Below are positions 1-42,331 of a stretch of DNA of 42,331 nucleotides, in pieces (position 1 is the first letter of the stretch; each line of letters opens with the position of its first letter). The position numbers and the translations under genes were made by a program. The notes beneath the pieces are model-generated. The model saw nothing but the letters and a program-made list of their open reading frames with translations, made no database searches and had not been told where the DNA came from. This stretch comes from a virus: the IMG/VR virus record IMGVR_UViG_3300035117_000061, positions 1 through 42,331 of that record; one strand, 5' to 3'.

Positions 1-15
1 GCGGCTCTCCCGGAG

Positions 16-302
16 CGAAGCTCGACCCGCTTAGAGGTAACCCAAAACACCCCATGACCATATCAACGGGACTTCTGTGTTGCACCCGGAATAGAGGTTG
101 ACAAAGAATCAACAAGATAGATGCTGAGCGAAGCGATGGAAGCGAGTTAGAAGCGGAGTTATCAGAGCTGGCGCTTCGCAGTTAGACAGCTTCCGGTTCA
201 ACAACTTAGGTTGATGCGAAGCGGCGAAGCGGTGAAATCCCTGGGAATCCCGATGCAGGGGTCATCGGGTGTTTTGGGTTCTTATAAGCGGGTCGAGCTT
301 CG
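16..302. ncRNA. Candidate large structured RNA or origin hairpin closed by a 38-bp interrupted stem
   Basis: Bases 16-33 pair perfectly with 285-302 (18 bp), 39-52 with 267-280 (14 bp) and 54-59 with 260-265 (6 bp). Only a small internal loop (34-38 against 281-284) and one C/C mismatch interrupt the helix. The enclosed 198 bases hold more stems: 97-101/109-113, 172-180/215-223 and 198-202/210-214 nested inside the latter. A multi-branched RNA closed by pairing of its ends is the usual plan of the large phage-associated RNAs (GOLLD, ROOL), but I do not recognise a known family. The strand is unknown because the stem is symmetric. A DNA role (origin or cruciform) is the main alternative. Confidence 0.5.
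128..231. repeat. GCGAAGCG short repeats (iteron-like)
   Basis: GCGAAGCG occurs at 128-135, 216-223 and 224-231, and in inverse orientation at 172-179. The core AAGCG recurs at 131, 140, 151, 219 and 227, roughly one helical turn apart in the first cluster. Direct short repeats next to a large inverted repeat are typical of initiator-binding origins. The same repeats can equally be read as competing RNA helices, since the inverse copy can pair with any of the direct copies. Confidence 0.4.
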
Positions 303-539
303 ATTCACGTAACTTGTTGAATCCTCGATGACCCCCCGGTGCAAAGGATTTTCTCCCAGAAATGCTAATGAATTGCCCAACTGCGGAGTTAGTTGCTTGA
401 CTTTCCAACCACCTAGGCCAGAGACTCTTTTCTCAGGCCAAACAAAACAGCGCAATCCCGTAACGGTCGAGGTCGAACACACCAAGGCAGTTACGCTCTG
501 AACCAAGAGCAGTTCTGAGGCACTGAGAGCTTCAGCGAA

Positions 540-1190
540 GTGTTCAAGAAGGGATTGGTGCGTCAGATGAACAACCTTCAAGAGTGGCTCAAGGAAGTGG
601 TTATCAATCGTCAACACGTATCTGCCAGCGCGGATGAGATCACAATCACGATGCGCGGCAAACCAAACCCGCACCGCAGTGCTGCCAATGATCAAGCCAT
701 CCTCAACCTTGTCAATGATGGGTTGGGACTTCCACACCGCACGCTCCGGGCAAGCAACCTCAGCCTGGTGCTGCCGACATTGCTGTTGATCTGCGTCAGC
801 GCGTTTAGTCCCGGTTGCCTCCTCCAAGCACAACAGAAGAGGACTTACCACAAGGCTAAGATCGCAGAGCTTGCCACTGACAACCCAGCACACTGGAAGT
901 ATGTTCACACTCACATCGAGGTCGAGGGTTACGTCACCTACATCACTCAAGAGGCAGACGGTGATTGGCACATCAGACTCTGTGACGATGCCAAGATCAA
1001 GACCATGGACGTACATCATTGCGTTGTGGTCGAGGTCATCCCGGAGCTCAAGCCCAATGGCAAAGTATTCATACGACCTCACTTGGGCGATCATCTCAGA
1101 GTGCGCGGCATTAGCCGTTATGATGCTGAGCTGCCTGGTCATAACTGGTGGGAAGTTCACCCTGTGGAAGAGATTGAGGTGCTTGCCTAA
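540..1190 (+). CDS. Secreted or lipid-anchored OB-fold protein (start uncertain)
   Basis: The last 100 residues look real and resemble a small beta-barrel (OB-fold) family of bacterial exported proteins, with an ADGDWHI strand, a VVVEVIP strand and the closing WWEVHPVEEIEVL motif. In the longest form (216 residues) a hydrophobic stretch at residues 74-93 ends in SPGC, which would be a signal peptide with a weak lipobox if translation starts near the GTG at 768. The upstream ATGs (567, 651) lack a clear ribosome binding site, so the region 540-767 may be non-coding. The stop overlaps the next start (TAATG). The function is unknown; an exported nucleic-acid- or envelope-binding role is inference. 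Confidence 0.6.
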   Translation: MFKKGLVRQMNNLQEWLKEVVINRQHVSASADEITITMRGKPNPHRSAANDQAILNLVNDGLGLPHRTLRASNLSLVLPTLLLICVSAFSPGCLLQAQQKRTYHKAKIAELATDNPAHWKYVHTHIEVEGYVTYITQEADGDWHIRLCDDAKIKTMDVHHCVVVEVIPELKPNGKVFIRPHLGDHLRVRGISRYDAELPGHNWWEVHPVEEIEVLA

Positions 1191-1456
1191 TGGCTTGCTC
1201 ACCACGTGGCGTCTGCGTACTGAGCCAGGAAGAGGTCAAAGCATTCCACCTTCATGGCATCATTCCCAACCATAAGCAGCACAAGCACATCTCGACCGCC
1301 AAGGCAATCAACCTCGTAGTCAGCGACCTAGCTTATGCTCTGGAAGCTGACGGAGTCAACGCTATTGTCGAGCATTTGTCTAATGGCTATGTTTGGAAGT
1401 CGAGGATGAGTGCTGGGTACAACGTCCGCCAGATGGTGAGGTTGGTGCAGGGATGA
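1190..1456 (+). CDS. Small unknown phage protein
   Basis: This 88-residue protein is not recognised. It starts at an ATG that shares one base with the preceding stop and ends by ATGA overlap with the following zinc-ribbon gene, which supports translational coupling. The sequence is soluble and mixed, with a VVSDLAYALEADG helix and a basic C-terminus. An overlapping open frame at 871-1275 has poor composition and is not preferred. Its position in a cluster of small genes ahead of the terminase is common for accessory genes of the structural arm. Confidence 0.55.
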   Translation: MACSPRGVCVLSQEEVKAFHLHGIIPNHKQHKHISTAKAINLVVSDLAYALEADGVNAIVEHLSNGYVWKSRMSAGYNVRQMVRLVQG

Positions 1457-1647
1457 GGGCCAGCAGAGCAAGGCCTGGCAAACCCAATGTCGGGTCGAGA
1501 GGTTGTAAGCATGTCAGAGTCGAATGCGCGGAGTGTCTTGGGCAGAGACAGATCAAAGTTGTTGACAGAACCTTCGCTGTGGTGACGATTACTTGCCCTG
1601 GTTGCCAAGGCAAAGGAACAATTTCAGCATCAAGAAGAGGAGCATAG
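1453..1647 (+). CDS. Small DnaJ-like zinc-ribbon protein
   Basis: I chose the ATG at 1453 because it overlaps the previous stop (ATGA); the protein is then 64 residues. Cysteines are arranged as CKH, CAECLG and, 20 residues later, CPGCQGKG. This repeats the CxxCxG unit of DnaJ-type zinc ribbons and should bind one zinc ion through four cysteines. The N-terminus is basic. Phages often encode such stand-alone zinc ribbons; their partners are mostly unknown. A longer open frame starting at 1393 would overlap the upstream gene and is less likely. Confidence 0.65.
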   Translation: MRASRARPGKPNVGSRGCKHVRVECAECLGQRQIKVVDRTFAVVTITCPGCQGKGTISASRRGA

Positions 1648-1651
1648 CATT

Positions 1652-1990
1652 ATGGCAGAGATTATTCCAATCGCAGCCCCTGGCAAAAACAGCGCCACTG
1701 GACTCGACCTTACTGGCGGCCAGGTTGCCGCAACCACACCCAGCTTGTTTGCCAATGATGGGCAGACCTTGTTGGCCATCACCGTTGGCGCCACCGCCAG
1801 CACCATCACCTTGCAACAGGCACCCTGTTCGCACGGTCGTACTGGTACGCAGGCGATTGTGCTCAACCTGAACAAGACCACCATCCTGGGCCCATTCCCG
1901 CAGAATGAGTACAACGATGGCAACGGCAAAATGAACTTCACGTTCAGCTCCGTTGTCGCCGTGACCATTGCTGCCATCAAGCATCCCTAG
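1652..1990 (+). CDS. Small beta-rich phage structural protein
   Basis: This protein has 112 residues and a good ribosome binding site (GAGGAG, 1636-1641). It is rich in T, A, G and V, with alternating strands, and contains LGPFPQNEYND followed by a last strand VVAVTIAAIK. This is the pattern of a family of small phage head or tail decoration proteins in which a GPF motif and an F/Y-ND turn precede the C-terminal strand. That places it outside the canonical head cluster but still in the late arm. A virion decoration role is inferred from the resemblance and composition only. Confidence 0.6.
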   Translation: MAEIIPIAAPGKNSATGLDLTGGQVAATTPSLFANDGQTLLAITVGATASTITLQQAPCSHGRTGTQAIVLNLNKTTILGPFPQNEYNDGNGKMNFTFSSVVAVTIAAIKHP

Positions 1991-2009
1991 GCCCAATCGT
2001 TGCCGGCCA

Positions 2010-2049
2010 GAGCGGAGGAGTCCACGGCTGATGCTGCCCTTCTCCGCTC
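2010..2049 (+). terminator. Weak hairpin between small genes
   Basis: GAGCGGAG (2010-2017) can pair with CTCCGCTC (2042-2049) across a 24-base loop. There is no T-run, so it is probably not a strong intrinsic terminator. It may be an RNA processing or attenuation hairpin upstream of the 2085 gene. Confidence 0.25.
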
Positions 2050-2084
2050 ATCATTCCCAAACAATCAATAAGGAGGAAACAAAC

Positions 2085-2336
2085 ATGAGCATCCCTCATG
2101 CGCTGCTGTTGGCTCTCGGCACCCTGTTGCTTGGAGCAGGTCTGACGACCTACTTTGAAGACAGATTGCAGTACAACCTGTGGGACTGGCTGCGCGATCA
2201 CTATCGTGCCTTCCGTGGCTACGTTGTCCACGATACGCAGGTCATCATCAAACTCTCCGCATCTGAGTACCACCACCTCACTGACGCACTGGACAAGATT
2301 CCTGCTGCCATCAAGTGGGCCATCCGCCGGAGGTAA
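2085..2336 (+). CDS. Small single-pass membrane protein
   Basis: The start at 2085 follows a strong AGGAGG site (2071-2076); the longer frame from 1968 has no such site. The protein has 83 residues. Residues 5-23 form a hydrophobic segment rich in leucine, alanine and glycine, followed by an amphipathic, basic cytoplasmic tail. It has one membrane segment and no signal peptidase site. It could be a class III holin-like or an envelope-modulating protein, but a better holin candidate lies in the lysis cassette at 23541. The function is unknown. Confidence 0.65.
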   Translation: MSIPHALLLALGTLLLGAGLTTYFEDRLQYNLWDWLRDHYRAFRGYVVHDTQVIIKLSASEYHHLTDALDKIPAAIKWAIRRR

Positions 2337-2338
2337 CT

Positions 2339-2656
2339 GTGCGGGCATTCGAGGTTCATTGCCCTTCCTGCGGTGTCCTTATCAGAGCACTGAGGGCACC
2401 GCTGAGTTGCCCAGACTGCGGCAATGTTCAAGCAATCATGCTGGAGTATCGAGAGGACTTGCACCATGGCAAAAACACCAATAGTGAAGCGGGAAGCGAA
2501 GCAGCGCAATGCTGGGAAGAATATCAGACGGCGTGTTGGCTCAGATGGGCTGACTGCGAGGGAGAGGCATTTTGTCTCAGCCTATGTTCAGACTCTGATG
2601 GAGACACAAGGCAAGGGCAATGCCAAGAGAGCTGCTTTGCTGATGGGTGCTACTGA
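2339..2656 (+). CDS. Zinc-ribbon ORF overlapping terminase small subunit
   Basis: A GTG start at 2339 sits just behind GGAGG (2329-2333). The first 30 residues carry CPSCG and CPDCG spaced 18 residues apart, a clean four-cysteine zinc ribbon. From about residue 42 the frame runs under the terminase small-subunit gene for 191 bases and its composition (many C, W and S) looks like an out-of-frame shadow. So the N-terminal ribbon is probably genuine and its tail doubtful. Either the protein really has a long overlapping tail, or the ribbon is joined to the terminase frame by frameshifting. Confidence 0.45.
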   Translation: MRAFEVHCPSCGVLIRALRAPLSCPDCGNVQAIMLEYREDLHHGKNTNSEAGSEAAQCWEEYQTACWLRWADCEGEAFCLSLCSDSDGDTRQGQCQESCFADGCY

Positions 2657-3134
2657 AGCAACCGCAGCATCAATGGGTTCCGGTTTGCTGCGCCGTCCGC
2701 AAGTACAGGCTGCAATTCAGCCACACATTGAGAGGTTCTGCGAGAAGTACGATGTTACTACAGAACGCATCGTCAGAGAGCTTGCGAAGCTGGCTTTCAC
2801 TGGCATGAGCAAGTTTGCCCGCAAGACTGATGATGGTCAACTGTACTTCGACTTCTCGACCGCCACAGACGATGAGCTTGACGCGATTGTCGAGCTGACT
2901 GTGGATGAGTATCAGGAAGGCAAGGCATCAGACGATACGCAGCGCAACGTCAAGAAGGTCAAATTCAAGCTCGACAGGAAGGGTGCACTTGAGCTACTTG
3001 GTCGTCATCACAAGATGTTCACCGACAACGTTGCTCATTGCAACCCGGATGGCAGCCCAATTGAACCTGCTGACGATGAGATCATTGTCATCTTCTCAGA
3101 CCCACCCACAGAACCCGCCAAGCCTAAGGAGTGA
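2466..3134 (+). CDS. terS: Terminase small subunit
   Basis: This protein has 222 residues from the ATG at 2466 (GAGAGGA upstream); a start at 2424 is possible. It should recognise phage DNA and load it on the large subunit. Residues about 25-75 form a helix-turn-helix of the Terminase_2 type: LTARERHFVSAY, then GNAKRAALLMG and RRPQVQAAI. A long helix (EKYDVTTERIVRELAKLAF) follows, as in small subunits that oligomerise into rings. The stop overlaps the ribosome binding site of the large subunit, consistent with coupled synthesis. Confidence 0.85.
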   Translation: MAKTPIVKREAKQRNAGKNIRRRVGSDGLTARERHFVSAYVQTLMETQGKGNAKRAALLMGATEATAASMGSGLLRRPQVQAAIQPHIERFCEKYDVTTERIVRELAKLAFTGMSKFARKTDDGQLYFDFSTATDDELDAIVELTVDEYQEGKASDDTQRNVKKVKFKLDRKGALELLGRHHKMFTDNVAHCNPDGSPIEPADDEIIVIFSDPPTEPAKPKE

Positions 3135-3136
3135 CG

Positions 3137-4420
3137 ATGGCGTACTACGAGTTTCCTCCAAAGCTCCAGATGCTGTGGCGTCCATCGCGCTACAAAGTGG
3201 CAAAGGGAGGTCGAGGCAGTGCAAAGAGTTGGAGCATTGCTCGTGCTCTGCTCTTGAAGGGCAAGAAGCGGAAGTTGCTGATTGTCTGCGCCAGAGAGTA
3301 TCAAAAGTCCATTGCCGAGTCCGTGCACCGCCTTCTCCAACAGCAGATCATAAAGATGAACCTGACGCACTTCTATCGCGTCACTGACACTCACATCACT
3401 GGCAAGAATGGCACAGAGTTCATTTTTGTGGGTCTGCACACCAACATCAAGTCCATCAAGTCGATGGAAGGCGCAGACATCCTCTGGATTGAGGAAGCGG
3501 AGAACATCAGCAAGGCATCCTGGAAAGTCATCATCCCAACCATCCGCAAACCTGGGAGCGAGATTTGGGTCAGCTATAACCCTGATGATGAAAAAGACCC
3601 AACGCACGTTATGTTTGGTGGGCCACCAGATAGTTGGCCGCCAGGCACGCAGGTTGTCGAGATCAATTGGCAGGACAACAAGTGGTTCCCTGAAGAACTG
3701 CGTATTGAGAAGGATTACGCCTACAAGATTGATCCTGATACTGCTGAGCACGTTTGGGGCGGCAAGTGCAATGTTCGCTCTGATGCGCAGATTCTGAAGG
3801 GTCGTTGGAAGGTCGAGGCATTTGAGCCTGATGAGAAGCATTGGGATGGGCCATACTTTGGTCAGGACTTCGGATTCAGCACAGACCCAGCTGCAACAAC
3901 CAAGAGCTGGATCAATGACAACAAGCTATACATTGAACATGCGGTATTTGGCCATGGCCTCAAGAACAAAGAGCTGAATGATCTCATCCGCACAATCCCA
4001 GGAGCAGGCAGCCATATCATTCGCGCTGACTGTGCTCGACCTGAGACCATAGCTCACTTGGCTGAAGACTTCGACCTCAACATTGTTCCTTGCACCAAGT
4101 GGCCTGGTTGTGTTGAAGATCGCATTCAGTACTTCCGTAGCTTTGAGCAGATCATCATACATCCTGAGGATGACAAACATCCAATGATGAAGCACATGAT
4201 TGATGAAGCTCGACTGTGGAAGTGGAAGGTTGATAGACTCACAGGCGACATTCTCCCGATTGTGGTTGACAAATGGAACCATGGCTGGGATGCGACAGGA
4301 TATGGACACGAGCCAGCAATACTCCGCATCCATGAGGAGCAGGGCGTTGTTGACATGGCAGCAGAGGTTCAAATCAGTCAAGACTTGGATGAGGCTGAAG
4401 CTCAGTTCTCAAACTGGTAG
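3137..4420 (+). CDS. terL: Terminase large subunit (ATPase and nuclease)
   Basis: This is the packaging motor and headful or cohesive-end nuclease, 427 residues, of the Terminase_3/PBSX type. The N-terminal ATPase has a Walker A motif GGRGSAKS at residues 24-31 and a Walker B motif ILWIEEAE near 114-121. The C-terminal RNase H-like nuclease begins at FGQDFGFSTDP (Asp244 and Asp250) and continues with RADCARPE. The ATG at 3137 is preferred over the GTG at 3131 because AAGGAG lies at the proper distance. The gene sits between the small subunit and the portal, the standard order. Confidence 0.95.
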   Translation: MAYYEFPPKLQMLWRPSRYKVAKGGRGSAKSWSIARALLLKGKKRKLLIVCAREYQKSIAESVHRLLQQQIIKMNLTHFYRVTDTHITGKNGTEFIFVGLHTNIKSIKSMEGADILWIEEAENISKASWKVIIPTIRKPGSEIWVSYNPDDEKDPTHVMFGGPPDSWPPGTQVVEINWQDNKWFPEELRIEKDYAYKIDPDTAEHVWGGKCNVRSDAQILKGRWKVEAFEPDEKHWDGPYFGQDFGFSTDPAATTKSWINDNKLYIEHAVFGHGLKNKELNDLIRTIPGAGSHIIRADCARPETIAHLAEDFDLNIVPCTKWPGCVEDRIQYFRSFEQIIIHPEDDKHPMMKHMIDEARLWKWKVDRLTGDILPIVVDKWNHGWDATGYGHEPAILRIHEEQGVVDMAAEVQISQDLDEAEAQFSNW

Positions 4421-4428
4421 GAGAGCAT

Positions 4429-6018
4429 ATGAAGATTTTTGGCATGGAGTTTGGCCGGCAGAGGCAACAGCAGGCAGAAGGGATGACCCTGTCAGAGCTT
4501 GCTGGAGCTTTGTTGGAAGTATCTCCTGAACTCCGGGAGGCATACACCAGGGCTGACATCGAGCTGGCACTGGATGATCGCGGATGGCTGAACAACAAGA
4601 ACTACTTCACGCCAGAAAATGATTCGCAGACCCGCACAGTATTGGTCGGCAAGTCCCGGTTGTATTGGCTGCGTGATCCTCTCGCCAAGCAAGCTGTCAG
4701 GCTTTGGACGGATTATGCCTTGGGCACTGGGATAACCTTTGCCAGCGAGGATGCTGCGACGCAGACGGCCATGACTGCCTTTATGAAGGACAGGCGCAAC
4801 CGGAGGGTGACAAGCTCTGAAGGTCAGCGTAAGCTCAGCAAGAAGCTTCTGATTGATGGCGAGATATTCTTTGCTGTGTTCATGATTGATGGTAAGAAGG
4901 TCATCCGCTGCATCGACCCAATCCAGATCACCCACATCATCACCAACCCGGAGGACTCTGAGCACATCCTTGGTTATCGCAGGGCCATCCCTGGCATCAA
5001 TGGCACTCAAGGCAAGGCTGTCTATTACGCAGATTGGACGGCTGATGATGAAGATCGTGCGCTGGGCGAGCAGCAGAAGGTCTTCATGAATGAGAACATC
5101 AGTTTTGAGGATGATGTGGTTGTCTACCATCTTCCTTTTGATTGCGTCCATCAACGCGGCAATGGTCTGCTCAGCTCTGTGGTTGACTGGAGTCGAGAGC
5201 ACCGCAGGTTTATGGAAGCCCGTGTTGCCATCACACAAGCTCTGAGCAAGTACGCCTACAAGCTCACTGCCAAAGGTGGACAGGCAACACTGAATGCGAT
5301 CAAGGCCAGGGTCGAGAGCACATATGCCAGCACACCTGCCTCGACTGTTGAGAAGAAACCACAGCCAGCTCCAGGTGGAACCTTCGCTCAGAACCAAGCA
5401 TTGGACTTGGAAGCTGCGCCGCGAATGACTGGTGCTGGGGACTCTGAGAAGGACGGCAACCAGCTGAAGCTGATGATCTGTTCTGGCACAGGCATCATGC
5501 TTCATTATTTTGGTGACCCAAGCACAGGGAACCTCGCAACAGCAACTGCGATGGAGCTTCCTATGCTCAAAATGTTCTACTCCTATCAAGAGCTTTGGAA
5601 GGATGCCTGGGTTGACATCTTCACCATCGTCATGGATGTGGACAGCAATGATGGGATTGATGATGCTCTTGCAGACCTCAAGCTTACCATTGAGCTTCCG
5701 CCAATTCTGGACTCTGATCTCACTGCTCTTGGATCAGCCCTGACCTCGATTGCTGGCCTGTGGCCAGAGATTGCGGAGAGCGATGAAGTGCTGACGCTGG
5801 TGCTGACCTCTTTGGAAGTCCCCAATGTAGAGGACGTTCTGAAGCAGCTCCGTGTCGTGCGCAAGCAACTGAAGGCTGAGAATGATGCCAAGGAGAAGGC
5901 AGCAAATGATGCAATCGCAAAGGGTGCTGCTGCCGGCGCACCAATGACAAAGCTCAAGGCAAAGGAGGCAGAAGAGCTGACTGCTGCGTTGAACAAAGTC
6001 GCTGAGGTGCTGTCATGA
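4429..6018 (+). CDS. Portal protein
   Basis: This 529-residue protein forms the dodecameric channel at the capsid vertex through which DNA is packaged and to which the tail attaches. The start follows AGGAG (4420-4424). Its position after the large terminase, its length and stretches such as LDGE-like KLLIDGEIFFAVFM and the long stem helix region fit SPP1/HK97-type portals. The C-terminal 60 residues are alanine, lysine and glutamate rich and probably helical. The stop overlaps the head-morphogenesis gene (ATGATCC), implying coupling. Confidence 0.85.
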   Translation: MKIFGMEFGRQRQQQAEGMTLSELAGALLEVSPELREAYTRADIELALDDRGWLNNKNYFTPENDSQTRTVLVGKSRLYWLRDPLAKQAVRLWTDYALGTGITFASEDAATQTAMTAFMKDRRNRRVTSSEGQRKLSKKLLIDGEIFFAVFMIDGKKVIRCIDPIQITHIITNPEDSEHILGYRRAIPGINGTQGKAVYYADWTADDEDRALGEQQKVFMNENISFEDDVVVYHLPFDCVHQRGNGLLSSVVDWSREHRRFMEARVAITQALSKYAYKLTAKGGQATLNAIKARVESTYASTPASTVEKKPQPAPGGTFAQNQALDLEAAPRMTGAGDSEKDGNQLKLMICSGTGIMLHYFGDPSTGNLATATAMELPMLKMFYSYQELWKDAWVDIFTIVMDVDSNDGIDDALADLKLTIELPPILDSDLTALGSALTSIAGLWPEIAESDEVLTLVLTSLEVPNVEDVLKQLRVVRKQLKAENDAKEKAANDAIAKGAAAGAPMTKLKAKEAEELTAALNKVAEVLS

Positions 6019-6830
6019 TCCTGGAAACAGTCACACAGCTGGTCGAGTCTCTCCACAAACCTGGCCTGATGGGTGCGGTGGGGATGAAGCGAGAGCGAGT
6101 CTGCACCAGAGAGTTGGCTGCATACTTCCGTTTGTTGGCTACCTCCTTGCCAATTGACGATCTGGCGAACCTTGCTACACAAGCTCATCAACCTGTTGCC
6201 CTGCACACCGCGGAAATGAAGATCAGGCGAACCTTGCGCAGTCTTCAGCCCCTGTTATTGGAGATTCTTTCAACCAACTTGTTGTTGGCATACAAGGAAG
6301 GATGGAACAATCTTCACATCCATTCTGTTGATGGGCTGAAGGAGGCAAAGACAAAGGTCAAGATCAGCGGCAGCCCAATGGACAAGTTGGGGCCATCAGG
6401 AGAGAGTGCTGCTGATTATGCGGCTACCTCCTCAGGGTCATTGATCAAAGGCCTGAACAAAACCACGCTCGACCTCCTTCAGGAAGCAATTGCGACTGGG
6501 ATTGAAGATCAGTTGGGGGTTGATGGCCTTGGACGTTTGCTCCGCAGCACCGTGATGGACATGAGCGTCAGTCGAGCAAAGACAATCGCAACGACAGAAA
6601 TGAATGACGCCTTCAGCACTGCTGCTTTGGAGAAGATGGATTCACTCGGCATCAAGTACAAGAAATGGATGCCTGTGGATGATCCTTGTCCGATCTGCTC
6701 TGACAATGCAGAGGAAGGCGCAATACCAGTTGATGATAGCTTCAGCAGCGACGATGATGCTCCACCAGCGCACCCAAATTGTCGTTGTGCTATTGTGGGT
6801 GCAAGACCGCCAGATTCAGGAGGAGATTGA
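6015..6830 (+). CDS. Head morphogenesis protein, Mu gpF / SPP1 gp7-like
   Basis: This protein has 271 residues. The C-terminal third carries the family signature: a helix with ARTxT-like RAKTIATTEMNDAF, then KKWMPVDDPCPICSDN and finally PAHPNCRCAIV. These cysteines are conserved in the minor head protein family that associates with the portal and affects DNA ejection. The N-terminal half is helical and less conserved. The gene overlaps the portal by 4 bases and the protease gene by 1 base. Confidence 0.85.
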   Translation: MILETVTQLVESLHKPGLMGAVGMKRERVCTRELAAYFRLLATSLPIDDLANLATQAHQPVALHTAEMKIRRTLRSLQPLLLEILSTNLLLAYKEGWNNLHIHSVDGLKEAKTKVKISGSPMDKLGPSGESAADYAATSSGSLIKGLNKTTLDLLQEAIATGIEDQLGVDGLGRLLRSTVMDMSVSRAKTIATTEMNDAFSTAALEKMDSLGIKYKKWMPVDDPCPICSDNAEEGAIPVDDSFSSDDDAPPAHPNCRCAIVGARPPDSGGD

Positions 6831-8194
6831 TGGCAACACGTTACAAACTCGCAGATGGTACTTTGCTGGAGGAAGCAAACCTGTCCCGTGGAGACAGCTA
6901 CACATCCATTAGCAACCAAGTCTATGCCGCACTCAACACCCAGATTCGCAAGGGTGCTGATATGGACTTGGATGGGGACGGCGATGCGGACATGAATGAC
7001 TATGCGTACATTGTGGACTTGTATCCCAACGTCGCAATCTATAGCATGAATGGCCGTCTGTTCAGCATCAAGTACACCATCAACAAAGACGCTGTCTCAT
7101 TGGGCACACCAGTCAAGGTCGAGGTCTGCTACGCTCCTGTGAAGGAGTCTGAGCGGGTTCCGGTTGCGGCAGGAATGCAATTGGGCGAGTCAGCGTATAA
7201 CCGGAGTACAGGCAAGCTCACCATCACCGTTATTAAACCTGGGTTCAATACCAGCAAGTCCAGGTTCTATACGGAGAGCGCACTCAAGAAGGGTCACAAG
7301 GTCTTTGAGGGTGCGAAGATGTTTGTCAATCACCAGACCACGGTCGAGGAGAAGGCGCGCCCAGAGGGTGATGTCAATCAATGGGTTGCCAACCTGACCA
7401 AGACCTGGGTGGAATCAGACGGCACAATCATGGGTGAGGCTGTCGTGATTGATCCTACATTCAAGACCAAACTCGATAACCTGGCAGATTCAAAGCTGTT
7501 GGGCGAGATGGGAATCAGCATCAGGGCAATTGGCGAAGCTCACGAGGATGAAGTGGGTGGAGTCAGAACGAACGTTGTCGAAAGTTTCCTTGCTGCCCGG
7601 AGCGTTGATTTTGTGACGTATCCCGGAGCGGGTGGTCGAGTAGAAACAATTGAAGCAGATCGCAGCGAGGACAGAAATGACGTGGACTTGGTGAACCTTG
7701 CGGAGCTGAGCAAGAGACGCCCAGACCTCGTGCAGTTGATCGAATCCAAAATCACACAGGAGCATAGCAATATGAAGACCGTCGCAGAGTTGGAGAAGGA
7801 ACTGAAGGAGTCGCAGGATGCATTGACTGCGGCAAACCTGAAGGTTCAAGAGTCAGAGAAGGCAACCAAGAAGGTAGCTGCGGCTGCCGAGCTTGCGAAG
7901 CTTCTGACGGAAAGCAAACTGCCTGATGCCGCGCAGACGCGATTGAAGGCACAGTTCAAAGAGGCCACAGAGGTCACCGGAATGGCAGAGGCAATTACTG
8001 CTGAAAAGAAGTACATTGCCGATCTGAACCCTGCCGCCGGCACCCGCACTGGCGTCACCAACATGGGCGAGTCCCACAGCGGCACGGACGATGCTGCTCT
8101 GGCTGCGACCCAAACCAAGCTCCAGGAGTCCTTCGCAAAGCTGCCTGGCATGTCCAAGGAAGAGAGCGCAATCGCAGCCGCTGGCCGCAGGTAG
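6830..8194 (+). CDS. Prohead protease with C-terminal scaffold region and an EF-hand-like loop
   Basis: This 454-residue protein is probably the capsid maturation protease fused to a scaffold. Residues 155-275 show the fold signature: a catalytic His in MFVNH (His168), a Ser in MGISIRA (Ser230) and the closing RSVDFVTYPGAGG. Residues 315-390 form a coiled coil rich in E, K and A, expected for an internal scaffold that is digested. The N-terminal 110 residues are an extra domain containing D46-x-D48-x-D50-G51-D52 and D57, a canonical calcium-binding EF-hand/dockerin-like loop. The start at 6830 overlaps the previous stop and follows AGGAG. Confidence 0.75.
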   Translation: MATRYKLADGTLLEEANLSRGDSYTSISNQVYAALNTQIRKGADMDLDGDGDADMNDYAYIVDLYPNVAIYSMNGRLFSIKYTINKDAVSLGTPVKVEVCYAPVKESERVPVAAGMQLGESAYNRSTGKLTITVIKPGFNTSKSRFYTESALKKGHKVFEGAKMFVNHQTTVEEKARPEGDVNQWVANLTKTWVESDGTIMGEAVVIDPTFKTKLDNLADSKLLGEMGISIRAIGEAHEDEVGGVRTNVVESFLAARSVDFVTYPGAGGRVETIEADRSEDRNDVDLVNLAELSKRRPDLVQLIESKITQEHSNMKTVAELEKELKESQDALTAANLKVQESEKATKKVAAAAELAKLLTESKLPDAAQTRLKAQFKEATEVTGMAEAITAEKKYIADLNPAAGTRTGVTNMGESHSGTDDAALAATQTKLQESFAKLPGMSKEESAIAAAGRR

Positions 8195-8252
8195 CAAGTC
8201 AGCACACCCACAACTGCCAATCAACCAATCTAAAATTTAGGAGAAATGAGTT

Positions 8253-8813
8253 ATGAGTCAGAATTTCAAACAACCTGGCAAAGTGCTGACCTTCCTTGGT
8301 TCCCAGTTGGTCTGCCCTGCTGGAAACAACAAGCCCACTGCTGGTGATCCCGTCATTGGTTTCCGCGTTGCCAATGGCGCTGGACTTCCTGCATTGGTGG
8401 ACGGCAGCGGTGGCGCCGTAAGCAACGCCATTGCTGCCATTGCGGCTGGCGCTGCGTATGCGCAAGCTGACCTTGTTGCGGTCAAGAATGCGATTGCCTC
8501 CATTGCTGCTGATCTGAACCTCCTGCTGGCGATTGTTGGCGGGGCTGCGATTGTCGGGATTGCCGAGGTCACCGCCTCTGCCGTCACCGATACAGTTCCG
8601 GTCAACACTCAGGGAGTTTACACCGTTGCTGGTGTGGTTGCCAAGACCAATGGCGCCGTCAACAGCGCGATTGCGATTGGTGATCGTCTCTTCATCAGCG
8701 CAGCAGCTATCGTCAGCAAGGACTCCAGCGGAACCTTCTTTGGAACTGCTGTCACCACCCTGGGCGCGGGCAACACTGGCGCTGTCGATGTCAGTCTGGG
8801 CTCAGCAATCTAG
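8253..8813 (+). CDS. Capsid decoration (cement) protein, DUF2190-like
   Basis: This protein has 186 residues and the start follows TAGGAGA. It is small, glycine/alanine/valine rich and placed between protease and major capsid genes, exactly where head decoration proteins lie. The C-terminal half has repeated strands such as VAKTNGAVNSAIAIGDRLFI and VTTLGAGNTG; the latter kind of sequence is typical of DUF2190 proteins. A helical insert (residues 55-105) is rich in alanine. It probably binds capsomers and stabilises the expanded shell. Confidence 0.7.
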   Translation: MSQNFKQPGKVLTFLGSQLVCPAGNNKPTAGDPVIGFRVANGAGLPALVDGSGGAVSNAIAAIAAGAAYAQADLVAVKNAIASIAADLNLLLAIVGGAAIVGIAEVTASAVTDTVPVNTQGVYTVAGVVAKTNGAVNSAIAIGDRLFISAAAIVSKDSSGTFFGTAVTTLGAGNTGAVDVSLGSAI

Positions 8814-8866
8814 CTCCTGCTGAAAACCAACAACCCCATTCAAATCTGCTCTAAGGAGAATGAAGT

Positions 8867-10048
8867 ATGAAGAATGATCTGCTTGAGGTGATGCAGGAAA
8901 CGGAGCGGCTGGTGCCGAGTATCGCACAGCGCAGCCACGGCATCACCAAGTTTGAGGAGAAGTTGTCCGCACTCATCTCGTTGATCGTCAACGAGAGGGG
9001 ATTCCGCACCACCATGCGCAAAGCAATGTTGGAAGAGGCAGCGACCGTTTCGGAGTTTCCGATTCTGTTCGGCACCATCCTCGACCGGCAGCTGCTGGCC
9101 AAATACTCCATCTACAAACCTGACTGGCGCAACTACATCAAGGTTGGGTCGCAGATGGACTTCCGTCCCCAACAGCCGATTGGCGTCTTTGGGCTCCAGG
9201 GTGCGCTCGCTGCTGTGCCGTCCCGTGACGAGTACAAGCAGGATGCGAAGCTGGGGTCTGGAGCTGTCCAGATCACACTGACCAAGTTTGGCCGCAGGTT
9301 TGGGCTGGGCTGGGAAGTGCTGATCAATGACGACCTGAGTGCATTCAGCGACATTGCTGAGCGTTTGGCAAATGCCGCTTCGCGCACTGAGTATCGTCAG
9401 GCGACTGCCCTGCTGATCAACGCTGATGGCAACGGGCCCAACACTGTGCTGTTTGGCGCTCCGATTGCTCACCCTGTGGACGGCAAGAACGTCACCAACA
9501 AGTTCACTGGCGCCGGCAGCGCACTCTCCGTCACTTCGGTGGCGCGTGCGGTGCAGGCTTTCCGTGAGTTTGTGGATGCGGACAACGAACCCATCCTGAT
9601 TGACGGATTTGAGATGGTGGTTCCTCCTGCTCTTGAGGTCACCATGTATCAAGTCCTCCAGTCTCAGCTGCTCATTGCGGCTGGCGGTGACGGAACGGCT
9701 GGCGCGAAAGCCATCATCACACCCAACAAGAACGTCATCCCCAACTTCAGCATCACAGGCCATGTGAATGCTTATTTGCCGATTCTCGACACTTCGGCAA
9801 ATAAGAACACCACCTGGTACATGATTGCGAAGCTGGCCAATGGTGCGGCGGTGCAGTTGAACTTCCTCCGTGGCCACGAGACGCCTGAGCTGGTGATGAA
9901 GAACCCGAACAAGTTGACCCTTGGCGGCGCCACCCAGAATCCTCTGGAAGGCGATTTTGAGTCTGATGCGATTGACTGGCGCGTCCGGCACATCATGGGC
10001 GGTGCTGTCATCGACCCGCGCATGGCCATTGTTAGCGTTGGCGCATAG
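8867..10048 (+). CDS. Major capsid protein, HK97 fold
   Basis: This 393-residue protein has a strong AAGGAG ribosome binding site (8854-8859). Its position after protease and decoration genes, its size and the layout of an N-terminal helical arm, a long spine-helix region and beta-rich P-domain with late glycine-rich strands fit an HK97-fold shell protein. Characteristic pieces are FGRRFGLGWEVLINDDL and the C-terminal IDWRVRHIMGGAVIDP. The N-terminal 50 residues may be a delta-like domain removed by the protease; I cannot place the cleavage site. A terminator-like hairpin follows, consistent with very high expression. Confidence 0.85.
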   Translation: MKNDLLEVMQETERLVPSIAQRSHGITKFEEKLSALISLIVNERGFRTTMRKAMLEEAATVSEFPILFGTILDRQLLAKYSIYKPDWRNYIKVGSQMDFRPQQPIGVFGLQGALAAVPSRDEYKQDAKLGSGAVQITLTKFGRRFGLGWEVLINDDLSAFSDIAERLANAASRTEYRQATALLINADGNGPNTVLFGAPIAHPVDGKNVTNKFTGAGSALSVTSVARAVQAFREFVDADNEPILIDGFEMVVPPALEVTMYQVLQSQLLIAAGGDGTAGAKAIITPNKNVIPNFSITGHVNAYLPILDTSANKNTTWYMIAKLANGAAVQLNFLRGHETPELVMKNPNKLTLGGATQNPLEGDFESDAIDWRVRHIMGGAVIDPRMAIVSVGA

Positions 10049-10069
10049 TCCTGCGCCCTGTTTAACCTC

Positions 10070-10100
10070 AGAGGGGATGGGCAGCTGTCCCCTCTTCTTT
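10070..10100 (+). terminator. Terminator-like hairpin after major capsid gene
   Basis: AGAGGGGA (10070-10077) pairs with TCCCCTCT (10088-10095) around a 10-base loop, followed by TCTTT. It is a strong GC stem with a short U-run. It probably reduces transcription into the connector genes, so that capsid protein is made in excess. Confidence 0.6.
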
Positions 10101-10122
10101 ATCGCAAAGGAGATAGAGCATT

Positions 10123-10497
10123 ATGTTCACTGCAGACATCACAACCACAGTTGGTCAAGTGCGTTATCTCATTGGCGATACAGACCCGGCAAAACCTATC
10201 TTTGACGATACGACAATTCAGGGGTTCAATAACATCGCCCCTGATCAAAGTCTGTATCTCACCTGCGCTCTGGCATCTGATGCCATGGCTGCACTCGCAG
10301 CAAAGAAGCTCAACGACATCGTCCTTGGGCCACTCAAGATTGATCAGACCAGCAAGGTCAAAGCACTACAAGAACAAGCAACCCGCTTTCGCAATCTGGA
10401 GTACAACACCCCTGCCTTTGCTGTGATTGAGGAGAATCTGTCCGGGTTCAATGAACTCACAATCATCAGAAACTTCATCCTGAGGACGGAGTTGTGA
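10123..10497 (+). CDS. Head-tail connector protein (adaptor, gp6-like)
   Basis: This 124-residue protein has a start 12 bases after AAGGAGA. VRYLIGDTDPAKPIFDDTTI is a common opening of phage adaptor proteins, and the rest is predominantly helical (LALASDAMAALAAKK-type helices). Adaptors bind below the portal ring and lengthen the channel. The position immediately after the capsid gene and before the head-closure gene agrees with this. The family assignment is by pattern, so moderately sure. Confidence 0.7.
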   Translation: MFTADITTTVGQVRYLIGDTDPAKPIFDDTTIQGFNNIAPDQSLYLTCALASDAMAALAAKKLNDIVLGPLKIDQTSKVKALQEQATRFRNLEYNTPAFAVIEENLSGFNELTIIRNFILRTEL

Positions 10498-10498
10498 T

Positions 10499-10876
10499 AT
10501 GGATTCAATAGACATTGACCTGAGTGAGATACTCACCGATGTATGCAACATCGTCACAGATGCAGCGCAGAAGAACAATTATGGCCACTCGACTGCGCCG
10601 GCATCTGATGCTTATGCCCCTGGAATAGCTTGCCGTATCCTGCCTGATACGAGGAGAGGCACAGAGTGGAAAAATCAAAAGCAGGGTGGGTTCTCTAAGT
10701 ATCTGATGTACTTGATGCCCATTCCAAACAATCCAATCTCCAATCAAATGTGGGTTCAGATCGTAAACAATCCTGACCCCAACAATGTCAACGGCACCTA
10801 CAACATCATCGAAGTCATATCGCCAGTAATTCTTGGCGCACCAATAGAGTTGAGATTGGAGCGTATAAAGCCATGA
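10499..10876 (+). CDS. Head closure (stopper) protein
   Basis: This 125-residue protein begins one base after the previous stop. It begins with helices and continues as a beta-barrel: ACRILPDTRR, KYLMYLMPIP and the final VNGTYNIIEVISP with ELRLERIKP. This matches small beta-barrel stoppers that plug the connector and bind the tail. The order adaptor, stopper, gp10-like and tail terminator is the usual one. The last bases overlap the next gene by ATGA. Confidence 0.65.
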   Translation: MDSIDIDLSEILTDVCNIVTDAAQKNNYGHSTAPASDAYAPGIACRILPDTRRGTEWKNQKQGGFSKYLMYLMPIPNNPISNQMWVQIVNNPDPNNVNGTYNIIEVISPVILGAPIELRLERIKP

Positions 10877-11241
10877 TACAACCAACCAGAGCGAGGGCCA
10901 CAGACATGTCTGCCACTTCAGACTTCGTAACCAGACCTGAGCTGGATGCAACAATCGACTCCCTCAACCGGGAGTTCTCCGGTTTGAACACAAAAATGGA
11001 TACGCTCCTTCAGACGAAGTTTGAGGACGCAAGGAACATGGGTGCGCTACAAGAGCAGGTAAGAGGTCTGGCCGCTAATTACCAAACTCAGGCGCAAGCG
11101 ATTCAGCGCATCGAGACGGAGGGAAGGAAAAATCAGATTGCTCCGCGTGATGCCCTGATCAAGTTGCTGTATGATGCGCTCAAGATTGCAGCAGGCCTGT
11201 TGTTGGGATACTTGGCCAATGGAGGTAAGATTCACTCATGA
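10873..11241 (+). CDS. Coiled-coil protein with C-terminal membrane segment
   Basis: This 122-residue protein is coupled to the previous gene (ATGA) and the next (ATGAGTG). Residues 25-85 form a heptad-rich coiled coil (PELDATIDSLNREFSGL and following), and residues 97-115 form a hydrophobic segment (LIKLLYDALKIAAGLLLGYL) close to the C-terminus. It is unusual in the middle of a head-tail connector operon. The layout is that of a tail-anchored membrane protein or a holin/spanin relative rather than a virion part. The function is unknown. Confidence 0.65.
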   Translation: MIQPTRARATDMSATSDFVTRPELDATIDSLNREFSGLNTKMDTLLQTKFEDARNMGALQEQVRGLAANYQTQAQAIQRIETEGRKNQIAPRDALIKLLYDALKIAAGLLLGYLANGGKIHS

Positions 11242-11624
11242 GTGGCGATGCGAAGTGGAGCATCAACATCAATGCTGAGGAGGGCAAAGCCCAAGCTAGG
11301 CAGGCAATGCTTGAAGCTGTACAGGAAGTCTTTGAGCTTGACATAAAGCCTGCTGCTGTTGCTGACTCTCCATACTTGACCGGAACCAACCGGAGGTCGA
11401 TTGATACGGAGGTTGTCGCGACGGCATCTGGCGTTCAAGCTCAGCTGTTCTCTCAATCAGGTTATGGCGGATACCTGGAGTTGGGAACGGTCAAAATGAA
11501 AGCTCAGCCGTATCTCTTCCCTGCTTTCAATCGCTTCAAAGACAAGATTGCAGGCATCATTGGACGCAAGATCAAGGCTATCAAGCCTTCCATGTTCATT
11601 GGCCCATCGAGAGAAGGTGAATGA
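11238..11624 (+). CDS. HK97 gp10-like tail completion protein
   Basis: This 128-residue protein belongs to a family that joins the tail to the head and is needed to finish the neck. The signature is clear: SPYLTGTNRRSI, then SGYGGYLELGTVKMKAQPYL and FPAFNRFKD. The glycine-rich YGGYLELGT and the proline in QPYLFPA are conserved in HK97 gp10-like proteins. It overlaps both neighbours by four bases. Confidence 0.85.
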   Translation: MSGDAKWSININAEEGKAQARQAMLEAVQEVFELDIKPAAVADSPYLTGTNRRSIDTEVVATASGVQAQLFSQSGYGGYLELGTVKMKAQPYLFPAFNRFKDKIAGIIGRKIKAIKPSMFIGPSREGE

Positions 11625-12046
11625 TGGTTGACCCAAATGCTCTTGTTGCTGTCTGGCTCAGGTCTTTGAACCTGTTGCCCAATATACTCCCTGCGCGAGG
11701 AGGGACAGGGAGTATTTATGCGGTGAATCTTCCTCCTGATTTTGTCATAACGGATGGCCCCACCATTCTGGTTGCTGCGAGGACAGGAACATCTCAGACT
11801 GAGATCAGCGGCATCATTCAACCCAGAATGCAGATTACTGTTTGGGACAATGTTGGGCAAGCTCAACGAGCAAGGCAAGTTTATTCGGCACTGTACGATG
11901 CAATTGACGGGAAGGGAAACATCGCCATCAATGGGGTTGGCACCATCATGTCATGTTATGAGGTTCAACCACCCCAAGACCTGACTGATCCAGAAACGGA
12001 TTGGGCAACTGTTGTTTCATTCTATGAGCTGTTTGCTCGTAGCTAA
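11621..12046 (+). CDS. Tail terminator-like protein
   Basis: This 141-residue protein starts by ATGA overlap (11621, or one codon later). It contains PRMQITVWDNVGQAQRARQVYSAL and a late PETDWATVVSFYELFAR strand, matching the alpha/beta layout of tail terminator or DUF3168-like proteins that cap the tail tube and bind the neck. Its position directly before the major tail protein supports this. The family match is by pattern. Confidence 0.65.
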   Translation: MMVDPNALVAVWLRSLNLLPNILPARGGTGSIYAVNLPPDFVITDGPTILVAARTGTSQTEISGIIQPRMQITVWDNVGQAQRARQVYSALYDAIDGKGNIAINGVGTIMSCYEVQPPQDLTDPETDWATVVSFYELFARS

Positions 12047-12072
12047 CCAAACCACAATAGGAGGAAAGCAAT

Positions 12073-12672
12073 ATGAGTAACCTACCGCAGGGCACAGCAT
12101 CCAATATCATTGTTGGCCCCGCAAGACTGCTGGTGGCTCCGAGCGGCTCAACTTTGCCCACCCTGGATGGCACCGTTGATCCGGTGACGTTTGCGGTGGC
12201 CTGGCAGGAAGTCGGATACACTGATCAGGGAGTCCAGCTGGCATACACTCCTGGAATCAAGGACATCATGGTGGATGAAGAAATGGCCACTGTGAAGAAG
12301 ATTCTTGACTCTGAGAAGTGTGTCATCTCGACCGTCCTGGCAGAAGCCACGATGAAGAACCTCAAGAATGCCATCTCTGCCTCGATACTGACGCAGACGG
12401 CGGCAGACGTAACCCATGCACAGCTCGATGTTCTGGAGTTTGGTTCTGGAGTCCTCAATGAGGTGATGGTAGCACTGGAAGGCCTCAACCAGGCCGGCAA
12501 ACAGCGCATCGTCATCGCGTATCGTGCTGTGGCAGAAGCGAACGTCCAGTCCACCTTCAAGCGCAATGACAAGACCATGTGGCCTCTGTCCTTCGGCATT
12601 CTTGCCGACTCGACCAAGACCGCAGGCAAACGCCTGATCAAGATCGTTGATTTGGTGGCACCGCATAGCTAG
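12073..12672 (+). CDS. Major tail tube protein
   Basis: This 199-residue protein has a strong AGGAGGAA ribosome binding site (12059-12066). A beta-rich N-terminal half (SGSTLPTLDGTVDPVTFAV, then EVGYTDQGVQLAY) and a second half with ANVQSTFKRNDKTMWP fit siphovirus tube subunits. It lies between tail terminator and tail chaperone genes. A strong intrinsic terminator follows, as expected for an abundant virion protein. The absence of any sheath gene beside it marks a non-contractile tail. Confidence 0.8.
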   Translation: MSNLPQGTASNIIVGPARLLVAPSGSTLPTLDGTVDPVTFAVAWQEVGYTDQGVQLAYTPGIKDIMVDEEMATVKKILDSEKCVISTVLAEATMKNLKNAISASILTQTAADVTHAQLDVLEFGSGVLNEVMVALEGLNQAGKQRIVIAYRAVAEANVQSTFKRNDKTMWPLSFGILADSTKTAGKRLIKIVDLVAPHS

Positions 12673-12689
12673 ACCTCGACCCTGATTGG

Positions 12690-12725
12690 CCAGGGGCTGA
12701 TCAAGATCGCAGCCCCTGGAATTTT
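12690..12725 (+). terminator. Intrinsic terminator after tail tube gene
   Basis: CCAGGGGCTG (12690-12699) pairs perfectly with CAGCCCCTGG (12710-12719) around a 10-base loop, followed by AATTTT. This is a 10-bp GC-rich stem and short U-run. It should lower expression of the chaperone and later genes relative to the tube protein. Confidence 0.75.
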
Positions 12726-12742
12726 CTCCAAGGAGAAGGACT

Positions 12743-13153
12743 GTGGCAGAAAAACGTACGCAAGATCAGATTCTATCCCAAGCTCCCATCATCGTCAAAT
12801 TGGGAGAGATGGAATACAAACTCAAACCTCTGCGCATACTCAAAGCTCGTGAGTGGCGGCAGATGTTGATTGACAAGATGACCTCCGTCACAACCAACCT
12901 GCGTCAAGAGACTGGCAGCGATGCTGCGTTCATGTCTGGGCTTGGATACACTCTTCTTCAATTCCCTGACATACTGCTGGAGTTGGTGGTTGCCTACTCC
13001 GCAAACCTCGACAAATCCAAGGTCGAGTCCGAAGCAACAGAAGAGCAGATTGCGATTGCGTTTGGCAACATCATGCAGGTCGCATTCCCTTTTCAGGGAG
13101 AACTGAAAGCGGTGATGCAGGTTCTGGGGGCATCAGCGACCTCCCAACCATAG
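12743..13153 (+). CDS. Tail assembly chaperone, short form (gpG-like)
   Basis: This 136-residue protein has a GTG start after AAGGAGAAGG (12731-12740). It lies between tube and tape-measure genes and contains a helical core (LKPLRILKAREWRQMLIDKM). Such proteins coat the tape measure during tail assembly. Near the end the frame passes a run of five G (13126-13130) and stops at 13151-13153. An open -1 frame continues for 96 codons, so the gene probably produces both short and extended forms. Confidence 0.75.
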   Translation: MAEKRTQDQILSQAPIIVKLGEMEYKLKPLRILKAREWRQMLIDKMTSVTTNLRQETGSDAAFMSGLGYTLLQFPDILLELVVAYSANLDKSKVESEATEEQIAIAFGNIMQVAFPFQGELKAVMQVLGASATSQP

Positions 13154-13419
13154 GCGAGATTTACGAGATTGCCCTCAGAGAATGGGGACGCACCCCAGAA
13201 TATATCAACCGGATGTGGACGGAGGAGCTGCTGGCATTGATGTTTGAATCTAGACTCAAGAATGCACTCCGGTTGAACCCGCAGAGCGATGTACCAAGAA
13301 ATGTGCGATTTGTGGATGACGAAACAGAACTGTTCGCATTCATGAACAAACCACACAAAGACATCACTGGTGCTGTTAGCGGCATCGAAGTTGAAGAGGT
13401 GATCAAACGTGGCAATTAA
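13129..13419 (+). CDS. Tail assembly chaperone extension (gpT-like), made by -1 frameshift
   Basis: This frame has no start codon near its beginning but continues the chaperone reading in the -1 frame from the GGGGG run at 13126-13130. It reads ISDLPTIGEIYEIALREWG, then TPEYINRMWTEELLALMF, the typical WG-x-TP...E-L pattern of chaperone extensions that bind the tape measure. The fusion (12743 to 13419) would have about 225 residues. An internal ATG at 13213 exists but has no good ribosome binding site. The exact slip position is inferred. Confidence 0.7.
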   Translation, partial: GISDLPTIGEIYEIALREWGRTPEYINRMWTEELLALMFESRLKNALRLNPQSDVPRNVRFVDDETELFAFMNKPHKDITGAVSGIEVEEVIKRGN

Positions 13420-16400
13420 TGCTGGAGATGCTGTCTTGACCTTCCTTGGGGATGCGACGCAGCTTGATCTTGCTTTTGATCAGGTTGCCGCATCTGCTAA
13501 GACAAAACTCGACCCTGCTGCTGCCAGCGCAAAGGGAGTTGGAACGGAGTTGGACAATTCTGGCAAGAAGGGCCAGGAAGCTGGGCAGAAAATATCTCAA
13601 GCCTGGTTGAATGTTGCCAGAGCAACGCAAGAGAATCAAGCAGCACAAAAGGCAGTCTCTGAAGCCATGACCTTGGTTAACAAGGTTGGAACGGAGAACA
13701 CAACCGCAATGTCTGCCTTGGCTTTGGCTCAGCAACGTGCGGCAGCATCAGCAATTGCTCTAGCAGAGGCAACAAAGGCAGCAACAGAATCTGGCGTCAG
13801 AGAAGTATCTGGAATGCGGGAACGGCGTGAATCAATGGCAGCAATTGGTGAGCTGTCTGGTGTGACCATTCCTCGTGGTCTTAGAGCTTGGATTGCTGAG
13901 ATGCCGATACTTGGTGCTGCGATGGAGGCAGCATTCTCCGTCCTTGCCCCATTGCTGATGATCCAGGTGCTTGCAGAAGGCGTGAGCAAGATCATTGAGT
14001 GGCACGAGGCAGCTGAGAAGCTGGCAGAGGATTGGCAGAAGTCCAACACAGAATTTCGCATCACCAGCAACAATATCAAGGAGCAGATAGACGAGCAGAA
14101 GCAGAAATTCATAGAGGTCACTCAAGGGCCCATAGCAGCCTATGAGTTTGCTCTCAAGCACATCAAAGGAACCTTCGACCAGACTGTTGGGCAAATCTCT
14201 GGAGAGCTGGACAAGCAAGGCCAGAAGTTTGTTGATCGCGGGAGTTGGTTCAAGCAGCTGTTCTTTGGTCAGGATGAGGCTCTGGCAAAGAGAGCTGGCA
14301 TGGACATGCTGGAGTTTTCAAAGCGCATCCAGGAGGAAATGAAGAAGGCGCAAGACCTGAATCCAGGCAAACCTCTGGCTGGGATGGACAAGGGTCTGGA
14401 AGAGTTCAAAACCAAAATTGGTGAGCTTGATAAGCAGATAGTTGACGAGCATAACAAGATCAATGGCGATGATCATTCATTTGCTCTGCGTGGTCTCGAC
14501 TCTGCTTCATTGGAGAGGTATCGCACTGTTCTTCAAACTGTTCAAGGACTCCTGCAACAGTTCCGGGACAAAGAGGAGCAGACCCGTAAAACTGATGATG
14601 CAACGATCAAGAGTGATGAGCTTGCAAATAAAACAGAGCTAAGCATCGCAAAGTTCAATGTGGAAGAAAAATTTGCCCTTGCCGCTCTCGCTGTTCGTAG
14701 CGAGATTGACAGGGTTACTTTTGCGCACGGCAAAGAATCTCTCAACCTTTACCTTGACCAACTCCGGTCAGCGGAGAATGAACGATACAACATTGAAGTT
14801 GGAGGGATGAACAAGCGGCTGGCGGAGTTGAACAAAGACCCTGCCAGAAATGCTCAAGCTATCATCACAACAGAAGGCGAGATCAGGACAGCAGAACAGC
14901 AGCATCAACTAGCTCTCCTCAAGATCAGAGAGGATGGATACAATAAGCAGGCAGAGCAGACTATTGCTGCGATGCGCAGGATAGTTGCCTCGACCAAGGA
15001 AGGGTCGCAGGAGAGGATCAATGCTGAGACTGCAATTCTCACATTCCTCAAAGCCACATTTGGAGAAGAGAGCAACCAATTCTTGGAGCAGCAAGTCAGG
15101 GTCACAGCAGCAGTTCAGGCCCAAACAGAGCTGCGCAAGAACCTTGCAAGAGAAGAGGCGCATTTTGTTCAGCAGACCGCTGAGCAGAAGGCAAACTCTG
15201 AGCTTGCTTATTACTCCTTCCTGCGCTCGACCGCTCAAATTAGCGCAGTTCAACTTCTGAAGATTCAACAGCAGGCAGCAGAAACTCTTTACCAAGCCAA
15301 GAGAGCAGCTCTTGTGGCTGAACTCAACCAGCTTGGGCCGCAAGAGGTTGCTGCCATTCAAAAGGTCAACCATCAACTGGCTTTGCTCGATCAGCAGTAC
15401 AATGAACAGCGACTCCTCATCTGGGCTCAGACAAACAACATCATTGAGATGCAATATCAAGCTCTTGGAATAAAGAGCACAATGATGTATATGAATGAGC
15501 TCAAGACTGCCAAAGAGGCTTATGCTGAGATTGCTAGGAGTGGAACTGCATCATATGGTCAACTCCTTCAAGCTCAGATCAAAGTGCTCCAAGCGCAGAT
15601 CGCTCTCAATGCTGCTGAGGGCAAGAATGTCGCAAAAGATCAAGCAGCCCTAGACAAACTCATTGCGACATACCATAAATGGGCTATAGCCATTGGGCAA
15701 ATCAATCAGTTGGGCAAGCTCCAAGAGAACGTCCTCAAAGGTCTTGGAGTTGATGCTGAACTGATGGGTGGGACAGTCCAAAATGTGGCCTTGGGAGCAA
15801 CTGCTGCCCTAGCAAGTATGTTCCAGGCTTGGTCTCAAGGAGGAGTCACCGTTGCTCAGGCTTGTGAGCAGATCACAGCAGCAATTCTTCAATCTGTAGC
15901 CAAGTATGCGTTTGCCAAGGCTATTGAACAAATGGCTCTGGGCTGGGCTGCTTTGTCTCCTATGTCGCCAGACTTCGGACACGCAGGAGAGCATTTCACT
16001 TCTGCTGGTCTGTGGTTTGCGGCTGGAGCTGCTGCAAGCGTAGTTGGCGGGGCAATTTCCGGTTTGAGCTCTGGCGGCAATGGGTCTGCTGGCGGAGGTT
16101 CGTCAGCATCCGGGTCGAGTCATTCTGCGACCAATGCTGGCTCCAATCCTCCTCCACCGCCTGTTCAATCCATCAACGTTCAGTCTTTTGCTACTGGCGC
16201 TTTGGTTTCTGGCCGGACTCTGGCTATGATTGGTGACACAGTCAATGGCGGAGATGCGCGAGAGATTGCAGCACCACTGGATGATCCACAAGCAATGAAG
16301 GCTATTGGTGATGCTATCGCTCCTCATCTTGACGGAGGAGGTCAAAACATTCACTTCCACATCAGGGGTCTGGTTAGTCCTGATTCCTTGACCAAGTTGA

Positions 16401-16486
16401 TGAAGCAGATGAACCGGAAGGTGCAGCGCGGGCAAGGTAGCTTGGTAGCCAGCAATGCGCTTCGCACCACCAAAAGGTCTGTCTAA
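13409..16486 (+). CDS. Tail tape measure protein
   Basis: This is the longest gene in the window (1025 residues). It sets tail length, which at the usual 0.15 nm per residue would be about 150 nm. The GTG start at 13409 overlaps the chaperone extension by 11 bases. Residues about 30-130 and 380-760 are long helices with few aromatics. Hydrophobic segments near 162-198 and 830-890 fit the membrane-active parts. The C-terminus is low complexity (glycine/serine, then prolines) followed by HFHIRGLVSPDSLTKLMKQM, a common tape-measure ending. Confidence 0.85.
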   Translation: MAINAGDAVLTFLGDATQLDLAFDQVAASAKTKLDPAAASAKGVGTELDNSGKKGQEAGQKISQAWLNVARATQENQAAQKAVSEAMTLVNKVGTENTTAMSALALAQQRAAASAIALAEATKAATESGVREVSGMRERRESMAAIGELSGVTIPRGLRAWIAEMPILGAAMEAAFSVLAPLLMIQVLAEGVSKIIEWHEAAEKLAEDWQKSNTEFRITSNNIKEQIDEQKQKFIEVTQGPIAAYEFALKHIKGTFDQTVGQISGELDKQGQKFVDRGSWFKQLFFGQDEALAKRAGMDMLEFSKRIQEEMKKAQDLNPGKPLAGMDKGLEEFKTKIGELDKQIVDEHNKINGDDHSFALRGLDSASLERYRTVLQTVQGLLQQFRDKEEQTRKTDDATIKSDELANKTELSIAKFNVEEKFALAALAVRSEIDRVTFAHGKESLNLYLDQLRSAENERYNIEVGGMNKRLAELNKDPARNAQAIITTEGEIRTAEQQHQLALLKIREDGYNKQAEQTIAAMRRIVASTKEGSQERINAETAILTFLKATFGEESNQFLEQQVRVTAAVQAQTELRKNLAREEAHFVQQTAEQKANSELAYYSFLRSTAQISAVQLLKIQQQAAETLYQAKRAALVAELNQLGPQEVAAIQKVNHQLALLDQQYNEQRLLIWAQTNNIIEMQYQALGIKSTMMYMNELKTAKEAYAEIARSGTASYGQLLQAQIKVLQAQIALNAAEGKNVAKDQAALDKLIATYHKWAIAIGQINQLGKLQENVLKGLGVDAELMGGTVQNVALGATAALASMFQAWSQGGVTVAQACEQITAAILQSVAKYAFAKAIEQMALGWAALSPMSPDFGHAGEHFTSAGLWFAAGAAASVVGGAISGLSSGGNGSAGGGSSASGSSHSATNAGSNPPPPPVQSINVQSFATGALVSGRTLAMIGDTVNGGDAREIAAPLDDPQAMKAIGDAIAPHLDGGGQNIHFHIRGLVSPDSLTKLMKQMNRKVQRGQGSLVASNALRTTKRSV

Positions 16487-17386
16487 ATGATAACTCCCAC
16501 ACTTGCTTACCTTGAGAGAGTTTTGGCAAACTCCTCCTTTGACAGTGCCACCTGGACTAAGACGAACGCAACGGTGACTCCAAACACCACTGCTGCTCCA
16601 GATGGCACTGTTACTGCGGATACTCTTAATGATGCTGATGCTGTGAACAGCGGAACCATAGCAGAGTCCTTCGCTATCCCAGCCGATCTTCTTACAAGGT
16701 TGTGCAGCATCTATTTCAAGGCAGGGACTGCTGCTGTTTGTTCCATCCGGGTCGTCATGACCGGAGGAGTTGGCGCCAACATCGGCATAGCCTTCAATCC
16801 CACCACAGGGTTGTTCACGCGCTGCGATTCGATTGCTGGCGCTCCTACGCAGGTTGGCGTAGCAACTCTTCCTAATGGTTGGTTCCGGGTGACATTCCCT
16901 TATACCAACAACAACAATACCAACGTTGCCATTGAGGTTCGTCCGGCATATGCTGCGGCTCTTGCTGGGTCTGGTCTTGGGGTGACGACTGTGTTGGATG
17001 CTACCCGGACAGGAACTGTGATTGCATGGTTGGCATCTTCAAAGGACTCTTTCACAGCAACCTATCCTCCCATGGGTAAGAATCTGGCCCCAGAGTTGGA
17101 TGCCACCAGAGAGGATTCTATCACAAGCTCTGGCATTAAGCAATCCATTACAGAGAGGGTCGATACGTTCCAAGACTTCAACTTTGGATATGTCCCTCAA
17201 TCCGACATTGCTTTCTGGTCAACAATGATGGGCAACCTGCTTGCTGGAGGAGTGCTGACGTACTTACCTGATTCAACAGACCTAAGTACCAGCACAGACT
17301 ACACAACAGATGATTTGGTCTGGCAGCCAAAGCGAGTCGCATTTGGCCATGCAGGCTTCAAAATACGTTTGAGACAGGTGGTGTAG
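16487..17386 (+). CDS. Distal tail protein with N-terminal carbohydrate-binding-like module
   Basis: This protein has 299 residues and starts directly after the tape-measure stop. Residues 13-195 resemble phage jelly-roll carbohydrate-binding modules: NSSFDSATWTKTNATVTPN, then APDGTVTADTLND, SIYFKAG and NGWFRVTFPY. The last 85 residues (residues 215-299) are a different domain with FGYVPQSDIAFWSTMMGNLL, LTYLPDSTD and FKIRLRQVV, as seen in minor tail proteins that follow the tape measure. The likely role is the first distal tail ring with surface-sugar contact. Confidence 0.6.
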   Translation: MITPTLAYLERVLANSSFDSATWTKTNATVTPNTTAAPDGTVTADTLNDADAVNSGTIAESFAIPADLLTRLCSIYFKAGTAAVCSIRVVMTGGVGANIGIAFNPTTGLFTRCDSIAGAPTQVGVATLPNGWFRVTFPYTNNNNTNVAIEVRPAYAAALAGSGLGVTTVLDATRTGTVIAWLASSKDSFTATYPPMGKNLAPELDATREDSITSSGIKQSITERVDTFQDFNFGYVPQSDIAFWSTMMGNLLAGGVLTYLPDSTDLSTSTDYTTDDLVWQPKRVAFGHAGFKIRLRQVV

Positions 17387-17387
17387 T

Positions 17388-19202
17388 ATGATTGCAGCGA
17401 CAGCTAACTTCCTTGCTGCGCTCTCGACCTTCCGCAGCGGCAAGATTCTGTACTTGATTACCATTGCTGGCTACAGCAAGGTGTTTACGAATTACGTCAG
17501 CGGAGTGGCCGGCCAGGTTCCTTGGATTGTGTCGATGGATGATAGCTCTACCTCCATCAATGATATGGACGGAGGAGCTGACCAGATAGCATTTGCCTTC
17601 ACAGTTCAAGATCGCAACGGAGCTATCACCGCTGACTTCCCTGGTTTCACATTTGAGGGTAAGCAGATCACTCTTCAGATGGGCCTTCCGGGATTAGCAC
17701 AGGCAGACTTTGTGACATTGTTCACCGGGTTTGTGGACACTGTTGCCAGCGTAAACAGCAATACAGAATATTACTTCACCTGCAACGACATCTCCTCCAT
17801 TTTGGCTGCTGTTGTTTACTTGCTTGGGGACTCCGGGTTGCCAATCAGCAGCACCAACATCAAGACCCTTCTTGCGCACCCGCTCGACCTCCTCATCAGC
17901 GTTTTGGGGCAAGCAGGGTTGAATTTGATTCCTGACTTTGATGGCAATGTTGGAGGGCAATGGTCTATGGCGTCTGCCGGCGCAATGACCTATTCAGCAA
18001 CAGGAGGTCAAAGAAGCGGAGGGAGTTGGATTTATGTTGGTACAGGAGCAGCATCTGGAACCCTGTTCCCCAAGTCTGCTACCTTCACTGTTGTGCATGG
18101 TCAGACGTACACTTTGGCTGCATATATTGATGCAACTCACGTGACTGCTGGTGGGCCGGCATTTGTAGGAATTTATGACCCAACTGTGGTGACCAACTAC
18201 ATCTCTGCGAATCAAGTCAATGGCCAAGCAGGGTTTGTTTCCATTAACTGGACTGTGCCAGCAGGAGTCACTCAGGTCAAGGTCATCTTTGACACAAACA
18301 ATGCGACTGTGACAAATGCAACCAACCTAGTGTTCTCTGATCCTATATTGGCTCTGAGCGCAATTGGGAACAATCTGCTGATTGATGTGAACAAGATTCG
18401 CGCCTACAGAGACGGAATCTTCAGCGGCATGCAGTTTCAGTTCCATCTATCACAGTCTGTGGCTGCTGCTGACTTTGTCAAACAACAGATTTTGAAACCT
18501 CTGGGAGGGTATCTTTGGGCCAACAGTCTTGGAGCCATCACAGTCAATTTCTTCTCTCCGCTCTCTGCTCCAACTTCTGTGGCCACTTTGGGGCCCAACT
18601 ACTGGGTGAGCATCCCTGAAGCAGAACAACTCGACATCATCAATCAAGTCCAATTCCAATTCGACAAGGACGATGCAACCTCTGATGCATCAGGAAACTA
18701 TCTGGCAACAGACACAGAGATTTATGGCCCCAGCCAGAACAAGTATGGAACGCAGTTTGGAGAACAGGTAGTCCAAGCAGATGGGATTCGCTCTGGGTTC
18801 CAAGGATTCTTTACTGCTCGCATGGTCAGCAGGATGATCTTTGGGCGCTATGGCCTCAAGAACCTCAAGTTTGATCAATCTGCTCCTGACTCGATTTGGC
18901 AGACATGCTTGTTGGAACCAGGCGACATAGTTGCTGTTACTCATCCGCAAATTCCAGATCGTGTGGCTGGGGTCGTTGGCGTAACCAACAAGCTGTTTGA
19001 GATCATGAATCGCTCCTTCCTCTTCTCGACTGGAAGAATGAATCTGACGATGATTGATGCGAGCTACTTGAGCGTGTTTGGCCTGTTCAAGATATCACCC
19101 AATGGTCAAGCAGACTACCTCGCAGGCAGCAACGTCTTTATGTACCTGTGCGATGATACGGACAAGTACACAAACGGAGATGCAGGACACGTACTGGGAT
19201 AA
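17388..19202 (+). CDS. Tail hub (gp27-like) protein with inserted binding module
   Basis: This 604-residue protein is the second gene after the tape measure, the usual place of the hub. Residues 1-180 and 325-575 appear to be the split hub domain (for example DVNKIRAYRDGIFSGM, LEPGDIVAVTHP and FLFSTGRMNLTMID). Between them residues 182-322 read as a jelly-roll module (IPDFDGNVGGQW ... LVFSDPIL), similar in pattern to those in the two neighbouring tail proteins. The hub assignment is by position and pattern; the insertion is visible in the sequence. Confidence 0.6.
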   Translation: MIAATANFLAALSTFRSGKILYLITIAGYSKVFTNYVSGVAGQVPWIVSMDDSSTSINDMDGGADQIAFAFTVQDRNGAITADFPGFTFEGKQITLQMGLPGLAQADFVTLFTGFVDTVASVNSNTEYYFTCNDISSILAAVVYLLGDSGLPISSTNIKTLLAHPLDLLISVLGQAGLNLIPDFDGNVGGQWSMASAGAMTYSATGGQRSGGSWIYVGTGAASGTLFPKSATFTVVHGQTYTLAAYIDATHVTAGGPAFVGIYDPTVVTNYISANQVNGQAGFVSINWTVPAGVTQVKVIFDTNNATVTNATNLVFSDPILALSAIGNNLLIDVNKIRAYRDGIFSGMQFQFHLSQSVAAADFVKQQILKPLGGYLWANSLGAITVNFFSPLSAPTSVATLGPNYWVSIPEAEQLDIINQVQFQFDKDDATSDASGNYLATDTEIYGPSQNKYGTQFGEQVVQADGIRSGFQGFFTARMVSRMIFGRYGLKNLKFDQSAPDSIWQTCLLEPGDIVAVTHPQIPDRVAGVVGVTNKLFEIMNRSFLFSTGRMNLTMIDASYLSVFGLFKISPNGQADYLAGSNVFMYLCDDTDKYTNGDAGHVLG

Positions 19203-19207
19203 TAACC

Positions 19208-21988
19208 ATGACAATCAAATTGAATTCTGTTCCTGGCTTCAGCGACCTCAGCAACAATCCTCTTGCTGCCAACAAACCATCCATCGGAGCACATCTCAGT
19301 GCAATCAACCTAAATGCTGCCTTCGGAATTGTTCGTCTGGAAGTGTTTGCTGGCATCTATCAGGACGGCGACAAGGTTCCACTTCCTACCTCGACTGTGG
19401 ATGGGTACACCTATACTCGCAATGAGTTGATGTATTTGTGGGTGCCGCAGAATACCGCTAATCCAGCCACAGGCTGGGCATCGTATCGTGAGCCGTGGAC
19501 GATGTGGTACGGGATTTGGAATGTAAACCAAGTCACTGGAGATGTCAGCAGCGAGATTGGCTACAGAGGCAACAATGATCATAAAGATCGTCAAGCTACT
19601 ACTAATGATGGCGTGGTTCAAGTCTTTACCATTGCGCAGCGGCAAAAGACTGGACTGATCATGTCCTCCTCGCCTGCATTCAATCGGCATCTGGATGCAG
19701 ACTTCACAGTCAACAAGGCACTCAATACAAGCTTGATGACTGATCTGAATGGCAATGCCAAGTTTGCAATCGTCAACACAGAGATCATTTATTGTGGCGA
19801 GTTTTTCAATGGCCAGACCGTCCCTCTAGCCAACATAGTTTCACCTATTGATGGGCACGCCTACGCTTATGCTGATTGTATCTTCCAGACCTCTTGGCGC
19901 TGGACAGCAGACACAGATGGAAGCGGCAACCCCATCAAACCAGCAATCAACAAAGGTCAACTCCAAGATTGGTCAGCATCCGTCACAACCTCTGGAGCAG
20001 TCAAGATCGCAAACACAGCCGTCAATTACGAGCTCAGCGGCACTCATTCCTACACCACAGGCAAGGTCGTGGTGTTTGCCTTTTGTAACAGGGCACTCGG
20101 CACCACCTTCCCTTCCTCAGTCAACCTCTTCTCAGAAGTCCTAGACAGCGTGCTTGCTCCCGGTCAAACACTCCGGGCCAGCACCCTCAAACAGATCAAC
20201 CGGAACATCAACCAGGCTATCTGCACTCCTGAGTTCTTTGCGGCCGCAAACTATGCCAATGGGGCAACCATTCCTCTTCCCACCAGCCCTTTGGATGGGT
20301 ACACTTATGCTAGGTCTGAGCTGGTGTATATTTGGGATTGGGCCAATACAGGGCCCAGCGCAGTTGGCTCTGGCCGTCTCTCCCTTGTCCATGGGAACAT
20401 AAGCAACACAGGGGTTGTGACCATAAATGATTATCGTTTGAACTCAGGAGCATCGTCGGTGGCCTTGGTTCATGAAGGGTCGATGCGAGTTGTTGTTGTC
20501 GGAATCCGCAGCGCCACTCTCGCTGATCCTCCTATCTCCAACCCTGGAGTACCTGGCTTTGGGACTGATGATGTTGCGGACTTCTATGGCCCAAATGACA
20601 CTCAGGTGCAATATCTGGACAAGGGGACAGGCCAGATCACCCTCAGCACCATTCTCAATTCGCAAGGGTCTATCGCTCCTAACCAGACCATTACCATGAC
20701 CTTCACCATGCCAACCCCAGGGACATTGCTGATTGTGACCTGGCTGTCTCAAAGCATCCTGCGCATTGATGGATCAACATTGACTCTTCTTGCATCAAGC
20801 GCGCCAACTGCTGCAAATATGATAGCAAATGGCGATGGTGAAAGCGGAACATTGGGAGTTGCCGAACCCAGTTGGACAAACCTTGGAGGTAATGCTCTCA
20901 TCACAGCCAATGACTTTGTGCATGGTGGAGCAAAGTCGATGAAGGTAAATAATGCTGTTGCAAATGATTCTTTTAGTTATCAGGACTTCAGCGTCACTGA
21001 TGCCCAAGTGTATGTTGTCCAAGGCTGGATAAAAACATCAGGACTTGGCAACAATGCGGGTCGTTATGCTCTTCTGAATGTGGTTACTATTTCGGGGGTA
21101 ACCTCTTACAATATCATCAGCAAGACCACCATTGGAGCTGATCCTATATCAACAACCCCTTCTTGTGGGCTGCCTGCGGACGGAACTGATCGAGCATTCA
21201 CTTTTGTTCAATGTGTGTTCCGGGTTAATGGTTCAGGAACCATGCGGGTATATTGTCAATTAGGATTTGGCGGCAATGTACCTGGCACAGCATGGTTTGA
21301 TGATGTGCTACTAGCCCCTGCTGCTTGCAAGGCATATACTGTGTCAAACTCTACAAGCTACTATCTCTATCCTTACATCGAGGTTTCATCTGGTCTGCTG
21401 AAATTTGCCAATGGCACTCCTCCTCCGACATCACCCAGTGACACCTTCTCACAGCAAGCAGTATTTGACGGGCGCATTGGAGTCCCACCAAAGAAGGTCA
21501 TAACCCCTGCTGCTGGAAGCTCCGGCTCAGACACTGGTGGAGGAGATGGAACCTGCCCAGAGTTCAACGAACCAGTTACCATTCGCAGATACTCTGATGA
21601 TGGTGACTTGCTGTTCCAAGGAGTTGTGCCGGCCAAGGAAGTTACCACAGGCTATGAATCGGACGATGGCTTGATCAAACGTGGCTGCTTCATCCTGGGC
21701 TGGAGCTTCTCCAAGCTCAAATACGTCTGGCGTGCTGTGCATCGTACTCGTCAAGTCCATTGTGCTGGTTGGGTGATGGTGAAGGGTTATCGTTTGACTC
21801 CTTGTGAAGCAGTTTGGTGGGAGGATGGATGGTTCCCTGCTTGGAAAACTCCTGGTGCTGTTCATGATGACCTCATAAGCATTAAGATGGATATTGAAGT
21901 CGAGGCAGACTGGGATGATGAGCACAATTACTGCCTTGGTGAGAATCACGACATGATTATCCACAACACATTCATCCTGCCTTGCTGA
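19208..21988 (+). CDS. Receptor-binding/tail-tip protein with three repeats, binding module and Hint-like C-terminus
   Basis: This protein has 926 residues. Three related segments lie at residues 47-85, 194-233 and 342-380, each with (V/I)PL....DG(Y/H).Y.....L or a variant, followed by an aromatic strand. Residues 537-705 form a jelly-roll module (NGDGESGTLG ... PGTAWFDDVLLAP). A glycine/serine/proline linker follows. Residues 783-926 resemble a Hint domain: it opens with Cys783, has YRLTPCEAVWWEDGWFPAW and ends NYCLGENHDMIIHN then TFILPC, that is His919-Asn920 followed by Thr921. It may be autoprocessed. The host-contact role is inferred from position and modules. Confidence 0.65.
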   Translation: MTIKLNSVPGFSDLSNNPLAANKPSIGAHLSAINLNAAFGIVRLEVFAGIYQDGDKVPLPTSTVDGYTYTRNELMYLWVPQNTANPATGWASYREPWTMWYGIWNVNQVTGDVSSEIGYRGNNDHKDRQATTNDGVVQVFTIAQRQKTGLIMSSSPAFNRHLDADFTVNKALNTSLMTDLNGNAKFAIVNTEIIYCGEFFNGQTVPLANIVSPIDGHAYAYADCIFQTSWRWTADTDGSGNPIKPAINKGQLQDWSASVTTSGAVKIANTAVNYELSGTHSYTTGKVVVFAFCNRALGTTFPSSVNLFSEVLDSVLAPGQTLRASTLKQINRNINQAICTPEFFAAANYANGATIPLPTSPLDGYTYARSELVYIWDWANTGPSAVGSGRLSLVHGNISNTGVVTINDYRLNSGASSVALVHEGSMRVVVVGIRSATLADPPISNPGVPGFGTDDVADFYGPNDTQVQYLDKGTGQITLSTILNSQGSIAPNQTITMTFTMPTPGTLLIVTWLSQSILRIDGSTLTLLASSAPTAANMIANGDGESGTLGVAEPSWTNLGGNALITANDFVHGGAKSMKVNNAVANDSFSYQDFSVTDAQVYVVQGWIKTSGLGNNAGRYALLNVVTISGVTSYNIISKTTIGADPISTTPSCGLPADGTDRAFTFVQCVFRVNGSGTMRVYCQLGFGGNVPGTAWFDDVLLAPAACKAYTVSNSTSYYLYPYIEVSSGLLKFANGTPPPTSPSDTFSQQAVFDGRIGVPPKKVITPAAGSSGSDTGGGDGTCPEFNEPVTIRRYSDDGDLLFQGVVPAKEVTTGYESDDGLIKRGCFILGWSFSKLKYVWRAVHRTRQVHCAGWVMVKGYRLTPCEAVWWEDGWFPAWKTPGAVHDDLISIKMDIEVEADWDDEHNYCLGENHDMIIHNTFILPC

Positions 21989-22000
21989 AGGGAGTTGCTG

Positions 22001-22345
22001 ATGTACATTTGGGCAATGTCAAAGTCTTATATAGCCCAGAGCGGAGAGGAGCTGCCTGTTGTGTACAGCTATGGCAGGAATCATTCCGCAATGGGCTATA
22101 AACCAAACGGCTGGGGTCTGGTCTGGTTGTCGCTTGACGCTCACCAGTTAGAGTTTCTACGATCTGGAACTGATCCCAGGGTCGAGGTCGTTGGCAAGGA
22201 GTGGGATGCTCCAACAGACCTGCTGCTTAGCACTTATGCTGATGAGCTGGGCAGCTTTGATTACCAATTCCTTCATCAGGTCTTGAGCAAGTTGGGAGAG
22301 ACAGAGCCCAGGTTCCTGATGGAGCGCAGCCCAAATATGCCTTAA
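22001..22345 (+). CDS. Small unknown protein between tail tip and lysozyme
   Basis: This 114-residue protein has its ATG at 22001 behind AAGGGAG. It is soluble and contains LPVVYSYGRNHSAMGYKPNGW and then a helical C-terminal half ending in ERSPNMP. No signal peptide or membrane segment. It may be a tail-fibre chaperone or a lysis accessory, judging only from its place. I do not recognise the family. Confidence 0.6.
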   Translation: MYIWAMSKSYIAQSGEELPVVYSYGRNHSAMGYKPNGWGLVWLSLDAHQLEFLRSGTDPRVEVVGKEWDAPTDLLLSTYADELGSFDYQFLHQVLSKLGETEPRFLMERSPNMP

Positions 22346-22360
22346 CAGGAGGACGTTCCA

Positions 22361-22807
22361 ATGCCGCTCAATCCACCAATGAAACATTCACAACAAGGCC
22401 TGGACTTGACCAAGAGGTTTGAACAGTGCAGGCAGCAAGCCTTCATCCCGATGAAGGGTGATGTGCCAACCATCGGCTGGGGCCATACGCTGGGAGTCCA
22501 CCTTGGCATGTACTGGATTCAGGAGCAATGCGACCAAGCTCTGATTGACGACTACTCCATTTGCGAGCAGCACGTCAATGCTCACGTCAACGTATCAATT
22601 ACCCAGGGTGAGTTTGACGCTCTGTGCGACTTTGAGTACAACCTGGGATGCAATGCGCTGGGTGGCTCGACCCTCCTCCGGTTGCTCAATGAAGGGAATG
22701 TTGACGGAGCAATCGCAGAATTTCAGAAGTGGGATCATGCAGGAGGGCACGTTGTGGCAGGACTTCTCCGCAGACGTTTGGCTGAGGTAGAAGAGTTCAA
22801 ATCCTAA
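22361..22807 (+). CDS. Endolysin, GH24 lysozyme-like
   Basis: This 148-residue protein should cleave the beta-1,4 bond of peptidoglycan. The active-site segment is visible: RFEQCRQQAF with catalytic Glu21, then GDVPTIGWGHTLG (residues 33-45). The Asp normally located before the glycine is Pro30/Met31 here; Asp34 could substitute, as in other phage lysozymes with a DVPTIGWGHT segment. The rest matches helices of the family (FDALCDFEYNLG, LLRRRLAEVEEF). There is no signal peptide, so it depends on a holin. Confidence 0.85.
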   Translation: MPLNPPMKHSQQGLDLTKRFEQCRQQAFIPMKGDVPTIGWGHTLGVHLGMYWIQEQCDQALIDDYSICEQHVNAHVNVSITQGEFDALCDFEYNLGCNALGGSTLLRLLNEGNVDGAIAEFQKWDHAGGHVVAGLLRRRLAEVEEFKS

Positions 22808-22822
22808 ACCGGAAGGTGCGAT

Positions 22823-23539
22823 GTGATCAATGTATTGAGTTTTCTCGTCACAAGTAAGTACGGCAAATATGCCCTGGAGCTGATTGTGGTCTTGGGCTTG
22901 ATCTTTGGAGCTTACAAGTGGGCTGAGCATCGAGGTCGAACCGCTCAGAAGGATGCTGATGACCAGCACCAATCTCAGGAGATTGAGAACTCACGCAAAG
23001 AGGCCAAAGATGCGCAGAACAAACTCATCCAGCAAGCCAATGACAAGGCTGCGGCAGCAGAGACAGACGCCCAGAACGCACGCAATCAGTTCACAACTCT
23101 CGCAACCCTGCTCCAAGGTCTATCTACCAAGGAGAAGGCTGGGCACGACCAAGTGGGCAAAGTAGCAGACTCAGAGTTGCACGGCGATGTCGTCAGCAAG
23201 CTGGGACTTCGCAAACCTGGGGATGCGACTGCTTGTTATGTGCCAAGTGAGGAGCGGGCAATTGATGAGGCTGTGACGCAATACCCCATTTGCCGTGACG
23301 AGAGGACTGCACTGACTGGTCAGGTGCAAACCAAGCAGCGAGAGGTCAATGATGATAACAAGGTCATTGAGGCTAAAAATGCCGCCATTATCGCCAGCAA
23401 CAACTACATCGCACTTTTGGAACACGACTACAAGACAATCTGGGAGCAGCATCCGCCAAGGTATCGGGCAGGCAGCTGCCTGTTCCTTTGGAGCTGCGGC
23501 AGGAGGAAGGTTGAATTGAAGCTGCCAGAGAGGAAGTGA
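22823..23539 (+). CDS. Rz-like inner-membrane spanin candidate
   Basis: This 238-residue protein has a GTG start after GGAAGG. Residues 15-34 form one membrane helix (YALELIVVLGLIFGAYKW), followed by a long coiled coil (residues 38-100) rich in Q, A, K and E, and a second helical region after residue 165. This is the architecture of i-spanins, which link inner and outer membranes at lysis. Four cysteines lie in the C-terminal half. I found no embedded or adjacent Rz1-type lipoprotein with a lipobox here, so the partner is missing or unusual. Confidence 0.6.
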   Translation: MINVLSFLVTSKYGKYALELIVVLGLIFGAYKWAEHRGRTAQKDADDQHQSQEIENSRKEAKDAQNKLIQQANDKAAAAETDAQNARNQFTTLATLLQGLSTKEKAGHDQVGKVADSELHGDVVSKLGLRKPGDATACYVPSEERAIDEAVTQYPICRDERTALTGQVQTKQREVNDDNKVIEAKNAAIIASNNYIALLEHDYKTIWEQHPPRYRAGSCLFLWSCGRRKVELKLPERK

Positions 23540-23540
23540 A

Positions 23541-23840
23541 ATGTTCAAGAAGATCATCAGCATCATCAAACGCGCAGTCCTCTGGGTCAAGTCGATTGCC
23601 TCAGAGTCGGATGGAACAGGATCAGCGAGTCGAGTTGCCAAGCTCATCATCGTCATCAGCAGCATGGTGGCGCTGCTGGCAGTCGTGTGGTTCAAACACG
23701 ATCTTCCGAGTGCTGATCAACTCTCAGCCCTTGCCAAGGTCATTGCTGCTGGCTCTGTTGCCTACACCGCCAATCAGTTGAAGGACTGGCTGGCCGGCAG
23801 GTCGAGTCCTCCCGGAGCGGAGGAAACTGAGCAGAAATGA
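23541..23840 (+). CDS. Small holin-like membrane protein
   Basis: This 99-residue protein starts one base after the previous stop. It has an amphipathic basic N-terminus, a conserved-looking SDGTGSASRVAKLIIV segment, one hydrophobic helix (residues 34-50) and a second, weaker one (LAKVIAAGSVAYTANQL). A charged tail follows. The size, two-segment layout and place in the lysis cassette fit a holin. It is the last gene of the rightward arm, immediately before the terminator. Confidence 0.6.
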   Translation: MFKKIISIIKRAVLWVKSIASESDGTGSASRVAKLIIVISSMVALLAVVWFKHDLPSADQLSALAKVIAAGSVAYTANQLKDWLAGRSSPPGAEETEQK

Positions 23841-23841
23841 G

Positions 23842-23896
23842 AAAAGCCCAGCCGTCAGCCCTTCCCTTCCGGGAGAGCTTGACGGCTGGGCTTTTT
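23842..23896. terminator. Strong bidirectional terminator between the two arms
   Basis: AAAAGCCCAGCCGTCA (23842-23857) pairs perfectly with TGACGGCTGGGCTTTT (23880-23895), a 16-bp stem with T-run on the right and A-run on the left. It can stop transcription arriving from either side. It separates the rightward late arm from the leftward arm. Confidence 0.9.
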
Positions 23897-24004
23897 GTGT
23901 TTGCAACGCCTTTACAGGCCTTTAGGGGCTGTTACTTGCTCCGGGACAACCAACCCTACTGTGAAAGCGGATGGGTTGCGCTCCGCACGACCTCGCCACA
24001 AATA

Positions 24005-24022
24005 CCACAAAGGATTTTGTGG
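24005..24022 (-). terminator. Possible terminator of the leftward arm
   Basis: CCACAAA (24005-24011) pairs with TTTGTGG (24016-24022) with a 4-base loop, shortly after the last leftward stop. The U-run is poor. The stronger hairpin at 23842-23896 probably does most of the work. Confidence 0.35.
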
Positions 24023-24041
24023 GGTTTCCGGGATGGGAGGT

Positions 24042-24458
24042 TTAGGGAGTCCTCATCCGTATCCAGTTGAAGAGGTTCGTCCAGACCGTCTCAGACTCCA
24101 GAGAGAAGGCCTGAGCGGGGCAGCTGTCGAAGTCCTCTGCTGCCTTCTGCGCATCTCTTCCGTGGAGAGCAAAGACTGTCTTCAATCGCGGCACATGGAC
24201 AATGACAAATGCCGCTCCTCCTCTGCTGGTGTAGTCGAGCAGCCAAGGAACCTGCTTAGGTTGGAATTTGATCTTGTGAGGAATCTCTGATGGTGCTGTT
24301 TCCTTCATCTCAATCCACCCGGAGCGTCCCAATGGCCCAAGGACATAATGGTTGTCGGACATTCCTGGGCAGGAAGAGTGAGTCTCAACCCGGTAGATTT
24401 TCATCTCCCTCTTCTCCATCTGCTCTCTGAACTTCTTGTTGAATGCGGACTCGCTCAT
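24042..24458 (-). CDS. PD-(D/E)XK (VRR-like) nuclease
   Basis: This 138-residue protein starts at the ATG at 24458, preceded by AGAGGATGAAACC; the longer frame from 24518 lacks such a site. It reads SAFNKKFREQMEK, then SGWIEMKETA (the E-x-K core) and KFQPKQVPWL (the Q-x-x-x-L helix seen after the core in this fold). FVIVHVPR is the next strand. The family includes Holliday-junction resolvases and repair nucleases. Its likely role is resolution of branched replication products before packaging. The stop is the last of the leftward arm. Confidence 0.65.
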   Translation of the reverse strand: MSESAFNKKFREQMEKREMKIYRVETHSSCPGMSDNHYVLGPLGRSGWIEMKETAPSEIPHKIKFQPKQVPWLLDYTSRGGAAFVIVHVPRLKTVFALHGRDAQKAAEDFDSCPAQAFSLESETVWTNLFNWIRMRTP

Positions 24459-24658
24459 GGTTTCATCCTCTTCTTTGGCAGCAGAGGTTTTATGGCTTTG
24501 TCCCTCTGCTTGCGCCAATCCTTGCCTCCGGGATTTGCGTTGGTTGCTGGATTGTCATTGGGGTCTTTTGAATCCCTTTCAAATGGGTATTCTCCGTTCC
24601 AACCTTCTCCTGATGCCATGAATCCAAGAAGGTATGCCTGTCTCAATTTCTCCTTCAT
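24455..24658 (-). CDS. Small unknown charged protein
   Basis: This 67-residue protein has its ATG at 24658 behind GGAGGAGGA, overlapping the helicase C-terminus by 80 bases and the nuclease start by four (ATGA). It begins MKEKLRQAYLLGFMASGEG and is rich in charged residues, ending with a lysine/proline tail. No known domain seen. The tight overlaps suggest coordinated translation with the nuclease. Confidence 0.6.
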   Translation of the reverse strand: MKEKLRQAYLLGFMASGEGWNGEYPFERDSKDPNDNPATNANPGGKDWRKQRDKAIKPLLPKKRMKP

Positions 24659-26402
24659 TTGAGTCCTCCTCCATGAAGATGCTTGCTGGGTCTTGATTGA
24701 TCTGGTCAGCAAGCTCTTTGTGTTTGCGAAGTGCGTTGATGATCTTGCGATCTGGACTTGCGACGCATGCTGCCTCCAGATCAGTATACAGGACACTTCC
24801 GGTTGTCCCAATGCGGTGATTGCGCTTCTCAGATTGGAGACGGTCGTCAAGACTGCTTGCCTGAGAATGATAAACGGTTCGCTCTGCGGCCGTGAGCGTA
24901 ATGCCTCTTGCTCCCTTCCTACTGGCCACAAAATATCTCACTTTGTCATCGTCCTGAAACCTCATCCTGGCCGCAATACAGTCATCCTCACTTATGCCTC
25001 CATAATACCCAACTGCCTGTTTGCCAAGCTTGGCGTGTATCTCCCGGAGGTCTACTTTGAATCTGGCCCAGATGATGACCTTGTGACCTCCTGCTGCTCC
25101 CTCCTCGACCTCCTCCAATGTGGCTGTCATTCTGGGATTTGGCCCATCCATCCTCTCCGGTTTGTCTGAGGGACTCAAGCCGCAAACGATCTGGTGCAAC
25201 CGGAGTGCCTTTACTAGGGCTATCTCCTGCGCACGTTTGAGCCCTTCTGCCTCTCCCAGGATTGATTGAACCTCCTTGAGCGAGTCCTTGCGATAGGCAT
25301 CGTACAGCCGCTGCTGCGTTGGGGCTAACTGGAACTGCCTGCGCTTGTAGCGGCGTGGTGGGAGGTCGAGGCAATCCCGCTCCAAGACTCGATGCGAGTG
25401 GCCGGCAATAATGTCAATCAACTTCTCAATGTTCCTGTAGCCTGTGATGACCCTGTTCTCAAAACCTCCCATGATGCAGTATTCAGAACGGAAGGAAGTG
25501 AAGCTATTGTGGCCAAGGATGCCTGGGTCAAGGAATTTGAATTGGCTGAATAGGTTCTCAATCCCAGACGTCAGCGGAGTCCCTGTCATGATGCGCTTCT
25601 TGACGGCGTGCTGTCCTGCCTTGATAAGGAATTTGGTGCGGTCTGCGCTTGGGTTCTTGATGGTGCTCGACTCGTCAATCACCAGCATAACCCGATTGTT
25701 CAGCAGCCATTCCATAATCAGGGACTGGAGCTTGCCCGGAGAGCCATCATTCTGATACTTGATTCCCTCGACATGGAAGGTGATGATGCGGAGGATTCCT
25801 GGAGTTGGGACGGTCGCAGCTGCCATCATTGCCTTTGCTTCCGCGTCTCTCCAGTTGATGCTGAAGTAAGTGGCGTGATAGGTGATGCGGGACGGCATGT
25901 GGGTGGGAATCTCGTCAGTGACCCAGTTGATGTGGACTCCGTTATTGGCCACAACAATCAGGGTGTCAATCTCTCCCTTCTCAAATAGGTATGCTGCGGT
26001 GTCGATGATGACTTTGGTCTTGCCTGTCCCTTGCTCGTGGAACAATGCAAACTTGTCGAGGTCTTTGCTCAAGAGGAAGGCGTGACGCTGATGCTTGAAT
26101 GGAGGGATGTGAAACTCATAACCTGAGTCATCAATCAGCTCCTCCTTCTTCAACTCCCTGGTGTTCTGCTCCCGCATCTTGAGGTCAACATAATTGTCCC
26201 TTAGCTTCTCAGAACCATCCGCCCAAACCGCATCAGGGCAATGCTCCAGAAGGTAAGCAATGTTGGCGCCAGTGGGCTCAAAGGCAAGCTCTCGCTCTAC
26301 CCACTTCTTGCGCCCTGGCATTTTGCTCAGTAATGAGAAAAACTGCCCCACCCTAAAGTCCTGGATGAGGCAGTCATGGCGAACAGTTGGAACAATTTTC
26401 AC
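24579..26402 (-). CDS. SNF2/DEAD-type helicase
   Basis: This 607-residue superfamily 2 ATPase has Walker A EQGTGKTK (about residues 123-130), VMLVIDESSTIKN as motif II, MTGTPL as motif III and HRIGTTG as motif VI, with GYYGGISEDD and ASRKGARGITLT in the second lobe. This is the SNF2-like group found in many phages; it probably translocates on double-stranded DNA during replication or recombination. No nuclease domain is fused. Upstream spacing to the lipoprotein gene is only 11 bases. Confidence 0.85.
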   Translation of the reverse strand: MKIVPTVRHDCLIQDFRVGQFFSLLSKMPGRKKWVERELAFEPTGANIAYLLEHCPDAVWADGSEKLRDNYVDLKMREQNTRELKKEELIDDSGYEFHIPPFKHQRHAFLLSKDLDKFALFHEQGTGKTKVIIDTAAYLFEKGEIDTLIVVANNGVHINWVTDEIPTHMPSRITYHATYFSINWRDAEAKAMMAAATVPTPGILRIITFHVEGIKYQNDGSPGKLQSLIMEWLLNNRVMLVIDESSTIKNPSADRTKFLIKAGQHAVKKRIMTGTPLTSGIENLFSQFKFLDPGILGHNSFTSFRSEYCIMGGFENRVITGYRNIEKLIDIIAGHSHRVLERDCLDLPPRRYKRRQFQLAPTQQRLYDAYRKDSLKEVQSILGEAEGLKRAQEIALVKALRLHQIVCGLSPSDKPERMDGPNPRMTATLEEVEEGAAGGHKVIIWARFKVDLREIHAKLGKQAVGYYGGISEDDCIAARMRFQDDDKVRYFVASRKGARGITLTAAERTVYHSQASSLDDRLQSEKRNHRIGTTGSVLYTDLEAACVASPDRKIINALRKHKELADQINQDPASIFMEEDSNEGEIETGIPSWIHGIRRRLERRIPI

Positions 26403-26413
26403 ATCAGCTCCGT

Positions 26414-27160
26414 TTACGGGATTGACTTGGTGAATGCTGCATTGAGGTTGACCAGGGAGTCGCCATCATTCCTGGAGATTGTTACCAGAACACGGTCGAG
26501 GTTCTGGACTGCGAAGGTTGCGGTGCTTTGGCATATCTGCTCGTCATTGCCGACTGCCAACGCGCAGGTGATCCCGGTTGAGAGTGCTGTTCCGGAGCGT
26601 TTGACCCAAACTGTGACGATGACCGGAGTGCCAATCACCGTACCGTGCTCCACGCTGACTACCAAGTTGCTCAGGGTTCCGTCCCCATAAACGATCTTAC
26701 CTGTGGCATTGAACCCTGCAGCAATGGAGCCATCTGAGTCATTGTCGAACCAAGAGTGAGAGCAGGACTCATCGACCGTCTGCCCAACTCCAAAGAGGAC
26801 GATGCTGGCAACGTGCCCTATGGTAGCAGGGCTCGACTGACAGATGCCTTCCCAGTTCTGAGAGACGACAACGTTGGTGGCTGCCTCGACCTTCGGAAGG
26901 GAAAGCCAGTTGGGCCACGATACCTTGACTGTTGTCTTGGTGGTTGCGGCGTGGACGTGCATTCCTGGCACCAGGGAGGTTGAGATCGCAGCGTGCTGCG
27001 CGGCTGGCGGAGGAGTTGGACTGGGTGATGCTACCGGAGTGGGCGTTGGAGTTGCCCCTGGGGTAGGTTTGTTGTGATCATGCCCGCAGCCAATGCTGAT
27101 GCTCAGCAAGGCTGCGATGATGGTGGAAGCAATGAAGCTGTTCCGGGTGCGAAGGTTCAT
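26414..27160 (-). CDS. Phage-encoded lipoprotein
   Basis: This 248-residue protein starts at the ATG at 27160 with AAGGAG 11 bases upstream. It has a basic n-region, hydrophobic core (IASTIIAALLSISI) and a lipobox-like SIGC with Cys25, followed by a proline/threonine-rich linker (33-55) typical of surface lipoproteins. The rest is a beta-rich domain with five cysteines. Placed among DNA-metabolism genes rather than lysis genes, it may act early in the envelope, for instance in superinfection exclusion. That role is inference. Confidence 0.7.
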   Translation of the reverse strand: MNLRTRNSFIASTIIAALLSISIGCGHDHNKPTPGATPTPTPVASPSPTPPPAAQHAAISTSLVPGMHVHAATTKTTVKVSWPNWLSLPKVEAATNVVVSQNWEGICQSSPATIGHVASIVLFGVGQTVDESCSHSWFDNDSDGSIAAGFNATGKIVYGDGTLSNLVVSVEHGTVIGTPVIVTVWVKRSGTALSTGITCALAVGNDEQICQSTATFAVQNLDRVLVTISRNDGDSLVNLNAAFTKSIP

Positions 27161-27197
27161 TCTGTTTGGTGCTCCTTGTGTTGGATTTACAAAGTGG

Positions 27198-27464
27198 TTA
27201 AACTGCTTTGAGGTTCCTGCGAAGGTTCTCTGCCTCGACCTCTTCCCGCGTGAACACTCTTCCTTTACGGACTCCAGGGTTGCCCGCTCCTCGACCGCTG
27301 CCGATACCTTTACGTTTGGTCTTTGGAGCATTGACGACAGCTACTGCTTTGGACAGTTTGCAGACGATGTCGATGCGAACGGCTGTTGCTTCCATTCCAA
27401 CCTCTTCCTTCAAAAACTCCTCCAGAGATTGGCCATTGACGGTGATGGAGCAGGGTGTCTTCAT
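27198..27464 (-). CDS. Small basic unknown protein
   Basis: This 88-residue protein overlaps the preceding gene by ATGA. It opens MKTPCSITVNGQSLEEFLKE and has a basic glycine-rich middle (KRKGIGSGRG) and a C-terminus with VFTREEVEAENLRRNL. It may bind nucleic acid, judging from the basic stretch. Family unknown. Confidence 0.6.
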   Translation of the reverse strand: MKTPCSITVNGQSLEEFLKEEVGMEATAVRIDIVCKLSKAVAVVNAPKTKRKGIGSGRGAGNPGVRKGRVFTREEVEAENLRRNLKAV

Positions 27465-28165
27465 TTTTCAGTTTCCTTCTCGACCCACGGCACCAGGAGG
27501 GTCTTACGGATGAGGGCTAGTATCTCTGCCTTTATCGCATAAGCAGCAGCATCAGCAGCATCAGCATAAGCAGCATAAGCAGCAGCATCAGCATAAGCAG
27601 CAGCATCAGCAGCAGCATAAGCTGCACCAGCACCAGCAGCATCAGCAGCATGTGCAGCAGCAGCAGCACCAGCACCAGCAGCATAAGCAGCATCAGCAGC
27701 ATGTGCAGCAGCATAAGCTGCACCAGCACCAGCAGCATCAGCAGCATGTGCAGCAGCAGCAGCACCAGCACCAGCAGCATCAGCAGCATGTGCAGCAGCA
27801 GCAGCAGCAGCACCAGCAGCAGCAGCACCAGCAGCAGCACGGAAGTCCCAGGCTGCTCTTCTGGCTTCCAAGACTAGTTTCCGGTTGTCCTCAGTCGGAT
27901 GATTGGCCCAATTCTCCGCAGCTTCAATCGCTTTGAGAGGTCTCAGCTCTCCCTCCGGGATGAACTTGAGGGCAAGGCGAGCAACTGCGCAAGATACTCG
28001 CACAATGTCTTGTTTGGAGTTGACGGAGGTTCTTGCTGCCCACCACAAGAGCCAATCTGCTCTGTGGCACTCTTCCCACGTTTGTTGAGCTGTGCGATTG
28101 CCAGCCCAAATAGTTGCCTCGCCACAGGCAAGTAAGGTTTTGAGATGCCTCTGAAGTTGAGTCAA
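27461..28165 (-). CDS. Imm5-like protein with long alanine-rich repeat
   Basis: The frame is open well upstream, but translation probably starts at TTG 28165, one base after the previous stop and just behind GAAGGAAAT; there is no ATG before the conserved part. The N-terminal 105 residues fit the Imm-5-like family seen in phages: LLACGEATIWAG, TWEECHRADWLLWW and PLKAIEAAENWA. Residues 107-208 are repeats built of A with H, D, G and Y (AAHAADAAGAGA-type units), then a C-terminal helix. The protein is about 234 residues. Family members often have alanine-rich C-termini; function is not established. Confidence 0.65.
   Translation of the reverse strand: MTQLQRHLKTLLACGEATIWAGNRTAQQTWEECHRADWLLWWAARTSVNSKQDIVRVSCAVARLALKFIPEGELRPLKAIEAAENWANHPTEDNRKLVLEARRAAWDFRAAAGAAAAGAAAAAAAHAADAAGAGAAAAAHAADAAGAGAAYAAAHAADAAYAAGAGAAAAAHAADAAGAGAAYAAADAAAYADAAAYAAYADAADAAAYAIKAEILALIRKTLLVPWVEKETEK
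27538..27841. repeat. GCA/CAG trinucleotide-rich repeat inside the Imm5-like gene
   Basis: About 300 bases consist almost only of GCA triplets with interspersed TAA/TCA/CAT/CCA variants on the plus strand. Larger units recur (GCATGTGCAGCAGCAGCAGC and CACCAGCACCAGCAGCATCA-type blocks). The repeats encode the alanine-rich part of the leftward gene and give long false open frames on both strands. Such tracts can change length by slippage. Confidence 0.85.
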
Positions 28166-28166
28166 G

Positions 28167-29171
28167 TTATTTCCTTCCCTTCTTTTTGGCAGACTTTGCT
28201 GCCTGTTGTTTGGCTGATGGTTTGAGAATCTGGCCTTTGTCCATCTTTGCCGGAGGAGCGGAGGGAGTTGCTGCGGCAGCCGCTGCTTTGGCCTTGGCTG
28301 GCGGAGGAGTCTTTGCCGGCGCACCGTCCTTGCTATCGCGCAGCTCGCAGAATCCCTTGTCCAAGTCCCATTGGAGGTCATTGTTTCGTCCTCCTGCCTT
28401 CCGGTACTCCTCAAACGACATTCCATCCTGGAGCAGGTTCCAGGACTTCCAGCCGTGTGTGCCTTCGCGCCTAGGATTGGTCTTGGAGATTTTGAAGATG
28501 AACTTGCCATTGAACCCGGAGCGTGGGCCAGGGTTGCTCTGAGGCAGACGAACGGAGGGAGTTGTGACCTTGATGTCCCTTCCTTCTGGTGTGAGCGAGA
28601 GCCAGTAGAACTGATGGCCCTGTTCGTGGCTGTCATCCTCGACCTCGACCAACTTCTGCTTTGCGAGGGAGTCTGCTGCCTTGCAGACTGCGTTGATGTT
28701 TGTGTCGAGCTTCTTGGCAACATCTGCGCTGCTGACGCTGAGGGCATCGTCTTTCGCATCTGCTGGGATCAACTCCCGGAGAGCGAGAAGGACAGCGGCT
28801 GATGCGGCATTGGGTTGCTTGGGGTCTGCGGGTTGTTTCGCCTTGTCAGCCTTCTTGCCTTCGCCCAGAGCTTTGGCGTGCTCCTTGAGCTGCTTGGGCG
28901 TCATTCTTCCTTCCGGGAAGGCAATTGGGCCGCGCAGCATCGTCCCGTATTGATCAATTGTCTCCTGACCCAGCTGTGTGACCTTGAATGCCTCTACCAT
29001 CTGGGCTGTTGATCTGCCAAAGCTCGCATTGAGCAATGCAGTCTCTGCTGATTGACGATCTTTGAACTTGACCTGGGTGACTCCTGTGAAGTGTTTGTAC
29101 AGATTGACAACCTCCTCTTCTGTGAGGAGGTCGAGGAAGCAAGTGACCTTCTTTGCTTGGTGCTTCTTCAT
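28167..29171 (-). CDS. Three-part DNA-binding-like protein carrying the NPRR domain
   Basis: This protein has 334 residues. Residues 1-70 form a small domain (LTEEEVVNLYKHFTG, KFKDRQSAETALLNA) of a type seen in phage proteins with a K-F-K-x-R core. Residues 122-178 look like a winged helix (VSSADVAKKLDTNINAV, SLAKQKLVEVED). Residues 226-280 hold the domain found three times in this genome: NPRREGTHGWKSW, then AGGRNNDLQWDLDKG. The C-terminus is rich in K, A and P, like histone-type tails. It probably binds DNA and may organise it or regulate transcription; the function is not known. Confidence 0.7.
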   Translation of the reverse strand: MKKHQAKKVTCFLDLLTEEEVVNLYKHFTGVTQVKFKDRQSAETALLNASFGRSTAQMVEAFKVTQLGQETIDQYGTMLRGPIAFPEGRMTPKQLKEHAKALGEGKKADKAKQPADPKQPNAASAAVLLALRELIPADAKDDALSVSSADVAKKLDTNINAVCKAADSLAKQKLVEVEDDSHEQGHQFYWLSLTPEGRDIKVTTPSVRLPQSNPGPRSGFNGKFIFKISKTNPRREGTHGWKSWNLLQDGMSFEEYRKAGGRNNDLQWDLDKGFCELRDSKDGAPAKTPPPAKAKAAAAAATPSAPPAKMDKGQILKPSAKQQAAKSAKKKGRK

Positions 29172-29214
29172 AAAGTGGCAGATTCCTTTATTGGATGAAC
29201 TGAAGATTGAGGGT

Positions 29215-29260
29215 CATAAAAAGAAGGTCTGAGCTAAAGGGAATGAACTCAGACCTTCTT
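29215..29260 (-). terminator. Intrinsic terminator after the NPRR-domain gene at 29287
   Basis: AAGAAGGTCTGAG (29221-29233) pairs perfectly with CTCAGACCTTCTT (29248-29260). Read on the minus strand it is followed by TTTTTATG. This 13-bp stem with U-run ends the short unit 29287-29589 and isolates it from the genes to the left. Confidence 0.9.
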
Positions 29261-29286
29261 CAAAGAGGTTCAGTCGTTAGTCAGTT

Positions 29287-29589
29287 TTAGCCAGCCTTCT
29301 TTACCAGCTTGGCGTTGCCAGCATTGATGTCCCAGTGAAGGTCACGAAGGCGTCCACCCTTCTCCACAAACGTCTCGACCTTGACAGGCTTGCGAGCAGC
29401 TGCGATGATCTGGAAGGACTTGAACCCGTGGCTGCCCTTGCGACGCGGATTGCCCTCGACCTGACTGACGATGTGCAGCTGCGGGTCAATGCGGTGACGG
29501 GCAACTGCCGCCTTCTGCGCCTTGGAAGTCTTGCGGGTTGAAGTGGCCTTGGTGGACTTGCGGTTGGTTTTGCTAGCATTCGATTTCAT
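29287..29589 (-). CDS. Small lysine-rich NPRR-domain protein
   Basis: This 100-residue protein starts at the ATG at 29589, behind AAGGAGACAAGACA. Residues 1-42 are lysine, serine and threonine rich, like a histone H1 or basic tail. Residues 43-100 carry the domain shared with 28167-29171 and 40168-40419: NPRRKGSHGFKSF, KGGRLRDLHWDINAG and a lysine end. It has its own promoter (29635-29664) and terminator (29215-29260), so it is a monocistronic, probably abundant protein. A DNA-compacting or transcription-modulating role is inference. Confidence 0.8.
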   Translation of the reverse strand: MKSNASKTNRKSTKATSTRKTSKAQKAAVARHRIDPQLHIVSQVEGNPRRKGSHGFKSFQIIAAARKPVKVETFVEKGGRLRDLHWDINAGNAKLVKKAG

Positions 29590-29634
29590 TGTCTTGTCTC
29601 CTTGTTTGTTTTGGGCCCTGTAGGGCGTGTTTAG

Positions 29635-29669
29635 ATTATCCTCCGGTTGGGCTGTTGAGATCAACCGGA
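29635..29669 (-). promoter_or_regulatory. Promoter with overlapping inverted-repeat operator
   Basis: On the minus strand TTGATC (29659-29664), an 18-base spacer and GATAAT (29635-29640) make a sigma70-like promoter for the gene at 29589. TCCGGTTG and CAACCGGA (plus strand 29642-29649 and 29662-29669) form an 8-bp inverted repeat that covers the spacer and the -35 element. A dimeric regulator bound there would block the polymerase. Confidence 0.65.
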
Positions 29670-29687
29670 AAGTTGCGGACTGAGTAA

Positions 29688-29984
29688 TTACTGCTGCGTC
29701 CTCTCAGGAGGACGGAGAGCCGCACAGACGCAAGCGGGACAGCTCAGGGACGGCTGATCAACGCAGGTGTGAGCTGGCATTGTCATTATCAGCTCAGAGT
29801 TTGCCAGATGCTCCGGGATGATGTCAACGGATGCTGAGGTGAATCCCGCATCCTCCAGAATCTCTTCCAAGACCTCCTCTGGCCCGCAGAGCGGTGCCTG
29901 TTGTTTGGCAGACCTTTGAAGTGCTATTATCTCCAGCTGCTGCCTTCCAACTGAAAGAACAAATTTGACAAATTCACTTCTCAT
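29688..29984 (-). CDS. Small unknown cysteine-containing protein
   Basis: This 98-residue protein has its ATG at 29984 behind GAGAGGGAAGAA and overlaps the end of the preceding small frame by ATGA. It begins MRSEFVKFVLSVGRQQLEI; a helical segment follows (GPEEVLEEILEDAG), then a C-terminal CxxCxC (SCPACVCAAL). It may bind zinc. The same frame is open up to 30227, but the upstream part is probably read in a different frame (see 29981-30227). Confidence 0.6.
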   Translation of the reverse strand: MRSEFVKFVLSVGRQQLEIIALQRSAKQQAPLCGPEEVLEEILEDAGFTSASVDIIPEHLANSELIMTMPAHTCVDQPSLSCPACVCAALRPPERTQQ

Positions 29985-30227
29985 TTCTTCCCTCTCTTCC
30001 TGAAGAGCTGTTCCCAGCTCAGGTGAACGAAACGGTACACACCCTGGTTCATCTCCCGGAGCGTGATGCCTCTGTCGTTGATGCGAACGTCCTTTGCCAT
30101 CCCAATCCGTCTGTAAATTGGCTGGCGGATGAAGGGAGTGAGCTGGCCAACCTGTGGCCGGCATCATCGGGTCGAGCTTCTCATCCTCCTGCTGGTCAAG
30201 ACGTTCTAGCCTTGGTCTGTGTTTCAT
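29981..30227 (-). CDS. Small gene apparently split between two frames
   Basis: The ATG at 30227 overlaps the preceding stop (ATGA) and has GAGGGA upstream, giving MKHRPRLERLDQQEDEKLDP and MMPATG. After this the frame becomes poor, while the +1 frame becomes protein-like: QLTPFIRQPIYRRIGMAKDV, then TLREMNQGVYRFVHLSWEQL and a basic end. That frame stops at 29981, again by ATGA overlap with the next gene. Joining them at about 30147-30152 (a GGTTGG) gives 81 residues. Options are programmed +1 frameshifting, a recent indel, a sequence error, or a separate 39-residue gene starting at 30100. Confidence 0.45.
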
Positions 30228-30490
30228 AAAATTTCCCTCACTGCCTTATTCATATCACGCCTGAAGGCTTGGTTGTATTCATTCTCTTTGATCCAGATTT
30301 TGAAGGCAGCAGTAAGCTCAAAGCCCATCCGATCTGCGCCGCCAATCCTGCCCGCATCCCGAATACACTCCACCCACGCATTAGTGGACAAATTGAATGC
30401 TTCCAGATCAGCACCAATGTAGTTGTAAACAAATGAGGCTGCTCTTTTGTACTCCCTGCGGATGTCCTCCGGCATCATTAGGTGTTTCAT
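30224..30490 (-). CDS. Small unknown alpha-helical protein
   Basis: This 88-residue protein is coupled by ATGA overlap to both neighbours. It has GAGGAGGAAGA just upstream. It contains DIRREYKRAASFVYNYIG, CIRDAGRIGGADRMG and KIWIKENEYNQAF, all amphipathic helices. No known motif seen. A soluble accessory protein of the leftward operon. Confidence 0.65.
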   Translation of the reverse strand: MKHLMMPEDIRREYKRAASFVYNYIGADLEAFNLSTNAWVECIRDAGRIGGADRMGFELTAAFKIWIKENEYNQAFRRDMNKAVREIL

Positions 30491-30837
30491 TCTTCCTCCT
30501 CATCAGAGATACCAGAAAGGTTTTCCTCAGTCATTTCTTCCGGCCACTTTGGAAGATGCTCTGTGTTGCTGCCTCCCATATCGCAGCGAGGATTGAGCGG
30601 CTGTTTGGCATCGTAACCGCCAATTCTGGCGAGATGATTGGCGCGAGAGTCGCCAATGCTGAATGTTTTGCTGACTGATGGGCCAACTCGGACAGCTCCT
30701 TGCTTCCCCAGCCAGTAGAATTTGCCAAGTGGGCTTTCAAACACCACATACTTGCGGGTGTCCTTGTCAGGTCTTGCTTTGAATCCTCTTGCCCGGAGAG
30801 CGGCACAGATTGCGAGTTGCTTTGTGATCTTGCTCAT
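30487..30837 (-). CDS. Small unknown protein with acidic tail
   Basis: This 116-residue protein has AAGGAGGAAAG upstream of the ATG at 30837. It opens MSKITKQLAICAALRARG, has a beta-rich middle (KYVVFESPLGKFYWLGKQ) and an acidic end (SDEEEE). A few lysines and arginines near the start suggest possible nucleic-acid contact. No family recognised. Confidence 0.65.
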   Translation of the reverse strand: MSKITKQLAICAALRARGFKARPDKDTRKYVVFESPLGKFYWLGKQGAVRVGPSVSKTFSIGDSRANHLARIGGYDAKQPLNPRCDMGGSNTEHLPKWPEEMTEENLSGISDEEEE

Positions 30838-30923
30838 TTCTTTCCTCCTTGTTTGAGTTTGGTGCGGTCATCGTCAGTTGCGGCATCACCGCAATACGGA
30901 AGAGAGGTTTTGGCATCCGGCAT
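30834..30923 (-). CDS. Very small protein, first of a leftward unit
   Basis: The 29-residue frame starts at the ATG at 30923 behind GGAGGAG and overlaps the next gene by ATGA. It ends with TDDDRTKLKQGGKK. The frame remains open and protein-like for about 25 codons more upstream (LLLVAIEREVDEHF, DKVETEERTG) but has no ATG, GTG or TTG there; CTG codons lie near 30989-30992. So the real protein may be longer with a non-standard start. Confidence 0.5.
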   Translation of the reverse strand: MPDAKTSLPYCGDAATDDDRTKLKQGGKK

Positions 30924-31227
30924 CCCGGTACGCTCCTCCGTTTCGACCTTGTCGAAGTGTTCGTCAACTTCACGCTCGATGGCAACCAGCAGGAGAGGCG
31001 TTTGAACGGTGCGGTCACGTCCTGCGCTTTCTGTGGGAGCTGACTTTCGCGTTTAGGTTTTTCCCTTCCGTTTCCGTCTGTCTCTCGACTGTCGTACTTG
31101 GGAGCGGGTCTGTCGCTGTCCGTCTGACCTCTTTACTTATTGATCAACGGCAAGAAGATTATCGCTGATTTTGCCAGTTTCGCAAACAGTTTTATTCCGT
31201 CTGAATTCAATCAGTTACGGTGATCCG
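30924..31227. other. Leader region with promoter, no gene recognised
   Basis: About 300 bases without a convincing gene on either strand. A promoter-like element lies at 31158-31185, so transcripts would have a leader of about 230 bases before the 29-residue gene. On the minus strand the leader holds repeats of GACAGAC and AGACGGA-like words (31040-31130) and is purine rich. The upstream extension of the small gene (30924-31000) may be translated from a non-standard start. Confidence 0.5.
31158..31185 (-). promoter_or_regulatory. Sigma70-like promoter for the 30837 gene cluster
   Basis: On the minus strand TTGCGA (31180-31185), a 16-base spacer and GATAAT (31158-31163). It points left towards the genes from 30923 to 29688. 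The -10 element has the same GATAATCT sequence as the promoter at 29635. Confidence 0.5.
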
Positions 31228-31509
31228 TCAGTTTGAGGCTGCTGTATCCTCTTTATACATTGCCACCAGGAGAGCTTTTTGGTGGGCAATTATTGCTGTG
31301 TGCCCGGAGGACGGTCTTGAGGAGGACGGCTGAGTAATCTCCTCCTTCAAGCACAGCGCAGCTCCAATCACAATTGCGGCAAATGATGACTCGAATGGTG
31401 TGGAGTCCTTCTGGATGAAAGAACTGTTCAAAACGAAAATTGCGGACATCGAAAAGCAGGGGCTGAGGTCATCCGACTTCTCCTTGATTCCTTTTTTGTC
31501 AGGGCCCAC
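31228..31509 (-). CDS. Small unknown protein with unusual start region
   Basis: The frame gives 93 residues from GTG 31509, with AAGGA at 31513-31517 on the minus strand. It has a charged beginning (DKKGIKEKSDDL), a hydrophobic middle (FESSFAAIVIGAALCL) and a polar end. A better-placed ATG with GGAG lies at 31525 but after eight codons it meets CCC-TGA; a +1 shift there would enter this frame. It is not recognised. Confidence 0.5.
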   Translation of the reverse strand: MGPDKKGIKEKSDDLSPCFSMSAIFVLNSSFIQKDSTPFESSFAAIVIGAALCLKEEITQPSSSRPSSGHTAIIAHQKALLVAMYKEDTAASN

Positions 31510-31526
31510 GATTCCTTGGTTGCATA

Positions 31527-31556
31527 ATTATCGCTCCTCTCTGCTGAGCAGATCAA
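31527..31556 (-). promoter_or_regulatory. Promoter TTGATC-N18-GATAAT upstream of the 31509 gene
   Basis: On the minus strand TTGATC (31551-31556), 18 bases and GATAAT (31527-31532). The elements and spacing are identical to those at 29635-29664. Transcription would begin close to the ATG at 31525, so mRNA from it would be leaderless or use the GTG at 31509. Confidence 0.5.
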
Positions 31557-31565
31557 GCTGCCTGA

Positions 31566-34406
31566 TCAATTAGCATTCGCTTCAAATTCCGCGCACCCTG
31601 TCAACTTCCTCCAGCGCGTCAAATACAGCCTTCGGAATCCCTTGCGCATCTTCCCTTTGAACAGGAACCAATCCCCAATCTTGGAGGACTCGACAATTGG
31701 GAGTCCCCATTTGATGTACATATGACGGTCGATGGAGACGATGATTGACCCGGTGTCATCCTCGACCGTCAAGTTGAGGAACATACACTGCCCATTGATG
31801 CGCCGTCCTCCTCTCTTCTGAAGCGCAGACAGCTCATTGTGGTCTCGCAAGTCCTTCTCCTTGACCTGCCCAATGACAAGAAATTCTCCCTCATCATCAA
31901 TGGTGATCTGGCTGATCTGAACGATTGGAGTCTTGATGTTGTATCGCTCCGGGTCTTTGCGAATGTGGCCCCAACGCTCCTCGCATTCAAATACCATGTC
32001 GAATGGAGTTGTCCCGTTTGCGAGCTTATTGCGCTGGCCAGGGGTCAATGGCTCTCCTCTTTGCCGGCGGAAGATGATGTCATCTGCGATCTTGTCGCCA
32101 ATGCCTTTGACGTTTGTGAGACCTCCAATCAGCACCCCATCCTGCACCGTCCAACTCTTCTCTGATTTGTCCGGGTCGAATGCGATGTACTTGTAGCCTT
32201 CTCGACTGAGCTCACGCAGGAGCTGGATGCATTGGTCGTTGTCCCTGGCGTTGCGCAAACAGGCAGTCGCAAACTCCAACGGAAACTTCGCCTTGAGAAG
32301 CATTGTCCAGTAAGACACCATCCCATAGGCCACGGCGTGGCTCCGGTTGAACGACCAAGACCCCATCGTATTGATGTTATCCCAGACCAACCTCGCATCA
32401 TCCTCCTTGACGCCTTGCTTGAGCGCGCCCAACCGGAACCTCTCCCAGAATCCATCGAAAAATTCCTTGCCCAGGGACTTGGACATTGCCTTGCGAAGGC
32501 TGCTGACGTCCTCCCAAGACAGTTGGCCCATCTCTCTTGCGATCTGCATCACCTGTTCTTGATAAATGACGACTCCGTAGGTGACTTGCGTTGTGTGCGC
32601 AATGAGCGGGTGAAGATGCTTGGTCTCAGCTTCGCCAACTCTCCTGCGCAAAAACTCCGTTGCCCCACCGCTGTTGAGCGGCCCAGGTCGAGCGAGTGCT
32701 GTCAGCGATGCGACATCCTCAAAGTTGTCCACAATGAGTTGCTTGCACAATGACTGGAGAGCATAACCCTCAAATTGGAAGATGCCGCTGAACTTCCCTT
32801 GATTGAGGATGGCAAATGCCTCTTCATCATCCGTTGGATAGTTGATCAACTTCTCCCTCGACCAGCCAACCTGATCCAAGCAATCCTGAATCACACTCAA
32901 TGTGCGCAGCCCAAGAGCATCAATCTTGAGCAGATTGAGTATCTCCGCATCCTTCTTGTCCACCTGTGCTGCTCCTCTCTTCATATCAATGGAGCAGTAA
33001 CGGGAAACTGAATCTGCGCACACAACGATGCCAGCAGCATGTTGCCCGGAGGAGCTGGCGTGATTCTCGATGCCTGCTGCGACCTTGAGCTGAGGATACT
33101 TCTCCAGAGTCTTGCGACCAATCTCCAGTTCTTGGAATGTATCGAGGATGCAAAAAGCTGCACGGGAGTCGCCTGTGCTGCGCTCAATGATGGCATTCTT
33201 CAGTTCCTTGACTTCCCAGAGTGGTATCTTCAACTCCTTGGCTGTATGCTCGATGGTGCTCTTGGCCTTGTAGCGAAGGACGGTGCCAAGGCGCGCAACA
33301 CACTCCCATCCGTACTTGGCCTTAATGTAGTCAAACACCATCTCTCTTCTGTTGTCAGCAAAGTCGATGTCGATGTCTGGCAAGTCCTTACGATTGACGT
33401 CAATGAAACGCTCAAACAGAAGGCCATAAGGAATCGGGTCAATTGTCGTTATGTCCAGCAGGTAGCAGACCAAAGACCCGCAAGAGCTGCCTCTGGCTGG
33501 CCCCACAAGCATGTTGCGCTTTGCAAACTCGATGATGTCTGCCACCAGATAGAAGTAGTCCTCAAATTTCTTCTCCGCAATCAGATCAAGCTCCCTCTTC
33601 AATCTGTCTGCGTACTCCTTGTTCTTGAGATTGATGCCCTTTGCCTTTGCCCGTTGCTCGCACATCTTGCGGAGCGGGAGAGCATCAGGGAAGTGAACCA
33701 TTGTGGCCCTTGGAAGGTTCACATTGCACATATCTGCAATCACCTTCTGATTGCTGAGAGCTTCTGCCGGCGCATCGGGCCAGCACAGATACCACTCCTC
33801 CTCCGTCAATAAGTGCATTGGCGTTGTCCGGGTCTGTCGCTCTCTTCCTGCTACAACCTCGTAAACCTGCCGATCTTGAACTGTGGGATAGAAGTTGTCC
33901 GAGGTCGCAACAACAGGAAGCTTACGTTGCCTTGCCATCTCCAAATTGCGAATGTGGCTTGCTGGGCTCAGTTCCACAAAGAGGTTCTTGTTATGCTTTG
34001 GCAGCTTTGTCCAATCAGGATGCGACCCGGAGAGGATGAGTATGTTGCTGCTTACCTCGTCAAGCATCCGATAGTCGATGCGAGGGAAGTAGTAATAGTT
34101 GTCTGGCTCAGTCGAGTTTGTGACCAACTCGTACAACTCCCGGAGTCCATCATTGTTGATCGCAATCAGCGGCATCCAGTTGACGCCTTGCTTCTCCTTC
34201 AGCTTCGCATCCTGCACAACGGCCAGCTCGACCCCAAGCAGGGACTTCCTGCCAGCCTTCTTGCAAGCAGCCTCAAATTGAACGTGTCCCCAAGTGCAAG
34301 AACGGTCACAAAGTCCAATTGGCCCTTTGGTAGCAGCCAGCAGTTTGTCAAGCGGCCCATAGACTTGACGGAAGGTAAATTCACTTCTTGTTTTTAGGTT
34401 TAGCAC
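31566..34406 (-). CDS. dnaE: DNA polymerase III alpha subunit (DnaE type)
   Basis: This 946-residue family C polymerase is shorter than most bacterial DnaE. The GTG at 34406 follows AAGGAG. The catalytic core has GPARGSSCGSLV (302-313) and DLPDIDIDFADNRRE (343 on), with metal-binding aspartates, and later NRSHAVAYGMVSY. An OB-like part (QCMFLNLTVEDDTGSIIV) closes the protein. The N-terminal PHP domain is recognisable, but the usual histidine pair is replaced by LKTRSEFTF, so its metal site is probably lost. A separate DnaQ-like exonuclease (36339-37034) could proofread. Replicates the phage genome. Confidence 0.9.
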   Translation of the reverse strand: MLNLKTRSEFTFRQVYGPLDKLLAATKGPIGLCDRSCTWGHVQFEAACKKAGRKSLLGVELAVVQDAKLKEKQGVNWMPLIAINNDGLRELYELVTNSTEPDNYYYFPRIDYRMLDEVSSNILILSGSHPDWTKLPKHNKNLFVELSPASHIRNLEMARQRKLPVVATSDNFYPTVQDRQVYEVVAGRERQTRTTPMHLLTEEEWYLCWPDAPAEALSNQKVIADMCNVNLPRATMVHFPDALPLRKMCEQRAKAKGINLKNKEYADRLKRELDLIAEKKFEDYFYLVADIIEFAKRNMLVGPARGSSCGSLVCYLLDITTIDPIPYGLLFERFIDVNRKDLPDIDIDFADNRREMVFDYIKAKYGWECVARLGTVLRYKAKSTIEHTAKELKIPLWEVKELKNAIIERSTGDSRAAFCILDTFQELEIGRKTLEKYPQLKVAAGIENHASSSGQHAAGIVVCADSVSRYCSIDMKRGAAQVDKKDAEILNLLKIDALGLRTLSVIQDCLDQVGWSREKLINYPTDDEEAFAILNQGKFSGIFQFEGYALQSLCKQLIVDNFEDVASLTALARPGPLNSGGATEFLRRRVGEAETKHLHPLIAHTTQVTYGVVIYQEQVMQIAREMGQLSWEDVSSLRKAMSKSLGKEFFDGFWERFRLGALKQGVKEDDARLVWDNINTMGSWSFNRSHAVAYGMVSYWTMLLKAKFPLEFATACLRNARDNDQCIQLLRELSREGYKYIAFDPDKSEKSWTVQDGVLIGGLTNVKGIGDKIADDIIFRRQRGEPLTPGQRNKLANGTTPFDMVFECEERWGHIRKDPERYNIKTPIVQISQITIDDEGEFLVIGQVKEKDLRDHNELSALQKRGGRRINGQCMFLNLTVEDDTGSIIVSIDRHMYIKWGLPIVESSKIGDWFLFKGKMRKGFRRLYLTRWRKLTGCAEFEANAN

Positions 34407-34614
34407 TGAGATGCTCCTTCATCCACTTTTTGATCTTCACCAACGCCTCATCGATGTCCTTTGTTGTCCAACGGCCAGCTTGGAAGCGAGGGTTATCTGT
34501 TATCACAATCATCATCGCAGGATACTCCTGGATGAGCTGGCAAATGGTTATGAGTTTGACGGTGATTGCCTTACCACCGCGCCTGGCTCCGTAAACCTTC
34601 CTTACGTCAGCCAT
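34381..34614 (-). CDS. Small basic unknown protein
   Basis: This 77-residue protein, preceded by AAAGGA, overlaps the helicase start by 13 bases and the polymerase start by 26. It opens MADVRKVYGARRGGKAITVK, has a hydrophobic strand (AMMIVITDNP) and a lysine-rich end. It may be a polymerase or helicase accessory. Family not recognised; GARRGGKA looks Walker-like but the protein is too small for an ATPase. Confidence 0.6.
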   Translation of the reverse strand: MADVRKVYGARRGGKAITVKLITICQLIQEYPAMMIVITDNPRFQAGRWTTKDIDEALVKIKKWMKEHLSAKPKNKK

Positions 34615-35822
34615 GTGATGTGATCCTTTGCTCTGGTGATTGCGGTGTAGAGCCAGCGTTTGCGAAACGTCCTGTCACTCTCAAACAGTCCATCATCAAC
34701 CAATGCGACCCTTCCCCATTCAGAACCCTGCGACTTGTGCGCTGTGATGGCATAACCATAATCAAACTCTGCCAGTTTGCTCCTAGCAGCCCATGGATCT
34801 TCCTCTGCATTGATCTTGTAATGCGCCTCAAATGGATATGTGTACAGGTCGAGATTGTGCAGCAATTGACCCTCGTACAGGACATCCATTGTCACATCAC
34901 CAGTCTGCGCATTATTGTCTGCGGTGCTGGCTGCGAAACATTGCATCCCATTCACCACCCAACCTCCTCGCAGATACTGGTTCTTGAGGCAGATCAACTT
35001 CTCACCCTCCAAAGGGAACATCGGAGGAGCTTCAGGATACTTCACCTTGCGGATGGCGCGATTGATACTGCGGCGCATATGGTTCTTGCCGCATAAGACC
35101 TGATCGACCTCCGCAAGCTCTGTGAATGGGAAGCCAGACTTGTCGCGGCGCACAATATGATTGTTGCTGATGTTGGCAGGTATGTGATCTCCTCTCCGCA
35201 CAGCCATGCTGAGAGCAATGATGGGATTGTCGAGAGCTTGCCGCTGAATCTGAGACAGCATCGCATCAGGTTCAGCATCAGCAAAGTATCCTCTGTCGCC
35301 AACAGGGGGCAACTGCCCAGGGTCGCCCACAAACAACACAATGGCGCGGGTCTTGCGCAAGTCCTCAACCATCTTCTCCGTTACCATTGACGCCTCATCA
35401 ACAATCACGAGCTGTTCCGGTTGAATAGCCTTGGCCTCATTGTCCTGAAACCGGAGTGGCTTATCTGCGAGCTTGCGTTTTACCTCCTTGATTGCTTCGC
35501 GCAACTCTTTGGCCCCTGGGTTTGCCATGAGCTTTGCTTCCAATGCTTCCAGCTCTGTAAGGTCTGGCATAACTGGTTTATAGAGTGCACTGTGAATGGT
35601 TGTCACCACCGCGGTAGTGAGCTTCTTTTGTAAGACGCTAGCTGCCTTGCCAGTTGGAGCTAGGCAGATGGGAGCTTTGTCGAGGTCGTTGATAATGTTC
35701 TGAACAAGGGTGGTCTTACCAGTTCCGGCAAATCCTCCCAGATAGAACAACCACTGACCTCCTCCGACAATCCAGCGCATGATCTTGTCTTTGGCTGCTG
35801 CTTGCTCTGTTGTTAGGTTCAT
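34602..35822 (-). CDS. RecD/Dda-like superfamily 1B helicase
   Basis: This protein has 406 residues and starts after CGGAGGTTCA. Walker A GFAGTGKTT is at residues 30-38, motif Ia includes CLAPTGKAA, motif II is VIVDEASMV, motif III is FVGDPGQLPPV, motif V is GYAITAHKSQGSEW and motif VI is YTAITRAKDH. This is a compact 5'-3' SF1B helicase as in T4 Dda or RecD2. It probably starts origin unwinding or removes proteins from DNA. It overlaps both neighbouring genes. Confidence 0.9.
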   Translation of the reverse strand: MNLTTEQAAAKDKIMRWIVGGGQWLFYLGGFAGTGKTTLVQNIINDLDKAPICLAPTGKAASVLQKKLTTAVVTTIHSALYKPVMPDLTELEALEAKLMANPGAKELREAIKEVKRKLADKPLRFQDNEAKAIQPEQLVIVDEASMVTEKMVEDLRKTRAIVLFVGDPGQLPPVGDRGYFADAEPDAMLSQIQRQALDNPIIALSMAVRRGDHIPANISNNHIVRRDKSGFPFTELAEVDQVLCGKNHMRRSINRAIRKVKYPEAPPMFPLEGEKLICLKNQYLRGGWVVNGMQCFAASTADNNAQTGDVTMDVLYEGQLLHNLDLYTYPFEAHYKINAEEDPWAARSKLAEFDYGYAITAHKSQGSEWGRVALVDDGLFESDRTFRKRWLYTAITRAKDHITWLT

Positions 35823-36076
35823 TGAACCTCCGTGTAGGCAAAATGATCAATCTGGAATGTAGTCCAAGGAGAGTTATCCCCAAATTCATACTTCTCCCAG
35901 TCAGATGGTTCAATCTTCCTCACATTCATGGGGCCAGGCATAAGTCTGAAGCCCTCGTGATGAATATGCCTGGTTAGCTTTAGCATAGGAGGTTCCCACA
36001 AGAGACTCTCATCCACTATCAATTTGAGAATCTCTTTTGAGACTTTGAATCTGATGTGAAATTCTTTCACCTTCAT
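35819..36076 (-). CDS. Small unknown protein
   Basis: This 85-residue protein overlaps the helicase gene by ATGA and has GGAGGAAGAA in front. It opens MKVKEFHIRFKVSKEILKLI, an amphipathic alpha/beta start, then has PPMLKLTRHIHHEGF and an aromatic C-terminus. Soluble, no motif. Its place in the operon makes it a helicase or replication accessory candidate. Confidence 0.65.
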   Translation of the reverse strand: MKVKEFHIRFKVSKEILKLIVDESLLWEPPMLKLTRHIHHEGFRLMPGPMNVRKIEPSDWEKYEFGDNSPWTTFQIDHFAYTEVQ

Positions 36077-36342
36077 TTCTTCCTCCGTCTGGGAGCAGGC
36101 TGCTGCGGCCAGTGCTTCTCGATGGCGTGATCAAGAGCTGCTCCATCATCCTCAAACATTTCCTTGCAATCTACCTTTGGGCAAGGATAGAGAATTTTGT
36201 AGCTAAGTTTGCCGTGGAAGTCCTTATGGTATTTATCACGGTGACGACGCATTGCTGCACAACCAGCCTTGGGGTTGGTGAATGGAATGAGACGGCGGCA
36301 CTTCTTGCATCTGCCCTTCATTCTGAGATTGATTCGCTTCAC
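36073..36342 (-). CDS. Zinc-finger-like protein
   Basis: This 89-residue protein is assigned the GTG at 36342 because it overlaps the preceding stop (GTGA) and has GGAAGGAAGG upstream; a start at 36375 is possible. GRCKKCRRL and later AGCAAMRRHRDKYH form a C2H2-like pattern, and PCPKVDCKEM with LDHAIEKH a second, so two zinc fingers are likely. Both ends are basic. DNA or RNA binding is probable but the target is unknown. Confidence 0.7.
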   Translation of the reverse strand: MKRINLRMKGRCKKCRRLIPFTNPKAGCAAMRRHRDKYHKDFHGKLSYKILYPCPKVDCKEMFEDDGAALDHAIEKHWPQQPAPRRRKK

Positions 36343-37034
36343 AGGTGGCCTTCCTTCCTGAGCCAGCGAACGCATGTGACCAGCTCCTCTACGTCCTTCA
36401 TTGCTCCGTGCGCTCCTTCAAACGCAGCACCCTTGAACATCTCTGTGGGAAGGGTCTGAACCTTCTTGCGACCCTCGACAATGACAGCAAGCTTGTCTCC
36501 TTTGACCTCTTGTATGGTGCACTTGCCGAGGGTCTTGTGCTTGACGAGTTGGCCGGCAGCAAATGCGACCCGTTCTGTGTTGGCCTTGCCCGCAGCCATC
36601 AGGTGAAGCTCTGCCATTCCAAGACGATGGTTCTTGATTCCAGCAGATGCCTCGACTGTGCAGATGTGCTTGATTGGCCAAGGGAAGAATAGCAACTTGC
36701 CAAGCCGCAGCAGAGCGTACTTCAAAATCCCTTCATCATAGCCCATGTTATGTGCAACCATCGTATCCTCTCCCAAAAAGAATTGAGCAAGGCTATGATA
36801 GTGCGCAGCAAATAGCTTTTTGTCCGCAACCATTGCTTCTGTAATGCCTGTGATCTTGGTGAACAACTCCGGGAGAGGCACACCAGGATTGCAAATGAAA
36901 TGCAACCTGCCTGTCTCCTTGAGAGATGCGTTGTCGAGCTTGATGCCGGCAAACTCGACTAGATGCGGCTGATCTGCCAAAGGAGCAACATCTGGCTTCA
37001 GCAGATCAGTTCCTTCTGTATCCATTACGATCAT
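36339..37034 (-). CDS. DnaQ-like 3'-5' exonuclease with inserted SH3/Tudor-like segment
   Basis: This protein has 231 residues with start ATG 37034 behind CGGAGG and ATGA overlap upstream. Exo I is MDTEG (Asp5, Glu7), Exo II MVAHNMGYD (His95, Asp100), and Exo III AHGAMKD (His209, Asp214), so all catalytic residues are present. Between II and III, residues 152-206 insert a small beta segment: GQLVKHKTLGKCTIQEVKG, then LAVIVEG and LPTEMF. This resembles Tudor/KOW-like tails of UvrD-type helicases. It probably proofreads for the DnaE-type polymerase. Confidence 0.8.
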   Translation of the reverse strand: MIVMDTEGTDLLKPDVAPLADQPHLVEFAGIKLDNASLKETGRLHFICNPGVPLPELFTKITGITEAMVADKKLFAAHYHSLAQFFLGEDTMVAHNMGYDEGILKYALLRLGKLLFFPWPIKHICTVEASAGIKNHRLGMAELHLMAAGKANTERVAFAAGQLVKHKTLGKCTIQEVKGDKLAVIVEGRKKVQTLPTEMFKGAAFEGAHGAMKDVEELVTCVRWLRKEGHL

Positions 37035-37789
37035 TTTGCCTCCGGGTTGGCACCGCAATTGGTGCAGCTGAGGACTCCGCACTTGTGAATGACGCCTGGC
37101 ATCCCAGCAGGATTGCATTGATCTGCCTTGTTGGGATATTTGTCGCAAGGATACTTGTACACGTGCTCGCAAGCTCCTGGCAGAACGTCTTTGGGCCCCA
37201 CATCCCGGAGGACGGTCGTCAAAGGGATTGGCGGCAGAACGTCCAACCCTGCCTGCTCAGCATCCAACTCCTCCAACATGAATGCGTACACTCCCATATC
37301 GTGGACAGAGTCGATGTGGCCAGCAGCAGGGTCTGTGACGTACCGGGAGAGCTTGCTGATCATCTGGAGAATGATACCAAAGCGATTCCACTGCTCTGGG
37401 GTCGAGAAGTCCACACCCTTGGGATAAAGCGAATGCATGATGATGCCAAATCGCTTATAGTTGTTCCCGTAGACCCTGTTGCGATCTCGATAGGTGCTGA
37501 GTGCTCGCTCCATGTTGCTGATGGCGTGATGGTTGTTCTTGATACGAGCAGCACGCACCTTCTCCTTGCACTCTGCGCATGACTCGTATCCTTCTGAGGT
37601 GTGTTTGTGCTCCTCTGGAGGACGGAAAGCAACTGATGGCATAGACGAGCGCATCAACAACTCCTCGTACTCTTCATGCTCTATCATAATATAACTAGTT
37701 TTTGGTTTCAATGGGAACATCTTATTGATGTCCTGAATTGGCAACATGCCTTTGTCATCTGTGATTGCAGAAATTGCACTGAATGGCAT
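37031..37789 (-). CDS. DUF6378-like protein with cysteine-rich C-terminus
   Basis: This protein has 252 residues. Residues 100-175 match the DUF6378 pattern: DRNRVYGNNYKRFGIIMHSL, WNRFGIILQMISKLSRY and HIDSVHDMGVYAFML. This group is common in phages and related in layout to MazG-type nucleotide-handling helices. The C-terminal 50 residues hold seven cysteines (ACEHVYKYPCDKYPN, HKCGVLSCTNCG), probably zinc binding. AAGGGAG lies 11 bases before the start. A nucleotide-pool role is inference. Confidence 0.7.
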   Translation of the reverse strand: MPFSAISAITDDKGMLPIQDINKMFPLKPKTSYIMIEHEEYEELLMRSSMPSVAFRPPEEHKHTSEGYESCAECKEKVRAARIKNNHHAISNMERALSTYRDRNRVYGNNYKRFGIIMHSLYPKGVDFSTPEQWNRFGIILQMISKLSRYVTDPAAGHIDSVHDMGVYAFMLEELDAEQAGLDVLPPIPLTTVLRDVGPKDVLPGACEHVYKYPCDKYPNKADQCNPAGMPGVIHKCGVLSCTNCGANPEAK

Positions 37790-37792
37790 AAA

Positions 37793-38263
37793 TCAGTAAG
37801 CTCCCTTCTGAACCTGCAAGCAGGTTAGGCCAAGACCTCTCCACATCTCCACCAATTTGTCTCTGTCTTCCATAACAAACTGAATGTTGCGATGCTTGAG
37901 GTGAATATTGTAAATGTCGCGCTTCACATCGACATCACTCCGGTTGTCCCCATCAGCCCTCATAAAGAGTCTGTCGTAAGGAACAGCATAACGCGTCAAC
38001 CAGCGGGTTGTCGTGTGAATGTATTTGTCGCTTCGTCCCGTCACGATGACGATCTTCCATTGGCAGCGATAGGCCAATTTCAGGATGTTGATTGCGCCGG
38101 CAACCGGAGTGTCTGCGCATGCTGAAGAGTTGAAGGCCAGCCAATCTGGACTTGGGCCGTCCTTGAGGAAGTGAAGACGGTGCTGGAAGTTGGTCAGCGT
38201 ACCATCCAGATCGCTGACCAACAACGGCAACCTATCCTCTGGGAAGTCTACAAAGTGGGCCAT
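37793..38263 (-). CDS. HAD phosphatase, PNK 3'-phosphatase type
   Basis: This 156-residue protein starts at the ATG at 38263, behind AGGAAGTAAC. Motif I is VSDLDGTLTNF (Asp18, Asp20), motif II IVIVTGRSDKY and motif IV VMEDRDKLVEMW, as in the 3'-phosphatase half of T4 polynucleotide kinase. There is no kinase domain fused or nearby. It may repair 3'-phosphate ends of DNA or RNA, or hydrolyse nucleotides. One base separates it from the ThyX stop. Confidence 0.8.
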   Translation of the reverse strand: MAHFVDFPEDRLPLLVSDLDGTLTNFQHRLHFLKDGPSPDWLAFNSSACADTPVAGAINILKLAYRCQWKIVIVTGRSDKYIHTTTRWLTRYAVPYDRLFMRADGDNRSDVDVKRDIYNIHLKHRNIQFVMEDRDKLVEMWRGLGLTCLQVQKGAY

Positions 38264-38264
38264 G

Positions 38265-39113
38265 TTACTTCCTGTCCTCCAGAGGAGCCAGCGGCTGCGC
38301 CTCAGCTCTGTTAACCAACCACAATGCTTGAATCTCATCCTTGGTGAGAGGACGCAATGGGACAACATCCCGTTCATCAAATGTGTCAGGGTCAGTAGCC
38401 TCATCATAGCGCAACCCTGTCTCCGGGTTGAATACTCCACTCTTGATGGGGCATCCTTGGTAGGAAGGGAAAGCGCAGACACCATGCTGAGCGCAGGCCA
38501 CCCGGAGTGCAGGTTCAGCCCAAGGATGGACGGCAACGACAACATCGCGGATTGCGCGCATGACGTCCTGAAATTCTCCCTGGGCTTTGACACAGAGACG
38601 TTCGCCGCACATTCCATTCAAAGTGCGGAGGTTTGCCTTGAAGCAGATGTTGGTGCAGACGTTTGTGGGTAGGACTCCGCGTGCATCTTGCGGGTTGGCG
38701 CCGGCATTGATGAGAGCTTGATAGCCTTCATTGATCTGCCCCATAGTAACTTGGTATATGGATGACAGCATCGACGCATCATCACAATCTCTGATTGTCC
38801 CTGTTTCAACATACTCAAAATTTGTCATGTTGACGACTCGCTGGGCCTGTTGAGCAAAGGAAGTCCCGACACGGTGGCGGACAAGCTGATGAGTGAAGGC
38901 GCGGGTAACGCCTTCAATGGTGAAGATGTAGTCCACAAACTCCCAACTGGACTTGATTGTGTTCTGCATATAGACCCATTCTTCCATCAATTTCTCAATG
39001 GGCCATGCAATAATCTCTTCCAGTGCTCGACCTGACATACGCAGACGAGTGGACTTGGTGAAGACAAGGGTGGCTAATGCGTGCGGCGTGCAATTGACTA
39101 AAGTAACTTTCAT
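38265..39113 (-). CDS. thyX: Flavin-dependent thymidylate synthase
   Basis: This 282-residue protein converts dUMP to dTMP with FAD, NAD(P)H and methylene-tetrahydrofolate. FTHQLVRHRVGTSFAQQAQR (residues 73-92) contains the ThyX motif; RHR at 79-81 is intact but the serine expected some seven residues later is occupied by Gln/Ala (A90). NLRTLNGMCGERLCVKAQGE is the second conserved segment. The C-terminus has several extra cysteines (CAQHGVCAF, GCPIK). It is followed by the phosphatase gene and preceded by an FAD oxidoreductase, pointing to a deoxynucleotide module. Confidence 0.85.
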   Translation of the reverse strand: MKVTLVNCTPHALATLVFTKSTRLRMSGRALEEIIAWPIEKLMEEWVYMQNTIKSSWEFVDYIFTIEGVTRAFTHQLVRHRVGTSFAQQAQRVVNMTNFEYVETGTIRDCDDASMLSSIYQVTMGQINEGYQALINAGANPQDARGVLPTNVCTNICFKANLRTLNGMCGERLCVKAQGEFQDVMRAIRDVVVAVHPWAEPALRVACAQHGVCAFPSYQGCPIKSGVFNPETGLRYDEATDPDTFDERDVVPLRPLTKDEIQALWLVNRAEAQPLAPLEDRK

Positions 39114-39152
39114 TGATGGGCCTCCATCTGGCTCCGGGTTGTTGATGCTTGT

Positions 39153-40085
39153 TTAGTTGTTATGGGCTAGCTTCTTGGTGTAGCTATTGCGCTGTGTAAT
39201 AAACTTCTCGACCTGCCTGACGTCATTCACAACATCATCAAGCAGAATGTTGCGCCATGTTGCGTAACGTCCGACAGAGTATATGCCATATTTGTCAGAC
39301 ATGGCAAGAATGAACTGCTGACGGAGGTTGTTGTCTATGGGAGCAATCTTGCCATAACGTTGCGTCTTGAGATCAACGTTTCTGACTTTGACGACCTCCT
39401 CTATGTTGCTGATGCCGAAGTCCCCCATCACTCTGCGCAGAGCATTCTGAATATAATGCGCATCATTGTCAGGGGCACCGATGATCTCGATGATGAGATG
39501 GTTGCCTGTGATGCTACAGCGATACCATGGCTCTGGCCCAGGGTAGTAGAGCGTCTGATAGACATCCATATTTGGTTCGACCACATCGGCAGTAATTGTT
39601 GTGATGGTGCGGAAGTTGAACTCAGGAAAGTCCCAGCCCACCAACTGCATCAATGCCGGCATCGGGATGGTGCTGATGATGTCCTCGTGACTGTCTCCAT
39701 AAACCTTGAATGGAGAGCTATACTTGATTTGGAGTCCTTCTGCGAGCTGCGCAATGAGGTTTGGCGGAGCAATAAAACGCTCCACAGGGTCAAGGTTCAT
39801 TATGCTGCGGTCGATGACCTCTCCTGTGACCTTGAGCGCGTATTGATTGCTAAAGCGAAGGGTTGGGGTGGTGTGGACAATTCCGTCTTGATCGCAGATG
39901 CCTTTGAGGACTCGCACCTTGCGAAACGGGATACCAGTAACACGGCTGACGTCATCAGTGCGGAACCTCAGCAATGCTTCATGGTTATGTGGGAGAGACG
40001 GCTGGGCTTCATGAATCACTGGTCTATATCTGCGCAACATCGTCGCAGCGAGAAGGCCAGCCAGACCAGCACCGTAGATTTTCAT
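39153..40085 (-). CDS. FAD-binding oxidoreductase, Rossmann type
   Basis: This 310-residue protein opens MKIYGAGLAGLLAATML, a perfect GxGxxG dinucleotide-binding motif, followed by VIHEAQPSLP, as in FAD-dependent oxidoreductases. Conserved-looking parts are LPHNHEALLRFRTDDV and IYSVGRYATWRNILLDD near the C-terminal FAD site. No NADPH domain is obvious. It lies 39 bases before ThyX; it may reduce flavin or a thymidine-related substrate. The substrate cannot be inferred from sequence. Confidence 0.75.
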   Translation of the reverse strand: MKIYGAGLAGLLAATMLRRYRPVIHEAQPSLPHNHEALLRFRTDDVSRVTGIPFRKVRVLKGICDQDGIVHTTPTLRFSNQYALKVTGEVIDRSIMNLDPVERFIAPPNLIAQLAEGLQIKYSSPFKVYGDSHEDIISTIPMPALMQLVGWDFPEFNFRTITTITADVVEPNMDVYQTLYYPGPEPWYRCSITGNHLIIEIIGAPDNDAHYIQNALRRVMGDFGISNIEEVVKVRNVDLKTQRYGKIAPIDNNLRQQFILAMSDKYGIYSVGRYATWRNILLDDVVNDVRQVEKFITQRNSYTKKLAHNN

Positions 40086-40104
40086 AAGCAGCTCCTTGAG
40101 AAAT

Positions 40105-40142
40105 AAAAAGAGCGGGCACTGACAACGAGGTCAGCACCCGCT
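40105..40142 (-). terminator. Intrinsic terminator after NPRR-domain gene at 40168
   Basis: On the minus strand AGCGGGTGCTGAC and GTCAGTGCCCGCT (plus 40111-40142) form a stem with one inner mismatch pair, followed by CTTTTTATTT. It ends the 40168-40419 unit before the oxidoreductase gene. Confidence 0.85.
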
Positions 40143-40167
40143 GGGCGCAGAACAAATGGATTGAAGT

Positions 40168-40419
40168 TTACTTGCTCAACTTGACGTGGCCGGCAGTTAG
40201 GTCGAAAGCCAGGTCTTGGCGCCGTCCGCCAGCTTCCAGATACTGCTCGTAGGTCATTCCGTTCTTGATCAGAGCAAAGCTCTTGAATCCGATACTGCCC
40301 TTGCGGCGTGGATTCTCTTTGGCCACTTTGTTGATCTTCTTGCCTGAGAATGCACTCTTGCGGCCAGCAGGTGCGGACTTCTTGACAGACTTCTTTGCAG
40401 TTTTCTTCTTGGTGCTCAT
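40168..40419 (-). CDS. Small lysine-rich NPRR-domain protein, second copy
   Basis: This 83-residue protein has its ATG at 40419 with AAGGAGATACGCTA. The first 30 residues are lysine-rich (MSTKKKTAKKSVKKSAPAG), resembling eukaryotic-like H1 tails. The rest is the shared domain NPRRKGSIGFKSF, GMTYEQYLEAGGRRQDL and FDLTAGHVKLSK. It is followed by a strong terminator, so it probably forms a short unit. GGATAATTG is present upstream at a plausible -10 position; the -35 is weak. A DNA-binding role is inference. Confidence 0.8.
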   Translation of the reverse strand: MSTKKKTAKKSVKKSAPAGRKSAFSGKKINKVAKENPRRKGSIGFKSFALIKNGMTYEQYLEAGGRRQDLAFDLTAGHVKLSK

Positions 40420-40501
40420 TAGCGTATCTCCTTGTTGTTTGATAAAATTCCGACATCTCAATTATCCTTTATTCTGACTCCAGAAGGAAGTCAACAATCA
40501 G

Positions 40502-40678
40502 TCAATTGCTCTGTTCTTTTGCCTTGAGTGCTCTAGCCTTCTCTGTCAACGGAATGTTGTTGAACATCCTGCGACCTGTCCGGCAGTAATCTTCTAGCTT
40601 GCCAGTCCCAACTTTGGTTGCATCAAAGCAGACCGCGCATTGCTGGATATGATTCATAAATCGCTTGCGCTGCTTCAT
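40502..40678 (-). CDS. Very small basic protein
   Basis: This 58-residue protein has its ATG at 40678 behind GGAGAGGAGCGAGT. It opens MKQRKRFMNHIQQCAVCFD and contains a second cysteine in LEDYCRTGRRMF, forming a C-x-x-C then C arrangement that may hold zinc. It ends in a charged helix. It starts 14 bases after the stop of the UvrD-like gene upstream, so it is probably co-transcribed. Confidence 0.7.
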   Translation of the reverse strand: MKQRKRFMNHIQQCAVCFDATKVGTGKLEDYCRTGRRMFNNIPLTEKARALKAKEQSN

Positions 40679-40691
40679 ACTCGCTCCTCTC

Positions 40692-42134
40692 CTAGATTTG
40701 GTAATGCCTGTTAGATTCTGGCCGGCAGATTGTTAGCGTCTGCTGGGCCCTGGTTACAGCAACATAAAGCACGCGCTGCTCCTCGTCTGTGTGCAATTGA
40801 TTCCAAGGATTCATAGACAGGTCTGGTATCAGCACCACATGCTCTGCCTCTCCTCCTTTGACGCGGTGAATGGTGCTGATTGTTATGCGAGGGTCAGCCG
40901 TCAAGCTCTCCCTGTTCGACAAGCAAGCTCTTAGATATTCTCGCTGCTTTGGTTTGACCTCCAAAGCATCCATCCAGTTCAACTTCTTTACAGCAGGACG
41001 GAGCGGAGCATCTTCCAAATAGACATCCTCTGCTGGCTTCCAGTTCTCCAAAGCAGGCAACAATGCCGCAATCGACTTCACATCTGCTGGCTTGAGCGGG
41101 TTGCCTTTGCGCCAACGCTCCCAACTGATGATTGCTTTAGTAACAGAGTTGTTTGTGCTATGACGACCTTCCTTGATATATGGGTAACCCTGGCTCTGAA
41201 GCACTTCCTCAAAGCGAGCAAGGAAGCTGTGATTGCGGGCAATCAACATCCACTTGCCCTTGCTAAAGTCTATGGTATGTTCGTTTATGTTCCGGTTGAC
41301 TTGACCTTCTTCATCCTTTGGCCTCCAGTCCTTTGGCTGGCGCACCCGGATTCCTGATGTAATCTCCTGGGCCAGACGGAAGATGGAACGTGGCAACCGG
41401 AAGGACACGGGACGAACCTCAATAGGTGCTTTGATGCGGAGGAAACGGTCAACATCAGCTCCAGCCCATCCATAGATGCATTGATCGTCATCACCTGCTA
41501 AGTAAACTTGCTTCGCTGCGCTGGCTGCGATCTTGACGACCTTCCATTGAAGTGGCGAGAGGTCTTGTGCCTCATCGATGATGAACAGATCAACATCCAA
41601 GGCTGCATCGTACTGTTCCAGCAGGTCTGTATAATCCATCATCCCTCGACTGTCCTTGTACTTCTTCAATCCCTCTGCCCACTGCCCAACAGCCAGCCAC
41701 GGAACGTCCCTGTAGTTGCTCTCATACCACTGATCTTCAAGAGAGACGTTCCTGACCCTGGCTAGGGACTCGATACGAGCTACTTTGTCCCCAAGGGCTG
41801 TTCCAATTGGCATCATTGAAAACTCGTCATCAATAGATGTGAATTGGAACCCCAACATGCGCCCAAGCTCCTTGAAATGTTCGTCCTGCATCATATCATC
41901 CCTGCGAGCAAAAAGATGACGGAATGCCATGCTGTGTAGAGTCCTGAACCATGGGAACCTCTCCTGTGGGAACCCAAATTGCTTGATTGCTCGCTCGACT
42001 GCCTCATCAGCTGCCTTCCTTGTGAAGGCCATGTAGGCAATCTTCTCTGGAGCCACTCCGGCAGCCATTGCCTCCTCGACAATCTTGAGAAGGCGAGTGG
42101 TCTTGCCTGTGCCTGGCGGCCCAAAGATTTTCAT
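40692..42134 (-). CDS. UvrD/PcrA-like superfamily 1A helicase
   Basis: This 480-residue protein starts at the ATG at 42134. Walker A is FGPPGTGKTT (residues 4-13), then YMAFTRKAADEA as motif Ia, LFIIDEAQDLSP as motif II, LAGDDDQCIYGWAGAD as motif III, TISTIHRVKGGEAEHVVL as motif V and VLYVAVTRAQQ as motif VI. The protein is shorter than bacterial UvrD and lacks its C-terminal extension. It probably unwinds 3'-5' at forks or during repair. A weak ribosome binding site (GAGTAGAG) precedes the start. Confidence 0.9.
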   Translation of the reverse strand: MKIFGPPGTGKTTRLLKIVEEAMAAGVAPEKIAYMAFTRKAADEAVERAIKQFGFPQERFPWFRTLHSMAFRHLFARRDDMMQDEHFKELGRMLGFQFTSIDDEFSMMPIGTALGDKVARIESLARVRNVSLEDQWYESNYRDVPWLAVGQWAEGLKKYKDSRGMMDYTDLLEQYDAALDVDLFIIDEAQDLSPLQWKVVKIAASAAKQVYLAGDDDQCIYGWAGADVDRFLRIKAPIEVRPVSFRLPRSIFRLAQEITSGIRVRQPKDWRPKDEEGQVNRNINEHTIDFSKGKWMLIARNHSFLARFEEVLQSQGYPYIKEGRHSTNNSVTKAIISWERWRKGNPLKPADVKSIAALLPALENWKPAEDVYLEDAPLRPAVKKLNWMDALEVKPKQREYLRACLSNRESLTADPRITISTIHRVKGGEAEHVVLIPDLSMNPWNQLHTDEEQRVLYVAVTRAQQTLTICRPESNRHYQI

Positions 42135-42142
42135 AACTCTAC

Positions 42143-42331
42143 TCACTTCATCAGCCTCTGAGTTAATTCTATTGCATACATTTGCAGGCATGCACTGGTA
42201 AATTGAAATTCTTTATTTTTGTGATTTGCAATGTCATTCACCAGGGCAACAATATTTCCAGTTGGTAGGTGATCTCTCATCAACAGATATAAAAGCGCAG
42301 CAACGCGGTCATCAGGTTTCATTATTATCAT
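42143..42331 (-). CDS. Small protein at the window edge
   Basis: The frame starts at the last base of the window (ATG 42331) or at ATG 42322 and gives 62 or 59 residues. It opens MIIMKPDDRVAALLYLLMRD and contains an amphipathic helix (IVALVNDIANHKNKEF). Not recognised. If the window ends are joined, CTCTCCCG at bases 5-12 supplies a GGGAGAG ribosome binding site five bases before the ATG, so the gene would be complete and the first of the leftward operon. Confidence 0.6.
   Translation of the reverse strand: MIIMKPDDRVAALLYLLMRDHLPTGNIVALVNDIANHKNKEFQFTSACLQMYAIELTQRLMK

Follow-up and report, generated by a model that had tools for sequence, protein, structure and literature searches.

Positions 16-302 of the window, by which is meant the whole stretch of 42,331 bases analysed here (IMG/VR record IMGVR_UViG_3300035117_000061, an incomplete viral contig of a tailed phage), almost certainly constitute a functional nucleic-acid fold, and it is likely that the element acts as RNA rather than as DNA. 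The explanation favoured, with moderate confidence, is a conserved structured RNA of about 290 nt that forms a new family, confined to a small group of related, uncultured tailed phages, and may be a late-operon leader with a long clamp stem. Structured non-coding RNAs are hardly known in phages outside model systems; the present element, which Rfam lacks, stands up to a covariation test and lies where early genes give way to late ones. If transcribed, it would offer a small and concrete target for late-gene timing, or for an RNA role in packaging or replication.

The outer stem (P1) had been described in a preliminary description as three ordered pairing blocks that could not be due to chance and that no gene explained, and all of this held: the blocks lie exactly where they had been placed (Table 1), and the longest exact inverted repeat in the window within 400 nt is the 18-mer of the outermost block, compared with 11-14 in 20 simulated Markov-1 sequences of equal length. 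On the + strand alone, positions 35-37 contribute three more pairs with 281-283 (A-U, G.U and G-C). The region 16-302 is free of plausible genes, the sole listed ORF of at least 60 aa that touches it being a 307-aa frame that runs antisense to the 540-1190 gene and ends at 282. RNA folding of positions 13-306 gave -127.9 kcal/mol (z -7.6) on the + strand and -123.0 kcal/mol (z -9.3) on the - strand, and 0 of 200 shuffles were as good in either case.

The close relatives G001, G002 and G003 show 98-100% identity to the window over the element and yield no covariation; between the window and G003 there are 4 differences in positions 1-352 and about 9 in the next 200 nt, and sequence upstream of about -70 barely aligns. 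Diverged homologues were sought among phages related through Pol III alpha. Two were found, G008 and G010, with a core identity of 71-73% and an element of 297-300 nt (287 nt in the window), and the covariation rests on three independent sequence types, namely that of the window and those of these two phages. When the sequence examined for each phage was searched, the long-range inverted repeat of the element was the best or joint best in all three. The outer arms of the three types differ greatly from one another yet pair within each phage: each phage's own arms gave -84.8, -103.6 and -75.0 kcal/mol, whereas arms exchanged between phages gave only -29.4 to -47.4 kcal/mol. In gap-free comparisons of P1, 5 of 16 pairs were changed on both sides between the window and G008, with no mismatch, and 8 of 20 between the window and G010, with one mismatch that is the window's own. 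Together these make 13 base pairs altered on both sides; when partners were slid by one to three columns, at most two pairs of this kind were left. Shuffled controls equalled the observed result in 17 of 500 cases for the window and G008, a weak control because two sequences are few, and in 0 of 500 for the window and G010.

The preliminary description had also reported several further stems in the interior. Further folding is indeed predicted there, but the minimum free energy (MFE), centroid and MEA predictions disagree on its details, and for this reason only two helices, P2 and P3, are claimed. P2 joins CCGGAA with TTCCGG and GTTG with CAAC, the pairing having been assigned partly by inspection; it is nearly invariant across the three types and competes with an alternative fold in the window's MFE structure, from which the helix 138-143/189-194 was not adopted since it conflicts with P2. 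P3 is laid out as GAAGCG, a loop of GAGTTATC plus 8 nt, and CGCTTC, and all types retain both GAGTTATC and the loop length of 16. In G008 two P3 pairs are changed on both sides, with one mismatch (24 of 500 shuffles). Compensatory changes were thus found in both P1 and P3, the outcome whose absence, according to the preliminary description, would have spoken against the structure, and a stem that covaries in homologues indicates a selected fold. Within the core, conservation extends over about 150 nt and includes the GAGUUAUC loop, CCGGAAUAGAG, UUCAACAACUUA and the GAAGCGG repeats, with P1 variable around it. A variable P1 around a conserved core is the arrangement that would be expected if P1 were a clamp or processing stem and the core were recognised by a partner. 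A candidate switch or pseudoknot, in which the tail at 303-362 pairs with the conserved TTCAACAACTTA, was dropped (P 0.026 in the window and 0.23 in both homologues).

Table 1. Coordinates of the structural features and of the neighbouring rightward genes in the window.
Feature	Position	Strand	Remarks
P1 block 1	16-33/285-302		18 bp
P1 block 2	39-52/267-280		14 bp
P1 block 3	54-59/260-265		6 bp
P1 5' arm, outer stem	16-59	+	blocks 16-33, 39-52, 54-59; covariation
P1 3' arm, outer stem	260-302	+	blocks 260-265, 267-280, 285-302; covariation
P1 inner extension CGGGA	67-71	+	pairs with 248-252; in centroid
P1 inner extension TCCCG	248-252	+	pairs with 67-71; in centroid
P2 5' strand	79-91	+	GTTG 79-82, CCGGAA 86-91, then invariant ATAGAG; conserved in G008 and G010
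P2 3' strand	191-208	+	TTCCGG 191-196, CAAC 199-202, inside conserved motif TTCCGGTTCAACAACTTA
P3 hairpin	150-177	+	stem 150-155/172-177; 16-nt loop 156-171 starting GAGTTATC
Tandem CGAAGCGG CGAAGCGG	217-232	+	3' of P2; identical in G008, CGAAGCGTGGAAGCGG in G010
First rightward gene after element	540-1190	+	216 aa, no family match
88-aa gene	1190-1456	+	homologue is first rightward gene past element in G008
Terminase small subunit, late operon	2424-3134	+	counterpart is first rightward gene past element in G010
Terminase large subunit	3131-4420	+	

Arms of an inverted repeat may also be kept alike without any selection on the fold, by template switching or inverted-repeat recombination (quasipalindrome correction), for example in an old transposon-like repeat. 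Such correction can alter both sides of a stem at once, and the element does resemble terminal inverted repeats. Against this, the interruptions at 34-38/281-284 and 53/266 persist, a substitution in G003 (279 T>G) breaks the pair A40-T279 and stands uncorrected, P3 covaries as well, and the interior is conserved in sequence, single-copy and syntenic in three phage types; nor was there any match in phage, plasmid or bacterial genomes, bar one judged to be chance. Quasipalindrome correction is therefore considered highly improbable. A mobile element of the MITE or IS kind is likewise contradicted, since the element is single-copy in its own record, occupies one syntenic place in the relatives and has no phage or plasmid copies.

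Known families and further members were searched for as follows. Rfam, to which the preliminary description had referred the region, disclosed no known large phage RNA family, nor any other family, although GOLLD, ROOL, introns, riboswitches, 6S RNA and tmRNA are among those it covers: cmscan with Rfam 15 returned 0 matches for the window at gathering cut-offs, a single chance snoRNA match for positions 1-600 at E 5 (14.1 of 50 bits), and two sub-threshold matches for the homologues' regions at E 1, both outside the element. ARAGORN found no tRNA or tmRNA, and a retron ncRNA was discounted, there being no reverse transcriptase among the scanned proteins, including those of the genes adjacent to the element. 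Neither a set of 50,697 phage records nor the 72,556 plasmids of PLSDB contained a match to the element. It was found in only five other IMG/VR records, giving three sequence types with that of the window, and two pattern scans that covered 2.9 million viral contigs recovered the same five records and two matches judged to be chance (L161, with no covariance-model match, and L162, with 12.7 bits at E 0.5). The sole pattern match in the genome collection, in Lactiplantibacillus (L125), had no covariance-model match and was also attributed to chance, as were viral contigs with an exact 17-mer of the right arm (L023, L024, L025 and L027), which share little beyond the 17-mer. Scanning another 40 related records with a covariance model gave nothing above 10 bits and no new members.

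The rightward genes of the window, from about 0.5 to 24 kb, encode the small and large terminase subunits, portal and head proteins, followed by large genes without a family match; Pol III alpha, helicases, polynucleotide kinase and thymidylate synthase are products of the leftward genes, which run from about 24.5 kb. From this gene content the leftward genes are taken to be early and the rightward genes to form the late operon. In the relative G002, 6,489 extra bases lie between the window's end and its start, encoding an AEP primase, an HNH endonuclease and Pam3-like genes, and their presence points to a genome that is circular, or circularly permuted, at this place. Because G002 bridges the end of the window to its start, the element is placed between the leftward and rightward arms and not at a genome end. 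The window start is probably an assembly break at a 62-bp repeat that ends a few bases upstream, which would explain why the contig begins at position 1. This repeat occurs just upstream of window position 1 and before two leftward genes (L004:172-233 and L004:935-997), and carries TTGACA-17-TACGGT on the - strand, which is probably the phage's early promoter.

The position of the element is constant in all three types, with a leftward gene of one family (P0001) at one flank and the first rightward gene at the opposite flank, but which gene comes first on the rightward side varies. The 540-1190 gene is absent at the corresponding place in G008 and G010, and in G002 it is disrupted, similarity ending near window position 818 and restarting at 1190. 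P0001 is a family of 130-aa proteins (L034:9627-10019, - strand) that matched nothing in PHROGs, NCBIfam or annotated phages, and its AlphaFold model, mostly helical and of low confidence (mean pLDDT 52.5), was too poor for a fold search. Homologues of P0001 and the element are found in the same five IMG/VR records only; as these represent one lineage, the co-occurrence is not independent evidence for a link. In the gap between P0001 and the element, about 30 nt of the form CTTGTGCAAACCCTTTA(A)CTAACGGTTCATA (L122, about 2510-2540; also in L004, L005 and L006) are nearly identical in window-type and G008 phages, the remainder of the gap having diverged.

The main rival reading, although an unlikely one, is that the element is DNA and serves as the replication origin, its stems extruding or forming on a single-stranded template and its GAAGCGG and TTCAACAACTTA motifs binding an initiator or an AEP-type primase. 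The preliminary description had likened the region to the plan of either a large phage non-coding RNA or an origin; the selected structure common to both is borne out by the homologues and the covarying stem, and an RNA is the likelier of the two. The element does stand at the hinge of the divergent gene arms and, in all three types, close to where the cumulative GC skew turns. It has short motifs that are repeated both directly and as inverted copies, Pol III alpha, an AEP primase and helicases are among the proteins of the phage, and folding with DNA parameters gave z -6.5. However, the skew turns where the genes change strand, and such a change can by itself produce the turn; extruding a stem with a 200-nt loop from a DNA duplex would be difficult, a regular array of iterons was not observed, and core conservation over about 150 nt exceeds the need of short binding sites. 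RNA is favoured as the most natural explanation for pairing that spans a 200-nt interior and persists although the sequence has changed.

As to the strand, we lean towards an RNA read on the + strand, in the direction of the late operon. Fold z-scores for the + and - strands, respectively, were -10.2 and -8.7 in G010 and -7.1 and -6.3 in G008, both favouring the + strand, whereas that of the window is better on the - strand. In the window and G010 the + strand is favoured by the G.U pairs of the outer stem and by the raw energy, and the outer-stem mismatches of G008 would be wobbles on the - strand; raw free energy was withdrawn as an indicator of strand after the z-scores revealed a composition effect. 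No convincing + strand promoter was found upstream of the element, nor any + strand terminator-like site from the element to the first late gene. A structured RNA from the - strand would belong to the early leftward genes, as their leader or as a small RNA, and would end at a terminator-like hairpin before the P0001 gene. This hairpin, on the - strand, is kept with altered stem sequence in the window type and G008 (L005:2792-2820 and L122:2459-2489) and could be an attenuator of the early operon. A - strand RNA is nonetheless quite unlikely, since the probable leftward promoter sits between the element and the gene and points away from the element, and no conserved - strand promoter was seen to the right of the element.

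Read rightward, the element would be the 5' leader of the late (terminase) operon, a proposal that is tentative when taken by itself. The domain would be clamped by P1, a long stem of variable sequence that could act as a processing or protection stem of the RNase III type, comparable to the long stems around rRNAs that have such roles. The conserved core, with its GAGUUAUC loop, CCGGAAUAGAG, UUCAACAACUUA and GAAGCGG repeats, would be the part recognised by a partner, and this recognition might govern whether RNA polymerase proceeds into the late genes, unless the core is instead released as a trans-acting RNA. A processed RNA acting in trans is possible but not probable; in its specific form, doubtful in itself, a free RNA of about 290 nt would be released when the long clamp stem is cut, its GAGUUAUC loop and GAAGCGG repeats binding a phage or host protein and switching early to late expression. 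A packaging site (pac or cos) by the terminase genes, recognised as DNA, would also account for a location directly upstream of the late operon, where the next gene in G010 is the small terminase gene, and for a genome circular or circularly permuted around this point. It is very unlikely: the small terminase gene lies 2.1 kb away in the window, the contig start fits an assembly break at the 62-bp repeat better than a packaging cut, and packaging sites are not known to require a covarying long-range stem of 40-50 bp.

Several known systems were compared as possible functional analogues of the favoured RNA, none of them being claimed as its family. The pRNA of phi29 (174 nt) is linked to packaging, is tied to the phi29-type packaging ATPase, and keeps its fold while its sequence drifts. 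The element shares this persistence of a structured phage fold, but an ordinary TerS/TerL terminase pair is present and there is no Rfam match. The late-leader RNA of lambda is a nascent structured leader RNA that could control transcription elongation. So could the put RNA of HK022, a nascent structured RNA in a phage operon leader, although it acts on early transcripts and is much smaller than the element (PMC9378689). Unlike either, the element has no detected + strand terminator to be read through, and no sequence relation to them was seen. GOLLD RNAs are often longer than 800 nt, and both GOLLD and ROOL are often near tRNA islands (PMC12286853). They resemble the element in being large, elaborately folded, non-coding, phage-borne and found by covariation with no function known, but the element is about 290 nt long, has no Rfam match even at E 5 and is accompanied by no tRNA genes. 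The cabRNA of staphylococcal phages, of about 400 nt with double-stranded parts, lies in the terminase region, beginning inside terS and extending into terL (PMC10686824), whereas the element is intergenic and upstream of the terminase genes.

Long inverted repeats were also seen in other phages. Those of G013 and G014 were rejected as homologues, having no covariance-model match and unrelated sequence. An inverted repeat with 42-nt arms around about 205 nt is intergenic between leftward genes in IMGVR_UViG_3300047586_000083 (about 52583-52871; L141:13584-13872) and has only GGAATAGAGT in common with the core of the element. In IMGVR_UViG_3300049927_000161 (55385-55709; L145:16385-16709), a virus whose Pol III alpha is 57% identical, a giant hairpin of about 325 nt near the contig end is built from repeats of TTGCCTCAC and of the complementary GTGAGGCAA, with an RNA z of -13.6.
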